A stretch of DNA of 64,000 nucleotides from Salinibacter grassmerensis (lineage in GTDB: Bacteria > Bacteroidota > Rhodothermia > Rhodothermales > Salinibacteraceae). Made by a program: the position numbers and the translations under genes. The stretch is taken from positions 248,001 through 312,000 of the forward strand of contig NZ_CAMTTF010000003.1 in NCBI RefSeq assembly GCF_947077765.1, given 5' to 3'. Within the stretch, counting starts at the first letter, position 1; every line of letters begins with the position of its first letter. Of the stretch, positions 1 to 64,000 are shown piece by piece. The notes under the pieces were generated by a model. That model made no database searches, had not been told where the DNA came from, and worked only from the letters and a program-made list of their open reading frames with translations.

Positions 1-148
1 GGTCGGGCTCGGCCCCCTCTGCCTCAGACGCATCTGCGTCGGCCTCCGTGCCCGACTCATCGACAGCGGTTCCGCACAGATCGCAGCGATCGGACGAGGC
101 CGGCACGCGTGCACCGCACGACGGACAGGGGCGGGTGGTATCGGACAT
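1..148 (-). CDS. Zinc-ribbon domain protein (partial, cut by window start)
   Basis: Read on the minus strand, an ATG at 148 opens a frame that runs off the left edge. It has two CxxC knuckles within the first 25 residues (C8-P-S-C11 and C22-D-L-C25), the pattern of a short double-zinc-ribbon of the kind found at the N-terminus of many bacterial membrane or regulatory proteins. An acidic Glu/Asp/Ala stretch follows. Function is unknown because only about 49 residues are visible. It lies just downstream, in the same direction, of the HU-type gene, with a ~50-nt gap. The frame is open throughout the visible part, and the Cys spacing makes a chance ORF unlikely. Confidence 0.65.
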   Translation of the reverse strand, partial: MSDTTRPCPSCGARVPASSDRCDLCGTAVDESGTEADADASEAEGAEPD

Positions 149-198
149 GATCGCTGAAAGACAGTGGTGAAACCCAACACGATGACACAGCTTCGGGA

Positions 199-501
199 CT
201 ACGCCTCGTCGGCCTTGTGCGCCGCGTCTACGGCCTCACTCAGCTTGTCCGACGGACGAAACACCGGCTTGTACCGGTCCTCGATCTCGACTGGCTCGTT
301 GGTCTGGGGGTTGCGCCCGGTCCGGGGGGCTCGGTGCTGAACCTCAAACACCCCAAACTCGCGGAGCTCAATGCGCCTGCCCTCCTTCATCGCCCCGCGC
401 ACCGCCGTCATGAAGCCCTCCACGACTGCCCGCGTCTCGATTTTTGTGAGGCCGGTCCCATCGGCAATTTGGTCGATGAGGTCTGCTTTGGTCATGGACA
501 T
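199..501 (-). CDS. HU/IHF-family DNA-binding protein
   Basis: This 100-residue protein has the whole HU/IHF fold. The N-terminal helices start MTKADLIDQIADGTGLTK, the beta sheet follows, and the DNA-clamping arm carries GRNPQT at about residues 62-67, with the arm-tip proline. A short acidic/Ala C-terminal tail follows. The family binds and bends DNA non-specifically (HU) or at sites (IHF), acts as a dimer and compacts the nucleoid. Two in-frame ATGs, at residues 1 and 3, are both possible starts; the second matches the usual family N-terminus better. The gene stands alone with ~200 nt upstream before the divergent M1 peptidase gene. Whether it is HU or an IHF subunit cannot be settled from sequence. 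Confidence 0.93.
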   Translation of the reverse strand: MSMTKADLIDQIADGTGLTKIETRAVVEGFMTAVRGAMKEGRRIELREFGVFEVQHRAPRTGRNPQTNEPVEIEDRYKPVFRPSDKLSEAVDAAHKADEA

Positions 502-702
502 GGGAAAACCGGAAGCGGGTCAATAAAAGACGAACATGTGGAGCTGCCCGAACGCCCCCACCGAATTCATGATTCGGAAAGCCCCGAGAATATCGGCGTC
601 TTCCATTCTCCCGTCGAGAAACATTCGGGGTTCTGGGGCGAACGATAGTGCCGGCACCAAAACCCAGAGTCTTCGCCTTCTTCGGACCGACGTCTTCTCC
701 CG

Positions 703-3700
703 ATGCGCGCCCGTCTCTCTGTTCTCCTCCTTTTTCTCTTGTGCAGCCCCGCCTTGGCCCTCGCACAGTCGCCGAGCCACTGGCAACAGCACGTCGACTA
801 CGAGATGGACATTCGCCTCAACCCGGAGACCCATCAGGTCGACGGCCGTCAGCGACTGACCTACACCAACAACTCGCCGGACACGCTCCGCACGGTCTAC
901 TACCACCTGTACTTCAATGCCTTTCAGCCGCAGTCGATGATGGCGGAGCGCAATCGGCATCTCCCCGACCCCGACGGGCGCACAGTGCCGCGCATCTTCA
1001 ACCTGACGCCGGACGAGCAGGGGCGGCAGACGGTGGAGTCCCTTACCCAGGACGGCACGCCCGTCTCCTACGAGGTGAACGATACGGTTCTGCGAGTGGA
1101 TCTCGCCGCCCCGATCCCGCCCGGCACGTCCACCACCTTCGTCATGGACTACCGCTCGCAGGTGCCCCTTCAGACACGCCGGAGCGGACGGGACAGCCGC
1201 GGGGACGACATCGACTATACCATGACGCAGTGGTATCCCAAGATGGCGGAGTACGACGAGCGGGGCTGGCACGCCAACTACTACGTTAACCGCGAGTACT
1301 ATGCGCCGTACGGCGAGTTCGACGTAGAGATCACCCTTCCCGCCGAGTATACGATTGGCGCCACCGGCGTTCTCCAAAACCCCGAAGAGGTCGGGCACGG
1401 CTACGACATTGACGGCAACGGCTCGTGGCGCCCATCGGACGGCCTGCCGGAAACGGATACGCTCACCTGGCACTTTCGGGCCGAAGACGTCCACAACTTC
1501 GCCTGGTCGGCCGACCCCGATTACATTCACGACAAGGTGACGGCGGACGGCACCACGCACCACATCCTTTACAAGCCCGGGGTTGCTGAGCAGTGGCGCC
1601 CGCTGCGAACCAACATGCCCGACATCACGGCGTTCTTCAGCGACGAGTACGGCGACTACCCGTACCCGCAGATGACCGTGGCACAGGGCGGGGACGGCGG
1701 CATGGAGTACCCGATGTTTACGGTCGTGAGCAGCTACGACGGGCCCGAGTTTGAGGCGAAGAGCAGTTACCGGTCTATTCTCGGCACCACGGTCCACGAG
1801 TTTGCCCACATGTGGTACTACTCGGCCCTGGGCAGCAACGAGGCCGACTACGCCTGGATGGACGAGGGCTTCACGAGCTACGCCACGACCGAGGGGATGG
1901 CCCACCTCGCGGGGCGACCTGCGAACCACACTGGGGCCCGCCAGAGCGTCGTCACGATGCAGAAGCTGGGGATCGCCGAGCCGTTCAGCACCCCGGCCGA
2001 CTGGTTCTCGACCAATGCCGCGTACGGCATCACCTCGTACCCCGGCGGACAGATGCTTGTGGACATGATGGGCTACGTCATTGGGGACGCGCAGCGCGAC
2101 CAATGGCTGAGGCGCTACTTCCGCGAGCGGGGCGGAATGCACCCTGACCCGTTCGACCTGGAGCTGTTTGCCGAGCAGGAGAGCGGCCTCATGCTCGACT
2201 GGTATTTCCAGCAGGTGACCGAATCGACCCGTACGGTCGACGACGCGATCGTGGGCCTCAGCCAGGAGCGGGCGGGCGACAGTGTGGCGGTGGACCTAAC
2301 CCTAGAGCGGAAGGGCTCTCTTCGCCTGCCGCAGGACGTGAAGCTCACCCTGGCCGACGGCTCGACGCAGTGGCTCAATGTGCCCCTGGCGTCGATGCAC
2401 GGGCATAAGCCAGTCCCGGACGACTGGATCGTGACGGAGCCCTGGCCCTGGGTCGCTCTGGAAAAAACGGTGTCGGTGACGGTCGACAGTCGCGTTGAGA
2501 AGGCGGTAGTCGATCCGAACGGAGAGACGCCGGATGTCAACCGACTCAACAACTCCACGACCCTGCCGCTCCGGACGCACGTCCTCCGTGCCCCACAGCC
2601 GAGCTGGTCGCACTACGAGCTCGGCGTGCGGCCGCTGGCCGGATATGCCCATGACTTCGGGTTTGGCGGCGGCGTGCAGGTCCGTGGCCAGTACTTTCGG
2701 GGCGAGCGCCGGCTCCGCGGGACAGTGACCCTCTGGCCCGAGGTGCTGTTCTCAGGGGGAGACGAACCGACGCTTCAGAACTCTGATTTGCCTCGCCCAG
2801 GTCCATTTCTTCCCTCTGATAACGGTACAGGGACCTGGTTCGACGGCCTCGACTACGAATTTCGCTACGAGCACCCGGTCGACCCGTTCGGGGCTCGCGC
2901 CACGGTGGAACTTTCGGCAGCGAAGCACCTCGGTGTATTCGAAAATCGGCTTTCACTTCGGCTTCCCCTTTCATCCCCGCTTGCCGATCAATCTGAGCGG
3001 CTTCGCCTCTCCGCGGTGCATCAGTTGAATTTAAGTGATCGCGCCTTCGGGCTTTCACGAACCCCTTATAACGAGGTCCGAGATCCTAGTGGAAATGTAC
3101 TGGGCACTCGGGACCAGATTTTCAATCCCTGGGGCCAGTCACAGGCTCTTTTCGCTCAGCTCAACTACACTAGAGCGCGGGATGGCAACCGCATCTCGGC
3201 CGTCACGGAACTCGGAGGCACCCTTCGCGCCTTCGACAGCGACACATCTCCGGCGGGGTCCTTCGATCAGGCCTCCCGGATCGGCCTCACTGCCCAGAAG
3301 ACGGCGGAACTCGGTTTATTCACCGGCCGAGCAAACCTTCAGTTCGGTCTCGGCGCCAGCAATCTCCTCCCCCATAAACAATTCGTTCTTGGGGGACAAT
3401 CTCTCGAAAACCAGTGGCGCAGCGACACGTACCGGCAGGCGAGTGCAGCCTTCGAGCAGCCCGTGTCAGATGCCCACCTCGTCGGCTTCGGGTCGTCGGG
3501 ACCGGTCGCGTATCTCCGTGCCGCCAACGGGCGTCTCGGCCTCAGTGGCGAAAACATCACGGCCGGTCGGCTCTCGCTCGGTGGCACTCCGTTCCCCACC
3601 GTGAACGCCCTCTCGCCCCTGCGCCTCTCTGCCTTCTCGGGCATCGGCACGACGTGGAACGAGGGCGCGTTCCTCTCTGGATTTGCCGCGGACGACCTGA

Positions 3701-3894
3701 AGGCCGACGCCGGAATCGGCGCCCGCTACAGCATCTCCGAGATTCCCCACCTCGACCGGTGGACCGCCCAGTCCGATTTCCTACAGGGTCTGGACGTGGT
3801 GGCCAAGTTCCCACTTTGGGCCAGTGACCCGGGCCTCATTGAGGGCAGCACCGGCGAGTTCGACTTCCGCTGGCTGATTGGCATCGAGTTGTAG
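703..3894 (+). CDS. M1-family metallopeptidase with C-terminal beta-barrel-like region
   Basis: This 1063-residue exported protein opens with a signal peptide (hydrophobic core at about residues 5-20, ending ALALAQ). The gluzincin aminopeptidase fold follows, with the exopeptidase-type motif GGMEYP at 332-337 and the zinc site HEFAHMW at 365-371 plus the third ligand E388 (HEXXH-18-E). The peptidase and its C-terminal part occupy roughly residues 20-610. The remaining ~440 residues alternate polar and aromatic strands (for example LRGTVTLWPEVLFSGG and TGEFDFRWLIGIEL) and end like an outer-membrane barrel. The likely role is peptide hydrolysis at the cell surface or periplasm, anchored in the outer membrane; the anchoring is inferred. 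Its stop lies 3 nt from the stop of the convergent DUF4174 gene. Confidence 0.92.
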   Translation: MRARLSVLLLFLLCSPALALAQSPSHWQQHVDYEMDIRLNPETHQVDGRQRLTYTNNSPDTLRTVYYHLYFNAFQPQSMMAERNRHLPDPDGRTVPRIFNLTPDEQGRQTVESLTQDGTPVSYEVNDTVLRVDLAAPIPPGTSTTFVMDYRSQVPLQTRRSGRDSRGDDIDYTMTQWYPKMAEYDERGWHANYYVNREYYAPYGEFDVEITLPAEYTIGATGVLQNPEEVGHGYDIDGNGSWRPSDGLPETDTLTWHFRAEDVHNFAWSADPDYIHDKVTADGTTHHILYKPGVAEQWRPLRTNMPDITAFFSDEYGDYPYPQMTVAQGGDGGMEYPMFTVVSSYDGPEFEAKSSYRSILGTTVHEFAHMWYYSALGSNEADYAWMDEGFTSYATTEGMAHLAGRPANHTGARQSVVTMQKLGIAEPFSTPADWFSTNAAYGITSYPGGQMLVDMMGYVIGDAQRDQWLRRYFRERGGMHPDPFDLELFAEQESGLMLDWYFQQVTESTRTVDDAIVGLSQERAGDSVAVDLTLERKGSLRLPQDVKLTLADGSTQWLNVPLASMHGHKPVPDDWIVTEPWPWVALEKTVSVTVDSRVEKAVVDPNGETPDVNRLNNSTTLPLRTHVLRAPQPSWSHYELGVRPLAGYAHDFGFGGGVQVRGQYFRGERRLRGTVTLWPEVLFSGGDEPTLQNSDLPRPGPFLPSDNGTGTWFDGLDYEFRYEHPVDPFGARATVELSAAKHLGVFENRLSLRLPLSSPLADQSERLRLSAVHQLNLSDRAFGLSRTPYNEVRDPSGNVLGTRDQIFNPWGQSQALFAQLNYTRARDGNRISAVTELGGTLRAFDSDTSPAGSFDQASRIGLTAQKTAELGLFTGRANLQFGLGASNLLPHKQFVLGGQSLENQWRSDTYRQASAAFEQPVSDAHLVGFGSSGPVAYLRAANGRLGLSGENITAGRLSLGGTPFPTVNALSPLRLSAFSGIGTTWNEGAFLSGFAADDLKADAGIGARYSISEIPHLDRWTAQSDFLQGLDVVAKFPLWASDPGLIEGSTGEFDFRWLIGIEL

Positions 3895-3897
3895 GCG

Positions 3898-4377
3898 CTA
3901 CTCGCCCCCACCGTCCTGCTCCCGCATCTCGCGCTGGCGCATCGGCATGGCGTCGATGGTGTCGAAGATGGAGCGGGCGGTGACCGGCTCGGGATCTCGG
4001 CGCTTCTCGGTGCCGTCCTTGCCGACGAGCACAACCCGGAACGCGTCCTCCGGCACGTCGAACCGGTCGCGCAGTCGCCGGGCCGCGGCCTCCGTCAGCG
4101 GCTGCGGATCGGCGGCGGGGGCAGCCCGCTGCGTGCCCTTGCTCGGGCCCATCACGGTCAGTATCAGAAGGTCCCGCTCCCGAAACCCCGGGTCGTGCTC
4201 CTCGAACGCGGCCTCCTGCTCGGCCCGCGCCCCACTGGCGTCGGACGGCGCAAACACGAACAGCAGCCGGTGCTCCCACTGATGGTCCTCGAGACGAACA
4301 TCGATCGTGTCGGCAGGGGTGCCCATGACCGGCAGGGGAAGCACTAGGACGATGCAGGCGAAGAGGACCGTTCGCAT
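3898..4377 (-). CDS. DUF4174 domain-containing secreted protein
   Basis: This 159-residue protein starts at an ATG followed by a clear signal peptide (MRTVLFACIVLVLPLPVMG). The longer open frame upstream has no protein-like character, so the internal start is preferred. The mature part carries the DUF4174 pattern: a strand-rich opening HQWEHRLLFVFAP, then an acidic linker, ERDLLILTVMG in the middle, and FRVVLVGKDGTEKRR near the C-terminus. DUF4174 proteins are small periplasmic thioredoxin-fold-like proteins of unknown function; the fold statement is family knowledge, and no CxxC is present here. It converges tightly on the M1 peptidase gene. Confidence 0.8.
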   Translation of the reverse strand: MRTVLFACIVLVLPLPVMGTPADTIDVRLEDHQWEHRLLFVFAPSDASGARAEQEAAFEEHDPGFRERDLLILTVMGPSKGTQRAAPAADPQPLTEAAARRLRDRFDVPEDAFRVVLVGKDGTEKRRDPEPVTARSIFDTIDAMPMRQREMREQDGGGE

Positions 4378-4471
4378 TGAGCAACGGTGTCGATGTTGGA
4401 GGGCGCTATCCGTCCTCCTGTCTCCAGGGCCAATGCCCGAACGTCGGAACGGAAGCAGAAGGAGTGTCCGA

Positions 4472-5698
4472 TCAAGAATCAGTGGACTGGGGTCGGTTCG
4501 GGGCGGCTTCCGCCTGTTCTGTGTCCGGTTTCTCGAAGCGGGAGGCGGCAAACAAGTCGAGGGCCTCGGGCTCCTCATCCGCCCACACCAGATCCGCCAT
4601 CAGGCGGCCCATTCGGAAGCCGTATCCCATGCCGTGCCCCGTAAACCCGGTGGCAAAGACGCCTTCCGGGTGCTCTGGCACCCGCCCCACCACGGGCCGT
4701 CCGTCCGGCGAGAAGCCCATCGTTCCGCTCCAACGCTGCTCAATGCCGAGCGACTGACTCCACGGGAAGTGGGTATGGAGGTACCGTTCGATCGTGGCCT
4801 GCACCGCCGGCGTCGTCGCGTCGCGGCTCGTCTCCTCGGCCTCACGATGCGCGTGCCGGCCGCCCCCCACGAGCACGCGCCCATCGTCCCGCTGCCGCAC
4901 GTAAAACCCGCCGCGGTGGGAGTAGACCGGCACCGGAATCTGCACTGAATCGGCGGGGGCGGTCGCCAGCATCTGCGCCCGCACCGAGCGCACGACGGAC
5001 GACGCTTCGGGGACGAGCTCCGGAAGCGCGGGGCCGAGGGCGAAGACCACCTTGGGCGCCCGAAAGTGCCGGTCGGGGGTCTCCAACACGGCCCCGGACC
5101 CGCGCCAGCGCACGTGTCCGACCGGATGCTGCGTGTGTACGTCGGCGCCGCTCTCTGCAGCCACATGTTGGACGAGGTGGAGCGGGTTTACCGCGGCCCC
5201 CGTGGTTACAAAGAGGCTTCCGTGGAACCCCGAGGCCCCGATCCGATCGTTGGTCTCCTCCGCGTCGAGGTGGACGGCGGGCGCACCCGCTGCACGCAGG
5301 TGAGGCAGGCTCGCCCGCAGCCGCTCGTCCTCCTCCGCAGTGCCGGCCGCGACGAGAGCACCGTCGGCCCGCCACGAAAACGCAGTCCCACGCAGTTCCG
5401 CCGCGAGGAGATCGCGGTTCTCCCGTGTGAACTGCCACAGCCGACGGGCCGTCCGCTTGCCGTAGCGCTCCACGTCCGTGCGGTAGTCGGCGTGCGTGCC
5501 CTGCAGGACAAATCCTGCATTCCGCCCGCTCGCCTCGGCGCCCAGCGCCCGCGCTTCGAGCAGGGCGACATCCAGCGATGGGGCGCGGCGGCTCAGCCAG
5601 TAAGCCGTCGAGCATCCGACAATGCCCCCGCCCACGACGATCACGTCGTAGGCCGTTTCTCGCTTCTGGTGCGCCTGCTGCCAGATGGAGACCGTCAT
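4472..5698 (-). CDS. FAD-dependent oxidoreductase, DadA/glycine oxidase family
   Basis: This 408-residue protein has an N-terminal dinucleotide-binding motif VIVVGGGIVGCSTAYWL at about residues 19-35, followed by an acidic residue ending strand 2 (LLEARALGAEASGRNAGFVL). This is typical of the DAO family, which oxidises amines or amino acids using FAD. The C-terminal part has the second family landmark, GFTGHGMGYGFRMGRLMADL, which contacts the flavin. The specific substrate (D-amino acid, glycine, sarcosine or gamma-glutamyl-amine type) cannot be told. No signal peptide is seen, so it is cytosolic. The next gene upstream on the same strand (the YhdH-type reductase) ends about 110 nt away and does not suggest a shared pathway. 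Confidence 0.88.
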   Translation of the reverse strand: MTVSIWQQAHQKRETAYDVIVVGGGIVGCSTAYWLSRRAPSLDVALLEARALGAEASGRNAGFVLQGTHADYRTDVERYGKRTARRLWQFTRENRDLLAAELRGTAFSWRADGALVAAGTAEEDERLRASLPHLRAAGAPAVHLDAEETNDRIGASGFHGSLFVTTGAAVNPLHLVQHVAAESGADVHTQHPVGHVRWRGSGAVLETPDRHFRAPKVVFALGPALPELVPEASSVVRSVRAQMLATAPADSVQIPVPVYSHRGGFYVRQRDDGRVLVGGGRHAHREAEETSRDATTPAVQATIERYLHTHFPWSQSLGIEQRWSGTMGFSPDGRPVVGRVPEHPEGVFATGFTGHGMGYGFRMGRLMADLVWADEEPEALDLFAASRFEKPDTEQAEAAPNRPQSTDS

Positions 5699-5808
5699 GC
5701 TGTTGGGGGCTACAACCAGAGAGGAAAACCTACGACGCCGCGCCTTCTCGGAAGCTTGGCTCTACCGTACGGGGAAAACGCCCGCTCGATTCAGACGGCC
5801 CCACATGC

Positions 5809-6816
5809 TTATTCGCTTCCTTGCACATCTACGAGAATGCGGCCCTGCACATCGCCCGAAAGAAGGGCTCGGCTGGCCTCTGGAATGTCGCCAAGCGAAA
5901 TCGTCCGGGCGTGGATGCGGCCAAAGTGCGCGTCGGTGAGCAGGTCCGCGAGCCGGCGCCAGGCCGCTCGACGACGGTCGCCAGGGCAGGTGTTGGAGTC
6001 GATGCCGAGCAGGTTCACGCCCCGCAGAATAAACGGGAGGACCGTCGTGCGCAGTTCATGCCCCCCCGCATTCCCAAATGACGCCACGCTGCCGTGCCGC
6101 TTCAATTGCGCGATGAGCGTCGCGAGGGTATCCCCCCCCACCGCATCGATCGCTCCCGCCCACCGCCCCGATTCCATCGGCCGGGACGGGCCCTCCTCCA
6201 GGGCATGACGATGCACAATTCGATCGGCCCCCAGGGATCGAAGATACTCGTGCGCCGTCTCGCTCCCCGTGGAGGCGACGACTTCATGTCCGAGGGCGTC
6301 CAGCAGCGCAACGGCGATGCTCCCGGCTCCGCCCGACGCCCCCGTCACGACGACCTCTCCCGCTCCCGGAGATACGTCATGCTCGCCGAGTGCCATCACC
6401 GAAAGCATCGCGGTAAAGCCAGCCGTCCCAATAATCATGGCCTGGGCCGGGGACAGCCCATCGGGAAGCGGGACGAGCTTGCGACCGGCCACTCGGGCTT
6501 CTTGGCTGTAGCCGCCCCAGTCGACCTCGCCCAACTGCCAGCCAGTCCCGATGACGCGATCTCCTTCCTCGAATGCCTCGTGGGCAGTGTCGAGGACGCG
6601 TCCGACCAAGTCGATGCCCGGCACGATGGGGTAGTCTCCGCGAATGACCTGCCCACTGCCCGTCACGGCCAGTCCGTCTTTGTAGTTGAGGCTCGAGTAC
6701 AAGATCTCTAGGCGCACTTCCTCCGATTCGGCCCTCGGGAGGTCATTGGTATGGAGCCGCCGGACCTGGGCCTGAATCTTCCCCTCTGCATCGTCAAGTA
6801 CAAGCGCCGAAAACAT
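5809..6816 (-). CDS. YhdH/AcuI-family zinc-free MDR oxidoreductase (acryloyl-CoA reductase-like)
   Basis: This 335-residue member of the medium-chain dehydrogenase/reductase family has a GroES-like N-terminal half with SLNYKDGLAVTG. The Rossmann NADP-binding half has VVVTGASGGAGSIAVALLDALG and ASTGSETAHEYLRSLGAD. Both match the YhdH/YhfP/AcuI subgroup, whose characterised members reduce acryloyl-CoA to propionyl-CoA with NADPH. The zinc ligands of classical alcohol dehydrogenases are not apparent. The substrate in this organism is not shown by the sequence. It is cytosolic and probably transcribed alone from the AT-richer region at 6817-6987. Confidence 0.88.
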   Translation of the reverse strand: MFSALVLDDAEGKIQAQVRRLHTNDLPRAESEEVRLEILYSSLNYKDGLAVTGSGQVIRGDYPIVPGIDLVGRVLDTAHEAFEEGDRVIGTGWQLGEVDWGGYSQEARVAGRKLVPLPDGLSPAQAMIIGTAGFTAMLSVMALGEHDVSPGAGEVVVTGASGGAGSIAVALLDALGHEVVASTGSETAHEYLRSLGADRIVHRHALEEGPSRPMESGRWAGAIDAVGGDTLATLIAQLKRHGSVASFGNAGGHELRTTVLPFILRGVNLLGIDSNTCPGDRRRAAWRRLADLLTDAHFGRIHARTISLGDIPEASRALLSGDVQGRILVDVQGSE

Positions 6817-6936
6817 AAGAACTCAAGACTGACTCGGATGAGCAATGGTTGCGCCCCATGCCACACTAAGCAGTCCAGTTTGATTCAACCATCCAGAATC
6901 GTTCTCGCAGAAAGCAATTGGCCGCGGACGGAATCA

Positions 6937-6959
6937 CTTTACGCATTATTCGTGTAAAG
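6937..6959. promoter_or_regulatory. Inverted repeat upstream of the TonB-like gene
   Basis: CTTTAC is repeated in inverted form as GTAAAG with an 11-nt AT-rich spacer, 29 nt before the TonB-like start. Symmetry and position suit an operator or part of a promoter. No regulator is identified. Confidence 0.35.
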
Positions 6960-6987
6960 GAACAGTGTACGACACAACTCAGCCACC

Positions 6988-7695
6988 ATGATCGTCATGG
7001 ACACAATCTCGGACGTTGCCCTCGACGCCTATCCCATCCGTTGTCTGGTCGGGCTGGTAGCCAGTCTCTCCCTCGTGATTGCACTGGTTCACCTCCCCCT
7101 CCAGCGCTCGTCGTCACAGGTGGGATGGACGACCAATTCGTCCGCCGATCGAATTCTGCTCAGTGACGTGGTGCCGGAGGAGCCCACCGACGCGGGCACA
7201 GAAGACGTCTCTGATCGGGCACCCCCGCCAACCAACGCCACTCCATCGTCCGACGCTGCCTCGGAGGCCGCGTCCACCTCGGAGACGGTGGAAGACGACT
7301 CGGGATCCAGGCCGTCGGATTCGAATGCCGACCGGACCAAAGAGATAAAGTACGCGAGCACGCTCGATGTCACGGACCACACACCCCGGATCGTGGGGGG
7401 CAAGGGCAGTTTGTACCTCAACATCAGTTATCCGAAAGAAGCACGCGCACAGGGCATTGAGGGCCGCTTGGAGCTTGAGTTTCTCGTCGAGCCCGACGGA
7501 AGCGTGACGAACATTGACGTAGCGGAGTCCCTCCATCCCCTGTGTGACTCTGCCGCCGTGGATGGCGTCCGATCCGTCGATTTTATTCCGGCGAGGGTGG
7601 ACGGGACCCCTGTTCCAATCCGACTGCGTCTCCCCGTTCGGTTCAAGATGTCTACCCCCGCGACCGCGGCCCAGGCTTCCCCAGGTTCGCCGTGA
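6988..7695 (+). CDS. TonB-like energy transducer
   Basis: This 235-residue protein has one N-terminal membrane helix (about residues 18-37, CLVGLVASLSLVIALVHLPL). A long low-complexity Ser/Thr/Asp/Pro periplasmic linker (about 45-125) follows, then a C-terminal TonB domain starting near residue 135. The domain shows YPKEARAQGIEGRLELEF, then VEPDGSVTNIDVAES and FIPARVDGTPVPIRLRLPVRF, the diagnostic TonB_C strand pattern. TonB couples inner-membrane proton motive force, via ExbB/ExbD, to TonB-dependent outer-membrane receptors. No exbB/exbD or receptor is nearby. The linker is acidic rather than the Pro/Lys-rich type of enterobacterial TonB, as expected for a halophile. A second ATG at residue 4 is also a possible start. 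Confidence 0.88.
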   Translation: MIVMDTISDVALDAYPIRCLVGLVASLSLVIALVHLPLQRSSSQVGWTTNSSADRILLSDVVPEEPTDAGTEDVSDRAPPPTNATPSSDAASEAASTSETVEDDSGSRPSDSNADRTKEIKYASTLDVTDHTPRIVGGKGSLYLNISYPKEARAQGIEGRLELEFLVEPDGSVTNIDVAESLHPLCDSAAVDGVRSVDFIPARVDGTPVPIRLRLPVRFKMSTPATAAQASPGSP

Positions 7696-7753
7696 CTCGC
7701 AGGACGCACCCGAAACGTTTGTCCAGCGAAAAAGTACCGCCGATCCCAGCTGG

Positions 7754-7767
7754 TGAAAGCGCTTCCA
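7754..7767. promoter_or_regulatory. LacI-type palindrome upstream of hppD
   Basis: TGAAAGCGCTTCCA is palindromic except for one mismatch pair around an AAGCGCTT core, the symmetry seen in LacI/CcpA-family operators. It lies 31 nt before the hppD start codon. A near-identical site precedes the acetyltransferase gene at 25326-25337, and the two share AAGCGCTTCCAAA. Operator function is inferred. Confidence 0.4.
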
Positions 7768-7798
7768 AAATCATCCACTCACAATTCTTTTGCTTACC

Positions 7799-8944
7799 AT
7801 GGCCAACCCGACCGCTGCCCCAAACGCCGATGTTGAAACCCCCGAAGATTTTCTTCCGCTCAACGGCACCGATTACGTCGAGTTTTACGTTGGCAATGCC
7901 AAGCAGGCCGCCCACTTTTACGCCCACCTGTTCGGGTTTCAGATTCAGGGCTACCTAGGCCCGGAGACCGGGCACGAAGACAAGGTGAGCTACCTTCTAA
8001 CGCAGAACGACATCCGGTTCGTGCTGACGTCTGCCCTTGGGCCGGACTCCCCAATTGGCGAGCACGTCCGCGAGCACGGGGACGGGGTGAAGGACATCGC
8101 ACTCGAGGTTGATGATGCGACTGCCTCATTCGAGGAGACGACGAAGCGCGGGGCCCCGCCCGTTCAGGAACCTATGGTGCACGAGGACGAGCACGGCCGC
8201 GTGGTGACCGCCACGATCGCCACCTACGGCGATACCGTGCATACCTTCGTCGAGCGGGCGGACTACGACGGCCCCTTCCTCCCCGGCTTCGAGCGGTGGG
8301 AGAATGAATTCTGGACCCCACCTTCCCCGTCGGGACTGCAGTACGTGGACCACTGTGTGGGCAACGTCCACGAGGGGGACATGGATACGTACGTGGAGTA
8401 CTACGCCCAAACAATGGGCTTCTTCAACATGCTCCACTTCACCGACCAGGACATCTCGACCGAGTACTCGGCCCTCATGTCGAAGGTGATGGCCAACGGG
8501 GACGAGAAGATTAAATTCCCGATCAACGAACCCGCCGAGGGCAAAAAGAAGAGCCAGATTGAGGAGTACCTCGAATTCTACCGGGGAGCTGGCGTGCAGC
8601 ACGTCGCGCTCGCGTCCGATGACATCATTACGACCGTGCATGAGCTTCGTCGCCGCGGCGTCGAGTTTCTGCACGTTCCGGACACCTACTACGACCGGGA
8701 GGTCCTCACCGAGCGCGTGGGCTCCATCGACGAATCCATCGACGACCTTGAGGAGCTCGGCATCCTCGTAGACCGCGACCCGGATGGCTACCTCCTTCAG
8801 ATCTTTACCAAGCCGGTCCAGGACCGCCCCACGGTCTTCTTCGAAATCATCCAGCGGGAGGGCGCCCGCTCATTCGGGGCTGGCAACTTCAAGGCTCTGT
8901 TCAAGGCAATGGAGCGGGAACAGGAGCGTCGAGGCAATTTGTAG
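7799..8944 (+). CDS. hppD: 4-hydroxyphenylpyruvate dioxygenase
   Basis: This 381-residue Fe(II) enzyme converts 4-hydroxyphenylpyruvate to homogentisate in tyrosine breakdown. It has two VOC (glyoxalase-fold) halves. The iron ligands are visible as H185 (in YVDHCVGNV), H268 (in GVQHVALAS) and E349 (in FFEIIQRE), the canonical His-His-Glu facial triad in the C-terminal half. The length fits the family. The start is the ATG in the sequence ACCATGGCC; a TTG three codons earlier is less likely. No other homogentisate-pathway genes (hmgA, fahA) lie in the window. A LacI-like palindrome lies just upstream. Confidence 0.97.
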   Translation: MANPTAAPNADVETPEDFLPLNGTDYVEFYVGNAKQAAHFYAHLFGFQIQGYLGPETGHEDKVSYLLTQNDIRFVLTSALGPDSPIGEHVREHGDGVKDIALEVDDATASFEETTKRGAPPVQEPMVHEDEHGRVVTATIATYGDTVHTFVERADYDGPFLPGFERWENEFWTPPSPSGLQYVDHCVGNVHEGDMDTYVEYYAQTMGFFNMLHFTDQDISTEYSALMSKVMANGDEKIKFPINEPAEGKKKSQIEEYLEFYRGAGVQHVALASDDIITTVHELRRRGVEFLHVPDTYYDREVLTERVGSIDESIDDLEELGILVDRDPDGYLLQIFTKPVQDRPTVFFEIIQREGARSFGAGNFKALFKAMEREQERRGNL

Positions 8945-9229
8945 GTGCATCTCACTCTTCGATGTAGGGGGCTCCAGGCACCTCCTGCCGCATCAGGTTT
9001 TCGCACGAGTCGACCCTGAGTCTCGTCCGCCGGATCTCCTTCATTGGGGACGATTCGGACCGAAAATTACAGGGGGGAACCGTTAGCGCCGCAAAGCCGC
9101 GCCTCTTTAAATTTTCCCGGCATCGGCTTGCGTTCTGAACGACTGTGGTCTACGTTGTGCAGGCGTCGATCCAAGCCTCCGCCGGCGCCGCTTCTCTGTC
9201 GCCGCTAACGCACGGTCCTCTCCTCATCT
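8945..9229. other. Intergenic region before dnaA; no convincing origin seen
   Basis: This 285-nt gap was read for DnaA boxes (TTATNCACA) on both strands. None was convincing, although there is a short AT-rich patch (TTTAAATTTTCC at about 9110). An imperfect 6-bp inverted repeat AGGTGC/GCACCT spans 8943-8983, just after hppD. Confidence 0.5.
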
Positions 9230-10921
9230 ATGGTTCCGTCCGCCTCCGACGCTTGGCGCACTGCGCTTCGCGACCTTCGCGAGACGCTCCCGGAGCGAAC
9301 GGTTCAGAACTGGCTGGATCCCATCCGTCCCCTCAATCTGTCTACGGATGAGGGGTCCCCCACGCTGACCCTACAGGTCCCCACGCCCTTCGGCATTCAG
9401 TACCTTCGCAGCCGGTTTCAGCGGTCCATCCGACAGGCCGTGGGCGAGGCGGTCGGGGAGCCCACGGACGTGACCTATCAGGTGGCCCCGGAAGAGGAGC
9501 GCCCCGACGAAATCTCCGCGGACCCCGACGCATCGGAGCCCTCCCCCAACGATTCGGATGCGTCTTCGTCCTCGCCGCCCCAGGACCGACCGTCGTCCGC
9601 CCCATCCAACGACCAGAACGGGCGTTCCTCCACACCTCCTCGTCCGTCGGGGTCGGTTTCGACCTCTACCCCGGCCGGGCAAGAAGCGGTCAACCCGTCT
9701 TCTCCGGATGCTCCGCCCTCAGGAGGGGCTTCGTCCCCCAGCCGGCAGCCCTCCTCCCCGTCGCCCAACACCACAGATGCACCAGGTAACACCCGCACAG
9801 AGGACTCCTCGCCTCCTTCCCCGCCTCAGACCGAGGCAGGGTCCCCGGACGAGCGATCAGCCCTTTACGAGCAGGCCAAGCAACACCTCCGTCCAGAGTA
9901 CACGTTCGACGAGTTCGTAGAGGGCGACGGCAATCGTCTGGCCCGGAGTGCCGCTTTCGCCGTGGCGCAGGAGCCCGGCAGCACCAATTACAACCCGCTC
10001 CTGGTGTATGGCGGCGTGGGCCTCGGAAAAACACACCTAGCGCAGGCCGTGGCCAATTACGCCCTGGAGCACAACACCGCCGAACGGGTGTTGTACGTCT
10101 CCAGCGACCGCTTCACGAGCCAGTTCGTGCAGTCGGTCCGCGAGAACCGGATCGCGGCGTTCTCGAGCTACTACCGACAGGCTGATCTGCTCATCGTCGA
10201 CGACGTCCAGTTCTTTGGGGAGAAGGAAAAGACCCAGGAGGAGTTCTTCCACATCTTCAACGACCTCCACCAAAACGGAAAGCAGATCTTTCTCTGTGCC
10301 GACCGTCCCCCGGCAGAGATTCCCGGCATCGAGGAGCGGCTTCTCTCTCGCTTCCAGTGGGGCCTGAGCGCCGACATTCAGCGCCCGGACCTTGAGACCC
10401 GGATCGCGATCCTCCAGCGCAAGGCCGCCCGTCAGGACATCGCCGTATCGCCCGACGTGCTGGAGCTGATCGCCCAGCGCATCGACTCCAACGTGCGCCA
10501 ACTCGAAGGAGCTTTGACCCGCCTCACGGCCCTCGTCCAGCTCGACGGCCGAAAGCTCGACCTCGATACGGCCCGCCACTTCCTGCGCGAGCACACCGAC
10601 GAAGGGGCCGACGCCCTCAATGCGGACGACATCATCGAGCAGGTTGCCGAGTACTTTCGTCTTGAGAAGGGTGATCTGCTCTCTCGGTCCCGCAAGCAAA
10701 CCGTGGCACAGGCGCGCCAGATCGCCATGTACCTCTGCCGCGAGCTGACCGACGAGTCGTACGACCACATTGGCTCTCGATTCGGCGGGCGCGACCACTC
10801 TACCGTGATCCACGCCTACCGAAAGATCGAGGAGAACCTGGAGTCCGACACTGAGTTGCAGGACGATATTTCGTCTCTGCAGTCCAATCTTCAGGATCGG
10901 TCGCTGTCTTCGAGTCTTTAG
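9230..10921 (+). CDS. dnaA: Chromosomal replication initiator protein DnaA
   Basis: This 563-residue initiator has all four DnaA domains. Domain I (residues 1-90) has WRTALRDLRETLPERTVQNW. A very long, low-complexity Pro/Ser/Asp domain II spans about 90-205. The AAA+ domain has Walker A GGVGLGKTH at 261-269 and Walker B LLIVDDVQ at 320-327. The C-terminal helix-turn-helix carries the signature GGRDHSTVIHAYRKI from residue 519. It melts and loads the replication origin. E. coli DnaA is ~467 residues, and the extra length lies almost wholly in the linker. dnaN, gyrB and rpmH are not adjacent; its neighbours are hppD and a PLP-enzyme gene 21 nt downstream. Confidence 0.98.
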   Translation: MVPSASDAWRTALRDLRETLPERTVQNWLDPIRPLNLSTDEGSPTLTLQVPTPFGIQYLRSRFQRSIRQAVGEAVGEPTDVTYQVAPEEERPDEISADPDASEPSPNDSDASSSSPPQDRPSSAPSNDQNGRSSTPPRPSGSVSTSTPAGQEAVNPSSPDAPPSGGASSPSRQPSSPSPNTTDAPGNTRTEDSSPPSPPQTEAGSPDERSALYEQAKQHLRPEYTFDEFVEGDGNRLARSAAFAVAQEPGSTNYNPLLVYGGVGLGKTHLAQAVANYALEHNTAERVLYVSSDRFTSQFVQSVRENRIAAFSSYYRQADLLIVDDVQFFGEKEKTQEEFFHIFNDLHQNGKQIFLCADRPPAEIPGIEERLLSRFQWGLSADIQRPDLETRIAILQRKAARQDIAVSPDVLELIAQRIDSNVRQLEGALTRLTALVQLDGRKLDLDTARHFLREHTDEGADALNADDIIEQVAEYFRLEKGDLLSRSRKQTVAQARQIAMYLCRELTDESYDHIGSRFGGRDHSTVIHAYRKIEENLESDTELQDDISSLQSNLQDRSLSSSL

Positions 10922-10942
10922 CGGCGAGGCCCGTTCCGGCCC

Positions 10943-12091
10943 ATGTCTACCCTTGATACTCAGTCCATTCACGCCGGCGAGCCGGATCCGCGGATTGAGG
11001 GGGCCGTGTCGATGCCGGTTTTCCAGACGGCCACCTATACCCACGACGACCCGGACGACGAGCCCCGCTACGTCCGGTATAACAATTCGCCGAACCACGA
11101 GGCCCTCCACGACAAGCTTGCGGCCCTCACCCAGACGGAGAGTGCCCTCGTCACGGCGAGTGGAATGGCCGCCATTTCGTCCGCCCTCCTGAGTGTGCTT
11201 GAGACGGGCGATCACCTCGTCGCTCCACGCAGCCTGTACGGCGGGACTCTTGCCCTGCTCGACGACCTGCTTCCGCAGTTCGGGATCGCCCACACCCTCG
11301 TCGCCGAGGACACCCCCGAGGCGTGGGCGGCGGCCCTGCAGCCAAACACCAAGGTACTCTACGCGGAATCAATCACCAACCCGCGCCTTGAGGTTCTGGA
11401 CCTCACAGGAATGGTCGACTTCGCCGAGGAGCACGCCCTCACGACCGTCATCGACAACACGTTCGCCTCCCCCGTCAACCTTCGTCCTGCCTCTTTGGGG
11501 TTCGACGTAGTCCTTCACTCTGCCACCAAGTACCTCGGGGGCCACTCGGATTTGGCTGCGGGCGTGGTGGCCGGGGCGTCGGAGCACCTGGGAGACGTGC
11601 ACCAGACGACAAAGCTGCTCGGGGGCATGTTGGATCCACGCGCCTGTGGCCTTCTGCACCGGAGCCTCAAAACCATCGGGGTACGGGTGCGCAAGCAAAA
11701 CGCGACGGCCCGGGCGCTCGCCTCGGCACTGGCAGATCACGACGGCGTCGAACGGGTGCACCATCCCAGTCTTCCGTCGCACGCCCACCACGATCGCGCC
11801 CGAACACTGCTTGATGGGTTTGGGGGCATGGTGGGCCTCGAACTAGCCCCACAGACTGATGTCGACCCGTTCTTCGACGCACTCTCCCTCCCCCTTCGTG
11901 CGCCGAGCCTTGGCGGCGTTGAGACGCTCGTGTCACAGCCCGTGCACACGTCCCACAAGAACGTGGATCCGGCGGTGCGCCAGGCCATGGGCATCACCGA
12001 TCGGTTTGTGCGCGTGTCCGTGGGGCTTGAGGGACCCGACGACCTCACGGAGGACTTTACCGCGGCGCTCGACGCCGGTCTAGACGGGTAA
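10943..12091 (+). CDS. Cys/Met-metabolism PLP-dependent enzyme (cystathionine gamma-synthase/lyase or methionine gamma-lyase type)
   Basis: This 382-residue fold-type I PLP enzyme of the Cys/Met metabolism family shows the N-terminal landmark TQSIHAGEPDPRIEGAVSMP and the active-site stretch FDVVLHSATKYLGGHSD, with the PLP-binding lysine at K196. SGMAAISSALLSVLETGDH binds the cofactor phosphate, and the C-terminal part has SLGGVETLVSQPVHTSH. The family makes or breaks C-S bonds in cysteine, methionine and homocysteine metabolism. Substrate specificity (gamma-synthase, beta- or gamma-lyase) cannot be assigned. The gene starts 21 nt after dnaA, so read-through is likely, though functional linkage is not implied. 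Confidence 0.9.
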   Translation: MSTLDTQSIHAGEPDPRIEGAVSMPVFQTATYTHDDPDDEPRYVRYNNSPNHEALHDKLAALTQTESALVTASGMAAISSALLSVLETGDHLVAPRSLYGGTLALLDDLLPQFGIAHTLVAEDTPEAWAAALQPNTKVLYAESITNPRLEVLDLTGMVDFAEEHALTTVIDNTFASPVNLRPASLGFDVVLHSATKYLGGHSDLAAGVVAGASEHLGDVHQTTKLLGGMLDPRACGLLHRSLKTIGVRVRKQNATARALASALADHDGVERVHHPSLPSHAHHDRARTLLDGFGGMVGLELAPQTDVDPFFDALSLPLRAPSLGGVETLVSQPVHTSHKNVDPAVRQAMGITDRFVRVSVGLEGPDDLTEDFTAALDAGLDG

Positions 12092-12126
12092 GACGTCATT
12101 TCTTTTCTTCTCTCCCTCCTCCCCGT

Positions 12127-13734
12127 ATGTCTCGGCCCGTCGTACTCGTGCTTTCGCTGCTGTTCACGCTCGGGCTCGGGGGCACCGCCCTCGTCCAGTC
12201 CGACAGTACCCCGGAGGCGGCGCCGGATCGCGAGCGGGGAGCCGGGCCCTACGATCGGCTCGTGATCCGGGGCGCCACGCTCATCGACGGCACGGGGGCC
12301 CCGCCGCGTGGCCCGGTCGATATCGTCGTGCAGGGGGACAGTATTGCCCAGATTGTGGCTGTGGGCGCCCCCGACGGCCCCATCAACGAAGAGGCACGCC
12401 CCGAGGCGGGCAACCGCGAACTGGATGCTTCCGGGATGCACGTCCTGCCCGGATTCGTGGACCTGCATGCCCACCTCGGCGGCACGGCACAGAGCACGCC
12501 TGCCGAGTACGTTCTCAAGCTATGGATGGCCCACGGCGTGACGACGGCCCGCGAGGTGGCCGCCGGCAACGGGCTCGGCTGGACCCTTCGTCACCGAAAG
12601 CGGAGCGCGGCCAACGAAATTACGGCCCCTCGATTGGTCGTTCACCCTGCGCTCGGGACCGACCGGGAAGCGCCGATCACGACGCCCCAACAGGCCCGCG
12701 CCTGGGTCCAGCGCATGGCGGAGGCCGGTGCCGACGGCCTGAAGTTCTTCGAAGCGCCGCCCGACGTGCTGAAGGCGGCCCTCCAGGAGGCCGACGCACA
12801 GGGGCTCCGCACGGCCATGCACCATGCCCAGCCGGGCACCCCGCAGTACGACGTACTGGACACCGCGACCTGGGGCCTAACCACCGGCGAGCACTTTTAC
12901 GGCTACCCGGAGGCCCTCTACACCGACCGCTCCATCCAGGACTATCCCCCCGAGTACAACTACCAGGACGAGGAGGACCGCTTCGCCTACGCAGGGCGGA
13001 TGTGGCAGCAGGCCGCGGCCCCGGGCAGCCGGCGATGGACCCAGGTGCTCGATTCCCTGCGTGCCCTCGACTTTACGATGGTCCCGACCTTCGGGATTTA
13101 CGAGGCCAACCGCGACCTCATGCGCGGCCGCCGTGCCGAGTGGCACGACACCTACACACTTCCGTCGCTGTGGGACTTCTTCCATCCCAGTTTTGAAAAC
13201 CACGGCTCCTACCACTACTTCTGGTCCACCGCCGACGAGGCGGCCTGGGACACCCACTTCGACCGCTGGATGCAGTTCGTACAGGCGCACAAGAATCGCG
13301 GCGGACGGGTCGGCGTCGGAAGCGACTCCGGCTACATCTTCAAGCTCTACGGCTTCGGGTACGTGCGGGAGCTGGAGCTGCTGCAGGAGGCCGGATTCGA
13401 GCCACTGGAGGTCATTCGCTCCGCGACGCTCGAGGGCGCACAGGCGCTCGGCCAGGCCGACGAGATTGGGTCGGTAGAGGTCGGCAAGCAGGCCGACCTG
13501 GTGCTCGTCGACGAAAATCCACTGGCGAACCTGAAGGTGCTCTACGGCACCGGCGCCCTCCGTTTCAACAAAGAAACCCGCAGCCTGGAGCGGGCCGGCG
13601 GGGTCGACTACACAATCAAAGACGGGATCGTTTTCGAGGCCGAGCGGCTGCTCCAAGACGTGGAGCAAATGGTGCGCACGGCGAAGGAGGCGGCCGGCAT
13701 GGCCCCGGATGCCAACCTAGAGCTTACTCAATAG
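12127..13734 (+). CDS. Secreted amidohydrolase-family metalloenzyme
   Basis: This 535-residue protein begins with a signal peptide (VVLVLSLLFTLGLGGTALVQS). The amidohydrolase beta/alpha-barrel follows: the first strand metal site HVLPGFVDLHAHLGG near residue 110, a metal-site region LRTAMHHAQPG, and a candidate last-strand Asp in VGSDSGYIF. The C-terminal beta sandwich has ADEIGSVEVGKQADLVLVDENPL, typical of the imidazolonepropionase/dihydroorotase-like branch. These enzymes hydrolyse amide, ester or related bonds with one or two metal ions. The substrate is unknown; export suggests a periplasmic peptide- or drug-like substrate. It is followed by several inverted repeats before the convergent rplI gene. 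Confidence 0.88.
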   Translation: MSRPVVLVLSLLFTLGLGGTALVQSDSTPEAAPDRERGAGPYDRLVIRGATLIDGTGAPPRGPVDIVVQGDSIAQIVAVGAPDGPINEEARPEAGNRELDASGMHVLPGFVDLHAHLGGTAQSTPAEYVLKLWMAHGVTTAREVAAGNGLGWTLRHRKRSAANEITAPRLVVHPALGTDREAPITTPQQARAWVQRMAEAGADGLKFFEAPPDVLKAALQEADAQGLRTAMHHAQPGTPQYDVLDTATWGLTTGEHFYGYPEALYTDRSIQDYPPEYNYQDEEDRFAYAGRMWQQAAAPGSRRWTQVLDSLRALDFTMVPTFGIYEANRDLMRGRRAEWHDTYTLPSLWDFFHPSFENHGSYHYFWSTADEAAWDTHFDRWMQFVQAHKNRGGRVGVGSDSGYIFKLYGFGYVRELELLQEAGFEPLEVIRSATLEGAQALGQADEIGSVEVGKQADLVLVDENPLANLKVLYGTGALRFNKETRSLERAGGVDYTIKDGIVFEAERLLQDVEQMVRTAKEAAGMAPDANLELTQ

Positions 13735-13745
13735 CAGATTTGGAG

Positions 13746-13777
13746 GGACAGCAGGCAGTCTCGGCAAGGGGCTGTCC
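13746..13777. repeat. Inverted repeat GGACAGC/GCTGTCC
   Basis: A perfect 7-bp inverted repeat, with an 18-nt spacer, begins 12 nt after the amidohydrolase stop. It may be part of the transcription-end region of that gene. Confidence 0.4.
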
Positions 13778-13779
13778 GA

Positions 13780-13797
13780 CCATGCCACGTGGCATGG
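13780..13797. repeat. 18-bp perfect palindrome
   Basis: CCATGCCACGTGGCATGG is a perfect 18-bp palindrome with no loop and a CACGTG core. It lies between the convergent amidohydrolase and rplI genes. It could be a protein-binding site or fold as a cruciform or terminator stem. Confidence 0.5.
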
Positions 13798-13830
13798 ATG
13801 GACTGGTCTCGACGCGTCTGCGGGGGAAGC

Positions 13831-13864
13831 GAGAGAAGCCCTCACGCCGATGAGGGCCCCTCTC
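13831..13864. terminator. Probable bidirectional terminator hairpin
   Basis: A perfect 7-bp stem GCCCTCA/TGAGGGC (13838-13844 and 13851-13857) has a 6-nt loop, extended after an interior mismatch by GAGA/TCTC. It sits midway between the convergent amidohydrolase and rplI stops. No long T-run follows on either strand, so it may need Rho. Confidence 0.5.
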
Positions 13865-13892
13865 CCACCGCAGCGTTCTGTTGTCAACTCGG

Positions 13893-14342
13893 TCAGCCAG
13901 ACTCCGGAATGACCTGAATGTCCAGGGTCGCTTCGATTCCGTAGCCCAGGTCAATGGACGCCGTGTAGGCCCCCACGAACCGGATTTCCTCGTCGAGATC
14001 GATGTCTCGCCGGTCGATGTCAAAGCCGCGGTTGGAGAGCTCCACCGCGATCTGCTGGGTCGTGACGGTGCCAAAGATGCGGTTGTCCTCTCCCACCTTT
14101 GCCGTAAAGACCACCTGCATGTCTTCGAGCTCACTCTTGAGCTCTTCGACTTGCTCTTGCTTGGCGGCCTCCTTGCGGGCCTGCTGCTTCTGCTCGTCGC
14201 GGAGCTGGCGAATGGCCCCATCGGTGGCCACCCGCGCGAGCCCCTGGGGGATCAAGTAGTTGCGGCCATATCCGTCGGCCACCTCGTGGACTTCGCCTTG
14301 TTCACCAAGGTGATCCACGTCGTTGAGGAGAATAATCTGCAT
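13893..14342 (-). CDS. rplI: 50S ribosomal protein L9
   Basis: This 149-residue protein matches L9. The N-terminal RNA-binding domain reads MQIILLNDVDHLGEQGEVHEVADGY then RNYLIPQGLAR. A long charged central helix rich in Glu/Lys/Gln follows (about residues 45-85), then the C-terminal domain. L9 binds 23S rRNA near the L1 stalk and helps keep the reading frame. It is last in the prfA, rpsF, rpsR, rplI series on the minus strand, 49 nt after rpsR, matching the conserved S6-S18-L9 order. Confidence 0.97.
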   Translation of the reverse strand: MQIILLNDVDHLGEQGEVHEVADGYGRNYLIPQGLARVATDGAIRQLRDEQKQQARKEAAKQEQVEELKSELEDMQVVFTAKVGEDNRIFGTVTTQQIAVELSNRGFDIDRRDIDLDEEIRFVGAYTASIDLGYGIEATLDIQVIPESG

Positions 14343-14391
14343 GATGCAATCGAATCAGTCGGAAATGGTGGAGACAGTTCGTCCGGGTTCG

Positions 14392-14604
14392 TTACCGAAC
14401 CGACTCGGACACATACGGCATGAGGGAAAGGTGTCGGGCACGCTTAACCGCCTTTGTAATCTGGCGCTGCACGCGGGCGGGCACCCCCGTCACGCGGCGC
14501 GGCAAAATCTTGCCCTGGTTGTTGATGAACTGCTCCAGGAACTCGGTGTCCTTGTAGTCCACATATTCGAGGTGTTCGTAGTCGACGTCGTTTTGATCAG
14601 CCAT
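14392..14604 (-). CDS. rpsR: 30S ribosomal protein S18
   Basis: This 70-residue protein shows the S18 signature [17 protein letters not shown], then [20 protein letters not shown]. It pairs with S6 on the platform of the small subunit. The N-terminal part is acidic and has no zinc-binding cysteines. It lies between rpsF (54 nt upstream) and rplI; no ssb gene sits between S6 and S18, unlike in many genomes. Confidence 0.97.
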
Positions 14605-14658
14605 GGGTCATCGAAAGCTTGAATTCGAGAAACTCGGGAAGGCAAAGAGTTGGAGACG

Positions 14659-15042
14659 TCACTCCTCGTCGGACTCCTCCGCCGCTTCTTCTTCGGCGGC
14701 TTCCTGCGCGCGGCGCTTCTTGCGCTGTTCGTAGTGGCGCTTCATCTTCGCGTCCATGCGCAGGGTGAGGTAGCGCAGCACGTCGTCATTGATGTCCAGT
14801 TCCCGCTCAAGGCGCGGAACGAGTTCGCCCGGAGCCTGGAAATACATGTTCACGTAGTAGCCGCTGCGCTTGCGGTCGATCTCGTAGGCGAGGCGCTGGT
14901 TGCCCCACTCGTCGACCTCAAGCACGTCGCCGTCGTTGCTCTCGATGAGGTGGTTCACCTTGCGGACGATGTCGTCCACCTGGTTTTGCTTAACGACCCC
15001 ACTGATGACGTACGTAAGTTCGTACTGATACTTTTGTGCCAT
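14659..15042 (-). CDS. rpsF: 30S ribosomal protein S6
   Basis: This 127-residue protein is S6: YQYELTYVISGVVKQNQVDD at the N-terminus, VDEWGNQRLAYEIDRKRSGYY in the middle, and the last strand RYLTLRMD. The C-terminal tail is strongly acidic (EEEAAEESDEE). A longer open frame exists upstream, but the ATG followed by MAQKYQYELTY gives the family N-terminus. S6 and S18 bind 16S rRNA together and in many bacteria repress their own operon through the rpsF leader. The 300-nt leader here holds strong inverted repeats. Confidence 0.97.
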   Translation of the reverse strand: MAQKYQYELTYVISGVVKQNQVDDIVRKVNHLIESNDGDVLEVDEWGNQRLAYEIDRKRSGYYVNMYFQAPGELVPRLERELDINDDVLRYLTLRMDAKMKRHYEQRKKRRAQEAAEEEAAEESDEE

Positions 15043-15209
15043 GTCGTGTACTTGGGTCCCTATGGGATGAAATTGAATCATGCCCCTCGTAGAACGCCGA
15101 CGGCTGTCGGTGTGCAGAGGAGCAGGGAAAATCACAGTTGGTATATACGACCGTCTCTCGAGGAGGTCGCACAGACGCCTTGAAAACAGGGTGAGAATTC
15201 TGCGGTGCG

Positions 15210-15249
15210 GAGGGGCCGATCACCGAGTGATCCCCCCGGCCCTCTTTTT
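15210..15249 (+). terminator. T-tailed hairpin on the plus strand
   Basis: On the plus strand, GATCAC/GTGATC (3-nt loop) is nested inside GAGGGGCC/GGCCCTC and followed at once by TTTTT. It has the form of an intrinsic terminator for plus-strand transcripts, yet the flanking genes prfA and rpsF are on the minus strand. In the minus sense it is a stable hairpin in the rpsF leader. Confidence 0.5.
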
Positions 15250-15270
15250 GCGTCAGGTTTGAGTGTGCAG

Positions 15271-15304
15271 GTTGCGGGCCCCGCAGTGCCCATCTTGCTG
15301 CGGG
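15271..15304 (-). promoter_or_regulatory. Mutually exclusive hairpins in the prfA-rpsF interval
   Basis: Read on the minus strand, CCCGCAG (15304-15298), CTGCGGG (15286-15280) and CCCGCA (15278-15273, the next segment) allow the middle segment to pair with either side. This is the layout of an attenuator-like switch, or of a terminator after prfA. No switch function is proven. Confidence 0.35.
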
Positions 15305-15342
15305 ACGACCGACAAAACGTGCGGTCCACACGCCCCGCCTGC

Positions 15343-16416
15343 TTACAGATTCGCCAACTTCTCCGCGTGCTCCTCGGCACGCAGGGCGCCGATAATCGGG
15401 TCGATTTCTCCGTCCATTATGGGCTGGAGGGAGTGGTTTTTCTGTCCCCCCTCCAATCGATGGTCGGTCACACGGTCCTGAGGGAAATTGTAGGTCCGAA
15501 TCTTCGCCGACCGGTCTCCGCTCCCGACCATGGACCGACGCGCCTCCTCTCGTTCGGCCCGCTGTTCCTCCCGCTTCTTCTCGTAGACCCGGGACCGCAG
15601 GACGCGCATCGCTTTCGACCGGTTTTTGTGCTGGCTCTTCTCGTCCTGGCAGGACACCTCCACGCCCGACGGCGCGTGTTTGATGCGCACAGCCGAGTCG
15701 GTCGTGTTTACGGACTGCCCGCCGGGGCCGGTCGCCTTGAACGTCTCGATGGTGAGATCGCTCGGGTTGATGTCCACGTCTACCTCTTCGGCCTCCGGCA
15801 GGACCGCCACCGTGGCCGCAGACGTGTGGATGCGGCCGCTCGACTCGGTCTCGGGCACACGCTGCACCCGGTGCACACCCGCCTCGTACTTGAGCGTCCC
15901 GTACACGTCCTCCCCCTTCACGGCAAAGATGACCTCTCGAAACCCCCCCTGTGTGCCCGGGGACGCATCGATGAGTTCATAGGCCCATCCCTGCTGCTTT
16001 GCGTACTGCGTGTACAGACGAAACAGGTCGCCGGCGAAGAGAGATGCCTCGTCCCCGCCGGCCCCAGCCCGGATTTCCACGATGGCATTCTTCTCCTCCT
16101 CCGGGTCTTTCGGGATGAGCTTCTGCTTCAGGTCCTCCTCCACCGCCGGAAGCTTCGTTTCGAGCTGCTCGAGCTCTTCCCTTGCCAGGGCCTCCATCTC
16201 TCCACTCTCGTCCCGAATCATCCCTTCGAGCTCTTCCCGCTCGTCCAGAAGCCGCTCATAGCGGTCGATGGCCTCCACGACCTCCTCGAGTCGACTGTGC
16301 TCCTGCCCTAGCTCTCGCATCCGATCCGGATCGTTCGCCACCTCCGGATCTGCCATGAGGCTCTCGACCTCTTCAAAACGATGCTTGACCTTGTCGAGCT
16401 TTTCGCGTTCGATCAT
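15343..16416 (-). CDS. prfA: Peptide chain release factor 1
   Basis: This 357-residue class I release factor has the catalytic GGQ at residues 232-234 (GPGGQSVNTTDSAVRIKH) and the stop-codon-recognition region RVQRVPETESSGR, whose PxT tripeptide is PET at 188-190. The N-terminal helical domain and the RAGAGGDEA motif at about 117-125 are intact. It reads UAA and UAG and hydrolyses peptidyl-tRNA. The PxT tripeptide and the absence of an internal frameshift identify RF1 rather than RF2. The start follows the family N-terminus MIEREKLDKV; the extension upstream is not conserved-looking. No prmC (hemK) gene follows, which is a common partner elsewhere. Confidence 0.97.
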   Translation of the reverse strand: MIEREKLDKVKHRFEEVESLMADPEVANDPDRMRELGQEHSRLEEVVEAIDRYERLLDEREELEGMIRDESGEMEALAREELEQLETKLPAVEEDLKQKLIPKDPEEEKNAIVEIRAGAGGDEASLFAGDLFRLYTQYAKQQGWAYELIDASPGTQGGFREVIFAVKGEDVYGTLKYEAGVHRVQRVPETESSGRIHTSAATVAVLPEAEEVDVDINPSDLTIETFKATGPGGQSVNTTDSAVRIKHAPSGVEVSCQDEKSQHKNRSKAMRVLRSRVYEKKREEQRAEREEARRSMVGSGDRSAKIRTYNFPQDRVTDHRLEGGQKNHSLQPIMDGEIDPIIGALRAEEHAEKLANL

Positions 16417-16702
16417 GGAGGGGGAAGATTGGACCAGGTTACCGCGGCATGCTCTACGGGAGCAAGAGCGGCGAGTTCGTCCAGCACAGCGCGCCCACTG
16501 TCGCGCGAACCTCACTGACTAGAGCAGTGGAGCCCAAATCCCTACCCTAGACCACAGTGAAGCTCATTCTATCTCTTCCCGTGAGGCGAGCATAGGTTTA
16601 CATTAGGGGCTGGGATCCCTCCCCGGTGCCCTGGTGCGAACTTCTGCTGTGCAGTCGCAGGGGTTACTGCCGGGAACAGTTGGCGCGCCCGCTGGATGCT
16701 GA

Positions 16703-18538
16703 TCACTCCACTGTCACGCTCTTCGCAAGGTTGCGGGGCTGATCAACGTGGCATCCCCGCAGCACCGCGATGTGGTACGACAAGAGCTGAAGGGGAATTA
16801 CGGTGAGGAGTGGCGAGAGAAACTCCTTGGTCTGCGGAATCTCCACGACCGCCTCGCAGAGGCTCTCAAGTTCTGCGTCCTTGTCGTCGGTGATGGCGAT
16901 AACCGATCCCTCGCGGGCGGCCACCTCTTCGATGTTGGAGAGCACCTTGTCGTAGGTGCTGTCCTTCATCGCCATAAAGACCACCGGCATGGAGCGGTCG
17001 ATGAGGGCAATGGGCCCGTGCTTCATTTCGGCCGCCGGGTAGCCCTCCGCGTGGATGTAGGAGATCTCTTTGAGCTTGAGGGCCCCCTCCAACGCCACTG
17101 GGAAGTTGTAGCCGCGGCCCAGGTACAGGAAGTTGGACGCGTACCGGTAGGTATGGGCCATGGACTCAAGTGCCCCATTGCTGGCGTCCAGGACGCGGCG
17201 CACCTTGTCGGGCACCCCCGCCAGGGCGCGGATATTGTCGGCCAGCTCCGCCTTCGACAGTGTGCGCCCCTCCGCCAGCTTCAAGGCAATCATCGAGAGC
17301 ACAGTCACCTGCGCGGTGAAGGCCTTTGTGGACGCGACGCCAATCTCGGGCCCGGCGTGTAGGTACACCCCCGCGTCCGTCTCTCGCGCAATGGTCGATC
17401 CCACGACATTGCAAATGCCGAAGCACGGGATGTTCTTGCTGTGCGCCTCCCGCACCGCCGCGAGGGTATCGGCCGTCTCCCCGCTCTGTGAAATAACAAG
17501 CACCACGTCGCCCTCTCGCAGCACAGGATCCCGGTACCGGAACTCACTCGCATACTCAACCTCCACCGGGACGCGGGACGCCGACTCGATGAGGTACTCG
17601 CCCACCAGGCCCGCATGCCAGGAGGTCCCGCACGCCGCAATGACGATGCGATCGGCCTCCCGAAGCTGATCCCAGTGCCCGTGGAGCCCCCCCAGATGAA
17701 TCTGATTATCTTCGGGCCGCACTCGGCCCCGCATGGCGTCCTCCAGGGCGTCGGGCTGCTCCATGATTTCCTTCAGCATGAAGTGGTCATACCCTCCCTT
17801 CTCAATCTCCCCAAGCGACCATTCGAGCTCGTGCACCTCTTTTTTCAGGGGCTCGTTTTCGATGGTCGTCACCTCGTAGCCGGAATGCCGAAGCGTGGCC
17901 ATCTCCCCGTCCTCCAGGTACACCACCTGTCGAGTGTGCTCCACGAGCGGGGCAGCGTCAGACCCCACAAAGTACTCGTCGTCCCCAACCCCCAGGATGA
18001 GGGGACTTCCGTTGCGGGCAGCGATGAGAAAGTCCGGATCTTCCCGCGACACGACCGCGATGCCGTACGCGCCCACCACCTGGGTGAGCGCCTGCCGCAC
18101 CGCCTCCGGAAGCGATAGGTCTGTGGCCCGCTTCACCTCCTCAATTAGCTTCACGAGCACCTCCGTGTCCGTCTCGCTCTGAAAGGCATAGCCTTTTTCC
18201 TCAAGTTGCTCTTTGATGGCCCCATGGTTTTCGATAATCCCGTTGTGCACCAGAGCGAAGGCGCCGTCGGAGCTGACGTGAGGGTGTGCATTGACGTCGT
18301 TCGGGGCCCCGTGGGTGGCCCAGCGGGTGTGCCCAATGCCGGTCGTTCCGGACACGGCCCCGTTCAGACTGCTCCGGAGATCATCGACCTTCCCTTGTTG
18401 TTTCTGAACATGCAGGCCCGCGTCGTCGACCGTTGCAAGGCCGGCTGAGTCGTATCCGCGATATTCGAGGCGCTTGAGGCCGGTAAGCAGAAGGTCTTCG
18501 GCCTCTTGGCTCCCAATGTATCCGACAATTCCGCACAT
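16703..18538 (-). CDS. glmS: Glutamine-fructose-6-phosphate aminotransferase (isomerizing)
   Basis: This 611-residue enzyme makes glucosamine-6-phosphate, the first step toward peptidoglycan and LPS amino sugars. The N-terminal glutaminase domain starts MCGIVGYIG with the nucleophile Cys2, followed by GHTRWATHG and a long Ntn-hydrolase region. Two SIS sugar-isomerase domains follow, with VIAACGTSWHAG and VISQSGETADT, and the end is DQPRNLAKSVTVE as in the family. The length matches the usual ~610. No glmS ribozyme is recognisable in the 128-nt upstream gap, as expected outside Firmicutes. Confidence 0.98.
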   Translation of the reverse strand: MCGIVGYIGSQEAEDLLLTGLKRLEYRGYDSAGLATVDDAGLHVQKQQGKVDDLRSSLNGAVSGTTGIGHTRWATHGAPNDVNAHPHVSSDGAFALVHNGIIENHGAIKEQLEEKGYAFQSETDTEVLVKLIEEVKRATDLSLPEAVRQALTQVVGAYGIAVVSREDPDFLIAARNGSPLILGVGDDEYFVGSDAAPLVEHTRQVVYLEDGEMATLRHSGYEVTTIENEPLKKEVHELEWSLGEIEKGGYDHFMLKEIMEQPDALEDAMRGRVRPEDNQIHLGGLHGHWDQLREADRIVIAACGTSWHAGLVGEYLIESASRVPVEVEYASEFRYRDPVLREGDVVLVISQSGETADTLAAVREAHSKNIPCFGICNVVGSTIARETDAGVYLHAGPEIGVASTKAFTAQVTVLSMIALKLAEGRTLSKAELADNIRALAGVPDKVRRVLDASNGALESMAHTYRYASNFLYLGRGYNFPVALEGALKLKEISYIHAEGYPAAEMKHGPIALIDRSMPVVFMAMKDSTYDKVLSNIEEVAAREGSVIAITDDKDAELESLCEAVVEIPQTKEFLSPLLTVIPLQLLSYHIAVLRGCHVDQPRNLAKSVTVE

Positions 18539-18666
18539 AAACGTCCGATTGGATTAATGTGGCGAGAGAGATAAAAAAACACGCCGCGGTACAAATCCGC
18601 CCTCTCGACTACAGCGGCTAGGGATGTTCTGAACAACAAAAACCCGACCAGGAAGGATTGAACCGA

Positions 18667-19452
18667 CTAATACCGCTCCAGCGAAAATTTCTCTCCCAAG
18701 TATCGCTTGCGCACTTCGGGATCGGCCGCGAGCTCTTCCGCGGTGCCGTGCTTCAAGATTTGCCCTTCGTATAGTAAATAGGCACGATCCGTGATTGCAA
18801 GGGTCTCGTGCACATTGTGGTCCGTGATGAGCACTCCGATGCCGCGCTCCTGAAGGCCCGCGACGATGCCCTGAATGTCCTCGACGGCAATCGGGTCGAC
18901 CCCCGCGAACGGCTCGTCGAGCAAAAAGAACCGGGGGCGAGTCGACAGGGCCCGCGCAATCTCGGTGCGGCGGCGCTCACCTCCAGACAGTTCGTATCCC
19001 TTCGAGTCACGCACCCGCTCCAGGCCAAACTCCTGGATGAGCGACTCCACCCGGGCGGTGCGGTCCGCGTCGCTCATCGACTGGAATTCCAGGACCGCAT
19101 GCAGGTTGTCCTCCACCGTGAGCTCCCGAAAGACGGAGGTCTCTTGCGCCAGGTACCCCACTCCGCGTCGGGCCCGCTTGTACATCGGGAGGCGTGTAAT
19201 GTCGTCGTCATCCAGGTGGATGGAGCCCGCGTTCGGCCGGATCATGCCCACGATCATGTGGAAGGTCGTCGTCTTGCCGGCCCCATTCGGGCCCAGAAGC
19301 CCAACGATCTCGCCCTGATTCACTTCAAGGCTCACGTCATCGACCACGGCCCGCTTGTCGTATCGCTTCGTGAGGTGGCGCGCCGCAAGCGTCGCCGGCT
19401 CGCCGGACACGTCTCGGTCCGCAAATGAGCCGTTGGGGGACGAGGCACTCAT
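18667..19452 (-). CDS. lptB: LPS export ABC transporter ATP-binding protein LptB
   Basis: This 261-residue ABC ATPase has Walker [13 protein letters not shown] at about residues 52-63, the signature [10 protein letters not shown] and Walker [16 protein letters not shown], with [18 protein letters not shown] for the H-loop. This last form (DHNVxETL) is typical of LptB. It powers extraction of LPS from the inner membrane with LptF/LptG and LptC. The true start is the ATG at 19452, because the preceding gene (large LptA-like) ends 4 nt into it (ATGA-type overlap); the long upstream open frame is not coding. Translation is probably coupled to that gene. Confidence 0.95.
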
Positions 19453-21599
19453 GAATCGGGATTGGGCATTGTGTTGAGGGTGTCTGACGGCAGGGGTGGT
19501 CGGAGGGAGTCGGACGGCGTTGCCGTGCCCCGGTCCGTGGAATCTGAGGAAGAGCGTTCGGGCGGCACATCCTGCCAGAAGTACGCGGGTGAGGACTCGG
19601 CGGGGGACTGCGGCCCGGACAGAATTTGGGTTGTCGAGTCGGCGCGGAGCCCCCAGGTCTCTCCGGCGCCCAGACGCGGCGGCCCGGCCACCGGGCGGTC
19701 GCGACGCGCGAGCCCTCGGCCGAGCCGACGACGCACCCGTGCATCCCGGAGAAGCTTGTCTTGGGTCGGACGTTGGTCTGGCGTCCATTGAAAGCCTTCC
19801 AGTTCAAAAGGGTCCGGAATGTTTTCACTGTTCCGGTAGTAGGTGGTCTGCGTCCCCCCAATGACACTCACCCGCTCGACGCTGCCGTCCACGAAACGCA
19901 GTTCGATGCGGTCACCGGAGGTCCGGGCCGCCCCGTTCAGCGAGTCGTTTTGGGCCGCCAGGAACCGGATGGCCCGGGCATTGGGACGGGCCCGGATGCG
20001 ACGAAGGGTGCCCTCCCCGAAGAAGGCGGTAATGGTCTCGGCCTTGAGTTGCTGGATGCGGTCCAGCACCGAATCGCGCTGGGCCGCGAATCCAGAGCCG
20101 CGGACAAACACCGTGTCGGGACTCCGATTCCGGGCCCGGACCCGAATTGAGTCTCCCCACACCTGGCTGTCTTCGAACCACGTCATGGGGGATTGGAACA
20201 GGCGGGTCTCCTCAATCGGCAGGACGCTGTCGGCCCGCGCCGTTGGGGTTTCCCACCTCCGAGATGAGATTTCCGGAGGCTCACGGGGGCTTTGCCGGGC
20301 TGCAGGGCGGGGCCGACCGGAGGTGTCCGCCACGGCGGAGCGCGCCGACGTGTCGGGCGCGGGGCGGGATCGACCCCCAAGCGAGTCGGGCAGGGACGTT
20401 GGCTGTTCTTGAGGGAGGGCTGACAGCGAGGCCGCCCCTCCGTCCGTCCGAAGCGAACCCGGCCTGGCCCGCGGCGCTAGGGAGTCCGGCGGCGGGCGGG
20501 TCGTGTCGATGGGGGCCCTCCGACCAGCGAGGCTGTCGGGGGGAGTGCCGACGACGCGGTCATAGACTGCCGAGTCCGCAGTGGCGGCAAGGTCGGGCTG
20601 CCAAATGCGCACCGAATCCACTGCCACGAGCCGACGATGCGTGTCGGTGCGGAAGGCCTCCAGGCGACGGGCCCGGACCACCAGGGTGTCAGTCGCCGCC
20701 CCCGTTGAATCTTTCCGGATCCGTGCCAGAAGCGCGTTGCCCTCGACCCGACTGTACCGACGGGCCTCCCGGTTGTCCGCACGGTCCCCAAATAGATACG
20801 TTCGTGCCGTCGTGTCGGCGTCCGCTTCATCGTCCCCTCGCCGGTCAATGAAGACGTTTCCGTAGGCCACGGACCGATCGCGGTCGCGGTAGTACGTCAG
20901 TGAATCAGAGAGGAGCGTCGTCCCCGGCTCGGTGAGCCGCACACGCCCCCCGAACTCTGCACGCGCCTCGTCGGACCAGTACGTGCCGCGCTGGGCCCGG
21001 AGCACCCGGTTGCTGTCAACAAGCACAACGCTGTCGGGAAAGACCGAACGCTTCTCCGAGGCGTAGTACCGTGCACTGTCCGCCCGGACGTTCACCTCCC
21101 CATTCGTCAGCCGAACGTTGCCGTGGGCATAGCCGACTTCGGTAGCACGGTCGTACCGCACCGTATCGGCCCGGAGGGTGTCTCCCCGCTCGTAGATCAC
21201 CACATTGTCGGTGAACAGGATGTCGCTGCGAGAGAGGTACCGCCGGGCGTAGTCCGACCGCAAGCGCGTGGTGTCCTGCCGGACGAAGACGTTTCCGAAC
21301 AGGTCCTGCACACGCTCTTCGTCCCGCGAGAGTGTGCTCAGGGAGTCGGCGCTGACGAGGGCCCGAGAACGGTCACTCGTGTCGGACGCCGGAGGAGCCG
21401 GTGTGGGCGGCACCGCTCCCCCCGTCGGCAACGAGTCTAGCTCCGCCGGCTCCACGCCGGTCGGGGCCGCACGGGACGTATCGTCTTCCACCTGCGCCCA
21501 GACCTCCGCTCCACCGCCCACCCAGACAATTCCAATCGCTGCCATCAGCAGGGCGCGCCCCAGGAAGCGACACATCCGATGGGTGGAGGATCCAATCAT
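19449..21599 (-). CDS. Large OstA/LptA-like LPS-transport protein
   Basis: This protein of ~716 residues has an N-terminal signal segment ([18 protein letters not shown]) ending AQV. Repeated beta-jellyroll/beta-helix OstA strands follow: [31 protein letters not shown] is continued by similar repeats ([18 protein letters not shown] and [18 protein letters not shown], then [19 protein letters not shown]). This is the LptA/LptD N-terminal type, which shuttles LPS across the periplasm. Typical LptA is under 200 residues. Here the middle (about 400-480) is a Pro/Ser/Arg/Asp-rich disordered stretch, followed by another beta region. It lies between lptC and lptB with a 4-nt overlap on lptB. The start is uncertain (ATG 21599, or ATG 21575). 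Confidence 0.85.
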
Positions 21600-21725
21600 A
21601 CGCACAACGCCGGGCCCCGCAGGAAAGAACAGTCTTTTCGAAAAAGCATGGCCCACACCGAGGCCCCAAACTGGGGTTCCTACGAAGACAAGGGAGTCCG
21701 TAAAGCCCCGTGTCAGAACTTCATG

Positions 21726-22313
21726 CTACTGCTGCTCATCTGTGTCGTCGCCCTCGTTGACATCCACCTCCGCCGAGAAGCGTCCAAGCTGGTACGTTTC
21801 AAGATCCTCATCTGCCACGAGCCCGTCTCCTTGAACCACCTCCGAGGGGGTACGGATGCGCACGAACCGGCGGGTACGGATCGTCCGGTCGGCCTGGTGC
21901 CACGTGAGGTGCTCACTCTCGAGTCGTTTGTCGTCTTCGGTGGTCACAACCACATTCCGGTACGCGTCCAGTACGCCCTTCTGGTCCTGAAAGACCAAGC
22001 TATCGGCCGTGACGGTGGCCGAAGAGTCGCCTTCTTCGTCAAAAAGGTACACCCGGACCCTCGTCGTATCATTCATCGAGCGCCAGACCGAGTAGGTGCT
22101 GTCGTCGGCCTGATACTGCTCCATCCGACGGGCCTGGAGAACCGCTCGGGGTCGTCCCTTCTCTGACATGTCGAACTCAGCGTCCCAGCTGACGTGCTTG
22201 GGCGTCGGTCCCGCCGTGCCGTTCTTCTGGCCCGTTCCCCCCGACCGAGGTCGATGCTCGCAGCCGCCGGCCAGCAGCCCCCCTCCCACGATTGCGCAAA
22301 GCAACAACCTCAT
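21726..22313 (-). CDS. lptC: LPS export protein LptC (lipoprotein-like)
   Basis: This 195-residue protein starts at an ATG followed by a lipoprotein-like signal (MRLLLCAIVGGGLLAGGC, Cys18). The mature domain has the LptC/OstA-like beta pattern, as in RPRAVLQARRMEQYQADDST, then VTADSLVFQDQKGVLDAYRNVVV and WHQADRTIRTRRFVRIRTPSEVVQGDGLVAD; the last matches the LptC-family tail GxGlxaD. It passes LPS from LptB2FG to LptA. It is first of three genes lptC-lptA-lptB on the minus strand, with ~126 nt before the next gene. The GTG further upstream is less likely than the ATG before the hydrophobic segment. Confidence 0.88.
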   Translation of the reverse strand: MRLLLCAIVGGGLLAGGCEHRPRSGGTGQKNGTAGPTPKHVSWDAEFDMSEKGRPRAVLQARRMEQYQADDSTYSVWRSMNDTTRVRVYLFDEEGDSSATVTADSLVFQDQKGVLDAYRNVVVTTEDDKRLESEHLTWHQADRTIRTRRFVRIRTPSEVVQGDGLVADEDLETYQLGRFSAEVDVNEGDDTDEQQ

Positions 22314-22346
22314 CACAGAGTATCGATTCCAACATGATTGAGCCAC

Positions 22347-22712
22347 GATTCCCTATTTTTTTCAATTTAATCTGCTTCTTACACGGAACGGATTACAAAT
22401 TCCACTGATACTGTGCTGATGTAGATCCGTCCAAAAAGACCTGTGCAGCAACATCTCCTAGTAGAGTCCTGGTAGAGTAGAGTCCTAATAGAGAAGGCTC
22501 TATCTTTTAAAGGATGGTGGCGGTCCTCGGTGCGCCATTTCGCAGTCCAACCCCTACCGTTATGCTGGCACCGATTTTGCTTCTTAAACCTACGGGGTTG
22601 CCCTCGTGCACTCTCACTCTCATCACCCCGAGCACCCCCGGAGTCCCACGCTGCGCTTCTGCGGCACATATTCTCTTCACTCCTCTCCGTCTAGACGACT
22701 CGTTTCACCATC
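22347..22712. promoter_or_regulatory. Divergent promoter region between lptC and the STAS gene
   Basis: This 400-nt divergent gap is much more AT-rich than its neighbours near 22350-22510. It holds two tandem 16-bp near-repeats at 22460-22491. Promoters for both transcripts are expected here. No clear -35/-10 pair was assigned. Confidence 0.45.
22460..22491. repeat. Tandem 16-bp repeat
   Basis: AGTAGAGTCCTGGTAG is followed directly by AGTAGAGTCCTAATAG (14 of 16 identical), and a third degenerate unit starts AGAAGGCTC. The position in a divergent promoter region suggests a regulatory site. Confidence 0.6.
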
Positions 22713-23054
22713 ATGAGCTTTGACGCCGAGACCGCCTCCTCCGAAACCGTCATCATCCACGTCGGGGAAGCCCTTGACTTTCGGAACGCAGACGATTTCA
22801 AAGAGACGTTTCAGGAGCACGTCGACGAAGGAGTTCGACAATTTATTCTTGACTTTTCCAACACAGAGGTACTCGACTCCACCGGCCTCGGGTCCATCTT
22901 TTCCCTCTACCGGGCCATCTCGCCAGACGACGGGAAGGTCGCCTTCGCGGACGTGTCGGAGCCGGTTCAGGTGGTGGTCCAGTTGACCCGAACGTACAAG
23001 GTCTTCCGCCAATTTCCGTCCGTGGAGGACGCACGTGAGGCATTTGCAGAATAG
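22713..23054 (+). CDS. STAS-domain anti-sigma factor antagonist
   Basis: This 113-residue protein consists of one STAS domain (RsbV/SpoIIAA type). VIIHVGEALDFRNADDFKE is followed by QFILDFSNTEVLDSTGLGS, with the usual phosphorylated serine at S56 in the DSTGLGS loop, and VVVQLTRTYKVF after it. Antagonists of this type free a sigma factor, or a downstream target, when unphosphorylated. It is followed within 70 nt by a HATPase kinase-like protein and a PP2C phosphatase, giving a complete partner-switching set. The sequence does not tell which sigma factor is controlled. Confidence 0.93.
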   Translation: MSFDAETASSETVIIHVGEALDFRNADDFKETFQEHVDEGVRQFILDFSNTEVLDSTGLGSIFSLYRAISPDDGKVAFADVSEPVQVVVQLTRTYKVFRQFPSVEDAREAFAE

Positions 23055-23119
23055 TCGATCGCTCGAACCGGGCTTCTGCATCGACGGCGGCCTGCCTTGT
23101 TGGACTCAGATCCGGTCTC

Positions 23120-23569
23120 ATGGACCCTTTTACGAAGAAGTACACGGACCTCGATCGGGCAATCGATGAGGTACGCACCCTTTCTGACGATTGGCCAGCC
23201 TCTCAGCAGGACGGCACGATCGACGACGAAACTCTTCACTGCACGTGCCTCGTGCTCCACGAATGGATTGCCAATCTCCACCAACACGCCTGCTTCCAGA
23301 ACAGCGCCCCGATGATCGAAATCCGGCTGACCTGTGACGCCCAACAGGTGACCTGCTCGGTACTTGACAACTCGGACGGCTTCGACCTCGACTCCTATCT
23401 CCCAGCCGACGATGAAGACCCGGAGGCCTTCCCCGAGCGCGGCATGGGCCTCCGGATCATCAAGGCGTGCACCGGCAAGCTTGCGTACTCGCCGACGGAG
23501 GACGGCCTTCACCGCTTCGAATTTCTTATCCCCTCCGACCACGATCCATGGCTGAACACACTATTCTAG
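23120..23569 (+). CDS. HATPase anti-sigma-like serine kinase (RsbW/SpoIIAB type)
   Basis: This 149-residue protein has the GHKL ATPase fold: N box LVLHEWIANLHQHA at about residues 50-63, the D-box region VLDNSDGFDLDS, and the G2 box ERGMGLRIIKACTGKLAYSP. The family phosphorylates STAS antagonists and binds sigma factors. The usual Gly/Pro-rich DDGPPFDP is replaced here by DNSDGFD, a small variation. It sits between the STAS gene and the phosphatase gene, overlapping the latter by 22 nt. Confidence 0.88.
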   Translation: MDPFTKKYTDLDRAIDEVRTLSDDWPASQQDGTIDDETLHCTCLVLHEWIANLHQHACFQNSAPMIEIRLTCDAQQVTCSVLDNSDGFDLDSYLPADDEDPEAFPERGMGLRIIKACTGKLAYSPTEDGLHRFEFLIPSDHDPWLNTLF

Positions 23570-24663
23570 TTGTCGAGGATGACAGCACGGTTCGGGAGCT
23601 TCTGAAGTACCGCCTCGGCAAGCACTACGAGGTCTACACGGCCACAAATGGTGAGGAGGCCCTGGATCAGATTGAGGACACCATCCCCGACCTCATCATT
23701 TCGGACATCATGATGCCGAAGATGGACGGCTTCGCGCTGCAGTCGGCCCTCCAAACCGACAAGAATACGCGCGTCATTCCGTTCATTTTCCTCACGGCCC
23801 GGGCCGACGAGGAGGCCCGTCAGCAGGGCGAGCGGAAGGGAGTGGACGACTATATCACGAAGCCCTTCGACATGGAAACGTTGCTCTCCCGCGTGGAGCG
23901 CCTCCTGGAACGCATTGATATGTTCCAGACCCAGCTCGATGCGGAGATCGGGCGCGACTTTTCCAACCGCCTGCTTCCGGACGAAACGCCGGACATTGAC
24001 GGTTACGAGCTCGACTTCTACAGCGAGTCCCGCGAGCAGGGCGGCGGCGACCTCTTCGACTGGACGGAGACAGACGAGGGCACCTATTTCCTCACGATTG
24101 GGGACGTGATGGGCAAGGGCCTCCGGGCTAAATTCTACGCCTTTAGCTTCCTGAGCTACGTGCGGGGCACCCTCCACACCTTATTGGAGGAGTCCACCTC
24201 CCCGGCCGCACTGATGGGCGAGCTGAATGACATGCTCCTCAACGACGATGTGCTGGAGGACACGTTCGCGACGTTTCTGCTTCTTCACTGGGACCCTCAC
24301 GCTCACACCATCACGTACGCGAATGCGGGCCACTGCCGCCCCGTCCTGGTGGGCCCAGACGGGGCCAAAATTCATGAACACAGCGACTTGATTTTGGGGC
24401 TGGAGGAGGACGTGACGTTTTCGGAGGTCTCGCTGGACCTCGCCCCGAGCACTGCCCTGGTGTCCTACACCGACGGCCTTACGGAGCAGCGCACCCAGGA
24501 CGGCGGAATGTTGGGGGAGGACGGTGTTCGAGACCTCGCCGTGGAAGCCTACAACGACGACGCCCCTATTCAGGCCCTGTTGGACGGGGTTCTGTCCCGA
24601 AGTGCCTCCGACAGCTTTGAGAACGACCTCCTCGTCGTCTGGCTGGAACACCTGGCCGACTAG
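23548..24663 (+). CDS. Response regulator with PP2C (SpoIIE/RsbU-type) phosphatase domain
   Basis: This 371-residue protein has an N-terminal receiver domain (ILVVEDDSTVREL, phosphoacceptor D53 in LIISDIMMPKMDG, and the conserved lysine in YITKPFDMETL). A short coiled linker follows, then a SpoIIE-type PP2C phosphatase with GGGDLFDWTETDEGTYFL, IGDVMGKGLRAKFY, ANAGHCRPVLV and SYTDGLTEQRT. It should dephosphorylate the STAS antagonist in response to a histidine kinase not found in the window. The ATG at 23548 overlaps the kinase gene, so translation is coupled. This makes a phosphorelay-controlled partner switch for general or stress responses (inferred). Confidence 0.93.
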   Translation: MAEHTILVVEDDSTVRELLKYRLGKHYEVYTATNGEEALDQIEDTIPDLIISDIMMPKMDGFALQSALQTDKNTRVIPFIFLTARADEEARQQGERKGVDDYITKPFDMETLLSRVERLLERIDMFQTQLDAEIGRDFSNRLLPDETPDIDGYELDFYSESREQGGGDLFDWTETDEGTYFLTIGDVMGKGLRAKFYAFSFLSYVRGTLHTLLEESTSPAALMGELNDMLLNDDVLEDTFATFLLLHWDPHAHTITYANAGHCRPVLVGPDGAKIHEHSDLILGLEEDVTFSEVSLDLAPSTALVSYTDGLTEQRTQDGGMLGEDGVRDLAVEAYNDDAPIQALLDGVLSRSASDSFENDLLVVWLEHLAD

Positions 24664-24710
24664 CCCCCCTAACTCGGCATGCTGGGCCTCTCCCTTCTCT
24701 TAAAGCGCCG

Positions 24711-25322
24711 CTAGGCTGCCTCCACAGACGGCTCCTGCTTCACTTCCCCCCGGCGTGCCCGATACTCGGGCTCCAAAAGGGCGTACAGGCCCTTGTCCCA
24801 GTAGCGCCCGTCTCGGCGTAGGTGGTCCCGCGCCGTCCCCTCCCTGGTGAAGCCCATTCCCTCAATCAGGTCCCGCCATGCCGTGTGGTACTCAAAGGTT
24901 TCTGCACTCACGCGGTGCAGATCTATCTGGTTGAAGCAGTACGAAAGCAGTATCTCAAACGAGGCGCGGCCGTAGCCACGGCCCCAGTAGTCTCGGTCCC
25001 CGATCGTAATACCGACCTTCGCGTGGTGGCTGTGGGGGCTAATGCGCGTCGCGTAGGCGACCCCAATGAGCGTTTCGTCTTCTAAGGCATGGATCTCGAA
25101 CGTCCGATTCGAGGGGGTTGGCTCTTCGCACATGCGCTCGAACCGATCCTTGAACGCCCCGAAGGATTCCTCCTCGTGCGGGACCTCGCTATCGAGGCGG
25201 TTCAATTCCGGGTCGTTGTTCCAGCGGAAGTGCGTGTGGATGTTTTCCATTCGGAGCGGCGTAAACTTGACTCGCTCTCCGCGCAGCGGCGTCACGTCAG
25301 GGACAGGAAGGGGTGTATCCAT
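24711..25322 (-). CDS. GNAT N-acetyltransferase (RimJ/RimL-like)
   Basis: This 203-residue acetyltransferase has the acceptor-side start LRMENIHTHFRWNNDPELNRL and the CoA loop GDRDYWGRGYGRASFEILLSY (the R/QxxGxG/A motif region). FNQIDLHRVSAETFEYHTAW then GMGFTREG at the end closes the family pattern. The family acetylates the N-termini of ribosomal proteins, or antibiotics and other amines; the acceptor is unknown. The ATG at 25322 gives the proper N-terminus. A perfect palindrome GGAAGCGCTTCC lies 3 nt upstream of the start codon. Confidence 0.88.
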   Translation of the reverse strand: MDTPLPVPDVTPLRGERVKFTPLRMENIHTHFRWNNDPELNRLDSEVPHEEESFGAFKDRFERMCEEPTPSNRTFEIHALEDETLIGVAYATRISPHSHHAKVGITIGDRDYWGRGYGRASFEILLSYCFNQIDLHRVSAETFEYHTAWRDLIEGMGFTREGTARDHLRRDGRYWDKGLYALLEPEYRARRGEVKQEPSVEAA

Positions 25323-25325
25323 TTC

Positions 25326-25337
25326 GGAAGCGCTTCC
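25326..25337. promoter_or_regulatory. LacI-type palindrome at the acetyltransferase start
   Basis: The perfect 12-bp palindrome GGAAGCGCTTCC covers the ribosome-binding region of the acetyltransferase gene, 3 nt from its ATG. It closely matches the site before hppD at 7754-7767. Binding would block translation initiation or transcription; this is an inference. Confidence 0.45.
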
Positions 25338-25476
25338 AAATTCATGAGGTATCGAAGAGCGGTGCCCGTCGACTGTTGATGCTCCCCAAGAAAACGAGCA
25401 GGATCGCCGAATGCAACAGTCCTGCATCGTTTCGCAGAAGCAATCCCAATCTTCCGGGCGCCAGGCACCGGTTCTT

Positions 25477-26904
25477 CTACTCCTTTCGGGCTCGTTGACA
25501 CAGGGCCTCATGATCCACCTTCAACTGGCCATCCACTGCGGCCTCGGGAAGGGGATAGATCACATCTGGAAGTTTGAATTTAGGGAGGGACATCGACAGG
25601 GCCTGTCGCCACGCCTCCGGCCGCAGGGGGCCACGTGCCCGGACAAAGGCCACTGGTCGGTGCCCATACGCCTCGTGGGGGACCGCCACGACCACCGCCC
25701 GCTCGATGTCGTCGGCCTGCTCAAGGGCCGACTCAATCTCTTCGGGCTGGATGTTCTCCCCCCCTGAGACGAACTGCCGATCGACGCGTCCCTGCACGTG
25801 AAGGCGTCCCTGCGCGTCGAAGGTCCCCACATCCCCCGTCGGGTACCAGCCGTCTTCTCGTGGATCTTGAATGGTATTTCCTTCAATCACGCCTACGCAT
25901 AGGGAAGACCCCGCGACAAGAATCTGGCCGTCTTCTGCAATCCGCAGGCGACGGTGCGGGAGACGACGTCCGGCAGTCTGCAGGTCCGTAAACGAGGCCC
26001 CGGAGGACGTCGTGGTGATCTGCGATGCCATCTCTGTGGAGCCGTAGCTGGTATGGAGGGGCCACCCCCGGTCGGATCCTTGGCGCAGGAGTCCCGACGG
26101 GGTGGGGCCGCCCCCCACGAGGACCGCACGCACCCGCCCCGGCGCTCGCCCCTGTCGGGCATCCAGAAGACGACGGAGCTGGGTCGCCACGAGGGAGAGG
26201 TGGGTCCCCCCGGTCGTGCCCAAGGCCTCCGACACGGACGCCTCCCGTCCCGGCACCGCCACGGCGGCTCCGGCCAGCGCACACCGAACGAGGATGGCCA
26301 GCCCTCCAACGTGATACAGCGGCAGCGAGAGCAGCCACCGATCCCCGGCCTGGAGGGGCATGTTGGCGTTTGCCCCCTTTGCATTGTACAGGTGATTCGC
26401 CCACGAGTGGAGGATGGCGGTCGGACGGCCCGTGCTGCCAGACGTGAAGAGGATGGTTGCCCGGCGATCGATCGGTCGCGACGTCGACGCAGAATTGTCT
26501 CCGGCGGCCTGGACCACGAGCGACTCCGGCGGCACCCCTTCCGCCCCACCGCCTCCTTCGTTCAGTGCGTCGGGGTTCCGCGTAATCAGACCGCGCGCTC
26601 GGAGCCGATTCGTAGCACGCCAGGCCTCCGCGTCCGGGAGACGCGTACTGATCGGGACGGCCACGGCCCCCTCACGCCACAGCGCCCACAGCAGCACCAC
26701 GGGCGCTGGCCCTCGCGGCAGGCGCAGTGCGACTCGCGCCCCGTCGGCCCACCCCCGCTCCCGCAGCTGTCGCCCGGTGGCCGCCACCGCTGTGTCGAGC
26801 TCCGCATACGTCCACCGTCGGGCAGGCGTCCAGAGCGCCAGGGCGTCAGGGCGCGCCTGGGCGTGACGGTGAATGGGACACGGAGCATGGGGGCCGGCAG
26901 CCAT
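25477..26904 (-). CDS. menE: o-Succinylbenzoate-CoA ligase (MenE)
   Basis: This 475-residue acyl-adenylate-forming ligase has the P-loop-like AMP-binding motif TILFTSGSTGRPTAILHSW, then LHTSYGSTEMASQIT. The hinge and nucleotide region is WYPTGDVGTFDAQG, and the C-terminal lid has GRVDRQFVSGGENIQPEEIESALE. It activates o-succinylbenzoate with CoA and ATP in the menaquinone pathway. Specificity is inferred from its place directly after menC and menA. The ATG at 26904 leaves a 10-nt gap to menC; a TTG 39 nt upstream would overlap it. It ends the block. Confidence 0.93.
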   Translation of the reverse strand: MAAGPHAPCPIHRHAQARPDALALWTPARRWTYAELDTAVAATGRQLRERGWADGARVALRLPRGPAPVVLLWALWREGAVAVPISTRLPDAEAWRATNRLRARGLITRNPDALNEGGGGAEGVPPESLVVQAAGDNSASTSRPIDRRATILFTSGSTGRPTAILHSWANHLYNAKGANANMPLQAGDRWLLSLPLYHVGGLAILVRCALAGAAVAVPGREASVSEALGTTGGTHLSLVATQLRRLLDARQGRAPGRVRAVLVGGGPTPSGLLRQGSDRGWPLHTSYGSTEMASQITTTSSGASFTDLQTAGRRLPHRRLRIAEDGQILVAGSSLCVGVIEGNTIQDPREDGWYPTGDVGTFDAQGRLHVQGRVDRQFVSGGENIQPEEIESALEQADDIERAVVVAVPHEAYGHRPVAFVRARGPLRPEAWRQALSMSLPKFKLPDVIYPLPEAAVDGQLKVDHEALCQRARKE

Positions 26905-26914
26905 GAGGTGCGGA

Positions 26915-28021
26915 TCAGGCGGAGAATCGTTCGACGAGGTCAAGCCGATCTCGTGCGATGCGGGACGTCGAGGGGGTTACGACAGAGGGCACATCTACAC
27001 TCGGCCCCCCAAGTGGAAGTGGAGGGGCGTACACGTCGGCCGCAAGGCGGTCGTACGTGGAAAGGCCCACGGGCACCTCCGGCCCGGACGCTGCCAGCGC
27101 CACGAGCATCTGGATTCCGACGCCGGACTCGTAGGAGGCGCTGAGGACGGGAGTTGCGCCTGTTTCTCGCGCGGCGCGTCCCCATTCTCGTGTGTGCCGC
27201 AGGCCCCCGAGGAGCGTCGGCTTGAGGACAACGGCCGACACGTCCGGCAGGTCTCGCATGATGGGGGGCGCTGCTTCCCGGGTCGTCTCGTCGAGCGCGA
27301 CGGGGAGATCCGTCCTCTCAACCAAATCGCCTAGGGAGGCCGGGTCGGCGAGGGGTTCCTCCACGTAGGCAATGTCTAGGTCGTCGGTCCCTTCCGCGAA
27401 GGTGACGGCCTCCGCAAGCGACCAGGCCCGGTTTGCGTCGGCACGGACAGACACGGAAGCGTCGAGGGCCTCCCGAATCGCTCGGACGCGTGCAGCATCC
27501 TCTTCGACGCCCTCCGCCCCCACCTTCACCTTGATGGCCTGGTAGCCCTCCTCCTGCCGCCGAACGGCCTGTGCCGGTCCATTTGCCCCTGAGCGCGGAA
27601 GCAGGGCATTCAGCGCCACAGTTTGTCGCGGCGTCCCCATCATCTCCGGGACAGACGTCTCGTGGATCGCAGCGGCAGCGGACACCACGGCACTCTCCAC
27701 CGCAAACCGGAAGGACGACGGGGCGTCCGCCCCGAACGGGAGTTCCTGCAGCGTGGCGTCGAGTCCTGCCTGGGCGTCGAAGAGAGACGTGCCCGTCCAG
27801 CGAGGGAGTGCGGTGCGGGCGTGCTCTTCGACGTCCGCCACCGTTTCGTCGCTGAAGCCCGGCAGCGGCGCGGCGTCGCCCCAACCGACGGGGCCCTGTT
27901 CCGTTGCCAGCCACACGAGCACGCCCCGGCGCCGGGTCACCTCCTCGTTTCCCAGTCGCAGCGGCGCGGTGAGCGGAAGCTCGTACCTGTACAGAGCGCT
28001 TTCCGAAATCGTCACGGACAT
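26915..28021 (-). CDS. menC: o-Succinylbenzoate synthase (MenC)
   Basis: This 368-residue enolase-superfamily enzyme shows the catalytic lysine motif AIKVKVGAEG, the metal ligands in VRADANRAW, YVEEPLAD and VALDETTRE, and the second lysine in VVLKPTLLGG. It dehydrates SHCHC to o-succinylbenzoate. The start is the ATG at 28021, 7 nt from the menA stop, so translation is likely coupled; an earlier TTG is in frame. Its position between menA and menE supports the assignment over the promiscuous N-acylamino acid racemase function of the family. Confidence 0.93.
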   Translation of the reverse strand: MSVTISESALYRYELPLTAPLRLGNEEVTRRRGVLVWLATEQGPVGWGDAAPLPGFSDETVADVEEHARTALPRWTGTSLFDAQAGLDATLQELPFGADAPSSFRFAVESAVVSAAAAIHETSVPEMMGTPRQTVALNALLPRSGANGPAQAVRRQEEGYQAIKVKVGAEGVEEDAARVRAIREALDASVSVRADANRAWSLAEAVTFAEGTDDLDIAYVEEPLADPASLGDLVERTDLPVALDETTREAAPPIMRDLPDVSAVVLKPTLLGGLRHTREWGRAARETGATPVLSASYESGVGIQMLVALAASGPEVPVGLSTYDRLAADVYAPPLPLGGPSVDVPSVVTPSTSRIARDRLDLVERFSA

Positions 28022-28028
28022 GGGGACA

Positions 28029-28943
28029 TCAGAGATTCCAGCCAACAGCGAACAGGAGGGCCCAGAGCATCAGGAGTCGGCCGGTCGCCCCGAGCAACGG
28101 GTTCAGCTTCTCCGGATCCGTCGTTTCGGACATTCTCCGGATGGGCCCGAAGGTCAGGGGGATCAGCCCGAGGGGCAGGGCCGCCCACGGGTGAGGCCTC
28201 GTGCCGAGCACACCCGTCGCCAGAAGCCCCGCGAGCAAAAGGGCCCCGACCATGCAGCCCCCGTACGCGGCGATCCCAAACCGCCGCCCAAAACGCACGA
28301 CGAGCGTCCGCTTGCCGGCCCGACGGTCCTCCGCTACGTCCCGGACGTTGTTTACCAACAGAATTGCGATCGAAAGCAGCCCCGGCCCGGCCCCGGCGAC
28401 GAGCACCTCCGGGGGCAGCGACAATGCCTGCACGTAGTAGGTGCCTCCCACCGCCACGGGTCCGAAGAATACGAACACAAATATGTCGGCCAGCCCGAGG
28501 GCCGCGAGCGAGTACCGGCCCGCGGTGTACCAGATGGCTGCCCCAATCGACGCCACGCCCACGGCAAAGATGGGCCATCCTCCCCGCACAATCAGGTAAA
28601 GGCCGGTCGTCACAGCGAGACCGAAGACCAGAATCGTGGCCCGTCGCATTGTCTGAGGAGCTACGAGCCCGGCCTGCGTCACCCGAAGCGGCCCCACTCG
28701 ATCTTGGGTGTCCGCCCCCTGCACGTAATCGGCGTAGTCGTTGTGGTAGTTCACCCCAACCTGGATGAGCATCGCCCCGGCAAGGGCCAGGGCCGCCGAG
28801 AGGAGGTGCCACGCGTCGGCCTCAACAGCCATCCCCGTCCCTACGAGCACAGGGGCAACGGCCGCCCCGAGCGTTTTGGGACGGGCCGCCCACAGCCAGA
28901 CGCGGGCCTGGCTTACTTCCTGGGCGTCCGTCGAGTCATCCAT
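28029..28943 (-). CDS. menA: 1,4-Dihydroxy-2-naphthoate polyprenyltransferase (MenA)
   Basis: This 304-residue UbiA-family membrane prenyltransferase has about eight membrane segments and the two Asp motifs: NYHNDYADYVQGADTQDR, and NNVRDVAEDRRAGKRTLVV. It transfers the polyprenyl chain to DHNA, the step that makes the quinone lipid-bound. RPKTLGAAVAPVLVGTGMA is at the N-terminus. The ATG at 28943 fits. It begins the menA-menC-menE run; together with menD and menF it makes most of the pathway present here. menB and menH were not found in the window. Confidence 0.94.
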   Translation of the reverse strand: MDDSTDAQEVSQARVWLWAARPKTLGAAVAPVLVGTGMAVEADAWHLLSAALALAGAMLIQVGVNYHNDYADYVQGADTQDRVGPLRVTQAGLVAPQTMRRATILVFGLAVTTGLYLIVRGGWPIFAVGVASIGAAIWYTAGRYSLAALGLADIFVFVFFGPVAVGGTYYVQALSLPPEVLVAGAGPGLLSIAILLVNNVRDVAEDRRAGKRTLVVRFGRRFGIAAYGGCMVGALLLAGLLATGVLGTRPHPWAALPLGLIPLTFGPIRRMSETTDPEKLNPLLGATGRLLMLWALLFAVGWNL

Positions 28944-29155
28944 GGTTAGTTGAGGCGTTACAGCAAAAAAACTGGCACTGAGGTTAGCTTTCGTCTCAAC
29001 GCTCTGGCGGATGAAGACGATCCGCTTCCTCCTCATGGGTGAGGCACCGTGGGGTTGGAAAATTTCGTCTCTTCGCGGGGCGACGCGTTGGCATTCGACC
29101 CTGACGGGGACTACGTTGCATCCTGCATTCTACTGCAACAGTCTTTCATACCTCC

Positions 29156-30055
29156 ATGTCGTCTCGCCGTACATTTCTCCGCCGATGCGGCCTTGCCCTT
29201 GCCGCCTCTCCGGCACTCTCTTCCCTTCCTACCTGGCTCTCCTCGGCGGACGGCTTTGAGTCTCTCCGGGGCGGGATCGGGACCTTTACCCAACGTGGAG
29301 GCACCATTGGATGGATCGCCACCGACGACGGACTCGCGGTCGTAGACACTCAGTCTCCAAACTCGGCGCCCGACTGCTGGAGTGGCCTTCGCGATCGGTC
29401 ACAGGGCCCCCTTTCCCTGGTCATCAACACGCACCATCACGGCGACCACGTCGGTGGCAACGGCGTTTTCGCACAGCACACCGACCGCCTCGTGGCACAC
29501 GCCAACGTGCCGGATCTGATGCGCGCCAGTGCCGAAGACGGAGCAGCCGACGACAAGACGTACCCGACGGAGACATTCGAGGAGACGTGGTCCGAGACCC
29601 TCGGGGACGAGACGATTCGGCTTCGCTACCGCGGCCCAGCCCACACAGGGGGCGACGCAATCGTCGTCTTCGAGAACGCGAACATCGTCCACGTGGGCGA
29701 CTTGGTCTTCAACCGGGCCTATCCCTTTATCGATGTCGGTGGGGGGGCAGACTCGCAGGGCTGGATTGACAGTCTCGAGACCATCCACGACGCCCTCGAC
29801 GACGATACGATCGTCATTCACGGCCACGGCAACCCGGAATTTGGCGTCACCGGCGGGCGCGAGGACCTTCTGGTGATGCGCGACTTTCTCTCGGCGCTCA
29901 ATGAGTACGTTACCCAGCAGCGCCAGGCCGGGGCGTCCCTGAACGAAATGAAGCAGACGGAGATGCTGGACGGTTTCGAGGCCTTCAACTTCGACTGGGC
30001 GTTGTCACTGGCCGACTGCATCGAGGCCGTCTACCGGGAGCAGACGGCGGGGTGA
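29156..30055 (+). CDS. Tat-exported metallo-beta-lactamase-fold hydrolase
   Basis: This 299-residue protein has a twin-arginine signal (MSSRRTFLRRCGLALAA), cleaved near ALSSLP. The MBL fold follows: INTHHHGDHVGGN (residues ~91-103), the distal His in YRGPAHTGGDAIVVFENANIVHVGDLVFN, and IHGHGNPEFG. The family includes thiolesterases, quinoprotein-relay-type and SoxH-like proteins; the substrate is unknown. It is on the opposite strand, splitting menD from menA, and converges with menD. The Tat signal indicates a folded metalloprotein in the periplasm. Confidence 0.88.
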   Translation: MSSRRTFLRRCGLALAASPALSSLPTWLSSADGFESLRGGIGTFTQRGGTIGWIATDDGLAVVDTQSPNSAPDCWSGLRDRSQGPLSLVINTHHHGDHVGGNGVFAQHTDRLVAHANVPDLMRASAEDGAADDKTYPTETFEETWSETLGDETIRLRYRGPAHTGGDAIVVFENANIVHVGDLVFNRAYPFIDVGGGADSQGWIDSLETIHDALDDDTIVIHGHGNPEFGVTGGREDLLVMRDFLSALNEYVTQQRQAGASLNEMKQTEMLDGFEAFNFDWALSLADCIEAVYREQTAG

Positions 30056-30080
30056 CGAGCAGTACCGCCGAAAGAGGGAC

Positions 30081-30105
30081 GTGCCGTTGACACGTAGCAC
30101 GGCAC
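30081..30105. terminator. Inverted repeat between convergent MBL and menD genes
   Basis: GTGCCGT is matched by ACGGCAC with an 11-nt loop, in the 67-nt gap between converging stops. It is a likely bidirectional transcription end without a T-run. Confidence 0.45.
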
Positions 30106-30122
30106 TCGGGATCCGTCCGAGA

Positions 30123-31898
30123 CTACCCGTCCGATACGGCACGCTCGACGGATGCCTCCAGGCGATCGTGCACCTGCCGATTCACCGTGCGGTCGGTCTG
30201 CACCTCGATGAGGGCCGCCCCTCCAGACCGACAGGCCTGAGCGTAGGCGCTGCGGAAGGCCGACGGGGAGTCCGGGCGATGATAGGGCAGACCGAACAGG
30301 GCCGCTGCGTGCTCGAAGTCCTGGCCGTGGGGCGTCGTAAAGTACGGATCAAACTCGTCGTGCTCGCGGATGGGCAGGAAATGAAAAATGCCCCCGCCAT
30401 CGTTGTTGACAACGATCGCCACGACGGGCCGATCTTGAAGAAGGGCCAGCCCATTTAGGTCGTGCCAGAGGGCGAGGTCTCCAATCAGGAGCGTCACCGG
30501 ACCGTCACGCCCTTCGGCGACCCCCGCCGCGGTCGCCACGGTCCCATCGATGCCACTTGCGCCCCGGTTGGCGTAGGCCGGTCCACCCGCCCCGACGGGG
30601 GCAGCGTGGCGGTTGAGGTCCCGCACCGGCATGCTGCTGGCCGCCACGAGCGCGTGCTCCGACGGCATCTCTTCCGTAAGAAGGGTGGCCACGAGCGGGT
30701 CGGTGAGCGTATCTGAATCCTGTATGTGGGCCTGCACAACGGCCCCGGCGCGCTCGCTCGCACTGGCCCATTCGTCGCGCCACGTCGTGCCCCTCACGCC
30801 ACCCTCAAGCCGCGCAATCAGCGCGTCGGCCGCCGTGGGAACGGCCGCCTCCACGTGGTGCGTCACCCGGTGGTCCGGATCGATGCGGGTGGGAGCAGGG
30901 CGCACGACGGCCCAGACCTCCGGGGCGCTGTCACGGAGGAAGAGACGGAGCCGCTTCGACGCAAAACGCCCCCCGACCTGCAGGACGGCCGTCGGCGGAT
31001 GGGACTCTCGGAAGGCCTCTGACGTCAGCACAAGGTCTCCGTACGGCACCCGTTCCGGCCCTTCCTTCCCACCCCGCCGGAGACGAGACGTAAGGTCGGG
31101 AACGAGCGGCCAGCCGAGGTGCGTGGCCAGCCGATGGCTCGCGTCGGCCGCCGCGGCCGAGTCGAGCCGCCCCGCCACCACGAGCCCGTACGCGGTGCCG
31201 CTCATCTTTTTGGCCAGCGCATCGACCTCGGGACCAGGCGGGGTGGGATTGGGAGTTGGGTAGTGCGTATACGGCTCGGTGTCCGTCGCCCACTCTTCAA
31301 CGGCGGTCGGAACGGCGACCGACGCCTCCGTCTCCACTGGCTCCAGCGGCTTCCGAAACATACAGTTCAGATGCACTGGCCCTGGGGGCGCACGCAGGGT
31401 CCGGTGCAGGGCCTGGTCGGCCGTCGTTAAGACGTACGCAGGGTCAACCTCGTTAGACGGCGGGGGGACGTCGGCCTGCCACCGCACGTAGTCCCCGAAG
31501 ATCTTCACCTGATCAATCGTCTGGTTGGCCCCCGTATCGCGTAGCTCCGGCGGGCGGTCGGCCGTGAGGAGAAGCATCGGCACGCCGTCAACCGAGGCCT
31601 CCACCGCGGCGGGCAGGCCATTCGCGACGGCGGTTCCGGACGTGGTGACCCAGGCGGCGGGTCTCTGCGTCGCGCGCCCCACGCCCAGCGCCGCAAATGC
31701 AGCCCCCCGTTCGTCCACGTGCAGCACCGATTCGGCCTCCGGGTGGCGCGCGATGGCAACCGTGAGTGGCGTAGAGCGGGATCCCGGCGCAACGAAGAAG
31801 GTGCCCACGCCACTCCGTACGAGTTCCTCCACGAGGAGCTGCGTCCACAGGTAGGTGGGATTGGGCGCGTCGAGGACGGACCAGGATTGATGGGCCAC
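30123..31898 (-). CDS. menD: 2-Succinyl-5-enolpyruvyl-6-hydroxy-3-cyclohexene-1-carboxylate synthase (MenD)
   Basis: This 591-residue ThDP-dependent enzyme joins isochorismate and 2-oxoglutarate to give SEPHCHC. It shows VEELVRSGVGTFFVAPGSRSTPL near the N-terminus, the middle DHRVTHHVEAAVPT region, and the ThDP-binding part with GASGIDGTVATAAG, LIGDLALWHDLNGL and VNNDGGGIFHFLP, which matches MenD closely. The start codon appears to be GTG at 31898, as no ATG fits nearby. It lies 25 nt after menF. Confidence 0.95.
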   Translation of the reverse strand: MAHQSWSVLDAPNPTYLWTQLLVEELVRSGVGTFFVAPGSRSTPLTVAIARHPEAESVLHVDERGAAFAALGVGRATQRPAAWVTTSGTAVANGLPAAVEASVDGVPMLLLTADRPPELRDTGANQTIDQVKIFGDYVRWQADVPPPSNEVDPAYVLTTADQALHRTLRAPPGPVHLNCMFRKPLEPVETEASVAVPTAVEEWATDTEPYTHYPTPNPTPPGPEVDALAKKMSGTAYGLVVAGRLDSAAAADASHRLATHLGWPLVPDLTSRLRRGGKEGPERVPYGDLVLTSEAFRESHPPTAVLQVGGRFASKRLRLFLRDSAPEVWAVVRPAPTRIDPDHRVTHHVEAAVPTAADALIARLEGGVRGTTWRDEWASASERAGAVVQAHIQDSDTLTDPLVATLLTEEMPSEHALVAASSMPVRDLNRHAAPVGAGGPAYANRGASGIDGTVATAAGVAEGRDGPVTLLIGDLALWHDLNGLALLQDRPVVAIVVNNDGGGIFHFLPIREHDEFDPYFTTPHGQDFEHAAALFGLPYHRPDSPSAFRSAYAQACRSGGAALIEVQTDRTVNRQVHDRLEASVERAVSDG

Positions 31899-31923
31899 GG
31901 GGCCGCTCAGTTGGTCAGAAGGA

Positions 31924-33348
31924 TTACCGGGAGGCCATCTGGGGATCGCTCACGCCCATGATGGCGGCAAAGTCGCCGATCTTCTGCTCGATCTCCTCCC
32001 ACTCCCGGTCCGGTGCCGACCCCTCGACAATTCCCGCCCCCGAAAACAGGGCAATCTTCGTCTCTTCCACGAGTCCCGCCCGCAGCCCCACCGCGAACTC
32101 CGCGGCGTCGCGCCCCACCCACCCGACGGGCCCCGCATACCACCCCCGGTCGAACGGCTCTCGGGCACGAATCGCCGCCACGGCGTCGTCGGTCGGCACG
32201 CCGCCCACCGCCGGGGTGGGGTGAAGCGCCTCCAGCACGTCCGTCGTCCCCGCGTCGGGCCGGAGCCTACCGGTGATGCGGGCGTGGAGATGACGCCCAC
32301 GCGCCAAGGCCAACTCCCCCCTCTTCTTCGGGACGCGGACCGTACTGCAGACTCGGTCCAGATCGTCCCGGATGGCGTCCCGAACGAACGCGTGCTCGCG
32401 ACGCTCCTTCGGGCTCTGCAGGAGCTCGTCCCGGAGCCGAGCGTCCTCCGCCGTTGTCTCCCCCCGGGGCCGCGTGCCGGCCACCGCCTCACTGATAACG
32501 GTCCGGCCGTCCCGTCGAAACAGGCGCTCCGGGGAGGCCCCGACGAACGCCGCCCCGTTTGCCGGGCGCACCGCAAAGTGGTAGCATCCCGGCGTCGCGG
32601 GCTCCAGGTGACTCAGCACCAGGAGTGGGTCCATCGATGCACCGAGCGAAAGGGCCACACGACGGGCGAGCACAACCTTACTGAGGGCACCCTCCCCAAT
32701 GGCATCAAGCGCCCAGCGCACCATTTCGGTCCACTCTTCGTGCTCCGGTACGTCCTGCCGCTGGTAGGGCCGGGGCAGGGCCGTGTGTTCGCTGGGGACA
32801 GGAAGGGCCACCGCGCTCAACGCGTCTATGATCTCGTCTACACGGTCGGCATCTCGGGGAAGCACCAGGGTGCAGACCAGGCGCAGCGCACCGTCCGCCT
32901 CCACCAGCTCAAACCGAGGTAGGACGAAGCGATACGTCCCAAACGGTGCCCAGCGACGATCGGGGTGATTCTGGGCCGTGGGCTGCCCGGCGTCGAACCG
33001 TACCCCCCCGTAGTACCGAACCCCGGGATCTGCCCCGTCTAGGCGCTTGTCCAGGACGCCACCAAGGGCCTCGTAGTCGACGGGGGCCGAACTGCTCGAC
33101 ACCACGTCCGCGGCGCCGCACGCGGCAACCGTGCGGTCTTCGTCTCGCCCCGACCAGTACAGGGCCTCGGCGGACGACCGGGCCCGCACCCAGTCAATGG
33201 GCCGCATGGGCCCCGGGACCGGCACGCCCACGCGAACCGTCCGGGCGGCGGACGACCGAGCCGCGTCGCGGATCCGGTCCGCCAGGGCCGCCCGAACGCC
33301 GTCGGCCCCGTCGATGTCACGAATGACGGTGGGATCGAGATCGAGCAT
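31924..33348 (-). CDS. menF: Isochorismate synthase (MenF)
   Basis: This 474-residue chorismate-binding enzyme converts chorismate to isochorismate, opening the menaquinone pathway. The core shows SKVVLARRVALSLG, VGASPERLFRRDGRTVISEA, GTRPRGET, LHPTPAVGGVPTDDAV and GWYAGPVGWVG. The Mg-binding glutamates are in EREFxxx-type stretches as in MenF/EntC. The length is normal. It starts the menF-menD pair. Upstream lie a short hairpin (33388-33407) and a histidine phosphatase gene. EntC is excluded only by context (menD next). Confidence 0.94.
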   Translation of the reverse strand: MLDLDPTVIRDIDGADGVRAALADRIRDAARSSAARTVRVGVPVPGPMRPIDWVRARSSAEALYWSGRDEDRTVAACGAADVVSSSSAPVDYEALGGVLDKRLDGADPGVRYYGGVRFDAGQPTAQNHPDRRWAPFGTYRFVLPRFELVEADGALRLVCTLVLPRDADRVDEIIDALSAVALPVPSEHTALPRPYQRQDVPEHEEWTEMVRWALDAIGEGALSKVVLARRVALSLGASMDPLLVLSHLEPATPGCYHFAVRPANGAAFVGASPERLFRRDGRTVISEAVAGTRPRGETTAEDARLRDELLQSPKERREHAFVRDAIRDDLDRVCSTVRVPKKRGELALARGRHLHARITGRLRPDAGTTDVLEALHPTPAVGGVPTDDAVAAIRAREPFDRGWYAGPVGWVGRDAAEFAVGLRAGLVEETKIALFSGAGIVEGSAPDREWEEIEQKIGDFAAIMGVSDPQMASR

Positions 33349-33387
33349 GGGGTGTGCGTGAGAAAACGGGTCGCGGGTGAATGGGAA

Positions 33388-33407
33388 CGAGGGGCATGGC
33401 CCCTTCG
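33388..33407. terminator. Short GC-rich hairpin before menF
   Basis: AGGGGC/GCCCCT with an ATG loop (33390-33404) is extended by CGA/TCG with a bulge. It lies in the 87-nt gap between the histidine phosphatase stop and the menF start on the minus strand. It may end the upstream transcript or act in the menF leader. Confidence 0.35.
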
Positions 33408-33435
33408 CCGTGTCCCTCGAAGCGTGGCGGGTGGG

Positions 33436-34113
33436 CTATGCAGGGACTGAGGCGCTGTCCCCCGGAAGGTGGGCCGTGCAGTTGAGTCGCTCGGCCCGCG
33501 CCCGTCCCTCCTCGTAGACCACGTGGTTGACGCAGGTGTTGGAATGATCGAGATCGGGCATGTGCTCCAGCCCGTACGCATCGAGGAGGGTCGCGAGCAG
33601 AACGCGCAGGTACCGGCCGTGCGTCACGACGAGGGCCGTCCCCCCAGCCTCTCGCGCAAGGATGTGCCGGAGCGCCCGGCGCGCCCGCCCCTGCACCTCC
33701 CGGATGGACTCGCCGCCCTCCGGGCCGCGGTCGTATGCCCCATCGCGCCAGGCCGATTTTAGGGCGTCGACCGACGCGTCCCGCTCTCGGGACGGAGCCT
33801 CTCCTTCGTAGACGCCCCAATCCATCTCGCCCAGGTCTCGCAGGTGCGTGCGAGAGAGCGGCTCGTGGTCCGCCGCGAGGATGTCGGCGGTCTGCGTGGC
33901 CCGCCGAAGTGTGCTGGCATACAGCGCATCGACGTCCGCCGACGCGAACCGGCGGGCCAGCGCTCGGGCCTGCTCGCGGCCGGTCGCGTTCAGCGTGCTG
34001 TCGATGCCACCGCCCTGCATGATGCCACGCCGGTTGTATTCGGTTTCGCCGTGTCGAACCAGGTAGAGGCTCGTCGGCGCATCCACAGGGACTGATCGAA
34101 AGCCGTTACTCAT
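33436..34113 (-). CDS. Histidine phosphatase family protein
   Basis: This 225-residue protein has the RHG motif at the N-terminus (LVRHGETEYNRRGIM), a central GEMDWGVYEGE, and the second catalytic histidine in LVVTHGRYLRVLLA. The family includes phosphoglycerate mutases, cobalamin-phosphate phosphatases and SixA-like proteins; no specific substrate is visible. Its place directly upstream of menF may mean co-transcription; some bacterial gene clusters carry such phosphatases without a proven role. The ATG at 34113 fits the family N-terminus. Confidence 0.9.
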   Translation of the reverse strand: MSNGFRSVPVDAPTSLYLVRHGETEYNRRGIMQGGGIDSTLNATGREQARALARRFASADVDALYASTLRRATQTADILAADHEPLSRTHLRDLGEMDWGVYEGEAPSRERDASVDALKSAWRDGAYDRGPEGGESIREVQGRARRALRHILAREAGGTALVVTHGRYLRVLLATLLDAYGLEHMPDLDHSNTCVNHVVYEEGRARAERLNCTAHLPGDSASVPA

Positions 34114-34173
34114 ACAACAAACTACGAGGACGTGTAGGAAGAAGCCGGAATCCACCAACGCCTGGACGCTCGC

Positions 34174-34815
34174 CTACGGATCGTTCGCATCCGAGGCTTG
34201 GTGGTTGTTCAGGTTGTCGAGAATGTCTTTGGTGATGTCGTTCACCTGCGGCACGGACAGGCGGTGCTTGAGGGCCACCCGGACGATCAATCCCCGGAGC
34301 ACCTGGTCGGCTACTGGCAGGGGATAGAGCGCTCGGCGCAACGGACGCACAATGTACCCGATCGCCCATTCCAGCACCCCCCACCGAAGGAGCACAAACC
34401 CCAGGAGGCCGGCCCCGAGTGCCCCGTACATCTCCGCGGCCGCAATGGCACTCATCGCCGCTACGTAGTAAAGAGCCTGCGCGAGCACATGGTCGAGCGT
34501 CGACACGGCCCGTACCGCCAGAAGGCTCGGGAGAGACGGGCTCAGCAGGGCCCACGCGAGAAACAATGCAAGCGCTCCTCCCACCGCCCACTCCAGGGGA
34601 AGCCCCCAGAGCATCAACGGCAGCGCCCAGACCGTTGCGGTCTGAGCAGAGTCGACCCAAGTGTCCGCCCAGCGGAGCAACTGCTCCAGTGACACATGGT
34701 CGAGCACCGTTCCGGCGTATTCTTCCACGTCCGTCTCCGTGACATGGTACCACCGTCCCCCTTCCGTGAGAAGACCATAGGGGGTGTCAATGTAAGGCGT
34801 GGAGGACCCCTCCAT
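34174..34815 (-). CDS. Membrane protein of unknown function
   Basis: This 213-residue protein was not assigned to a family. It has about four membrane segments between residues 60 and 150 (for example TVWALPLMLWGLPLEWAVGG and ALALFLAWALLS, then ALYYVAAMSAIAAAEMYGA). A soluble acidic N-terminus and a C-terminal tail rich in Asn/Asp follow. The C-terminal part LRGLIVRVALKHRLSVPQVNDI looks like a small helical domain. It stands alone between the histidine phosphatase and the DUF4230-like gene, with a 177-nt upstream gap. Confidence 0.78.
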   Translation of the reverse strand: MEGSSTPYIDTPYGLLTEGGRWYHVTETDVEEYAGTVLDHVSLEQLLRWADTWVDSAQTATVWALPLMLWGLPLEWAVGGALALFLAWALLSPSLPSLLAVRAVSTLDHVLAQALYYVAAMSAIAAAEMYGALGAGLLGFVLLRWGVLEWAIGYIVRPLRRALYPLPVADQVLRGLIVRVALKHRLSVPQVNDITKDILDNLNNHQASDANDP

Positions 34816-34992
34816 TCAGAGCGTAATGAGCCGGGATTTACGTTCTACGAAGCAATGGTGGGTTTTGCAACCGAAAAGACCGTACAGGGGCCGGGGGGTG
34901 CAGTTTCAACTCAAACTGAAAGTTGAAGGACTTTCCCGCCTGGCAGGACCGGTCCCGTCACGGACACCCAAGACGCACGAAGAATGAGGTGC

Positions 34993-35694
34993 CTATCCCC
35001 CCTCTGGTTGGAGGACGAGTTTGTCGCCCACCCGTATTCGAAACTGGGGCGCCTTCACACCCGCGGCCTGCAGGGCCGGCCGAAGCATTTTCTCCAGGGC
35101 GCGTGCAGTATTCACGCGCGGCTGCGTGGCGGAGGCTAGACGACGCTCCGCCTGCTCTCGGAAGGCGGCCGTCACGGTCCCCAACGCTTGCCTACGGACG
35201 GCCTCCGTCATGTCGGACGGCAGGACCCGCGTCCATCCACGCGCCTGAGACCGCACCTCCAATTGGCCAACGTCCGGCTCCACGCTGTGGACGGTGAGCG
35301 GCGGCAGGGCGACGCCCACCGGTCCCTTGTCTTCCACCGCAATCATCGATGCGTCGAGCGTTTGCACGTCGAAGCCGTACGATACCGTCCCAGGCACCCG
35401 AACCCGCGTCTCCGACCCGCCCTGCAGGAGCGGGAGAGCACTCGGCTGGGTCTGTCGCAGCAGGTACGTCAGCCACGAGGGCGTGAGGTACCGCGCCGAG
35501 TCCACCCGTACCGTCACCCGTATGTTCAGGGTGCCCGTGACAAGAAAAGAGGCCGGGGCTTCGTCCTGAATCGTCGTGAGGACGGTCTTCTGTACCGTCG
35601 CGTCCGACGGGCCGCGTTCCCAGAGCAGAACCCCCACCAGAAGGAGGCCCACAATCACACCGCCCCCAATGGCGGCGCGCATGGTTGCGGTCAT
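34993..35694 (-). CDS. DUF4230-like membrane-anchored protein
   Basis: This 233-residue protein has one N-terminal membrane helix (AAIGGGVIVGLLLVGVLLW). A periplasmic beta domain follows, with ETRVRVPGTVSYGFDVQTLDA, a pattern seen in DUF4230 proteins (VRVPxxxxYGFDL). The C-terminus is helix-rich and charged. Family function is unknown. The start is ATG 35694, or possibly ATG 35682. It sits 46 nt downstream of the DMT transporter gene in the same direction. Confidence 0.75.
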   Translation of the reverse strand: MTATMRAAIGGGVIVGLLLVGVLLWERGPSDATVQKTVLTTIQDEAPASFLVTGTLNIRVTVRVDSARYLTPSWLTYLLRQTQPSALPLLQGGSETRVRVPGTVSYGFDVQTLDASMIAVEDKGPVGVALPPLTVHSVEPDVGQLEVRSQARGWTRVLPSDMTEAVRRQALGTVTAAFREQAERRLASATQPRVNTARALEKMLRPALQAAGVKAPQFRIRVGDKLVLQPEGG

Positions 35695-35740
35695 AGTCGG
35701 TGACAGAAAATGCCGAGGAGACGTCGAGCAGGGAGGCACA

Positions 35741-36670
35741 TCACAGCCCAAGCAGCACGAGAGCGACGCAGGCCAGCGCAAGGCCGATTCGATTTGGGCG
35801 CGAGAGCCGCTCCCCCCAAACGGTCACCCCAAGCAGGGCCGCAAAGACCATGATGGCAATGTTGTTTGCCGGGAAGACGAATGGCCCCGGAAGGACCTGG
35901 ATGGCACGGAGCAGAAACTCGAGCGAAGCGTAGTTCGCGATGCCGAGCAGGATCCCCCACCCAACGGTCGGAAGCGTGGGCCACTCCCCATTCCGAAGCC
36001 CCTGACGCACGACGATGACGGCCCCCACGAGGAAGGCGACCCCGAACGCCAAGAGCAGAAACAACACGCGGCTGTTCTCGGCCCCAAAGCCTTCCTCGAA
36101 CGTCTTCATCAGCACGTCGACGGCGCCCCCAAAGCAAAAGGTCAGGGCGAGAACCCCCGCGGCGAACCAGTCGATGCGGGAGAAGACCGAGCGCGGCGCG
36201 GCCGCCGTCTCGTCCGTGGGCGGCGTTCCGGCCGGAACGGGCTCGGGGGTCGACCGCCGGTGGGCCAGCAAGAAAAATGCTCCCATGGCCAGGACCATTC
36301 CAACACCCTGCGCCAGGGTCGGCACCTCCCCCCAAACTCCCCACGATGCCAGGAAAGGCACGACGACGGATACCCGCATGACCCCAACTGCAAGCGACAT
36401 TCCCGCCACCTCCGTGGCCCACGCCAGCACGAAGAATCCCGCAATCAGCACGCCTCCCGTTCCTGCGCCGAGTGCCATCATCTCCCCGGAGAGTGTGAGT
36501 CCCTGGTCGACTTCCCGGCCCCCCAGGCGCTGAAGCCCCACCGCTACGGCCACGGCCGCGGCGTAATTCACGGTCAGGAGGGCCGTCCGGTCCAGCCGCT
36601 GCCGACCGGCATGTTTGAAGATCATGCCGATGGCGACACTGCTCGCCACGGCAAAGACCAGAAAGATCAT
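35741..36670 (-). CDS. EamA/DMT-superfamily transporter
   Basis: This 309-residue protein has about ten membrane helices arranged as two EamA-like halves: residues 1-135, and from about 165 to the end, joined by a Pro/Thr/Ala linker at about 143-163. FLLRAIQVLPGPFVFPANNIAIMVFAALLG and VWGERLSRPNRIGLALACVAL in the second half match the family. Members move drugs, metabolites or nucleotide-sugars; the substrate is unknown. It lies between the YbbR-like and DUF4230-like genes on the same strand. Confidence 0.85.
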   Translation of the reverse strand: MIFLVFAVASSVAIGMIFKHAGRQRLDRTALLTVNYAAAVAVAVGLQRLGGREVDQGLTLSGEMMALGAGTGGVLIAGFFVLAWATEVAGMSLAVGVMRVSVVVPFLASWGVWGEVPTLAQGVGMVLAMGAFFLLAHRRSTPEPVPAGTPPTDETAAAPRSVFSRIDWFAAGVLALTFCFGGAVDVLMKTFEEGFGAENSRVLFLLLAFGVAFLVGAVIVVRQGLRNGEWPTLPTVGWGILLGIANYASLEFLLRAIQVLPGPFVFPANNIAIMVFAALLGVTVWGERLSRPNRIGLALACVALVLLGL

Positions 36671-36750
36671 CAGGCAGACTCAAGGCGTGCATTCAAGACT
36701 CACGGCTGTCCCCGAGACAGCGCGTTCCTCATTTTCCTCCTCGCCGTGCG

Positions 36751-37752
36751 CTAGCTTTCAGAGACAAAGGTGTAGTAGCGCAGCCGCGACGGAATGGGTT
36801 CCGAGTCACGGATGTATAGGTCGGAGGGGACGTGCACACGTGGCGTGACGTATCCGGTCGTGTCGGAGCGAATTTGGTCGTACGAGACGGTGGCGAAGAA
36901 TCCCGGGGCACGACGCGCTTTGAACATGTCGCGAAACAGGACCCGATACCGAATCCGAATCGTGGAGGGCTGGAGCGACACGAGGTCTTGACCGGACGGG
37001 ACACCGGTCACGTCCACCGCTACCTCTCGCTTTTCCGTTACAAACCGCCCCGCTCGCGCCGTCACCCGGACCGACTGTGGCTGCGCGTCCACGAGCCGGC
37101 GAAGCGTATCGGCCAGGGGGACCTCCACCTCGACGGTATCCTGGAGGTTCTCGATGGTGCGCGCCGTGGTCGGCCACGCGTTCGCCCCCTCAACTACTGA
37201 CTCCGCCCCCTCTATTTCCACCGAGTCGGGCACAAGGTCCGGGTCGCCGATCAACTCATAGTCGGACGCGAGATCAACCTCCACACGACTTTGGACCGGC
37301 ACCTTTCGGGTCCGACGAGGCTCCAAGGCCATGTCGAACGAGGCGGGCGTGACGGCATCGATTTGGAGCGATGTTCCCTGCGGCAGGGTCACCTCGTCGG
37401 CCACATCGACTCGACTCGTGGTGGCATTCACCTCTACGATGGGGGGATTGTAGAGCAGGCGGAGAAGCTCGAGCCCTCGGCCCTGCACCTGCACCTGCAC
37501 GTGTGTCGGGGGCACCTCCGCAAGGGCCTGTCCCGCGGGGGTTTCCACGACCTCGACCGGCAGCCGGACGGTCTGTGTGCGCTGCTCCCCGAGGGTCAGC
37601 GACAGCCACAGGACGCAAGAGAGCAGGACGCACACCGTCAGGGCCATGCCGCGCTGCGGGTCTCCATCCCGTCGGGGCTCGTCGCCCGGAGAAAAGAGGG
37701 GACGCAGCCAATCCCAGAACACCGCGCCTTGGGAATCGGAGTTGGGGGCCAC
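36751..37752 (-). CDS. YbbR-like (CdaR-type) protein
   Basis: This 333-residue protein has an N-terminal membrane helix (MALTVCVLLSCVLWLSLTLG, from residue 36). Two or three YbbR-like beta modules follow, with VEVVETPAGQALAEVPPTHVQVQVQGRG, DPDLVPDSVEIEGAESVV and VAVDVTGVPSGQD. YbbR/CdaR proteins control the diadenylate cyclase CdaA in other bacteria; no cdaA is in the window. The start is probably GTG at 37752, giving a 35-residue cytosolic head; the ATG before the helix is another option. Confidence 0.85.
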   Translation of the reverse strand: MAPNSDSQGAVFWDWLRPLFSPGDEPRRDGDPQRGMALTVCVLLSCVLWLSLTLGEQRTQTVRLPVEVVETPAGQALAEVPPTHVQVQVQGRGLELLRLLYNPPIVEVNATTSRVDVADEVTLPQGTSLQIDAVTPASFDMALEPRRTRKVPVQSRVEVDLASDYELIGDPDLVPDSVEIEGAESVVEGANAWPTTARTIENLQDTVEVEVPLADTLRRLVDAQPQSVRVTARAGRFVTEKREVAVDVTGVPSGQDLVSLQPSTIRIRYRVLFRDMFKARRAPGFFATVSYDQIRSDTTGYVTPRVHVPSDLYIRDSEPIPSRLRYYTFVSES

Positions 37753-38038
37753 AAGGCTTAATCAATGTCTGTCTGGAGTGAAAAGCGACGGGTTCTCTCA
37801 CGGCAGGGGCTCAACTTCGTTTCGCTTCGCTCCCACCGAGGATAATCAAGAGCATGTCGGGTTTCATCCTGCTTGCAGAGAGGGAGAGCGCACATTTGCG
37901 TGGGTCTCCCGGCGAGTTCTGAGCGCCTCCGTACCGGCCTTTGCCCCGTCGACCTGACGGCCGTCCATCTCCGGCATATTCTTCTGGGGAAGGCCGAATC
38001 TTTCTTGCCTGCAGGAGGCACCGGCCCGAGGCGCTCCC

Positions 38039-39406
38039 TCAGTCCTCGACCCACACAGTTTTGATGTTCACGAACTCACGAATCCCGTGGTGCGACAGCT
38101 CGCGGCCGTAGCCGCTGTCTTTAATGCCCCCGAACGGAACGCGAGGGTCGCTCTTCGTCATCTCGTTCACGAAGACACACCCGACCTCTAGGCTGCGGGC
38201 CATTTGCTCTCCCCTGTCGAGGTCCTGGGTGAAAATGCTTCCCCCGAGCCCGAACCGAGTGTCGTTGGCAAGGGCCACGGCGTGCTCGGCGTCGTCGGCC
38301 GCGATGATGGACGCCACGGGGCCAAAGATCTCTTCGTCGAAGGCCACTGTGCCGGGGGCCACGTCGGTGAGGACGGTCGGGGCGTAAAAGAACCCGTCGC
38401 GCTCGAGCGTGTGTCCTCCCGTGATAGCCACGGCCCCTTCTCCAATGGCCCGCTCCACCTGGTCGTGCACCGTGTCGCGCAGATCGCCGCGCGCCATCGG
38501 CCCGACGTCCGTCTCCTGGTCTTTTGGGACGCCGACAGTGAGGGCCTCCACATGCTCGACCAGCCGCTCTCGGAAGTCGTCGAGCACGGCCCGCTCCACG
38601 ATGAAGCGTTTTGCGGCGATGCAGCTCTGACCATTGTTCTGCATGCGCGCCGTGCACCCCACGGAGGCGGCCGCCGCCAGGTCGGCGTCGGCACAGACGA
38701 TGAACGGATCGGAGCCGCCAAGCTCCAGTACCGTCGGCTTGATCTGGGCCGCCGCCTGCTGGGCAACCGCCGCCCCGGCCGGCACGCTTCCGGTGAGTGT
38801 GGCGCCCCGGACGCGGTGATCTTCCAGAACGGTCCCGACAGTCTCTTCGTCGACGCGCAGCACCTGCAGCTCGTGATCCGCAAATCCGGCCTCCTGCAGC
38901 AGCTCCGCGATCGCCTCGGCGCACCCCGTTACGTTCGGCGCGTGCTTCAGCAGGACCACGTTGCCGGCCATGAGGGTGGGTGCGCTAAACCGAAACGCCT
39001 GCCAGAATGGGAAATTCCACGGCATGACGGCCAGAATGGGCCCGAGGGGCTCGTGGGAGACATAGCTTTTCTGCGCAGGTGTCTCCACCGCCCGGTCGGC
39101 CAAGAAGTCGGCGCCGTGCTCCGCGTAGTACCGACAGACCCACGCACACTTCTCGGCTTCGCCCTGCGCCTGCGTGAGGGGCTTTCCCATCTCCTCGGTC
39201 ATGAGGGCCCCAAGCGCAGGGGCTTTGTCTTCGAGAAGGTCGGCGGCCCGCTCGAGCCGTGCGGCCCGCTCGTCGAACGAGCGGCGCCGGTTCACGTCGA
39301 AGGCCGATGCGGCTCGCTCGAGCCGGCGCTCGACCTCTTGGCCAGTGTGCACCGCGTACCGTTCGATCTCTTGTTCGGTCGTGGGATTTACAGAGACAAG
39401 TGGCAT
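38039..39406 (-). CDS. Aldehyde dehydrogenase family protein (succinate-semialdehyde dehydrogenase-like)
   Basis: This 455-residue NAD(P)-dependent enzyme has the catalytic Glu228 in LELGGSDPFIV, the nucleophile Cys262 in NNGQSCIAAKRFIV, and GPILAVMPWNFPFWQAFRF near the N-terminus. The C-terminal FGGIKDSGYGRELSHHGIREFVNIKTV is typical of the GabD/SSADH group. It oxidises an aldehyde to its acid; succinate semialdehyde is the best guess. The true start is ATG 39406, followed by MPLVSVNPTTE. It diverges from rnc across 189 nt. Confidence 0.92.
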   Translation of the reverse strand: MPLVSVNPTTEQEIERYAVHTGQEVERRLERAASAFDVNRRRSFDERAARLERAADLLEDKAPALGALMTEEMGKPLTQAQGEAEKCAWVCRYYAEHGADFLADRAVETPAQKSYVSHEPLGPILAVMPWNFPFWQAFRFSAPTLMAGNVVLLKHAPNVTGCAEAIAELLQEAGFADHELQVLRVDEETVGTVLEDHRVRGATLTGSVPAGAAVAQQAAAQIKPTVLELGGSDPFIVCADADLAAAASVGCTARMQNNGQSCIAAKRFIVERAVLDDFRERLVEHVEALTVGVPKDQETDVGPMARGDLRDTVHDQVERAIGEGAVAITGGHTLERDGFFYAPTVLTDVAPGTVAFDEEIFGPVASIIAADDAEHAVALANDTRFGLGGSIFTQDLDRGEQMARSLEVGCVFVNEMTKSDPRVPFGGIKDSGYGRELSHHGIREFVNIKTVWVED

Positions 39407-39595
39407 AGCCCGAGAGATGTGATGGGACAGGACGTGACACCGAATTCCACGACCGTTCATCGAGCGGTGGTCCGGCGGTCGTTCGTTTCTTCTTCGACAA
39501 TTCCGGATCGTCTTCGTCGATTCAATAGATCCCAGCGAAGTCCCCTACGTAGGTGCACTCCTTTATCTCTCTCGCAATTCTTGTCCCAGCGGCGC

Positions 39596-40327
39596 ATGAG
39601 TCAATCCCTTCCCCCCGGCGTACAGGTCAACGCAGCCGCAGTCGAACGGCTCGTGGGGGGGCCGGTCGACGATCTCTCTCACTACCGGCGGGCCCTCACT
39701 CACCGATCGTTGCTCCGCGTTCATCCGGAGCGCACGTTCGAGTCGAACGAGCGGCTTGAGTTTCTGGGGGACGCTCTCCTTGATGTGTTCGTGGGGGAGG
39801 TGCTCTACGAGCGCTTTCCGGAGAAGGACGAGGGCGCGCTCACCCGACTTCGGGCCCGACTCGTGAGCGAACGCCCCCTGGCCACCTACGCCCGTCATCT
39901 TGGCCTCGGCCCCCACCTTCTGATGAGCGAGAACGCGGCCGAAGGAAATGGGCGCGATAACCCCAGCATCCTTGCCGATGCGTTCGAGGCCTTTGTGGGG
40001 GCGATCTATCTGGACCTGGGATACGCGGCAGCGCGGGGGTTCGTGCAGGACCAGGTGCTCGCCCCCATTGACCTGCAGGACGTGGCGACCCGGGACGAAA
40101 ACTACAAGAGCCAGTTGCTCGAGCACCTCCAGGCACGGGGGCGCCCTCAGCCTACCTATCACGTCGTCCAGGAGAAGGGCCCGAGCCACGACAAAACCTT
40201 TACGGTGGAGGTGCGAATCGGCGACACGGCCCACGAACAGGGAACCGCCGGCAGCAAGCAGGACGCCGAGCAACAGGCGGCCCGCCGGACGCTCAACGAA
40301 ATCGCCGCGGATGCATCCGCATCGTAA
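39596..40327 (+). CDS. rnc: Ribonuclease III
   Basis: This 243-residue endonuclease has the RNase III signature NERLEFLGDALLDVFVGEVLY, the second metal site ILADAFEAFVGAIYLDLGY, and a C-terminal dsRNA-binding domain (YKSQLLEHLQARGRPQPTYHV, then GTAGSKQDAEQQAARRTLNEI). It cuts double-stranded RNA, matures rRNA and trims mRNAs. The long open frame that starts far upstream belongs mostly to the shadow of the aldehyde dehydrogenase gene; the ATG at 39596 gives the proper family N-terminus. Confidence 0.96.
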   Translation: MSQSLPPGVQVNAAAVERLVGGPVDDLSHYRRALTHRSLLRVHPERTFESNERLEFLGDALLDVFVGEVLYERFPEKDEGALTRLRARLVSERPLATYARHLGLGPHLLMSENAAEGNGRDNPSILADAFEAFVGAIYLDLGYAAARGFVQDQVLAPIDLQDVATRDENYKSQLLEHLQARGRPQPTYHVVQEKGPSHDKTFTVEVRIGDTAHEQGTAGSKQDAEQQAARRTLNEIAADASAS

Positions 40328-40392
40328 TTCCCTCGGGGTCGACCGCCCGAAGGGACTCACGACTCGCTTTCCGACAACACAACTTCGCCCTG

Positions 40393-41220
40393 ATGCCCTC
40401 CCTCTCTTCTGAGCTCGACTTTGCCCTCGACCTGGCCCACATCGCCGAAGACGAAATCCTTCCCCGCTTCCGTACCGCCAGTGTCACCCACAAGCCGGAC
40501 GGCACGGAGGTCACGGAGGCGGACCGTGAAGCCGAGCGGGTCATGCGTGAGCACTTGGCCGACGAGCGCCCCGACCACGCAGTCCTTGGGGAGGAGTTTG
40601 GCGAGAGCGGCCCCGATGATGCTCGGTACCAGTGGGTGCTCGACCCCGTGGACGGGACCGCCGGGTTTACGATTGGCGTACCCCTCTTCGGCACGCTGGT
40701 GGGGCTTCTGGAGAACGGCACGCCGGTCGCCGGAGTCATTCACTTTCCGGCGCTCGACGAAACCGTGTACGCCGCCCGGGGAGAAGGCTGCTGGTTTCGG
40801 ACGGAGGAGGCCGAGCACGAAGTGACCACAGACTCGGTCGAGTCCCTCGATGCCGCCACCGTCACGACCACGGCCCTGCACAGCTCCGACGTCACGGCGG
40901 AGGCCGACCAGACGCCTTACCGCCTCACCGACCTGGTCCGGCAGGCCGGCAAGTTTCGGTTCGTCACGGACTGCATTCAGCACGCCCTTGTAGCCCGAGG
41001 GCGCACCCACGCGGCCGTGGACACGCTCATGAATCCATGGGACGTGGCCGCCCTCGTGCCCTGCGTGCGGGAGGCTGGCGGCGTTGCCCAACCGCTTGCC
41101 GCGGATGCAGACGACGTCGTATTTGGCGGTAGTCTGGTCACGGCCGGTAGTGAATCATTGCTCCACGAGGTGCGCCGTCTGCTGCGGCCGAGCGCCGACG
41201 GGGCAGGGTGTCCCAACTGA
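40393..41220 (+). CDS. Inositol-monophosphatase-family phosphatase (histidinol-phosphatase-like)
   Basis: This 275-residue protein has the Li+-sensitive phosphatase motifs: GEEFGES (metal 1), WVLDPVDGTAGFTIGVP (metal-binding DPVDGT, with alanine in place of the next residue) and NPWDVAALVPCVREAGG. The family hydrolyses inositol monophosphate, histidinol phosphate or PAP. It lies 65 nt downstream of rnc, same direction. The cysQ gene at 59209 is a second family member in this window. The substrate is not certain; the short length and motif form suit the histidinol-phosphatase or IMPase subgroup. Confidence 0.88.
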   Translation: MPSLSSELDFALDLAHIAEDEILPRFRTASVTHKPDGTEVTEADREAERVMREHLADERPDHAVLGEEFGESGPDDARYQWVLDPVDGTAGFTIGVPLFGTLVGLLENGTPVAGVIHFPALDETVYAARGEGCWFRTEEAEHEVTTDSVESLDAATVTTTALHSSDVTAEADQTPYRLTDLVRQAGKFRFVTDCIQHALVARGRTHAAVDTLMNPWDVAALVPCVREAGGVAQPLAADADDVVFGGSLVTAGSESLLHEVRRLLRPSADGAGCPN

Positions 41221-41332
41221 TTGGGGCAACGTCTGATTAGGGCAACGTGAGTCCCGATTGGGTCATCGTCCTCAACGCCTCGTCCGCGGCGGCGAGAGAT
41301 TGCCGGCCTTCATCCACTTCGTCCTCCCTGCC

Positions 41333-42244
41333 ATGCTCGACCGGCTCGACACGCTCGACCTCCACTTTCAGGATCGACAGCACATCATCGCGGCGTACCT
41401 CTATCCTCACGCCGATGGGGTGGCCCTGATCGAGACGGGACCCGGCTCCACCTTTCCCACGCTGCAGGCCCGGTTGGCCGCCCGGGGCCTCACCCCGGCG
41501 GACATCTCGGAGGTGTTTCTGACCCACATCCACCTCGACCACGCCGGGGCGGCGGGCCACTTTGCCCGGCACGGCGCCACGATCTACGCCCATCACGTCG
41601 GGATCCCGCACCTGTCTGGCCCGGGACGCCTGCTGGCGAGCGCCCGGCGAATTTACGGAGACGACATGGACGCGCTCTGGGGGGAGATGCATCCGGTCCC
41701 CGACGACCAACTCGTCGCGCTGGACGACGGGGACACGGTGTCTCTGGGCGAGGAGGACCTGACTGCCCTCGACACCCCAGGACACGCCTCCCACCACATG
41801 AGCTACGTCGTCGGGGACGTCTGCTTCACCGGCGACGTGGGGGGCGTCCGCATTCCCGGGGAGCGCCACGTGGAGCTTCCTCTCGCGCCCCCCGAAATTG
41901 ACCTCGATGCCTGGCGCGAGAGCCTAGCTGCACTTCGGGCCGCGGCCGACCGGCATGATCTTCGCCACCTCGCCCCCACTCACTTTGGGCTCTACGACGA
42001 TCTCTCTGCCCACCTCGAACGATTGGACACAGCCATCGAGACCGCCGACGACTGGGCTGCGCGGACGCTGTCCGGGTGGGACGACAGCGAGGAGGCGCTC
42101 CAGGACGCCATGACAGAGTGGATGCGCGGCCAGGCCTCCGAACAGGGCGTCGGCCACGACGCCTGGGAACGCTACGAGCGGGCCAATCCGAGCTGGATGG
42201 CGGCGATGGGGCTGCAACGATACTGGACGACGCAGAAGGCGTAG
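41333..42244 (+). CDS. MBL-fold metallo-hydrolase
   Basis: This 303-residue protein has the metal motif THIHLDHAGAAGHFARHG, followed by DTPGHASHHMSYVVGDVCFTGDV, typical of the glyoxalase II-like MBL group. No signal peptide is seen; it is cytosolic. The C-terminal ~85 residues are helical and charged (ERLDTAIETADDWAARTL). The enzyme's substrate is unknown. The ATG at 41333 is chosen over an upstream start because the earlier residues lack family character. It ends 8 nt before the convergent yhbY-like gene. Confidence 0.88.
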   Translation: MLDRLDTLDLHFQDRQHIIAAYLYPHADGVALIETGPGSTFPTLQARLAARGLTPADISEVFLTHIHLDHAGAAGHFARHGATIYAHHVGIPHLSGPGRLLASARRIYGDDMDALWGEMHPVPDDQLVALDDGDTVSLGEEDLTALDTPGHASHHMSYVVGDVCFTGDVGGVRIPGERHVELPLAPPEIDLDAWRESLAALRAAADRHDLRHLAPTHFGLYDDLSAHLERLDTAIETADDWAARTLSGWDDSEEALQDAMTEWMRGQASEQGVGHDAWERYERANPSWMAAMGLQRYWTTQKA

Positions 42245-42252
42245 GGAGGCCC

Positions 42253-42576
42253 CTACGATTCTTCGGCCCCTGACGCCGGCAGGTCGATCTCCGGGTCATC
42301 GGGGTGGGGGCGGTAAAACAGGGCTGTTCCCCCAATCGTGCGGACCACCTGCACGTCCTCCAGGGCGTCCGCCACCGCCTCCGAGACCTCTCGGACGGGG
42401 CGGGGGGCGTTGTCGAGCACGCGGATGGTGACGAGTTCGCGGGTGTTGAAGGCTTCCTCAACCGACTGCATGACGGCGTCGGTCACCCCCTCTTTGCCGA
42501 TGTGCACGAGGGGATCCTGCCCGTGAGCTTCACTGCGAAGGTGAGCGCGCTGGCGAGACGTCAGGCGGTCCGACAT
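42253..42576 (-). CDS. YhbY/CRS1-type RNA-binding protein
   Basis: This 107-residue protein has the CRM/YhbY fold. LTSRQRAHLRSEAHGQDPLVHIGKEGVTDAV is followed by AFNTRELVTIRVLDNA and VRTIGGTALFYRP, which carries the family's TIGG/YR motif. Members bind the large ribosomal subunit precursor in bacteria. The start is ATG 42576. It converges with the MBL gene at 8 nt and follows the DUF89 gene in the same direction with 81 nt. Confidence 0.9.
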   Translation of the reverse strand: MSDRLTSRQRAHLRSEAHGQDPLVHIGKEGVTDAVMQSVEEAFNTRELVTIRVLDNAPRPVREVSEAVADALEDVQVVRTIGGTALFYRPHPDDPEIDLPASGAEES

Positions 42577-42657
42577 GGAATCTGGAGACCGAATGAGATG
42601 GAAATTGATGGCTCGTCCCTCCACGATCTCGGCGCGGGGGCGTTCCTGTGTGAGCTC

Positions 42658-43869
42658 TCAGATCGTGAGGGACGGACGCCGGGCCTCCGGGGAGGGGTCG
42701 GCCGGGGCAAATTGAATGACGGCCCACTCCCCATTCACCGCCCAGTCCGGGTCCTTGTCGCTGATCCGATCGATCCGGGCCGACGGCAACCCGGCGGCCA
42801 CCTCCGACTTATGCGTTCGGAGCGCCAACACCGACACTGGCAATGGCGCAATGGCCTCGGCAAACGGGGTCGTGACGTCCCACTGCCGATCTCCCAGGAG
42901 GCGTCGGTAGTTGGCGTCCCCCTTGCTGATCAGGAGGTCGGCCCGGGCAATCTCCGCACGAGTGTGAGCGGGGAGCTCCCGGGCCCGGAGCGGCGAGGTC
43001 CAGATCCATCCGTCCCGCAGGCGAAGGCGTCCGGTCGCGAGGGCTGTGTGCAGCCGCCCCACCAAGGCCCGAACAGACGCCTCGTCGGCGTTGGCCAGGG
43101 TGGCGAGTGTGTCGTGCACATCGTCGACGGTCGCGTCGGAGACGAAGGTTGGGTGCCCCTTCAGGTGCACAGTCACCTGCCCGACAGCCTCAGCGGCGAG
43201 CAAGCCATCGATCAGGGCGAGGTCGGACACGAGTTCGAACCCCGCATTGTCGGCCAGAATGTCGATTCGGGCCGGGCGATCACATCTCTTGAGCTGCGCA
43301 AGCGCTTCGGGGGTGTCGTCGACCAGAAGGTGCTCCTCGGCCTGCCCGGAATTCTTGTGGTCCGGGCCTTCCTCCTCGGCCGTCCACATGCTCAAGTCTG
43401 CCTGGTTGCCCCAGAGCGATGAACGAAGCAACCGTGTCAGTACGGAGCGTGTCTCTTCTTCCTCGTCGCGGGCCCGGCTCCGTCGCTGGGCCAGCGCCTC
43501 GATCCGGTCCTCAGTGTGGGTGAGGCCTTGCTCTTTCTGGTTGGTAAATGGGTCGGACTGACGCCCGGCCCCGGCCCGGAAGAACCCGGTCGCCTCCAGA
43601 AGGCGACGATAGAAATAGGTCTCGCCGAAGAACCATGGGACCTCCAACCAGGTCTTCCCGAGGTGGGGCGCCGTGTACTCCGCCCAGAGGGCGGCGTCGG
43701 GCGCCTCATCGTCGCGAAGCGGCCGGATCGACCCGTCGGGGAGGTCGTCGCGGAGGGCCTGAATGCGAGCATTGATCGCGTCGGGAAAGTCGTTTTCCGC
43801 GATGACGCGACCGGCGATCCGGGGCCACCGAGTGGTAATCGTGCGGCGCGTAAATGCCCCTGAGTCCAT
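42658..43869 (-). CDS. DUF89/ARMT1-like damage-control phosphatase family protein
   Basis: This 403-residue protein has the DUF89 landmarks: LPGETYFYRR-type WFFGETYFYRRLLEATGF, the metal-binding DILADNAGFELVSDLALIDGLL, and VTVHLKGHPTFVSDATVDDV. These eukaryote-like enzymes are Mn2+ or Co2+-dependent phosphatases that clear damaged sugar phosphates such as fructose-1-phosphate. The start is ATG 43869 (MDSGAFTRR); the open frame extends far upstream without protein-like features. It is divergent from the AI-2E-type gene. The assignment of activity to the bacterial protein is an inference from the family. Confidence 0.87.
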   Translation of the reverse strand: MDSGAFTRRTITTRWPRIAGRVIAENDFPDAINARIQALRDDLPDGSIRPLRDDEAPDAALWAEYTAPHLGKTWLEVPWFFGETYFYRRLLEATGFFRAGAGRQSDPFTNQKEQGLTHTEDRIEALAQRRSRARDEEEETRSVLTRLLRSSLWGNQADLSMWTAEEEGPDHKNSGQAEEHLLVDDTPEALAQLKRCDRPARIDILADNAGFELVSDLALIDGLLAAEAVGQVTVHLKGHPTFVSDATVDDVHDTLATLANADEASVRALVGRLHTALATGRLRLRDGWIWTSPLRARELPAHTRAEIARADLLISKGDANYRRLLGDRQWDVTTPFAEAIAPLPVSVLALRTHKSEVAAGLPSARIDRISDKDPDWAVNGEWAVIQFAPADPSPEARRPSLTI

Positions 43870-44161
43870 GCCTCGAAGGGGCGGGGGGAGCGATGCAGAC
43901 GGATTCGTAGACTCCACAATAGAAAGCAAGTTTTCGGCAAAAAGCGGAGGGGGATTCGTCGTGGTCCGCACTGCGTTAGCGCACGGAATGGTCGAGCCCT
44001 GCTCCCTTTTCCCCGAACCCAGGGATGTGGGGGCAGGCCCCTGGTCTCTCGGGAACGACCAAGCGCGGCCCAGCGGCCGAACGAAAACGAACAGCGGCCC
44101 GAACCCATCAGGACGGCAGCAGTTTGCAGCAGTCGGTCTGCCAAAGCCCACTCCGCGTCTC

Positions 44162-45493
44162 ATGGCCCCCGACTCTTCCTCGCCCGAATCTTCGGAGTCG
44201 TCCGATTCGGTCGTGTCCCTCGACCCGTCGGACTCGTCCTCCTCCGAATCGTCATCGTTCGCGGGGTCTCGCCTGGAGCGGCTCCGCAGGGTGGCGTTTG
44301 AAGCGGTTCTCGTCGCGGGTGGCGTCGTGCTCTTTCTCGTGATGCTGTACGAGATGCACACGCCCCCACCAGAGAACGGATTTCTGTCCCCGGCCCTCGT
44401 GGGCCTTGCGGGAATCGTTCTCCTCTGGCCCTTGCGCGGCCACAAGGCCGTCCGGGCCCTGCTGCTCTCCGGCGGACTGCTACTGCTGCTCTGGACACTG
44501 GACAAGGTAAGTCGTGTCCTCGTTCCGTTTGCGGCCGTCTACCTCCTGGCCTACCTCCTGAATCCGCTCGTCGAGCGGCTCAGAGAACGCTATCAGGTGC
44601 CCCGATGGCTGCCCTCACTCGTGATCACGAGCCTAGTGGTGGGCGTCTTCGTCTTGTTCATTCTCATTCTCGCCCCGAACATCGCCAATCAGGCACAGGC
44701 CCTCTCCGATCGGGTGCTCGGCACCGTCCAGACCCTGCGCACGTGGCTGGAGGCCTCGACGGTTCTGGACACCCTCGAAGGGGCCGGGCTCCTCCAGAAG
44801 CAGGAGGTGATTGCCCAGCTCCAGGCCCTGATCAAGGAACAGGCCGGCCGTCTGCCCAGCGCCGCCGAGGACCTGGTCGCCTCCCTGGGATCGTTTTTGG
44901 GCGTTGTCACGCTTTTGGCCCTGGTGCCCGTCATTCTCTTCTACACCCTCAAGGACTACCCAACGGTCCAGTCGGGCCTAGTCGACCTCTTTCCCACGGC
45001 GGGCGGGCGGCGCGACTACCTCGTAGAAGCCGGAAGCATTGTGGGCCGGTATTTTCGCGGACAGCTCCTCATCAGCACCATCGCCACGATCAATGTGTCG
45101 GCGCTCCTGTTTCTGTTCGACATCCCGTTCTGGCTTCTGATCGGTCTGCTCGCCGGCCTCCTCAACCTCATCCCGCAGATTGGTGCCCTCATCACGATGG
45201 TCGTAGGGGCTCTGGTGGCGCTCATCCTTGGGAGCTGGGTCAAGGCCGTGACCGTGATCGCCGTCCTCCTCGGCGAGAGCCTGCTTGAGCAGAGCGTGTT
45301 GACCCCAAACATCCTCAGCTATCAGGTCGGTCTGCACCCGCTTCTCGTGCTGTTCTCCCTGCTGGTCTTCGGAACGCTACTCGGTGTCTTTGGCCTCCTG
45401 ATTGCCGTGCCCGTGACCGCAATCTTGATGACGGGCTACCGGGCCTTCCGGGAGGAGTTGACGCTCGACCTCAGCGAATATGGCGCCCCATGA
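44162..45493 (+). CDS. AI-2E family transporter (PF01594)
   Basis: This 443-residue membrane protein has two N-terminal helices (about residues 45-60 and 78-120), the central soluble domain with helical EVIAQLQALIKEQAGRLPSAAEDLV, and four C-terminal helices with DYLVEAGSIVGRYFRGQLLIS and LLIGLLAGLLNLIPQIGALI. This is the TqsA/YhhQ-like AI-2E permease fold. The first ~40 residues are Ser/Asp-rich (ESSESSDSVVSLDPSDSS), an unusual acidic head. Members export autoinducer or Na+; the role here is unclear. The ATG at 44162 is favoured over a much longer upstream frame. Confidence 0.86.
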   Translation: MAPDSSSPESSESSDSVVSLDPSDSSSSESSSFAGSRLERLRRVAFEAVLVAGGVVLFLVMLYEMHTPPPENGFLSPALVGLAGIVLLWPLRGHKAVRALLLSGGLLLLLWTLDKVSRVLVPFAAVYLLAYLLNPLVERLRERYQVPRWLPSLVITSLVVGVFVLFILILAPNIANQAQALSDRVLGTVQTLRTWLEASTVLDTLEGAGLLQKQEVIAQLQALIKEQAGRLPSAAEDLVASLGSFLGVVTLLALVPVILFYTLKDYPTVQSGLVDLFPTAGGRRDYLVEAGSIVGRYFRGQLLISTIATINVSALLFLFDIPFWLLIGLLAGLLNLIPQIGALITMVVGALVALILGSWVKAVTVIAVLLGESLLEQSVLTPNILSYQVGLHPLLVLFSLLVFGTLLGVFGLLIAVPVTAILMTGYRAFREELTLDLSEYGAP

Positions 45494-45541
45494 AATATGT
45501 TTGCCCTGGGTCGGGGCCTGCGCAACCCACCCGCGTTCGCG

Positions 45542-45572
45542 CTGTTAGTGGATGGGTCTCAACGACTAACAG
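45542..45572. repeat. Inverted repeat upstream of the membrane PH-like gene
   Basis: CTGTTAGT and ACTAACAG form a perfect 8-bp inverted repeat with a 15-nt loop, between the AI-2E-type stop and the next start. It may end the upstream transcript or bind a regulator. Confidence 0.4.
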
Positions 45573-45636
45573 ACTGACGTGACCCCGTCGGCCGTCGAGT
45601 GCCCTTCTACGAGGGCTTCTTTCCCATCGACTTCCA

Positions 45637-46227
45637 ATGAGCATCGTGACACGGACGTTCGAGGCCCCCCGGACCTATTGCCCCAGCGCCTCCGCCCTCG
45701 GACGCATGGTTCGGGCCTGGACGGACGACCGTCTGCGGGGCGAAGCGCTCTACCTCGTGGCCATGGCGGGCCTCACCGTCGTTCTGCTGATGGCGCACTA
45801 CTTGGGCTGGGCGCTCTTGACCTCAACCCTTTCCGCGTCTCAGACGTGGGAACCCCTGTTTTGGCAGACACAGGTGGGGTCGGTTCTGGTGTTGGCTGGG
45901 GCCGGCCTCGTGGGCTTCCGGCCAGCGGTTCGCGTGACGTGCCAGCCGAATGCGGTCACCCTTCAGCAAGGAGACAAGACCCGCGCGCTCTCGCCGCCCG
46001 ACATTCAGGACGTACGTCTCATCTCGGCCCAGCGCTACCACCGTCACTACCGCCGTTACGCCGCCACGCAGGTGTTTGCCAGTGCGGTTCCGGAGCAGGT
46101 CCTTTGTGTCCGGACGAACGACGCCCCCGTGATCGTGGCACTTCCGGAGTCGGAGGCGCAGGCGGCCCTGTTGGACCACGTGGACGCCCTCGCGGCGCCG
46201 ACGTCGGAGACGGTGGCCCGCCCGTGA
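45637..46227 (+). CDS. Membrane protein with PH-like C-terminal region, function unknown
   Basis: This 196-residue protein has two membrane helices (GEALYLVAMAGLTVVLLMAHYLGWALL, and VGSVLVLAGAGLVGF), then a C-terminal soluble region, VTCQPNAVTLQQGDKTRALSPPDIQDVRLIS, with the strand layout of a bacterial PH-like domain. No catalytic motif is seen. The ATG at 45637 follows the inverted repeat at 45542-45572. It ends 7 nt before the convergent DUF58 gene. The PH-like assignment is tentative. Confidence 0.75.
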   Translation: MSIVTRTFEAPRTYCPSASALGRMVRAWTDDRLRGEALYLVAMAGLTVVLLMAHYLGWALLTSTLSASQTWEPLFWQTQVGSVLVLAGAGLVGFRPAVRVTCQPNAVTLQQGDKTRALSPPDIQDVRLISAQRYHRHYRRYAATQVFASAVPEQVLCVRTNDAPVIVALPESEAQAALLDHVDALAAPTSETVARP

Positions 46228-46234
46228 CGGACGG

Positions 46235-47167
46235 CTACACCAAACGAGATCGCTTGTTGAGGTACGCCAGGAGCGCCGTGTCGTAGGCCTCGTTCGTGTC
46301 GAGTTCTGCGAAGTCGATGTCGTGCTCCAGGCAGTTGCGGCGGAAGGTTTCGGTGAAGTGCTCCACGGCCTCGGTGTAGTGGTCGCGGAGTTGAGCGGGC
46401 CGGAGCGACACCTCTTCGCCGGTCTCCACGTCTCGAAACAGCATGGGCCGATCCGGAAACTGAAATTGCCGCTCGGTCTGGCCCTCCAGGACGTGGAAAA
46501 CGATGAGTTCGTGCCCCCGGTGCCGGAGGTGCCGGAGGGCCCGCAGCAGATCGTCGTGGGCCGCGACGTTTTCGAAGAGATCCGTGATCACAATGATGAG
46601 GGATCGGCGCTTGACCCGCTCAGCCACTTCTTCGAGCGCGGCGGCCGCGTTCGTGCGCTGCTCCGCGGCCTCCTGCTGGTGAAACTGCTCGAGGGCAACG
46701 AGCAGCTGCCGAAGGTACCCCTGGGTCGCCTTCGGGGGCCGAAAGGTATGCACGGACTCGTCAAACCCAATGAGCCCCGTGGCGTCCCGCTGCCTGAGCA
46801 TGAGGTTATGCAGCCCCGCGGCGAGGTACGACCCGTAGTCGAGCTTCGAGAGCTCGCCGTCGCCCGCGTAGCGCATGGAGGCGGAGGTATCGAGGACGAC
46901 GTAGTTGCGGAGGTTGGTCTCCTCCTCGTACTGCTTGATGTAGTAGCGGTCGGTCTTCGCGTAGACCTTCCAGTCGACGTGCCGGAGCTCGTCGCCCGGG
47001 TTGTAGGGGCGGTGCTCGGCAAACTCGACTGAGAAGCCGTGGTAGGGGCTCTGGTGAAGGCCCGTGATGAACCCCTCCACGATCAGTCGCGCCCGCAGCT
47101 CCATGGTCTCGAGCTGCGACACGGCAACGGGGTCGAGGTAGCGGCGCGCGGTGTTCGATTCGGCCAT
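46235..47167 (-). CDS. DUF58 (von Willebrand A-like) protein
   Basis: This 310-residue protein has the DUF58 signature YNPGDELRHVDWKVYAKTD near residues 55-75 and a VWA-like MIDAS region VVLDTSASMRYAGDG. The remainder is helical, with RSLIIVITDLFENVAAHDD. These proteins usually act with MoxR AAA ATPases, often as adapters in surface or envelope maturation; no moxR lies in the window. It reads away from the pyrR gene. The ATG at 47167 is well placed. Confidence 0.9.
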   Translation of the reverse strand: MAESNTARRYLDPVAVSQLETMELRARLIVEGFITGLHQSPYHGFSVEFAEHRPYNPGDELRHVDWKVYAKTDRYYIKQYEEETNLRNYVVLDTSASMRYAGDGELSKLDYGSYLAAGLHNLMLRQRDATGLIGFDESVHTFRPPKATQGYLRQLLVALEQFHQQEAAEQRTNAAAALEEVAERVKRRSLIIVITDLFENVAAHDDLLRALRHLRHRGHELIVFHVLEGQTERQFQFPDRPMLFRDVETGEEVSLRPAQLRDHYTEAVEHFTETFRRNCLEHDIDFAELDTNEAYDTALLAYLNKRSRLV

Positions 47168-47310
47168 AAAGAAAATGGCAAATTCCGAAATGCACCGGAC
47201 CCGTTAGAAAGTTTGCCTGCTGTTCGGTTCCTTGGGGGTGACGAGTTGCCCAAATGGCGGCTCCGCCCTCTCCCCAGCACCTCCCCGCTCTCACCGTGCC
47301 CGACGCCTCC

Positions 47311-47910
47311 ATGTCGTCCGACGATCGCATCAAAGCGCACCTCATGACGGCCCAGGACCTCGGGCGGACGCTGGACCGCATGGCCCAGCAAATCATCGAG
47401 CGCTTCGACCCCGAGACGGCGGCGTCCCCCACCGACACGTTTGCCCTCGTGGGCATGCAGACGCGAGGGGTGCACCTCGCGCGCCGCCTCCAACGACGCA
47501 TTGAAACCCAGACGGGACTGGAGCTGCCCCTGGGGCTTCTCGACGTGACCATGTACCGGGACGACGTCCGCCTGCGGCTGGAGCAGCCCGACATTCAGAC
47601 CACACGCATTCCGTTCGACGTGACGGACCGGGAGCTCGTGCTCGTCGACGACGTGGTGTTCACCGGCCGGACCGGGCGCGCCGCCCTCGATGCCCTGATG
47701 GATCGGGGCCGCCCCGCCACCATTCAGTTCCTCACCATCATCGACCGCCGGCATCGCGAGCTCCCCATCTCAGTGGACATCGTGGGGCGCGAGGTGCCCA
47801 CCCTGCCCGGCGAGGAAGTGCGGGTTCGCGTCGAAGAGGTCGACGCGAAGGACGGGGTGTGGCTGGTCAACACCCCTGCATCCCGCCCGTCCGCCGACGA
47901 TGAGCGTTGA
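47311..47910 (+). CDS. pyrR: PyrR: pyrimidine operon regulator/uracil phosphoribosyltransferase
   Basis: This 199-residue protein has the PRPP loop VLVDDVVFTGRTGRAALDAL (residues ~110-127). The family N-terminus has MTAQDLGRTLDRMAQQIIE, and LDVTMYRDDV precedes the loop. In Bacillus PyrR binds pyr mRNA to cause attenuation and also makes UMP from uracil. Here it is followed directly by pyrB. The start is ATG 47311 (residue 20 of the longer frame), or ATG 47344. No attenuator between pyrR and pyrB was recognised in the 60-nt gap. Confidence 0.93.
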   Translation: MSSDDRIKAHLMTAQDLGRTLDRMAQQIIERFDPETAASPTDTFALVGMQTRGVHLARRLQRRIETQTGLELPLGLLDVTMYRDDVRLRLEQPDIQTTRIPFDVTDRELVLVDDVVFTGRTGRAALDALMDRGRPATIQFLTIIDRRHRELPISVDIVGREVPTLPGEEVRVRVEEVDAKDGVWLVNTPASRPSADDER

Positions 47911-47970
47911 GCGGACCTTTCCTCGCCACGATTTTTCGAATCCCTGTATTTCTTCTCCTCCGCCCCTCCT

Positions 47971-48939
47971 ATGGCCGCCCCCGAATCGTCTGCCGCACTG
48001 GATCGTCCGGACGAGCTACGCCATCAGCACCTTCTGGATCTCTCCACCTACGAAGCCGACGAGATTCAATATCTGCTCGACACCGCCCAGGAGTTCCGGG
48101 AGGTGCTGGACCGCCCCATCCGACAGGTGCCCACGCTGCAGGGCACCTCGGTCGCCAGCCTCTTCTTTGAGCCCTCCACCCGGACAAAGCTCTCGTTCGG
48201 CCTGGCCGCCGGCCGCCTCTCCGCCGAGACCCTGAGCCTCTCGAAGTCCAGCTCGTCGGTCACGAAGGGGGAGACGCTGAAGGATACGGCCCGAAACGTG
48301 GAGGCGATGAAGGTGGACGTAGTGGTGCTCCGACATCCCTCGCCTGGGGCCCCTCACTTTCTCGCCCGCTGTACCGACAGCGTCATCCTAAACGCCGGCG
48401 ACGGGGCCCACGCCCATCCAACTCAGGCACTGCTCGACGTGCTCACGATGCGGGCCCACGTCGACTCGTTCGAGGACCTGAATGTCTCCATCGTCGGCGA
48501 CATCACCCACAGCCGCGTCGCCCGCTCCAACATACAGGCCCTTACCACGCTCGGGGCCACCGTCACGCTCTGCGGGCCGGAGACCATGTTGCCGGTAGAG
48601 ATGGAGGCGGCGATGGACGTCCGCACCACGACCCGACTCGAGGAGGCGCTGGACGGGTGCGACATTGCCATGGCCCTTCGCATCCAGATGGAGCGGCAGG
48701 ACGAGGGCCTCTTTCCCAGCACGCGGGAGTACCACCGCCAGTTCGGCATCACGGCCGATCACCTGCGCCGCCACCCCGACCTTTTGATCATGCATCCGGG
48801 GCCGGTCAATCGGGGCATTGAATTGACCGACGCCGTCGTGGACCATGAGCGGTCCATCATCCTGAGCCAGGTCACGAACGGGGTCGCCCTGCGGATGGCG
48901 GTGCTCTACGTGCTGGCCCCGCGTCGGGAAGACGCGTAG
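47971..48939 (+). CDS. pyrB: Aspartate carbamoyltransferase catalytic subunit
   Basis: This 322-residue enzyme joins carbamoyl phosphate and aspartate in UMP synthesis. The carbamoyl-phosphate loop STRTKLSFG begins at residue 69. [15 protein letters not shown] and [12 protein letters not shown] are the canonical downstream motifs. The length is that of a stand-alone catalytic chain. It lies 60 nt after pyrR on the same strand; no pyrI, pyrC or carA/B follows. A gene-poor kilobase lies downstream. Confidence 0.96.
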
Positions 48940-50010
48940 ACCCATCGGCTCTTGTATTGGACCGCTGCGTCGGGGAATGCGGCGGGTATCGGCGTTCTGG
49001 TCGGCCATTACAATGGCTTCGAGTATGCCCAGCAGCCTGGGGGGACTCACATCGCCGCAGAGGCATACCCGCACATCGCCGAAAGACGTCCGGAACGGAC
49101 GGGGCCGTCTCTGCCACGGCTGAAGACTCCGGGGCCCACTGGTGTTCTGATCCAGGGGCTTCTTGCGAGAAGGAAGGACGCAGGACCAGTCTGAAGGGCC
49201 CGCTTCCTCAACGGGTTTGCTGACGGGGTCATCGAAGACGGAAAACTACACCAAGTTCAACAGGGACTTCGGCACGGTCTGATCTGACTCAGTCGACCGC
49301 AACCCATCCCTGCGACGGTTTTCCCACCTGGCCTACGCAGTAGCGACGGGCGGTGGGGCCGTGCCGGACGGTCTATCAGTTCCGGTTGTCTCAGGCCCTG
49401 CCGGCGGCGAGTGCCAGGCGCTGTCTAGCGCGACCAACCAGGTTCTTTCTACATACGGTCCTTCGTTCTGCTTGGGGCAGGCTGGACGTCGGTTCAGCCT
49501 GTCTCTGGTGGACCCGACCGCTGGCAAGAACGAGCGGGAGGGTCGCTTCAATGCCGTCGGCAGCATCTGAATGAGCCCGCGGTGCATGTGGCCTTGTGTC
49601 TGAGCCGGCGTGTGTCTGAGCCAGTGTGAACCGAGTGATTGCACCCCGAGGAGTAAAGAAACTACAGGTCGGCCATGGATGTCAGCGACCTCAAGAATCC
49701 AGGCCTTAGAACATGGGCGGGAATCCAACATGGCGCGATTCTTGACCAAAGTACAATATCAGTCGTGCACCCGGGCAACCGCCGCAGGGTTTGCTACGCC
49801 CCAAGTTTGACTTTAGGGATGGGCACAAGCGAGCCGGATTGAGTGTGGAGGCGGAATGCCCACTGGTTAGGGAGCCGACAGTCCCTCTCTTCTCGATCGC
49901 TGGCTTTTCGAGGACAGCGTCCTCGTCTCTCCGGTGAGCGACGGCCGGTCTCTTGAACATCGCCATTTCTAGTCTCAACCGTGTTTCCTTTTCGAAACCC
50001 GTTTCGCGCC
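48940..50010. other. Gene-poor stretch of ~1.07 kb
   Basis: No supported gene was found here. Short open frames exist on both strands, but none shows a signal peptide, motif or family pattern. There is a 16-nt-period tandem repeat of TGTGTCTGAGCC at 49595-49622. The stretch may be decayed sequence or a long 5' region of the lipoprotein gene. No tRNA, rRNA or IS ends were seen. Confidence 0.6.
49595..49622. repeat. Direct repeat TGTGTCTGAGCC
   Basis: TGTGTCTGAGCC occurs twice at 49595-49606 and 49611-49622 with a 16-nt period, inside the gene-poor stretch. Confidence 0.55.
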
Positions 50011-51963
50011 ATGTCCGCTTCTCAACCCAACTGGTGGCCCGCCACACTGTCCGCGCTTGTTCTTGCGATGCTGGTGGGGTGCGACGTGCCCACGGGGGAT
50101 CCTTCGCCGTCCATCAACACCGACACGGAAATTAGCACGCCCCTCGTGCAGGAAAAGACCTTCTCGTTTCTCGGCGGGCCGGCCAGTGAATTCGACCCTC
50201 TGATCGACACCACGTCGTCGGACTTCGATTCCCTCTTCACGGTTGATGGGGAGGGCGACATCTCAGTCGTACAGGACATTGACGACTTCGAAATCGGAGA
50301 TCTGAACGGGGCCCTGGACAACGCCACCGGCGGCCTCACCTTCGACCAGGAGAGTTTCGAAAAGGAGCTCATTAATCTGCAAGAGGAAGAGGAAGTAAGT
50401 GCGTTCCCGGGTGAGCAACGGATCGGGGACCTCAACGTGAAACTGCAGAGATCTGCGACGGCCGATATTCCGGTGCGCGGAGATAACAGAGTCGCCTTCG
50501 ACACGACGCAAAACGATTATGTAGAGCTCGGCAATACAAAGATTGGGGTGCAGAACGTCACGATTTCCCCGAACGCCACAGAGGCTGTTTTCGACAGCCT
50601 TCGGTTCACATACCCCGACATCCGCGTCGAGCCGTACGGCGAGGGCAACCAGCTCGTCGTCGAATTTGTCGAGGATCCCTGCGGAGAAGACCCCTGCGGC
50701 AGTAATGGAGAGTACGAGCGGGACATAAGCAAGTTAGGGGCAGGTTTTGACATCGACCTTGACGGCGCGCGAGTATACCCAAACAAGCCGAAAATTACTG
50801 AAAGTGGGACAGTAACCTTTCGTATAGGCGGCCAAGTAAACCCCGATCTTCAAATAGAAGACGACGATAAGATCTCCTTCGGGGCATCGACGTCACTCGA
50901 CGATTTTAAGATCCGAGAGATCGATGTCGGTGCGGCGAAGCCGTTCACGGTGGCGGTCACACCGAATCCAAACGGCGGAGACATCAACATCGCCAACGAC
51001 AGCGAAGTGCGCACGGCGGCCTTCGACGGGTTCGAGGGCATTACTGGTCGGGTAGACGGCCTCAATCTGGCGGACGTAGGCCTTAACTTTCAGGTCGAGA
51101 CCAAAAATCTCGCGTCGACCGACGCTCAGTTGTACGCGGCGATTCAGGGGGCAAACGAGACGGATCAGATTTTTCTTGGCGGCACAGAGGACCGGGACGT
51201 CTCCTCCCTACCCTTTTCAGCTGACTTTACGGAAAACGGCTCCCTCATTCGAAATGAGTCGCTCATCAAACTGGGCATCGAGCGGGAGGATGACCCTTTG
51301 GACGAAACGGCGCAAACGTCACTCGTGGTGGACGGGGACAATTCGAATGTAGCGGACTTCGTCAATGCACTCCCGACGGAGGTCCGCCTGGCCGGACAGG
51401 CCGAGATCAACACGGATGAGGGCGACCTGCAGGTTCGAAAGCCCATCTCGCTCGATGCGACCTTTTCGCTCAACATCCCCCTCCGCATCAAGGACCGGTT
51501 CGTCGTGCGGGACACCATCGATGCGGACCTGTCCGACCTCGACGACCTGACCGACCCGGAGGAAGACGTGAACATTTCCACGGCGGAGCTGCAGTTCAGC
51601 TACACGAACGGCCTTCCCCTTGGGGCAGACGTGAAGATGGTTATTGTCGACGCCGCGGGCTCGGTGATTGAAACGTTCAACGACGGGTTCGAAAACGACG
51701 ACTTTCGAATCGAGCCGGCCGCGAAGAACGAAGACGGAGCGGCGGCGAGTTCATCGTCGGGCACCTTTGTTTTCACCCTCGGCAACAGCCAGGAGGACCT
51801 GCAGGCACTGTCCGACGGCGACAAGATCCGGCTCGCCCTCAACATGGATCAGGAGGGATCGGGAGGGGGCACGGCGGCCGTGGCGCGCCTCCGGGCCGAC
51901 GATCAGCTGATCCTCGATCGCGTCCGCCTCGAGGCCGACGCTTCCGTTCAAACCGGCAACTAA
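50011..51963 (+). CDS. Large lipoprotein of unknown function
   Basis: This 650-residue exported lipoprotein opens with a signal ending at the lipobox LVGC (C24). The mature part is very acidic and beta-rich, with repeated strand pairs such as RVDGLNLADVGLNFQVETKN. Long runs match no enzyme motif. It may be a surface-exposed or periplasmic structural protein. An in-frame GTG 30 nt upstream is a second possible start; the ATG at 50011 is preferred because it gives a standard lipoprotein signal. It is followed 64 nt later by a DUF5723 outer-membrane protein, suggesting a two-gene unit. Confidence 0.85.
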   Translation: MSASQPNWWPATLSALVLAMLVGCDVPTGDPSPSINTDTEISTPLVQEKTFSFLGGPASEFDPLIDTTSSDFDSLFTVDGEGDISVVQDIDDFEIGDLNGALDNATGGLTFDQESFEKELINLQEEEEVSAFPGEQRIGDLNVKLQRSATADIPVRGDNRVAFDTTQNDYVELGNTKIGVQNVTISPNATEAVFDSLRFTYPDIRVEPYGEGNQLVVEFVEDPCGEDPCGSNGEYERDISKLGAGFDIDLDGARVYPNKPKITESGTVTFRIGGQVNPDLQIEDDDKISFGASTSLDDFKIREIDVGAAKPFTVAVTPNPNGGDINIANDSEVRTAAFDGFEGITGRVDGLNLADVGLNFQVETKNLASTDAQLYAAIQGANETDQIFLGGTEDRDVSSLPFSADFTENGSLIRNESLIKLGIEREDDPLDETAQTSLVVDGDNSNVADFVNALPTEVRLAGQAEINTDEGDLQVRKPISLDATFSLNIPLRIKDRFVVRDTIDADLSDLDDLTDPEEDVNISTAELQFSYTNGLPLGADVKMVIVDAAGSVIETFNDGFENDDFRIEPAAKNEDGAAASSSSGTFVFTLGNSQEDLQALSDGDKIRLALNMDQEGSGGGTAAVARLRADDQLILDRVRLEADASVQTGN

Positions 51964-52027
51964 GCCTCAGAGGCCTCTACCCCCGCTGCACCGCCACCTC
52001 CCTTTCCCGACAAATCAGGCTGGACAG

Positions 52028-53470
52028 ATGACGCCCCACACCTTTGTTCTCCGCCCGGCTTTTCTTGCTCTTTTTCTCTCGGGCCTTCTGGCCCTCACGC
52101 CCGGAGCTGTCCACGGCCAGTCCGGCATGCGCAGCGTGCAAGCCGTGAGCACGGGCGGGGGCACGTCCGTTTTTGACACGGGCCCGGCCGCCCTCTACTC
52201 CAATCCCGCCAACCTCACGGTTGGGCCGGAGGACCATTCCCTCGAAATTCAACTGTTTCGCGTCGGGGCCTACCACGGAGGGGACTTCTACCAGTTTGAG
52301 CACATTGACCCCCTCTTCTACAACAACGAGACCGCCCTCTCCAACGACGAGCAAAAGGCCGTCCTCGATGACTGGTTCGGAAGTGATCAGCGGACGGCAA
52401 GTACGTACCTGGAAGTGATCCCGCTGTCGATTACCCATCGCCCCAGCGACGCCCCCTGGGCGGTCGGCTTCGGCATTCGGGGACGCGCTTTTCAGACCTC
52501 CGCCGTCAACAAGGGAATTTTTGACGTGCTACTCCGGGGGACGGGTGAGGACCGAACCGTCCCTGTCGACGGGCGCAGCCGAGCATACGCTACCGTGGAC
52601 GTTGCCGGGGCCTTTAGTTACCGGTTCTCGTCGGTTCCCTTGTCGGTGGGCGTCTCTCCCCGCGTTATTTTCGGAACGGCCTTCTCGGACGCTGCGCTCA
52701 ACTCGCAGGCGACCGTGAGTGGCGACTCCCTGGTTCATCGGTTCGACTACACGGCCCGTGCGGCAGGCCCGCTGAGCACCGGCCTGTTCGACACGTTCAA
52801 CGCCTTCAACGACGATCCGGTGGATGACGTCGTGGGCGGATCGTCCGGCATTGCGGGGATCGGGGGCGGCCTCGACCTTGGGGCGACCTACACGGTGCGG
52901 CCGGGCCTGCTCGTTTCGGCGAGCATCACGGACCTGGGCCGAATTACCTGGACCCAAGATGCCCAGACGGTCACGCCCTCCAAGGATGTCTTTCGGTTTG
53001 AGGGCGTGTCGCTGGACTTTGACCGGATCGATGAGGAGTACGACGGCGCAACGGGGGAGTACATCGAGGATCAGGTCGATAGTCTTGCTCAAGACGCCTA
53101 CGAGGACGTGGACCGCGACCGCTCGTCATTCTCGACCGGCCTCCCCACCACGCTGCACCTGAACAGTACGTGGGACAAAGGCATCGTTACCCTGAATGGG
53201 GGAGCGTCGATCGGGCTCAATAAGGACGCTGGGGCCGTGCCGAGCCCGGCGGCCGTTCACGTAGGGGGGACGCTCAACCTGGGTCCCGTCCCCATCCGTG
53301 CTGGCGCCCGTTTCTTTGGCACACAGGCCGTCGCCCTGTCCGGGGGCTTCGGGCTAGACCTCGGGTTTTACCGGTTCGACCTGGGCATGAGCATCACGCC
53401 CTCCACCTCCACGCTCGGCAGCGGCGCGCGCTACGCAGTGAGTCTCTCGTTGGCGACGATCCGGTTTTAG
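52028..53470 (+). CDS. DUF5723-type outer-membrane protein
   Basis: This 480-residue protein has a signal peptide (FLALFLSGLLALTPGAVHGQ). The mature protein has AVSTGGGTSVFDTGPAALYSNPANLTV, the hallmark start of this Bacteroidetes family, followed by beta-barrel-like strands through to a C-terminal ARYAVSLSLATIRF with an aromatic end residue. Family knowledge: outer-membrane proteins of unknown role found next to lipoproteins. It closely follows the lipoprotein gene, which suggests they act together in the outer membrane. Confidence 0.86.
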   Translation: MTPHTFVLRPAFLALFLSGLLALTPGAVHGQSGMRSVQAVSTGGGTSVFDTGPAALYSNPANLTVGPEDHSLEIQLFRVGAYHGGDFYQFEHIDPLFYNNETALSNDEQKAVLDDWFGSDQRTASTYLEVIPLSITHRPSDAPWAVGFGIRGRAFQTSAVNKGIFDVLLRGTGEDRTVPVDGRSRAYATVDVAGAFSYRFSSVPLSVGVSPRVIFGTAFSDAALNSQATVSGDSLVHRFDYTARAAGPLSTGLFDTFNAFNDDPVDDVVGGSSGIAGIGGGLDLGATYTVRPGLLVSASITDLGRITWTQDAQTVTPSKDVFRFEGVSLDFDRIDEEYDGATGEYIEDQVDSLAQDAYEDVDRDRSSFSTGLPTTLHLNSTWDKGIVTLNGGASIGLNKDAGAVPSPAAVHVGGTLNLGPVPIRAGARFFGTQAVALSGGFGLDLGFYRFDLGMSITPSTSTLGSGARYAVSLSLATIRF

Positions 53471-54005
53471 AAGTTGGAGAGTGCCCCCCACAAGCGGAGC
53501 GCACACATTCCCCGTCCCCAGCACGGCCAAAACAGTCCTACGGGGCCGGTCGTAGACTCAACGCTGCTGCGTCGAAGATAGCCGGCAAGTTACCCCTACC
53601 CGCCGAGACGTCTGTTTGGCAAACGCAAACGGGAATCGTCCCTCCAGCCTGGACCGGCGGTCCAAAGCACCCACGGCCCGCTCGCGAACCGTCTTGACTC
53701 GTGGTGCGCTGTCCCCCGCCTGCGCCTGGCCGAGCTCGACTCAATGTCATCTCGTCAGGCCCGGACGCCCCCCACAAATGTCTTCGCATCGTCCCCGATG
53801 GCATCGGGAAGATGCCCCTCTCACGGGGAGACGTGGGGATCCCAAGTCCTTGGATTTCGTCTCTCTACCGGTGAGACGCAAAGATTTTGGAGAGAGGCCC
53901 TCACCTTGGAACGGCCCCCTCCATCCTCGGCGTTGAGGTTTTTGGTCCTGGGCCTCGTTGCCCCCGCCGAGTCTCGTCTCCGCTGCTGCTCAGCCGTCTG
54001 CCAAC
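53471..54005. other. 535-nt intergenic region before the ABC cassette
   Basis: No gene was supported here. Two inverted repeats are present: CTACG/CGTAG at 53538-53555, extended by AGT/ACT, which may end the DUF5723 transcript; and CCCGATG/CATCGGG at 53794-53808. The promoter for the ABC cassette is expected in the right half. Confidence 0.5.
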
Positions 54006-54722
54006 ATGCCCGACGCCTCGTCGCCCCTCGTTCAGCTCGACGCCCTCACGAAGACCTACCGCGAGGGGGAGCAAGACCGTACGGTACTCCGAGAGGTCTC
54101 GTTGGGGCTGGAACGGGGGGACTTCTCGGTACTCATGGGACGGAGCGGGGCTGGGAAGAGCACGCTTCTCAACCTAATTAGCGGCATCGACCAGCCCACG
54201 TCCGGCCGCGTTCAGATTGGCGACACCGACCTCACGGGCAAGTCCGAGACGGAACGCACGCGCTTTCGTCGGTCCCACGTGGGGTTCGTGTTTCAGTCGT
54301 TCAACCTGATCTCGACCCTGACGGTCGGGGAGAACGTGCGCTTGCCCCTGGAGCTGGCCGGCAAAGCGCCCCGGACCACTAAGGACCGGGCCGGTGCGAT
54401 GCTGGATCGGGTCGGGCTGGTGGACCGGGCCGATCAGTTTCCAGACCGCCTCTCCGGTGGGGAGCAACAGCGGGTGGCCGTCGCCCGGGCCCTGGCCCAC
54501 GAGCCCCTCCTCGTCCTCGCCGACGAACCGACGGGCAACCTGGACTACGACACCGGGCAGGCGGTGCTCACCCTACTCAGCGATCTCGTGACCGATACCG
54601 ATACCACCCTCCTCGTGGCCACGCACGACCCGGAGGTGCTCCCCCGTGCCGACCGGGTGTTGCACCTCCACGGAGGCACCCTGCACGAAGAGGTGCCCGA
54701 ATACATCACATCGGGGCCGTAA
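54006..54722 (+). CDS. ABC transporter ATP-binding protein (LolD/MacB type)
   Basis: This 238-residue ATPase has Walker [11 protein letters not shown] at 44-53, the signature [17 protein letters not shown], Walker [18 protein letters not shown] and [15 protein letters not shown]. It belongs to the LolD/MacB/FtsE branch that works with FtsX-type permeases in mechanotransmission rather than substrate passage through the membrane. The partner permease follows 96 nt later. The ATG at 54006 is favoured over a longer frame starting 48 nt earlier. Confidence 0.94.
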
Positions 54723-54818
54723 TTCGAACGCAGTCGGATCGTGGACGGAGGACATCGGCTCCGTTCAGAACCCCGCGGTTGTCCCTGTCTCTCTCACTTT
54801 TCTCTTTTGCCCGCCTCG

Positions 54819-57362
54819 ATGACACTTCTTCGCCGCTCAAGCCGGCGCTACCTCACCCGCCACCCGTGGCTCATGGGCCTGTCGGTGCTGGGGGTCGCGA
54901 TTGGGGTGGCGGTGGTGGTGGCGATCGACCTCGCCAATACGAGCGCGAGTCGGGCGTTCGAGCTGTCCGCCGAGACCGTCACCGGCGCCGCGACGCACCA
55001 GGTCGTGGGGGCCGGCGGGGCGCTCGACGACGATGTGTACCGGCGCCTCCGGGAGGCCGGCATTCGTCCGGCCGCCCCCGTCGTGGAGGGCTACGGCTCC
55101 CTCGAGCAAGGGGACCGCACGTTTCAGATCGTCGGGATCGATCCGCTCGCCGACGCGCCCTTCCGGCCCTATCTCGGAACCGGGGCCGGTAGCGACCTGG
55201 ACCTGGGGACCTTCATGACGGAGGACGTGGCCCTTATGAGTGCCCCCACGGCCGAGGCGATTGGGCTCTCGTCCGGCGACACCCTACGCGTGGGGATCGA
55301 GGGCACGACCCAGCCGGTGGTCCTCAGCGGTCTTATCTCACCACAGAACGAACGGACCCGTCGGGCGGTGGCCAATTTGCTGGTCGTGGACGTATCGACC
55401 GCCCAACGGCTCTTCGACCAGTCCGGCCAGTTGAGTCGGATCGACCTGCTCACCCCCTCAGGCACGGCGGCCCAGCAGGCCTACCTCAGTCGGGTGCGCA
55501 CCTCCCTCCCGGACGGGGTCCAACTGCGGCGCTCGGACACCCGGACGGAGACCGTAGCCCAGATGACGAAGGCGTTCGACCTCAACCTGACGGCGCTGAG
55601 CCTGCTGGCCCTCATCGTGGGCGCGTTCCTCATCTACAACACAATGACCTTTTCGGTCGTCCAGCGCCGCGCCCTGATTGGGCAGCTGCGGGCCTTGGGG
55701 GTGACGCGTGGAGAAGTCTTTCGGCTCGTACTGGGGGAGGCTGCCGTGCTGGGCGTGGTGGGCAGTGGGCTCGGCCTTCTGCTCGGCATCGTGCTGGCGT
55801 CCGGCCTGGTGCAGCTTCTGGCGCAAACGATCAATGACCTCTACTTCGTGGTGGAGGTGAGCGAGCTGTCGGTCTCAACGTGGACGCTGGCGAAGGGGGC
55901 GCTCTTGGGGATCGGCACCACGCTGGTCGCCGCCTTGGCCCCGGCCCAGGAGGCCACCGCCGCCTCGGTGAGTACTGTCCTGCGCCGCTCGACCCGGGAG
56001 AGCACCCTGCGTCGACGGGCGCCCTGGTGGGCCGGACTCGGTCTCCTTGTCGCCGCGGCCGGCAGCCTGCTGCTCTTGGTCACCGAACAGAGCATCTGGG
56101 CCGGGTACGGGGCACTGTTCTGCGTCCTCGTCGGCGCGGCATTCATGATTCCGTGGGCCGTGGTGGGGCTGTCGAATGGGGTGCGTCCCCTCCTCGGGCG
56201 AGCGGCCGGCGTCATCGGGCGCATGGCGTCCCGCGGCGTGGTGACGAACCTGAGCCGCACCGGCGTCGCGATTGCCGCCCTCACCATCGCCATCGCCTCC
56301 ACCGTGGGCGTCGGCGTGATGATCGACAGCTTCCGCGGCACGGTCACCAGCTGGCTGGAGCAGTCGCTGCAGGCAGACGTCTACGTGCAGCCGCCAAGCC
56401 TCGTCTTTCGCCGCTCCACCGCCACGATCGACTCCACCGTCGCGCGCCGCCTGCGGAACGTGGAGGGCGTCAAGGGGGCCTACTCGGTCCGCCGCGTGAC
56501 CGTGCGGGCCGACGTGGGGCGCACGGACCTCGTGGCCGTGGAGCCCGGCCCCCAGACCGCCGATGTTTACCAGCTCAAGGCCGGAAACGCCGACTCGGCG
56601 TGGGAGGCGGTCCGGTCGGGGCCCTCCGTGCTCGTCTCTGAGCCCTACAGCTACCGCCACGACGTGGGCGTGGGCGATACCTTGCGCCTCCAGACAGATC
56701 GGGGGCGACAGGCGTTCGCCATCGAAGGGGTGTATTACGACTACGGCTCCGACCTCGGGGTTACCCTCATGAGCCGATCGACCTACGAGCAGTTCTACGA
56801 CGACCGCGGCGTGTCCGGCCTGGCGTTCGCGGCCGCCGACGATGTCTCCGTCGACGCACTCATCGCGGACATGCGTTCTTCCGTGTCGGGGCTTCAGGAC
56901 GTGCTCATCCGGTCGAACCGGGCCCTGCGCGAGACGTCGATGCGCGTCTTTGACCGCACGTTTACCATTACGACGGTGCTGCGGCTGCTCGCCATTGCCG
57001 TGGCGTTCATTGGGGTGCTCACGGCCCTCATGGCCCTGGCCCTGGAACGGCGACGGGAGATGGGCGTGCTGCGGGCCACCGGGATGACGCCGCCCCAGGT
57101 GGGCGGCTACTTGACCCTTCAGTCGAGCCTGATGGGCGCGATCGCCGGCCTCCTGTCGCTCCCGCTGGGCTACGTCCTGGCCTACGTGCTGGTCTTCGTC
57201 ATCAACAAGCGCTCCTTCGGGTGGACGCTCCAGCTCACGGTGCCGACCGACGTCCTGATCCAATCGCTCGTGCTGGCGGTCGTGGCCGCCTTCCTGGCGG
57301 GCCTCTACCCGACGTGGCGGATGGCGCGGTCGAGCCCCGCACTCGCGCTACAGGACGAGTAG
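54819..57362 (+). CDS. FtsX-like ABC permease
   Basis: This 847-residue permease has an N-terminal membrane helix (LMGLSVLGVAIGVAVVVAI), a large periplasmic MacB-like domain to about residue 250, an FtsX core of three helices with LNLTALSLLALIVGAFLIYNT, a second periplasmic domain, and a C-terminal FtsX core with FTITTVLRLLAIAVAFIGVLTALMALALERRREMGVLRATGMTPPQVG. The two FtsX halves make it a self-contained permease. It pairs with the ATPase gene upstream and an AttH-type secreted protein gene downstream. The start is ATG 54819. Confidence 0.93.
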   Translation: MTLLRRSSRRYLTRHPWLMGLSVLGVAIGVAVVVAIDLANTSASRAFELSAETVTGAATHQVVGAGGALDDDVYRRLREAGIRPAAPVVEGYGSLEQGDRTFQIVGIDPLADAPFRPYLGTGAGSDLDLGTFMTEDVALMSAPTAEAIGLSSGDTLRVGIEGTTQPVVLSGLISPQNERTRRAVANLLVVDVSTAQRLFDQSGQLSRIDLLTPSGTAAQQAYLSRVRTSLPDGVQLRRSDTRTETVAQMTKAFDLNLTALSLLALIVGAFLIYNTMTFSVVQRRALIGQLRALGVTRGEVFRLVLGEAAVLGVVGSGLGLLLGIVLASGLVQLLAQTINDLYFVVEVSELSVSTWTLAKGALLGIGTTLVAALAPAQEATAASVSTVLRRSTRESTLRRRAPWWAGLGLLVAAAGSLLLLVTEQSIWAGYGALFCVLVGAAFMIPWAVVGLSNGVRPLLGRAAGVIGRMASRGVVTNLSRTGVAIAALTIAIASTVGVGVMIDSFRGTVTSWLEQSLQADVYVQPPSLVFRRSTATIDSTVARRLRNVEGVKGAYSVRRVTVRADVGRTDLVAVEPGPQTADVYQLKAGNADSAWEAVRSGPSVLVSEPYSYRHDVGVGDTLRLQTDRGRQAFAIEGVYYDYGSDLGVTLMSRSTYEQFYDDRGVSGLAFAAADDVSVDALIADMRSSVSGLQDVLIRSNRALRETSMRVFDRTFTITTVLRLLAIAVAFIGVLTALMALALERRREMGVLRATGMTPPQVGGYLTLQSSLMGAIAGLLSLPLGYVLAYVLVFVINKRSFGWTLQLTVPTDVLIQSLVLAVVAAFLAGLYPTWRMARSSPALALQDE

Positions 57363-57474
57363 CGGATTGGGCGGAGCAGAGAAGTTGCCAAACTGTCCGC
57401 CACGAAGAACTCCCGTTTGCCTTGGTCCCGCGCCGTTGCCACGGCGCCTCCCTCTCTCACCGTGCACGCTTGCC

Positions 57475-58644
57475 ATGTCACGTTCCTTGTCGCTGATTTC
57501 GGGTCTGGTTGCACTGATCGCCCTCCTCGGCCTTGGGGCCTACTGGCTTACGGCTTCGCCCGGCGAGGCCGACCTCCAGACATCGGTCTCCGTGTCGGAG
57601 GCGATGGCCGGCGACACCACCGGCTACCGGCGGGCCACAGCGCCCCGGGCGTTCTCGTTTCCGGACGACTACGGCCCGCATCCGGGCTACAAGACGGAGT
57701 GGTGGTACGTGACCGGCACGCTGAACGGCCCGGACGCGCAGCCCTACGGCTACGAACTTACGATCTTCCGGACCGGGCTCACGCCCCCGGACGAGGCGCC
57801 TACTGCGCCCGCGGCCGGCTGGCGCACAAACCAGCTCTACCTGGCGCACTTCGCCGTCACCGACGGGGCGAACGAGACATTTCACGCCTTCGAACGGTTT
57901 CAGCGGGGCGGTGCCGGGCTCGCGGGGGCGCAATCGACTCCGTTTCGGGTCTGGCTCGACGACTGGTCGATGACCGGCCCCGACTCGTCAGCATTCCCGC
58001 TCCGACTGCGGGCTCAGCAGGCGGGCATCGGGGTCGATCTTGCCCTCCGCCCCACCAAGCCGCGCGTGCTCCAGGGCGACCGGGGCCTGAGCCAGAAGGG
58101 GCCGGGGAGCGGCAATGCGTCGTACTACTACTCGTACACGCGCCTGGCCACCGAGGGCACGCTCGTCCTGTCGGGCGACACGCTGTCCGTGACCGGCGAC
58201 AGCTGGATGGACCGGGAGTGGAGCACCTCGGCCCTCGGCCCCGACCAGGAGGGCTGGGATTGGTTCTCGCTCCAGCTCGACGACGGGCGGGACCTTATGT
58301 ATTACCAACTCCGTCGGACGGACGGCGCCCCGAGCCGCTTCAGCGAAGGGGTGATCGTGGGGCCGGACGGCGCAACCCAGAGGCTGGACCACTCGGAGGT
58401 CTCTGTGGAGGTCCTCGACACCTGGACGAGCCCGGACGGCACGCACACCTATCCTGTGGACTGGACCCTGCGCGTACCCGACGAGGACATCGACCTGCGG
58501 ATTACGCCCCTGTTTCCGGACCAGGAGCTTGACGTGTCCGTCCGCTACTGGGAAGGATTTGTTCAGGTAAAGGGCTCCGCGACCGGCCGTGGGTACGTAG
58601 AGATGACGGGATACGGAGACAGCCCCGGGTCCCCCGTCTCGTAG
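57475..58644 (+). CDS. AttH/CrtC-like lipocalin-fold secreted hydrolase-like protein
   Basis: This 389-residue protein has an N-terminal signal/anchor helix (LISGLVALIALLGLGAYWL). Its core matches the COG5621/CrtC family: HPGYKTEWWYVTGTLNG near residue 64, the middle LAHFAVTD, SYYYSYTRLATEGTL, and SWMDREWSTSALGPDQEGWDWFSLQL. Related proteins include carotenoid 1,2-hydratase and AttH. The enzymatic activity is not proven. It completes the ATPase-permease-AttH cassette, all on the same strand with short gaps. Confidence 0.9.
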   Translation: MSRSLSLISGLVALIALLGLGAYWLTASPGEADLQTSVSVSEAMAGDTTGYRRATAPRAFSFPDDYGPHPGYKTEWWYVTGTLNGPDAQPYGYELTIFRTGLTPPDEAPTAPAAGWRTNQLYLAHFAVTDGANETFHAFERFQRGGAGLAGAQSTPFRVWLDDWSMTGPDSSAFPLRLRAQQAGIGVDLALRPTKPRVLQGDRGLSQKGPGSGNASYYYSYTRLATEGTLVLSGDTLSVTGDSWMDREWSTSALGPDQEGWDWFSLQLDDGRDLMYYQLRRTDGAPSRFSEGVIVGPDGATQRLDHSEVSVEVLDTWTSPDGTHTYPVDWTLRVPDEDIDLRITPLFPDQELDVSVRYWEGFVQVKGSATGRGYVEMTGYGDSPGSPVS

Positions 58645-58691
58645 CCCAGACAGGTCCAATCAACTCTCTTCCTTCGCACTGGCCAACACGG

Positions 58692-59165
58692 GTGGTGGAC
58701 GCGCTGAATTTGCCCACGTACGAGTTTCGGACGCAGACCCGTGGAGACGCTCGGGTCATCTACGACCCGCTCCGGGGCCAATATGTACGCCTGACGCCCG
58801 AAGAGTGGGTTCGTCAGCACTTCGTGCAGTACCTGATCCAGGCGCTCGACGTGCCGGCGGGCCTGATCGCCATTGAGGCCGCGTTTCAGGTGCAGGGCCA
58901 GTCGCGCCGCGCCGACGTGATTGTGCACGACCGGCAGGGCGACCCGCTCCTGCTCGTTGAGTGCAAGGCCCCGCGCGTGTCGATCACCCAGGACGCCTTC
59001 GACCAGGGCGCCCGGTACAACATCGTCCTGCAGGCCCCGTATCTCGTGGTGACAAACGGCCAGACGCACTACGCCTGCGCCATTGACTTTGGCGATCAGA
59101 GCTATACCTTTCTCGACGACCTTCCGCCCTACGACGTCCTCCTGGACACGGTGGACCATTCGTAG
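58692..59165 (+). CDS. HsdR N-terminal-like (type I restriction R-subunit N domain) protein, orphan
   Basis: This 157-residue protein consists of the PD-(D/E)XK-like HsdR_N domain alone. RADVIVHDRQGDPLLLVECKAPRVSITQDAF holds the catalytic D...ECK motif; PLRGQYVRLTPEEWVRQHF precedes it. It carries no helicase domain and no hsdM/hsdS lies near, so it is not a full restriction system. Stand-alone copies are frequent in Bacteroidetes with unknown role. The start is GTG (58692 or 58695). It lies between the AttH-type gene and cysQ. Confidence 0.87.
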   Translation: MVDALNLPTYEFRTQTRGDARVIYDPLRGQYVRLTPEEWVRQHFVQYLIQALDVPAGLIAIEAAFQVQGQSRRADVIVHDRQGDPLLLVECKAPRVSITQDAFDQGARYNIVLQAPYLVVTNGQTHYACAIDFGDQSYTFLDDLPPYDVLLDTVDHS

Positions 59166-59208
59166 GGACCGCTTCTCGCTCTCCCACACCTCTTGTTTCT
59201 CTTTGTAT

Positions 59209-60210
59209 ATGTCCGACTACGACCGCGAACGCACCGTCGCCTTCCGCGCCGTTCAGACCGCCGCCGAATTGTGCCAGTCCGTCCGCGCCGATCTCGACGG
59301 GGACGTGCTGGAAAAGGATGACCGCACGCCCGTGACCGTGGCCGACTTCGGCAGCCAGGCCGTCATTTGCCAGGCCCTTCGGGAGGCCTTTCCCGAGGAT
59401 CCCGTGATCGGCGAGGAAGACAGCTCGGCCCTGCAGGCCGACGAAAACGCCGATGTACGGGCCCACCTCCTAGAGGAGGTGCGCGTCCACCACCCGGACG
59501 TCAACCCGGACCTGGTGTTCGACTGGATTGACCACGGCACCGACGAGGGCTACAGCGAGCGCTTTTGGACGCTCGATCCCATTGACGGAACCAAGGGCTT
59601 CGTGCGGGGCGACCAGTACGCCATCGCGCTCGCCCTGATCGTGGACGGACGCCCCCAGGTGGCGGCCCTCTGCTGCCCATACCTCCACAGTGCCATCGAC
59701 GCCGACCCGGCCAAGTCGAGGGGGCAGGCGTTCTTGGCCGTTCGGGGCGAGGGGACCGTACAGCAGCCGCTCACGCCGGACACTGACGCGGTGCCCACCC
59801 CGATCCATACCAGCGGCACGACCGATCCGTCGGAAAGCCGATTCTGCGAGTCGTTCGTTTCGTCGCACAGCTCCCACGATCTCGCCGCGCAGGCCGGGGA
59901 GCGCCTCGGCATCACGGCCGACTCCATCCGGATCGACAGTCAGGCGAAGTACGCCATCGTGGCGCGGGGCGAGGCGGAGATTTACCTGCGCCTCCCGCGC
60001 CCGGACAGCCCCGACTACACCGAGCGCATCTGGGACCACGCGGCCGGGGCGCTAACGGTGGAGGCCGCCGGGGGCACCGTGACGGACATGCACGGCGCCC
60101 CTCTTGACTTTACCCACGGCCGCCTGTTGGAGGCCAACACGGGCGTCGTCGCCACCAACGGGCCCTTCCACGACGAGGTCATCGAGGCCCTGGACGCCGC
60201 CCAGGCGTAA
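59209..60210 (+). CDS. cysQ: 3'(2'),5'-bisphosphate nucleotidase CysQ-like
   Basis: This 333-residue member of the Li+-sensitive phosphatase family has GEEDSSAL (metal 1), WTLDPIDGTKGFVRGDQYAIALALI and WDHAAGALTVEAAGGTVTDMHG. This longer version (~330 residues) with DPIDGTKGF matches Hal2/CysQ PAP phosphatases, which recycle 3'-phosphoadenosine-5'-phosphate in sulfur assimilation. PAP phosphatases are a salt-stress target in eukaryotes. The start is ATG 59209. It runs in the same direction as the HsdR_N-type gene before it. Confidence 0.9.
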   Translation: MSDYDRERTVAFRAVQTAAELCQSVRADLDGDVLEKDDRTPVTVADFGSQAVICQALREAFPEDPVIGEEDSSALQADENADVRAHLLEEVRVHHPDVNPDLVFDWIDHGTDEGYSERFWTLDPIDGTKGFVRGDQYAIALALIVDGRPQVAALCCPYLHSAIDADPAKSRGQAFLAVRGEGTVQQPLTPDTDAVPTPIHTSGTTDPSESRFCESFVSSHSSHDLAAQAGERLGITADSIRIDSQAKYAIVARGEAEIYLRLPRPDSPDYTERIWDHAAGALTVEAAGGTVTDMHGAPLDFTHGRLLEANTGVVATNGPFHDEVIEALDAAQA

Positions 60211-60247
60211 GCTGATCCTCTCTTCCGATGCACCGCCCTCTCCGCCA

Positions 60248-61063
60248 ATGAACGCCTTTCTCCTGTGCGCGGGCTTCGGCACCCGAATGCGCCCCCTGAC
60301 CACCGAGACCCCAAAGTCGCTGATCGAGGTGGACGGCCGCCCGCTTTTGGACTACCTGCTGGACGAGCTCGCCGCCTGGTCGGCCCTCACCGACATCCAC
60401 GTCGCCGTCAACCACCTGGATGCCCCTGCCTTTCACGAGTGGGCGACCGAACACCGGGCGGACCTGGATGCCGACGGGATTCAATTGCACCTCCACGACG
60501 ATGGCGTGGAGGCCCCCGACGACCAGCTTGGGAGCGTCGGGGACTTGCGGTTTTTGCTCGAAGAGGTGGGCCTTCCGTCTGATGGGGCGCTGGTGAGCGG
60601 CGGCGACAGCCTGTACCGGTTCCCGCTCGCACCGCTTCTGAATAGCTACGACGGGGCCACGAATCGCGCTCTCGCCCTCCACGAGCCCGACCCCAAGCGC
60701 CGGGCCCAGAGCAGCGTCCTCCAGCTCGACGGCTCCACCGTCACCGCGGTGCACGACGACCCGACTGGCGCCGCCTCCACCCGCATATGTCCGTCCTGGC
60801 TGCTACTGAGTAGCGAGGGCCTGGACGCCGTCTCCACCTACCTCGACGACGGGGGGCCGCCGGACACGTTGGGCGCGTTCCTAGACAGGCTGGCCCGGAC
60901 GCAGTCCGTGCAGGCCCATCGCTTGCCGAAGACCGCCAACCTCCGCCTCCACTGCAACACGCCCGACGATCTGGAGCATGCCCGCCAACGTCTTCGCAGA
61001 GAACCGCGGCACGTGCTCGCGCCGAACACGGTGCGGGAGTCTCTCGTCGGAAACGCGTCGTGA
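60248..61063 (+). CDS. Nucleotidyltransferase family protein (sugar-1-phosphate type)
   Basis: This 271-residue protein has the NTP-transferase signature FLLCAGFGTRMRPLTTETPKSLIEVDGRPLL at the very start, binding NTP through the G-x-G-T-R loop. Metal-binding ALVSGGDSLYRF-like residues follow in the middle. It transfers a nucleotidyl group to a sugar-phosphate, such as mannose-1-P, glucose-1-P or MurNAc-1-P; the acceptor is unclear. The start is ATG 60248, 37 nt after cysQ. It converges with an aminotransferase gene. Confidence 0.85.
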   Translation: MNAFLLCAGFGTRMRPLTTETPKSLIEVDGRPLLDYLLDELAAWSALTDIHVAVNHLDAPAFHEWATEHRADLDADGIQLHLHDDGVEAPDDQLGSVGDLRFLLEEVGLPSDGALVSGGDSLYRFPLAPLLNSYDGATNRALALHEPDPKRRAQSSVLQLDGSTVTAVHDDPTGAASTRICPSWLLLSSEGLDAVSTYLDDGGPPDTLGAFLDRLARTQSVQAHRLPKTANLRLHCNTPDDLEHARQRLRREPRHVLAPNTVRESLVGNAS

Positions 61064-61088
61064 CCCGTCCCCCAGGACCCGTGACGGG
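61064..61088. terminator. Inverted repeat between convergent genes
   Basis: CCCGTC/GACGGG (61064-61069 and 61083-61088) with a 13-nt loop; a competing CCCGT/ACGGG pair lies inside. It starts directly after the nucleotidyltransferase stop and precedes the convergent aminotransferase stop. Confidence 0.4.
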
Positions 61089-61105
61089 CCGCCTTCCTCA
61101 ACGCG

Positions 61106-62299
61106 TCACTCCCCAAACGCTGCACGAAGCTGCTCGCAGGCCTGGCGGAGGACGGGCATCTCTTTCGCGAAGCAGAGACGAAGCTGATACTGCCCGTCCG
61201 ACGGATCCCGGTAGAACGAGCGCCCAGTGACACTCCCCACGTGCGCCTCCTCGATGAGGGTGTCGCAGGCGGCCGCATCGTCGGCGAAGCCTTCCCGCGT
61301 GGCGGCGAGATCCCCAAAGTGGGCGAGGACGTAGTAGGCCCCGTCCGGCCACGGCACGTCGAACCCGATGGCCTCCAGCGTCTCACACAGGAGTTCGCGT
61401 CGCTTCGCGTAGTCCGCCTGAAGCTGCGCGACGTAGTCTTCGTCCAGGTCCTCGAAGGCGGCGAGGGCCGCGTGCTGGAGGGGACGCGGCGCGCAGATGT
61501 AAAGCAGGTCATTCATCAGGCCCATCTTCTCGGCGATGGGTGCGGGAGCCACGCCGTAGCCCAGGCGCCACCCCGTTACGTTGTACGCCTTGGAGAAGCC
61601 CGAGAGGGTGATCGTGCGGTCGTAGGCGTCCGGCAAACTCGCAAGCGAGACGTGCTCCGCCCCATCGTAGAGCATGTACTCGTAGATTTCGTCCGTAATC
61701 GCCACGAGGTCATGGGCGTGGAGCAGATCCACGAGCGTGGACAGCTCCTCACGGGTCCACACCTTGCCGCTGGGATTGGCAGGCGTGTTCACCACCACAG
61801 CCTTCGTATCGTCGGTAAGGACCGCCTCCATTGCCGACCGCTCGAACGTCGCGTCGGGGCCGCCGAGCGGCACGTACCGAATCGTCGCCCCGGTGAGCTC
61901 CAAGATGTTGCGGTGGTACCCGTAAAACGGCTCGAAGAGCACCACCTCGTCGCCCTCTTCCAAGAGCGTGAACGCCGCCGACACAAACACACCGGTCGAC
62001 CCCACGCCCACCACCACGTCCTCCGGCGAGGTGGCAGGGACCTCGTTGTGGGCCTGCTCCTTTTTGAGGATGGCGCGCCGGAGCGGCTCGATGCCGGCGT
62101 AGTGGGAATAGATCGACGCGTCGTCCTGGATGGCCTGGTGCGCCCGGGCCTTGATCGGCTCCGGCGTCGGCAGATCGCAGACGCCCTGCCCCAGGTTGAT
62201 GCCGTCCACCGCGTTTACACGATGGGTCACAGAGCGAATGTCACTCTGCTGCAGGTCATTGGCGCGGGTGGCAAGAGACGGAGATGCGGCGAGATCCAT
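61106..62299 (-). CDS. Pyridoxal-phosphate aminotransferase, class I/II
   Basis: This 397-residue aminotransferase has the PLP-lysine in SGFSKAYNVTGWRLGYG (K237), then VNTPANPSGKVWTREEL and YSHYAGIEPLRRAIL. The family converts amino acids to keto acids using PLP; the closest types are aspartate/kynurenine-like aminotransferases. Substrate is not certain. The ATG at 62299 (MDLAASPSLATRAND) is the only good start, as the earlier frame is not protein-like. It diverges from the deaminase gene. Confidence 0.92.
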   Translation of the reverse strand: MDLAASPSLATRANDLQQSDIRSVTHRVNAVDGINLGQGVCDLPTPEPIKARAHQAIQDDASIYSHYAGIEPLRRAILKKEQAHNEVPATSPEDVVVGVGSTGVFVSAAFTLLEEGDEVVLFEPFYGYHRNILELTGATIRYVPLGGPDATFERSAMEAVLTDDTKAVVVNTPANPSGKVWTREELSTLVDLLHAHDLVAITDEIYEYMLYDGAEHVSLASLPDAYDRTITLSGFSKAYNVTGWRLGYGVAPAPIAEKMGLMNDLLYICAPRPLQHAALAAFEDLDEDYVAQLQADYAKRRELLCETLEAIGFDVPWPDGAYYVLAHFGDLAATREGFADDAAACDTLIEEAHVGSVTGRSFYRDPSDGQYQLRLCFAKEMPVLRQACEQLRAAFGE

Positions 62300-62534
62300 G
62301 GCAGAAACGCCGAATTGAGTGCGCTGATGGACCCGCCAAGAAAGTGCTCCCTGGCGCGGTATGCAAGCGCCGGCGCGAAGCCACTGAACCAACGCTTTCC
62401 CACGCCCAGGCCCCGTGCCTGCTCCGGAACCAAGCAACGTCACAGCCGAATGATGGGGGTGCTTTGGACGACCGACCCGGTTCCACACCTCTGTTTGACG
62501 TCTTCGATTCCTCCTCATCTAGTCCGATTCCCCT

Positions 62535-63008
62535 ATGTCCTCCCCCACTTCATTCTTGCGTGAGGCGATCGAGATGGCGGTTCAGAATGTGACTACCGGA
62601 CAGGGCGGTCCGTTCGCGGCCCTCGTCGTCCGGGACGGGGAGATCATCGGGCGGGGCACAAACGTGGTCACGACCCTCAACGACCCGACGGCCCACGCCG
62701 AGGTCACGGCCATTCGGCGGGCCTGCGACGGGTTGGACGACTTTGAACTGACGGGCTGCACGCTGTACGCCACCTGCGAGCCCTGTCCGATGTGCCTGGG
62801 CGCCGCGTACTGGGCACGGCTCGATCGCGTCTACTACGCCGCCACGCAGGACGATGCCGCCGAGGCCGGCTTTGACGACCACCACATCTACGAGGAGATG
62901 GCAAAACAGCCCGCCAACCGACAGATTCCGATGGATCAGGCTCTTCCCGAGGAGGCCGAACGCCCCTTCGAGGCTTGGCTCAACTACGAGGACCGGGTCG
63001 CGTACTGA
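62535..63008 (+). CDS. Nucleoside/guanine deaminase (CMP/dCMP deaminase fold)
   Basis: This 157-residue zinc deaminase has the HAE motif in TAHAEVTAIRRA and PCPMC in CEPCPMCLGAAYWARL, binding zinc and activating water. The C-terminal AGFDDHHIYEEM tail is a pattern of guanine deaminases in Bacillus and relatives, so guanine to xanthine is the likeliest reaction; tRNA adenosine deaminase (TadA) is the alternative. The length suits both. It converges with the YopX-type gene. Confidence 0.9.
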   Translation: MSSPTSFLREAIEMAVQNVTTGQGGPFAALVVRDGEIIGRGTNVVTTLNDPTAHAEVTAIRRACDGLDDFELTGCTLYATCEPCPMCLGAAYWARLDRVYYAATQDDAAEAGFDDHHIYEEMAKQPANRQIPMDQALPEEAERPFEAWLNYEDRVAY

Positions 63009-63032
63009 CCCTCATTCGTCCAGACTCGACGT

Positions 63033-63065
63033 GCGCCCGGGGTTTCCATTTCCTTTTCGGGGCGC
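63033..63065. terminator. GC-rich inverted repeat between deaminase and YopX-type genes
   Basis: GCGCCC (63033-63038) and GGGCGC (63060-63065) pair with a 21-nt loop, in the convergent gap. It is a possible shared terminator. Confidence 0.4.
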
Positions 63066-63079
63066 CCGCTGAACAAGCC

Positions 63080-63637
63080 CTACCGGAAGACATCGTCGTG
63101 AAACAACATGACGTGGTGGCAGCGCACGCAGTCGACCGCGATGGGGCCCTGCCGATCCTGGGGCGTGCTGCCCGTCTCAAACTCTGTCCCCCCACACATC
63201 GGACACTCCACCTCGCCGGCATGCCCCCGAAGGTGCTTCAGAAGCCGGCTCAGATCCGGATCGATCATGTTTGGGGTTTCGTGGAGATTGCCCGCAATGC
63301 GCCACGGCCCGCCCTGAATCTTGTCCTCGAAGAGCCCGACTGTGGTGCCGTTTTCCCGCAGGAGGAAGTAGCCTCCCGTTTCCGACTCCCAGCGCACCAT
63401 CGCGACCGCCCCCTCCCCGTTCTGCAAGATGTCGCCGTCGAAGATCTGTTTCCCGTCGGGATCGGTCAGTCCAATGTGCTGCATGAGGCTCGTGTCCGGG
63501 GACTCCCGGCAGTGGAGCCGAGTCTTGCGGTGGAGGGCCCAGTCCGAGGAATCCTCGATCTTGAGCGACCAGACGGCGCTGTCATTAACATAAACCATTT
63601 CGTCTCCGTCCCACACACGAAATTCTGGAGCTGGCAT
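63080..63637 (-). CDS. YopX-family protein with C-terminal zinc ribbon
   Basis: This 185-residue protein starts MPAPEFRVWDGDEMVYVND, the YopX family opening, and continues QHIGLTDPDGKQIFDGDIL (residues ~53-71), the family's hallmark (TGLxDxxGxxIyEGDI). WRIAGNLHETPNM follows. The end holds a zinc knuckle C145-x2-C148 and C170-x2-C173, an addition that YopX proteins do not usually have. YopX is best known from phages (SPbeta). The start is ATG 63637; the longer upstream frame lacks family character. No other phage genes are nearby. Confidence 0.88.
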   Translation of the reverse strand: MPAPEFRVWDGDEMVYVNDSAVWSLKIEDSSDWALHRKTRLHCRESPDTSLMQHIGLTDPDGKQIFDGDILQNGEGAVAMVRWESETGGYFLLRENGTTVGLFEDKIQGGPWRIAGNLHETPNMIDPDLSRLLKHLRGHAGEVECPMCGGTEFETGSTPQDRQGPIAVDCVRCHHVMLFHDDVFR

Positions 63638-64000
63638 ATACCCTCGGGCGATTCCTGAAGCGATTGATTGTTCGAACGATAGCGCCCTGACTCTCTGGGG
63701 CGGACGCCGGTCCGTCCCCCCTTGGACGAATACCCCCATCATGATTTGGATGAGTCGCGGACTTTTCAACTTGATCCGTGTGGGGATTGGACGTGTCGGC
63801 AGTATCGACGTTGGACTCTGCGATCCATGGATTTGGAGACCGCGCGTTCTTGCACACCTTCCTTCTGCCACGTGCCCCGCTTCCTGTTTTTCCTCGTTGC
63901 CCCCTTCTTCTCCTGAGCCCGCTGGCCGTACGGGCCCAGCCCCGCCGAGCGGACCTCGTCGCTGACAGTCGAGCAGATCATGCAGAGGAGACGATCTAGA
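63638..64000. other. Right-edge region without a supported gene
   Basis: These 363 nt upstream of the YopX-type gene hold its presumed promoter. Plus-strand frames contain short hydrophobic stretches near 63880-63940 but stop at 63999 or earlier and show no family match. Nothing further can be supported before the window ends. Confidence 0.45.

Follow-up and report, generated by a model that had tools for sequence, protein, structure and literature searches.

Two neighbouring genes, one for a large acidic lipoprotein and one for a DUF5723 protein, are either adjacent or jointly absent in many relatives, a pattern that suggests an undescribed two-part outer-membrane complex. Both lie in the window, a 64,000-nt stretch of the Salinibacter grassmerensis genome analyzed here. 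FadL-type barrels were best known as channels for hydrophobic compounds until BamG and PorV, in which the same fold serves as a base on which surface proteins dock. A lipoprotein-DUF5723 operon that is distinct from BamG-BamH and found alongside a BamH homologue would, if true, be a further use of this fold. DUF5723 itself gains a fold assignment and a partner, and a direct co-purification test becomes possible. A search of full-text literature, with most subscription papers outside its scope, returned nothing on DUF5723, PF18990 or a lipoprotein-DUF5723 pair. The features of the locus are as follows.

50011..51963, + strand: lipoprotein gene, 650 aa (open reading frame; homologues in 17 of 41 genomes including its own)
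50011..50082, + strand: lipoprotein signal peptide up to lipobox Cys24 (hydrophobic stretch; LVGC at residues 21-24)
50080..50250, + strand: conserved stretch at the N-terminus of the mature protein (residues 24-80), proposed to dock on the barrel
50347..50484, + strand: junction (approximately residues 113-158) at which long relatives hold about 260 extra residues (alignment of relatives)
51583..51960, + strand: C-terminal domain with an N-x-LP motif (approximately residues 525-650), related to an upstream block of long relatives (hhalign probability 90.5)
51964..52027, + strand: 64-nt spacer between the genes, with no terminator-like or promoter-like site listed inside
52028..53470, + strand: DUF5723 (PF18990) gene, predicted FadL-type outer-membrane barrel, 480 aa (Pfam match and fold model)
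52028..52117, + strand: predicted signal peptide (residues 1-30), mature N-terminus Q31 (invariant in 17 rows; our own site rule)
52118..52210, + strand: short N-terminal tail or hatch ending in NPA (N59-P60-A61, invariant in the 17-row close set)

Pairing of the two genes

The pairing of the lipoprotein and DUF5723 genes is well supported. As the original prediction had it, an acidic lipoprotein of 650 residues is followed 64 nt later by a DUF5723 protein: the lipoprotein frame runs from an ATG at 50011 to a stop codon at 51961-51963, and the barrel frame starts with the ATG at 52028. A scan for promoters and terminators found 1 and 6 sites, respectively, where shuffled sequence averaged 0.7 and 4.6; none lies in the spacer. 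These are real genes rather than chance open reading frames, given that four other members of the genus carry both at near full length, with 72-78% identity for the lipoprotein and 82-91% for the DUF5723 protein. In a set of 41 genomes (its own, 12 of the same genus, 12 of the same family and 16 of the same order) both genes are present in 17 and neither in 24. The initial search found the lipoprotein in 16 genomes and DUF5723 in 17; a lipoprotein fragment at a contig end in G039, recovered by a wider profile, brought the number with both to 17. Strong DUF5723 matches (E 1.3e-66 or better) fall in the same 17 genomes as the lipoprotein, and the remaining matches to the wide barrel profile score no better than E 2e-8; we take these weak hits for other FadL-type barrels. 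By coordinates, the genes are adjacent in all 17 carriers. Of the 13 genomes of the genus, 9 carry the pair and the other four (G001, G004, G011 and G012) are missing both genes.

The same arrangement is seen in wider samples, which overlap in part with each other and with the 41 genomes. The named-record locus L243, for instance, has a contig equal in length to that of the phylum genome G047. Every same-class genome with a lipoprotein match has the barrel directly downstream (20/20). In a list of 28 loci, which holds only loci matched by both profiles and includes two relatives already counted (L062 and L063), the genes are adjacent in all 28; the lipoprotein comes first in 27, 12 of them with a 4-nt overlap, and the order is reversed in L138. 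A scan of named records gave 42 loci, with a family lipoprotein upstream of the barrel in 41; it lies within 82 nt of the match start in 40 and at about 530 nt in L266, and the one locus lacking it (L252) offers only 342 bases ahead of the match. Thirty of these records are titled Ignavibacteria, Ignavibacteriae, Melioribacter, Stygiobacter or the like and eight ‘Bacteroidetes bacterium’, the rest being two ‘Chlorobiota bacterium’, one Candidatus Kapaibacterium and one unplaced. The possibility raised with the original prediction, that the two genes are rarely neighbours in related genomes, is thus contradicted by the counts from the 41 genomes, the class and the named records alike.

Among 148 genomes sampled from the phylum, the lipoprotein profile matches 48 and the barrel profile 88. 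Forty-seven of the 48 lipoprotein-positive genomes are also barrel-positive, and the remaining one (G073) showed a weak barrel match in a closer look. The barrel profile alone matches 41 genomes, some of which probably hold other FadL-type barrels. We also inspected 32 more distant loci, chosen for a match to either profile. The lipoprotein precedes the barrel in 22 (including L132, in which the barrel is cut by a contig end), the order is reversed in one, the lipoprotein stands alone in three and the barrel in five, and one is doubtful (L141; weak lipoprotein-profile match, E 4.8e-6) and was left out of the wider lipoprotein alignment. Three partners included in these counts, the L134 and L139 barrels and the L140 lipoprotein, match at only 5e-5 to 2e-4. 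Hence the partnership is not absolute, given the five barrels and three lipoproteins without a detected nearby partner.

The surroundings of the pair vary by lineage. In the window, the pair is preceded by a phosphoribosyltransferase (pyrR-like) and an aspartate/ornithine carbamoyltransferase and followed by an FtsX/MacB-type ABC transporter and a CrtC lipocalin protein. Comparison of 12 loci from the same order showed the pair divergently oriented to DUF4783 and a large sensor histidine kinase in five other genera (L050, L052, L054, L057 and L058). Seven of 31 distant loci share an LptF/LptG-like gene, which is tail-to-tail in L124 and L119, and in L119 a Por_Secre_tail protein adjoins the pair. 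No neighbour is common to all loci compared, which speaks for the pair itself being the unit, and no catabolic or uptake gene is consistently beside it in these loci.

The DUF5723 protein has a predicted FadL-type fold

Against Pfam, the DUF5723 protein matches one family, PF18990 (E 2.5e-27, residues 96-383), at 97 bits and above the curated cut-off of 26.8. The family is also matched by 30 of the 31 members of a wide barrel alignment, at E up to 0.1. Four members of this alignment match TraF_2 as well, with a best E of 1.7e-7.

An AlphaFold2 model built from 17 sequences (pLDDT 78.6, pTM 0.75) has TodX as its best fold match in the PDB (6z38, Z 28.8, 330 residues aligned, rmsd 4.4), followed by TbuX (28.5), CymD (28.5) and the E. 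coli FadL entries (Z 24.6-27.6), which align over residues 30-480. PorV scores Z 25.7 and BamG 21.0-22.2, and the next barrels 16.7. A PDB profile search with the wide alignment gave TbuX (4.9e-4), TodX (1.5e-3) and PorV (2.4e-3), all of low significance. Because the fold matches, the same family in the profile search and the invariant NPA agree, the protein is, as modelled, a FadL-superfamily barrel by fold. With N59 as mature residue 29 at the predicted cleavage site, its tail up to the NPA is 29 residues long, which is also the median over 39 of 41 DUF5723 proteins; cleavage sites were set by our own script rule, which misplaced some of them (tail range 2-40). In the same genome the corresponding tail is 33 residues in FadL and 41 in a BamG candidate.

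In fold, the protein is most like the FadL, TodX and TbuX channels, which supply the best matches and share the NPA hatch and an N-terminal tail about as short as that of FadL. However, sequence similarity to them is at the profile level only (E 5e-4 to 3e-3), and, unlike them, the window-type barrel has a regular lipoprotein neighbour and no catabolic neighbours seen in the loci compared. On its own the modelled fold does not establish transport, given that PorV and BamG have the same fold.

The lipoprotein and its conserved N-terminus

The lipobox cysteine is invariant in all 16 rows of the close lipoprotein alignment and all 38 rows of the wider one, and 101 of 102 family members have a lipobox-like cysteine. 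The exact start of the protein is uncertain, as an open GTG at 49981, 30 nt 5' of the ATG, would give an N-terminus with arginines if used. Searches of Pfam, NCBIfam and the PDB (phmmer) gave no match. Residues 24-80 hold 9 of the 19 invariant columns of the 16-row close alignment, and score 2.8-3.0 bits per residue where the mean is 2.37; conservation is equally high around residues 201-220 and approximately 501-540. The structure model of the lipoprotein is poor (pLDDT 50.9) and no fold was assigned; a fold search with it gave 4h3w as the best match (Z 9.9 at rmsd 10.3) and Z of at most 7.8 for the others.

A proposed complex and its alternatives

The two proteins probably form a physical complex, judging by their adjacency and joint presence or absence. 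In the reading that we prefer, the genes would be an operon for one accessory outer-membrane complex, in which the DUF5723 protein forms a FadL-type barrel of 14 strands and may act as a conduit for a hydrophobic molecule via an open lateral gate. The lipoprotein would be lipid-anchored beside the barrel and dock on it through its conserved N-terminal segment, and its chain of putative beta-sandwich-like domains would stand over the barrel as a lid or receptor. SusD is such a dedicated lipoprotein lid, of the barrel SusC, a TonB-dependent receptor; SusC-SusD is alike in this idea and unlike in the barrel, which in the window is predicted to have a FadL fold. The proposed role would resemble that of SusD for SusC or that of BamH for BamG (PMC12611786, PMC12578637). 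The whole reading, transport included, is offered tentatively, as a serious possibility that falls somewhat short of an even chance.

A known resemblance exists for such a pair, and the original prediction that no known system matches did not survive the comparison. Two 2025 papers describe BamG-BamH as a FadL-type barrel holding a surface lipoprotein in the Bacteroidota BAM complex (PMC12611786, PMC12578637), that is, the arrangement of FadL-type barrel and lipoprotein also predicted here. The same papers give BamG an N-terminal tail approximately 10-12 residues longer than that of FadL, which passes the lateral gate, and, in one of the papers, report a second pair, BamG2-BamH2, in a putative operon of B. 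thetaiotaomicron and 9HJM as the P. gingivalis BAM complex (PMC12578637). The PDB entries for BamG-BamH are 9HJM, 9HJ3 and 9N2D; chain 9hjm_G, which bears the name DUF4270 and is detected at 3.2e-14 by a DUF4270 profile from the same order, is taken to be BamH. What stands of the suggestion of an uncharacterized two-gene envelope system is a single unit, side by side and missing together.

The pair may work as a BamG-BamH-like assembly module. It would then dock on BamA or a different insertase and form an alternative canopy on the extracellular side for folding particular outer-membrane clients. The predicted architecture is the same, a FadL-type, 14-stranded barrel with a large lipoprotein that has a conserved N-terminus (PMC12611786, PMC12578637), BamG is among the fold matches at Z 21-22, and a second pair, BamG2-BamH2, is known from the putative operon of B. 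thetaiotaomicron. However, the barrel lacks the extended tail of BamG, with 29 residues where the genome's own BamG candidate has 41 (at predicted cleavage sites), and the lipoprotein is not DUF4270 by profile: its wider alignment reaches an hhalign probability of only 12.5 against a DUF4270 alignment, over 12 columns at the lipobox. The pair is also patchy (17/41 genomes, weaker FadL-type matches uncounted), in contrast to the near-universal presence of a DUF4270/BamH lineage profile, which matches 40 of the 41 genomes, 11 of which supplied its rows. We consider this alternative rather unlikely. Three points make us favour transport over a role in BAM: the FadL-like tail, the channels as best matches and the frequent absence of the pair.

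The lipoprotein was ruled out as BamH itself by the same hhalign comparison and the lack of a Pfam hit, and the barrel as BamG by the length of its predicted tail. The window genome has a separate DUF4270/BamH homologue (G000:C7:79899-81146, E 3.5e-79) and is not among the suppliers of the profile's rows. An earlier indication that the genus is without BamH, from the PF14092 model (0/13 genomes), was reversed by this lineage profile, and the PF14092 matches in 11 of 43 other genomes were set aside as unreliable for the same reason. The genome also encodes two Toluene_X (PF03349) proteins, with tails of 33 residues, as in FadL, and 41 residues, as would be expected for BamG; the second protein is no more than a candidate BamG, and its sequence gave no hits in the PDB. 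In hhalign against the wide barrel alignment the candidate reached a probability of 5.2 and the genome's own FadL 49.0, and BamG chains are absent from the PDB profile match lists of both the close and the wide barrel alignments. By the DUF4270 comparison of its lipoprotein and the predicted tail length of its barrel, the window pair differs from BamG-BamH and exists beside a BamH homologue.

PorV, the carrier barrel of type 9 secretion (6h3i, 8gl6), suggests a different role, in which the barrel would be a surface carrier of a secreted or lipidated protein, with the lipoprotein as its resident cargo or anchor, possibly served by type 9 secretion. PorV has the FadL-type fold and appears among both the fold matches (Z 25.7) and, weakly, the profile matches (E 2.4e-3), and the Por_Secre_tail neighbour in L119 fits such a role. 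Yet PorV scores no better than FadL or TodX, and the window barrel, unlike PorV, is paired with a lipoprotein without signs of type 9 cargo: it has a lipobox, and neither it nor the 38 members of the wider alignment gave a match to a Pfam sorting domain. A carrier role is the most improbable of the readings weighed here. That the two are functionally separate envelope proteins, sharing one operon for co-expression only, would accord with the barrels and lipoproteins found without a nearby partner, but joint presence and absence (17 and 24 of 41) across changing neighbourhoods makes this unlikely. Beyond the preferred conduit-and-lid complex, such pairs could make up a second FadL-barrel/lipoprotein class alongside BamG-BamH, ranging from the order and class of the window through to Ignavibacteria and Kapabacteria. 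A machine of this class would build, export or insert one particular surface component without depending on the core BAM canopy; this we regard as doubtful.

Variation within the lipoprotein family

Acidic residues make up 19.2% (D+E) of the window lipoprotein, against 6.6% K+R and against 7.3-16.1% D+E in six other window proteins. Among the relatives listed, D+E ranges over 9.1-16.0% in other genera and 11.3-19.3% in the same genus; acidity thus appears to vary within the family and is probably no mark of function. Under the rule used in PMC12578637, at least two acidic residues in the first six after the cysteine signal a surface lipoprotein; the window protein has two, and only 41 of 101 family members have at least two.

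The C-terminal stretch of the family aligns with the DUF4621 secreted protein BDI_1231 (PDB 4h3w), a weak and partial similarity (profile E 1.1e-5; hhalign probability 87.4 over 75 columns), and the Pfam family itself (PF15414) is unmatched by the window lipoprotein. PF15414 matched none of 198 phylum genomes and none of 14 controls, a result that says nothing on a link between DUF4621 and the barrel.

The lipoproteins of the window clade are without approximately 260 residues present in relatives, which hold repeat domains as extra upstream copies. This difference is best explained by a loss in the window clade, because long forms occur in three same-genus members and in other genera. The long members are 911-1005 aa as read and carry two or more copies of the domain (blocks 330-460 and 810-930, probability 90.5 by hhalign), possibly three (52.5). 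A different short form, of 595 aa, is found in G008.

The genome that holds the window encodes a Toluene_X protein whose N-tail, as predicted, exceeds that of the window's DUF5723 barrel by 12 residues, which makes it a candidate for BamG. The same genome carries a divergent DUF4270 (BamH-type) lipoprotein, to which the Pfam model gave no match; it is among the matches of the lineage DUF4270 profile, found in 40 of the 41 genomes, 11 of which supplied the profile's rows. One neighbour of its gene is presumably glycogen-synthase-like.

Features at fetched loci (L)
L238, 1366-2964: Toluene_X protein, own genome (contig G000:C2)
L188, 1381-2862: divergent DUF4270 (BamH-type) lipoprotein, own genome (G000:C7)
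L237, 1333-4225: FadL (PF03349) gene and overlapping lipoprotein-like ORF, own genome (G000:C4)
L059, 6119-7906: lipoprotein, 595 aa, different short form

At L237, the ORF overlapped by the FadL gene looks like a lipoprotein by reading, with a GDSL-like start motif; the two read as a further FadL-type barrel/lipoprotein pair.

Within the genus, the short form at L059 differs, and domain loss in the lipoprotein therefore seems to have occurred more than once.

Downstream of the pair, a row of consecutive genes for an ABC ATPase, an FtsX/MacB-type permease and a CrtC/Lipocalin_9 protein (window 53958-58644) begins after 487 nt and has a counterpart in four of the eight other same-genus fetched loci, some of which end early. 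In five other genera of the order (L050, L052, L054, L057 and L058), a DUF4783 gene and one for a large sensor histidine kinase lie divergently next to the pair; at four of these loci the kinase is 1393-1447 aa long.
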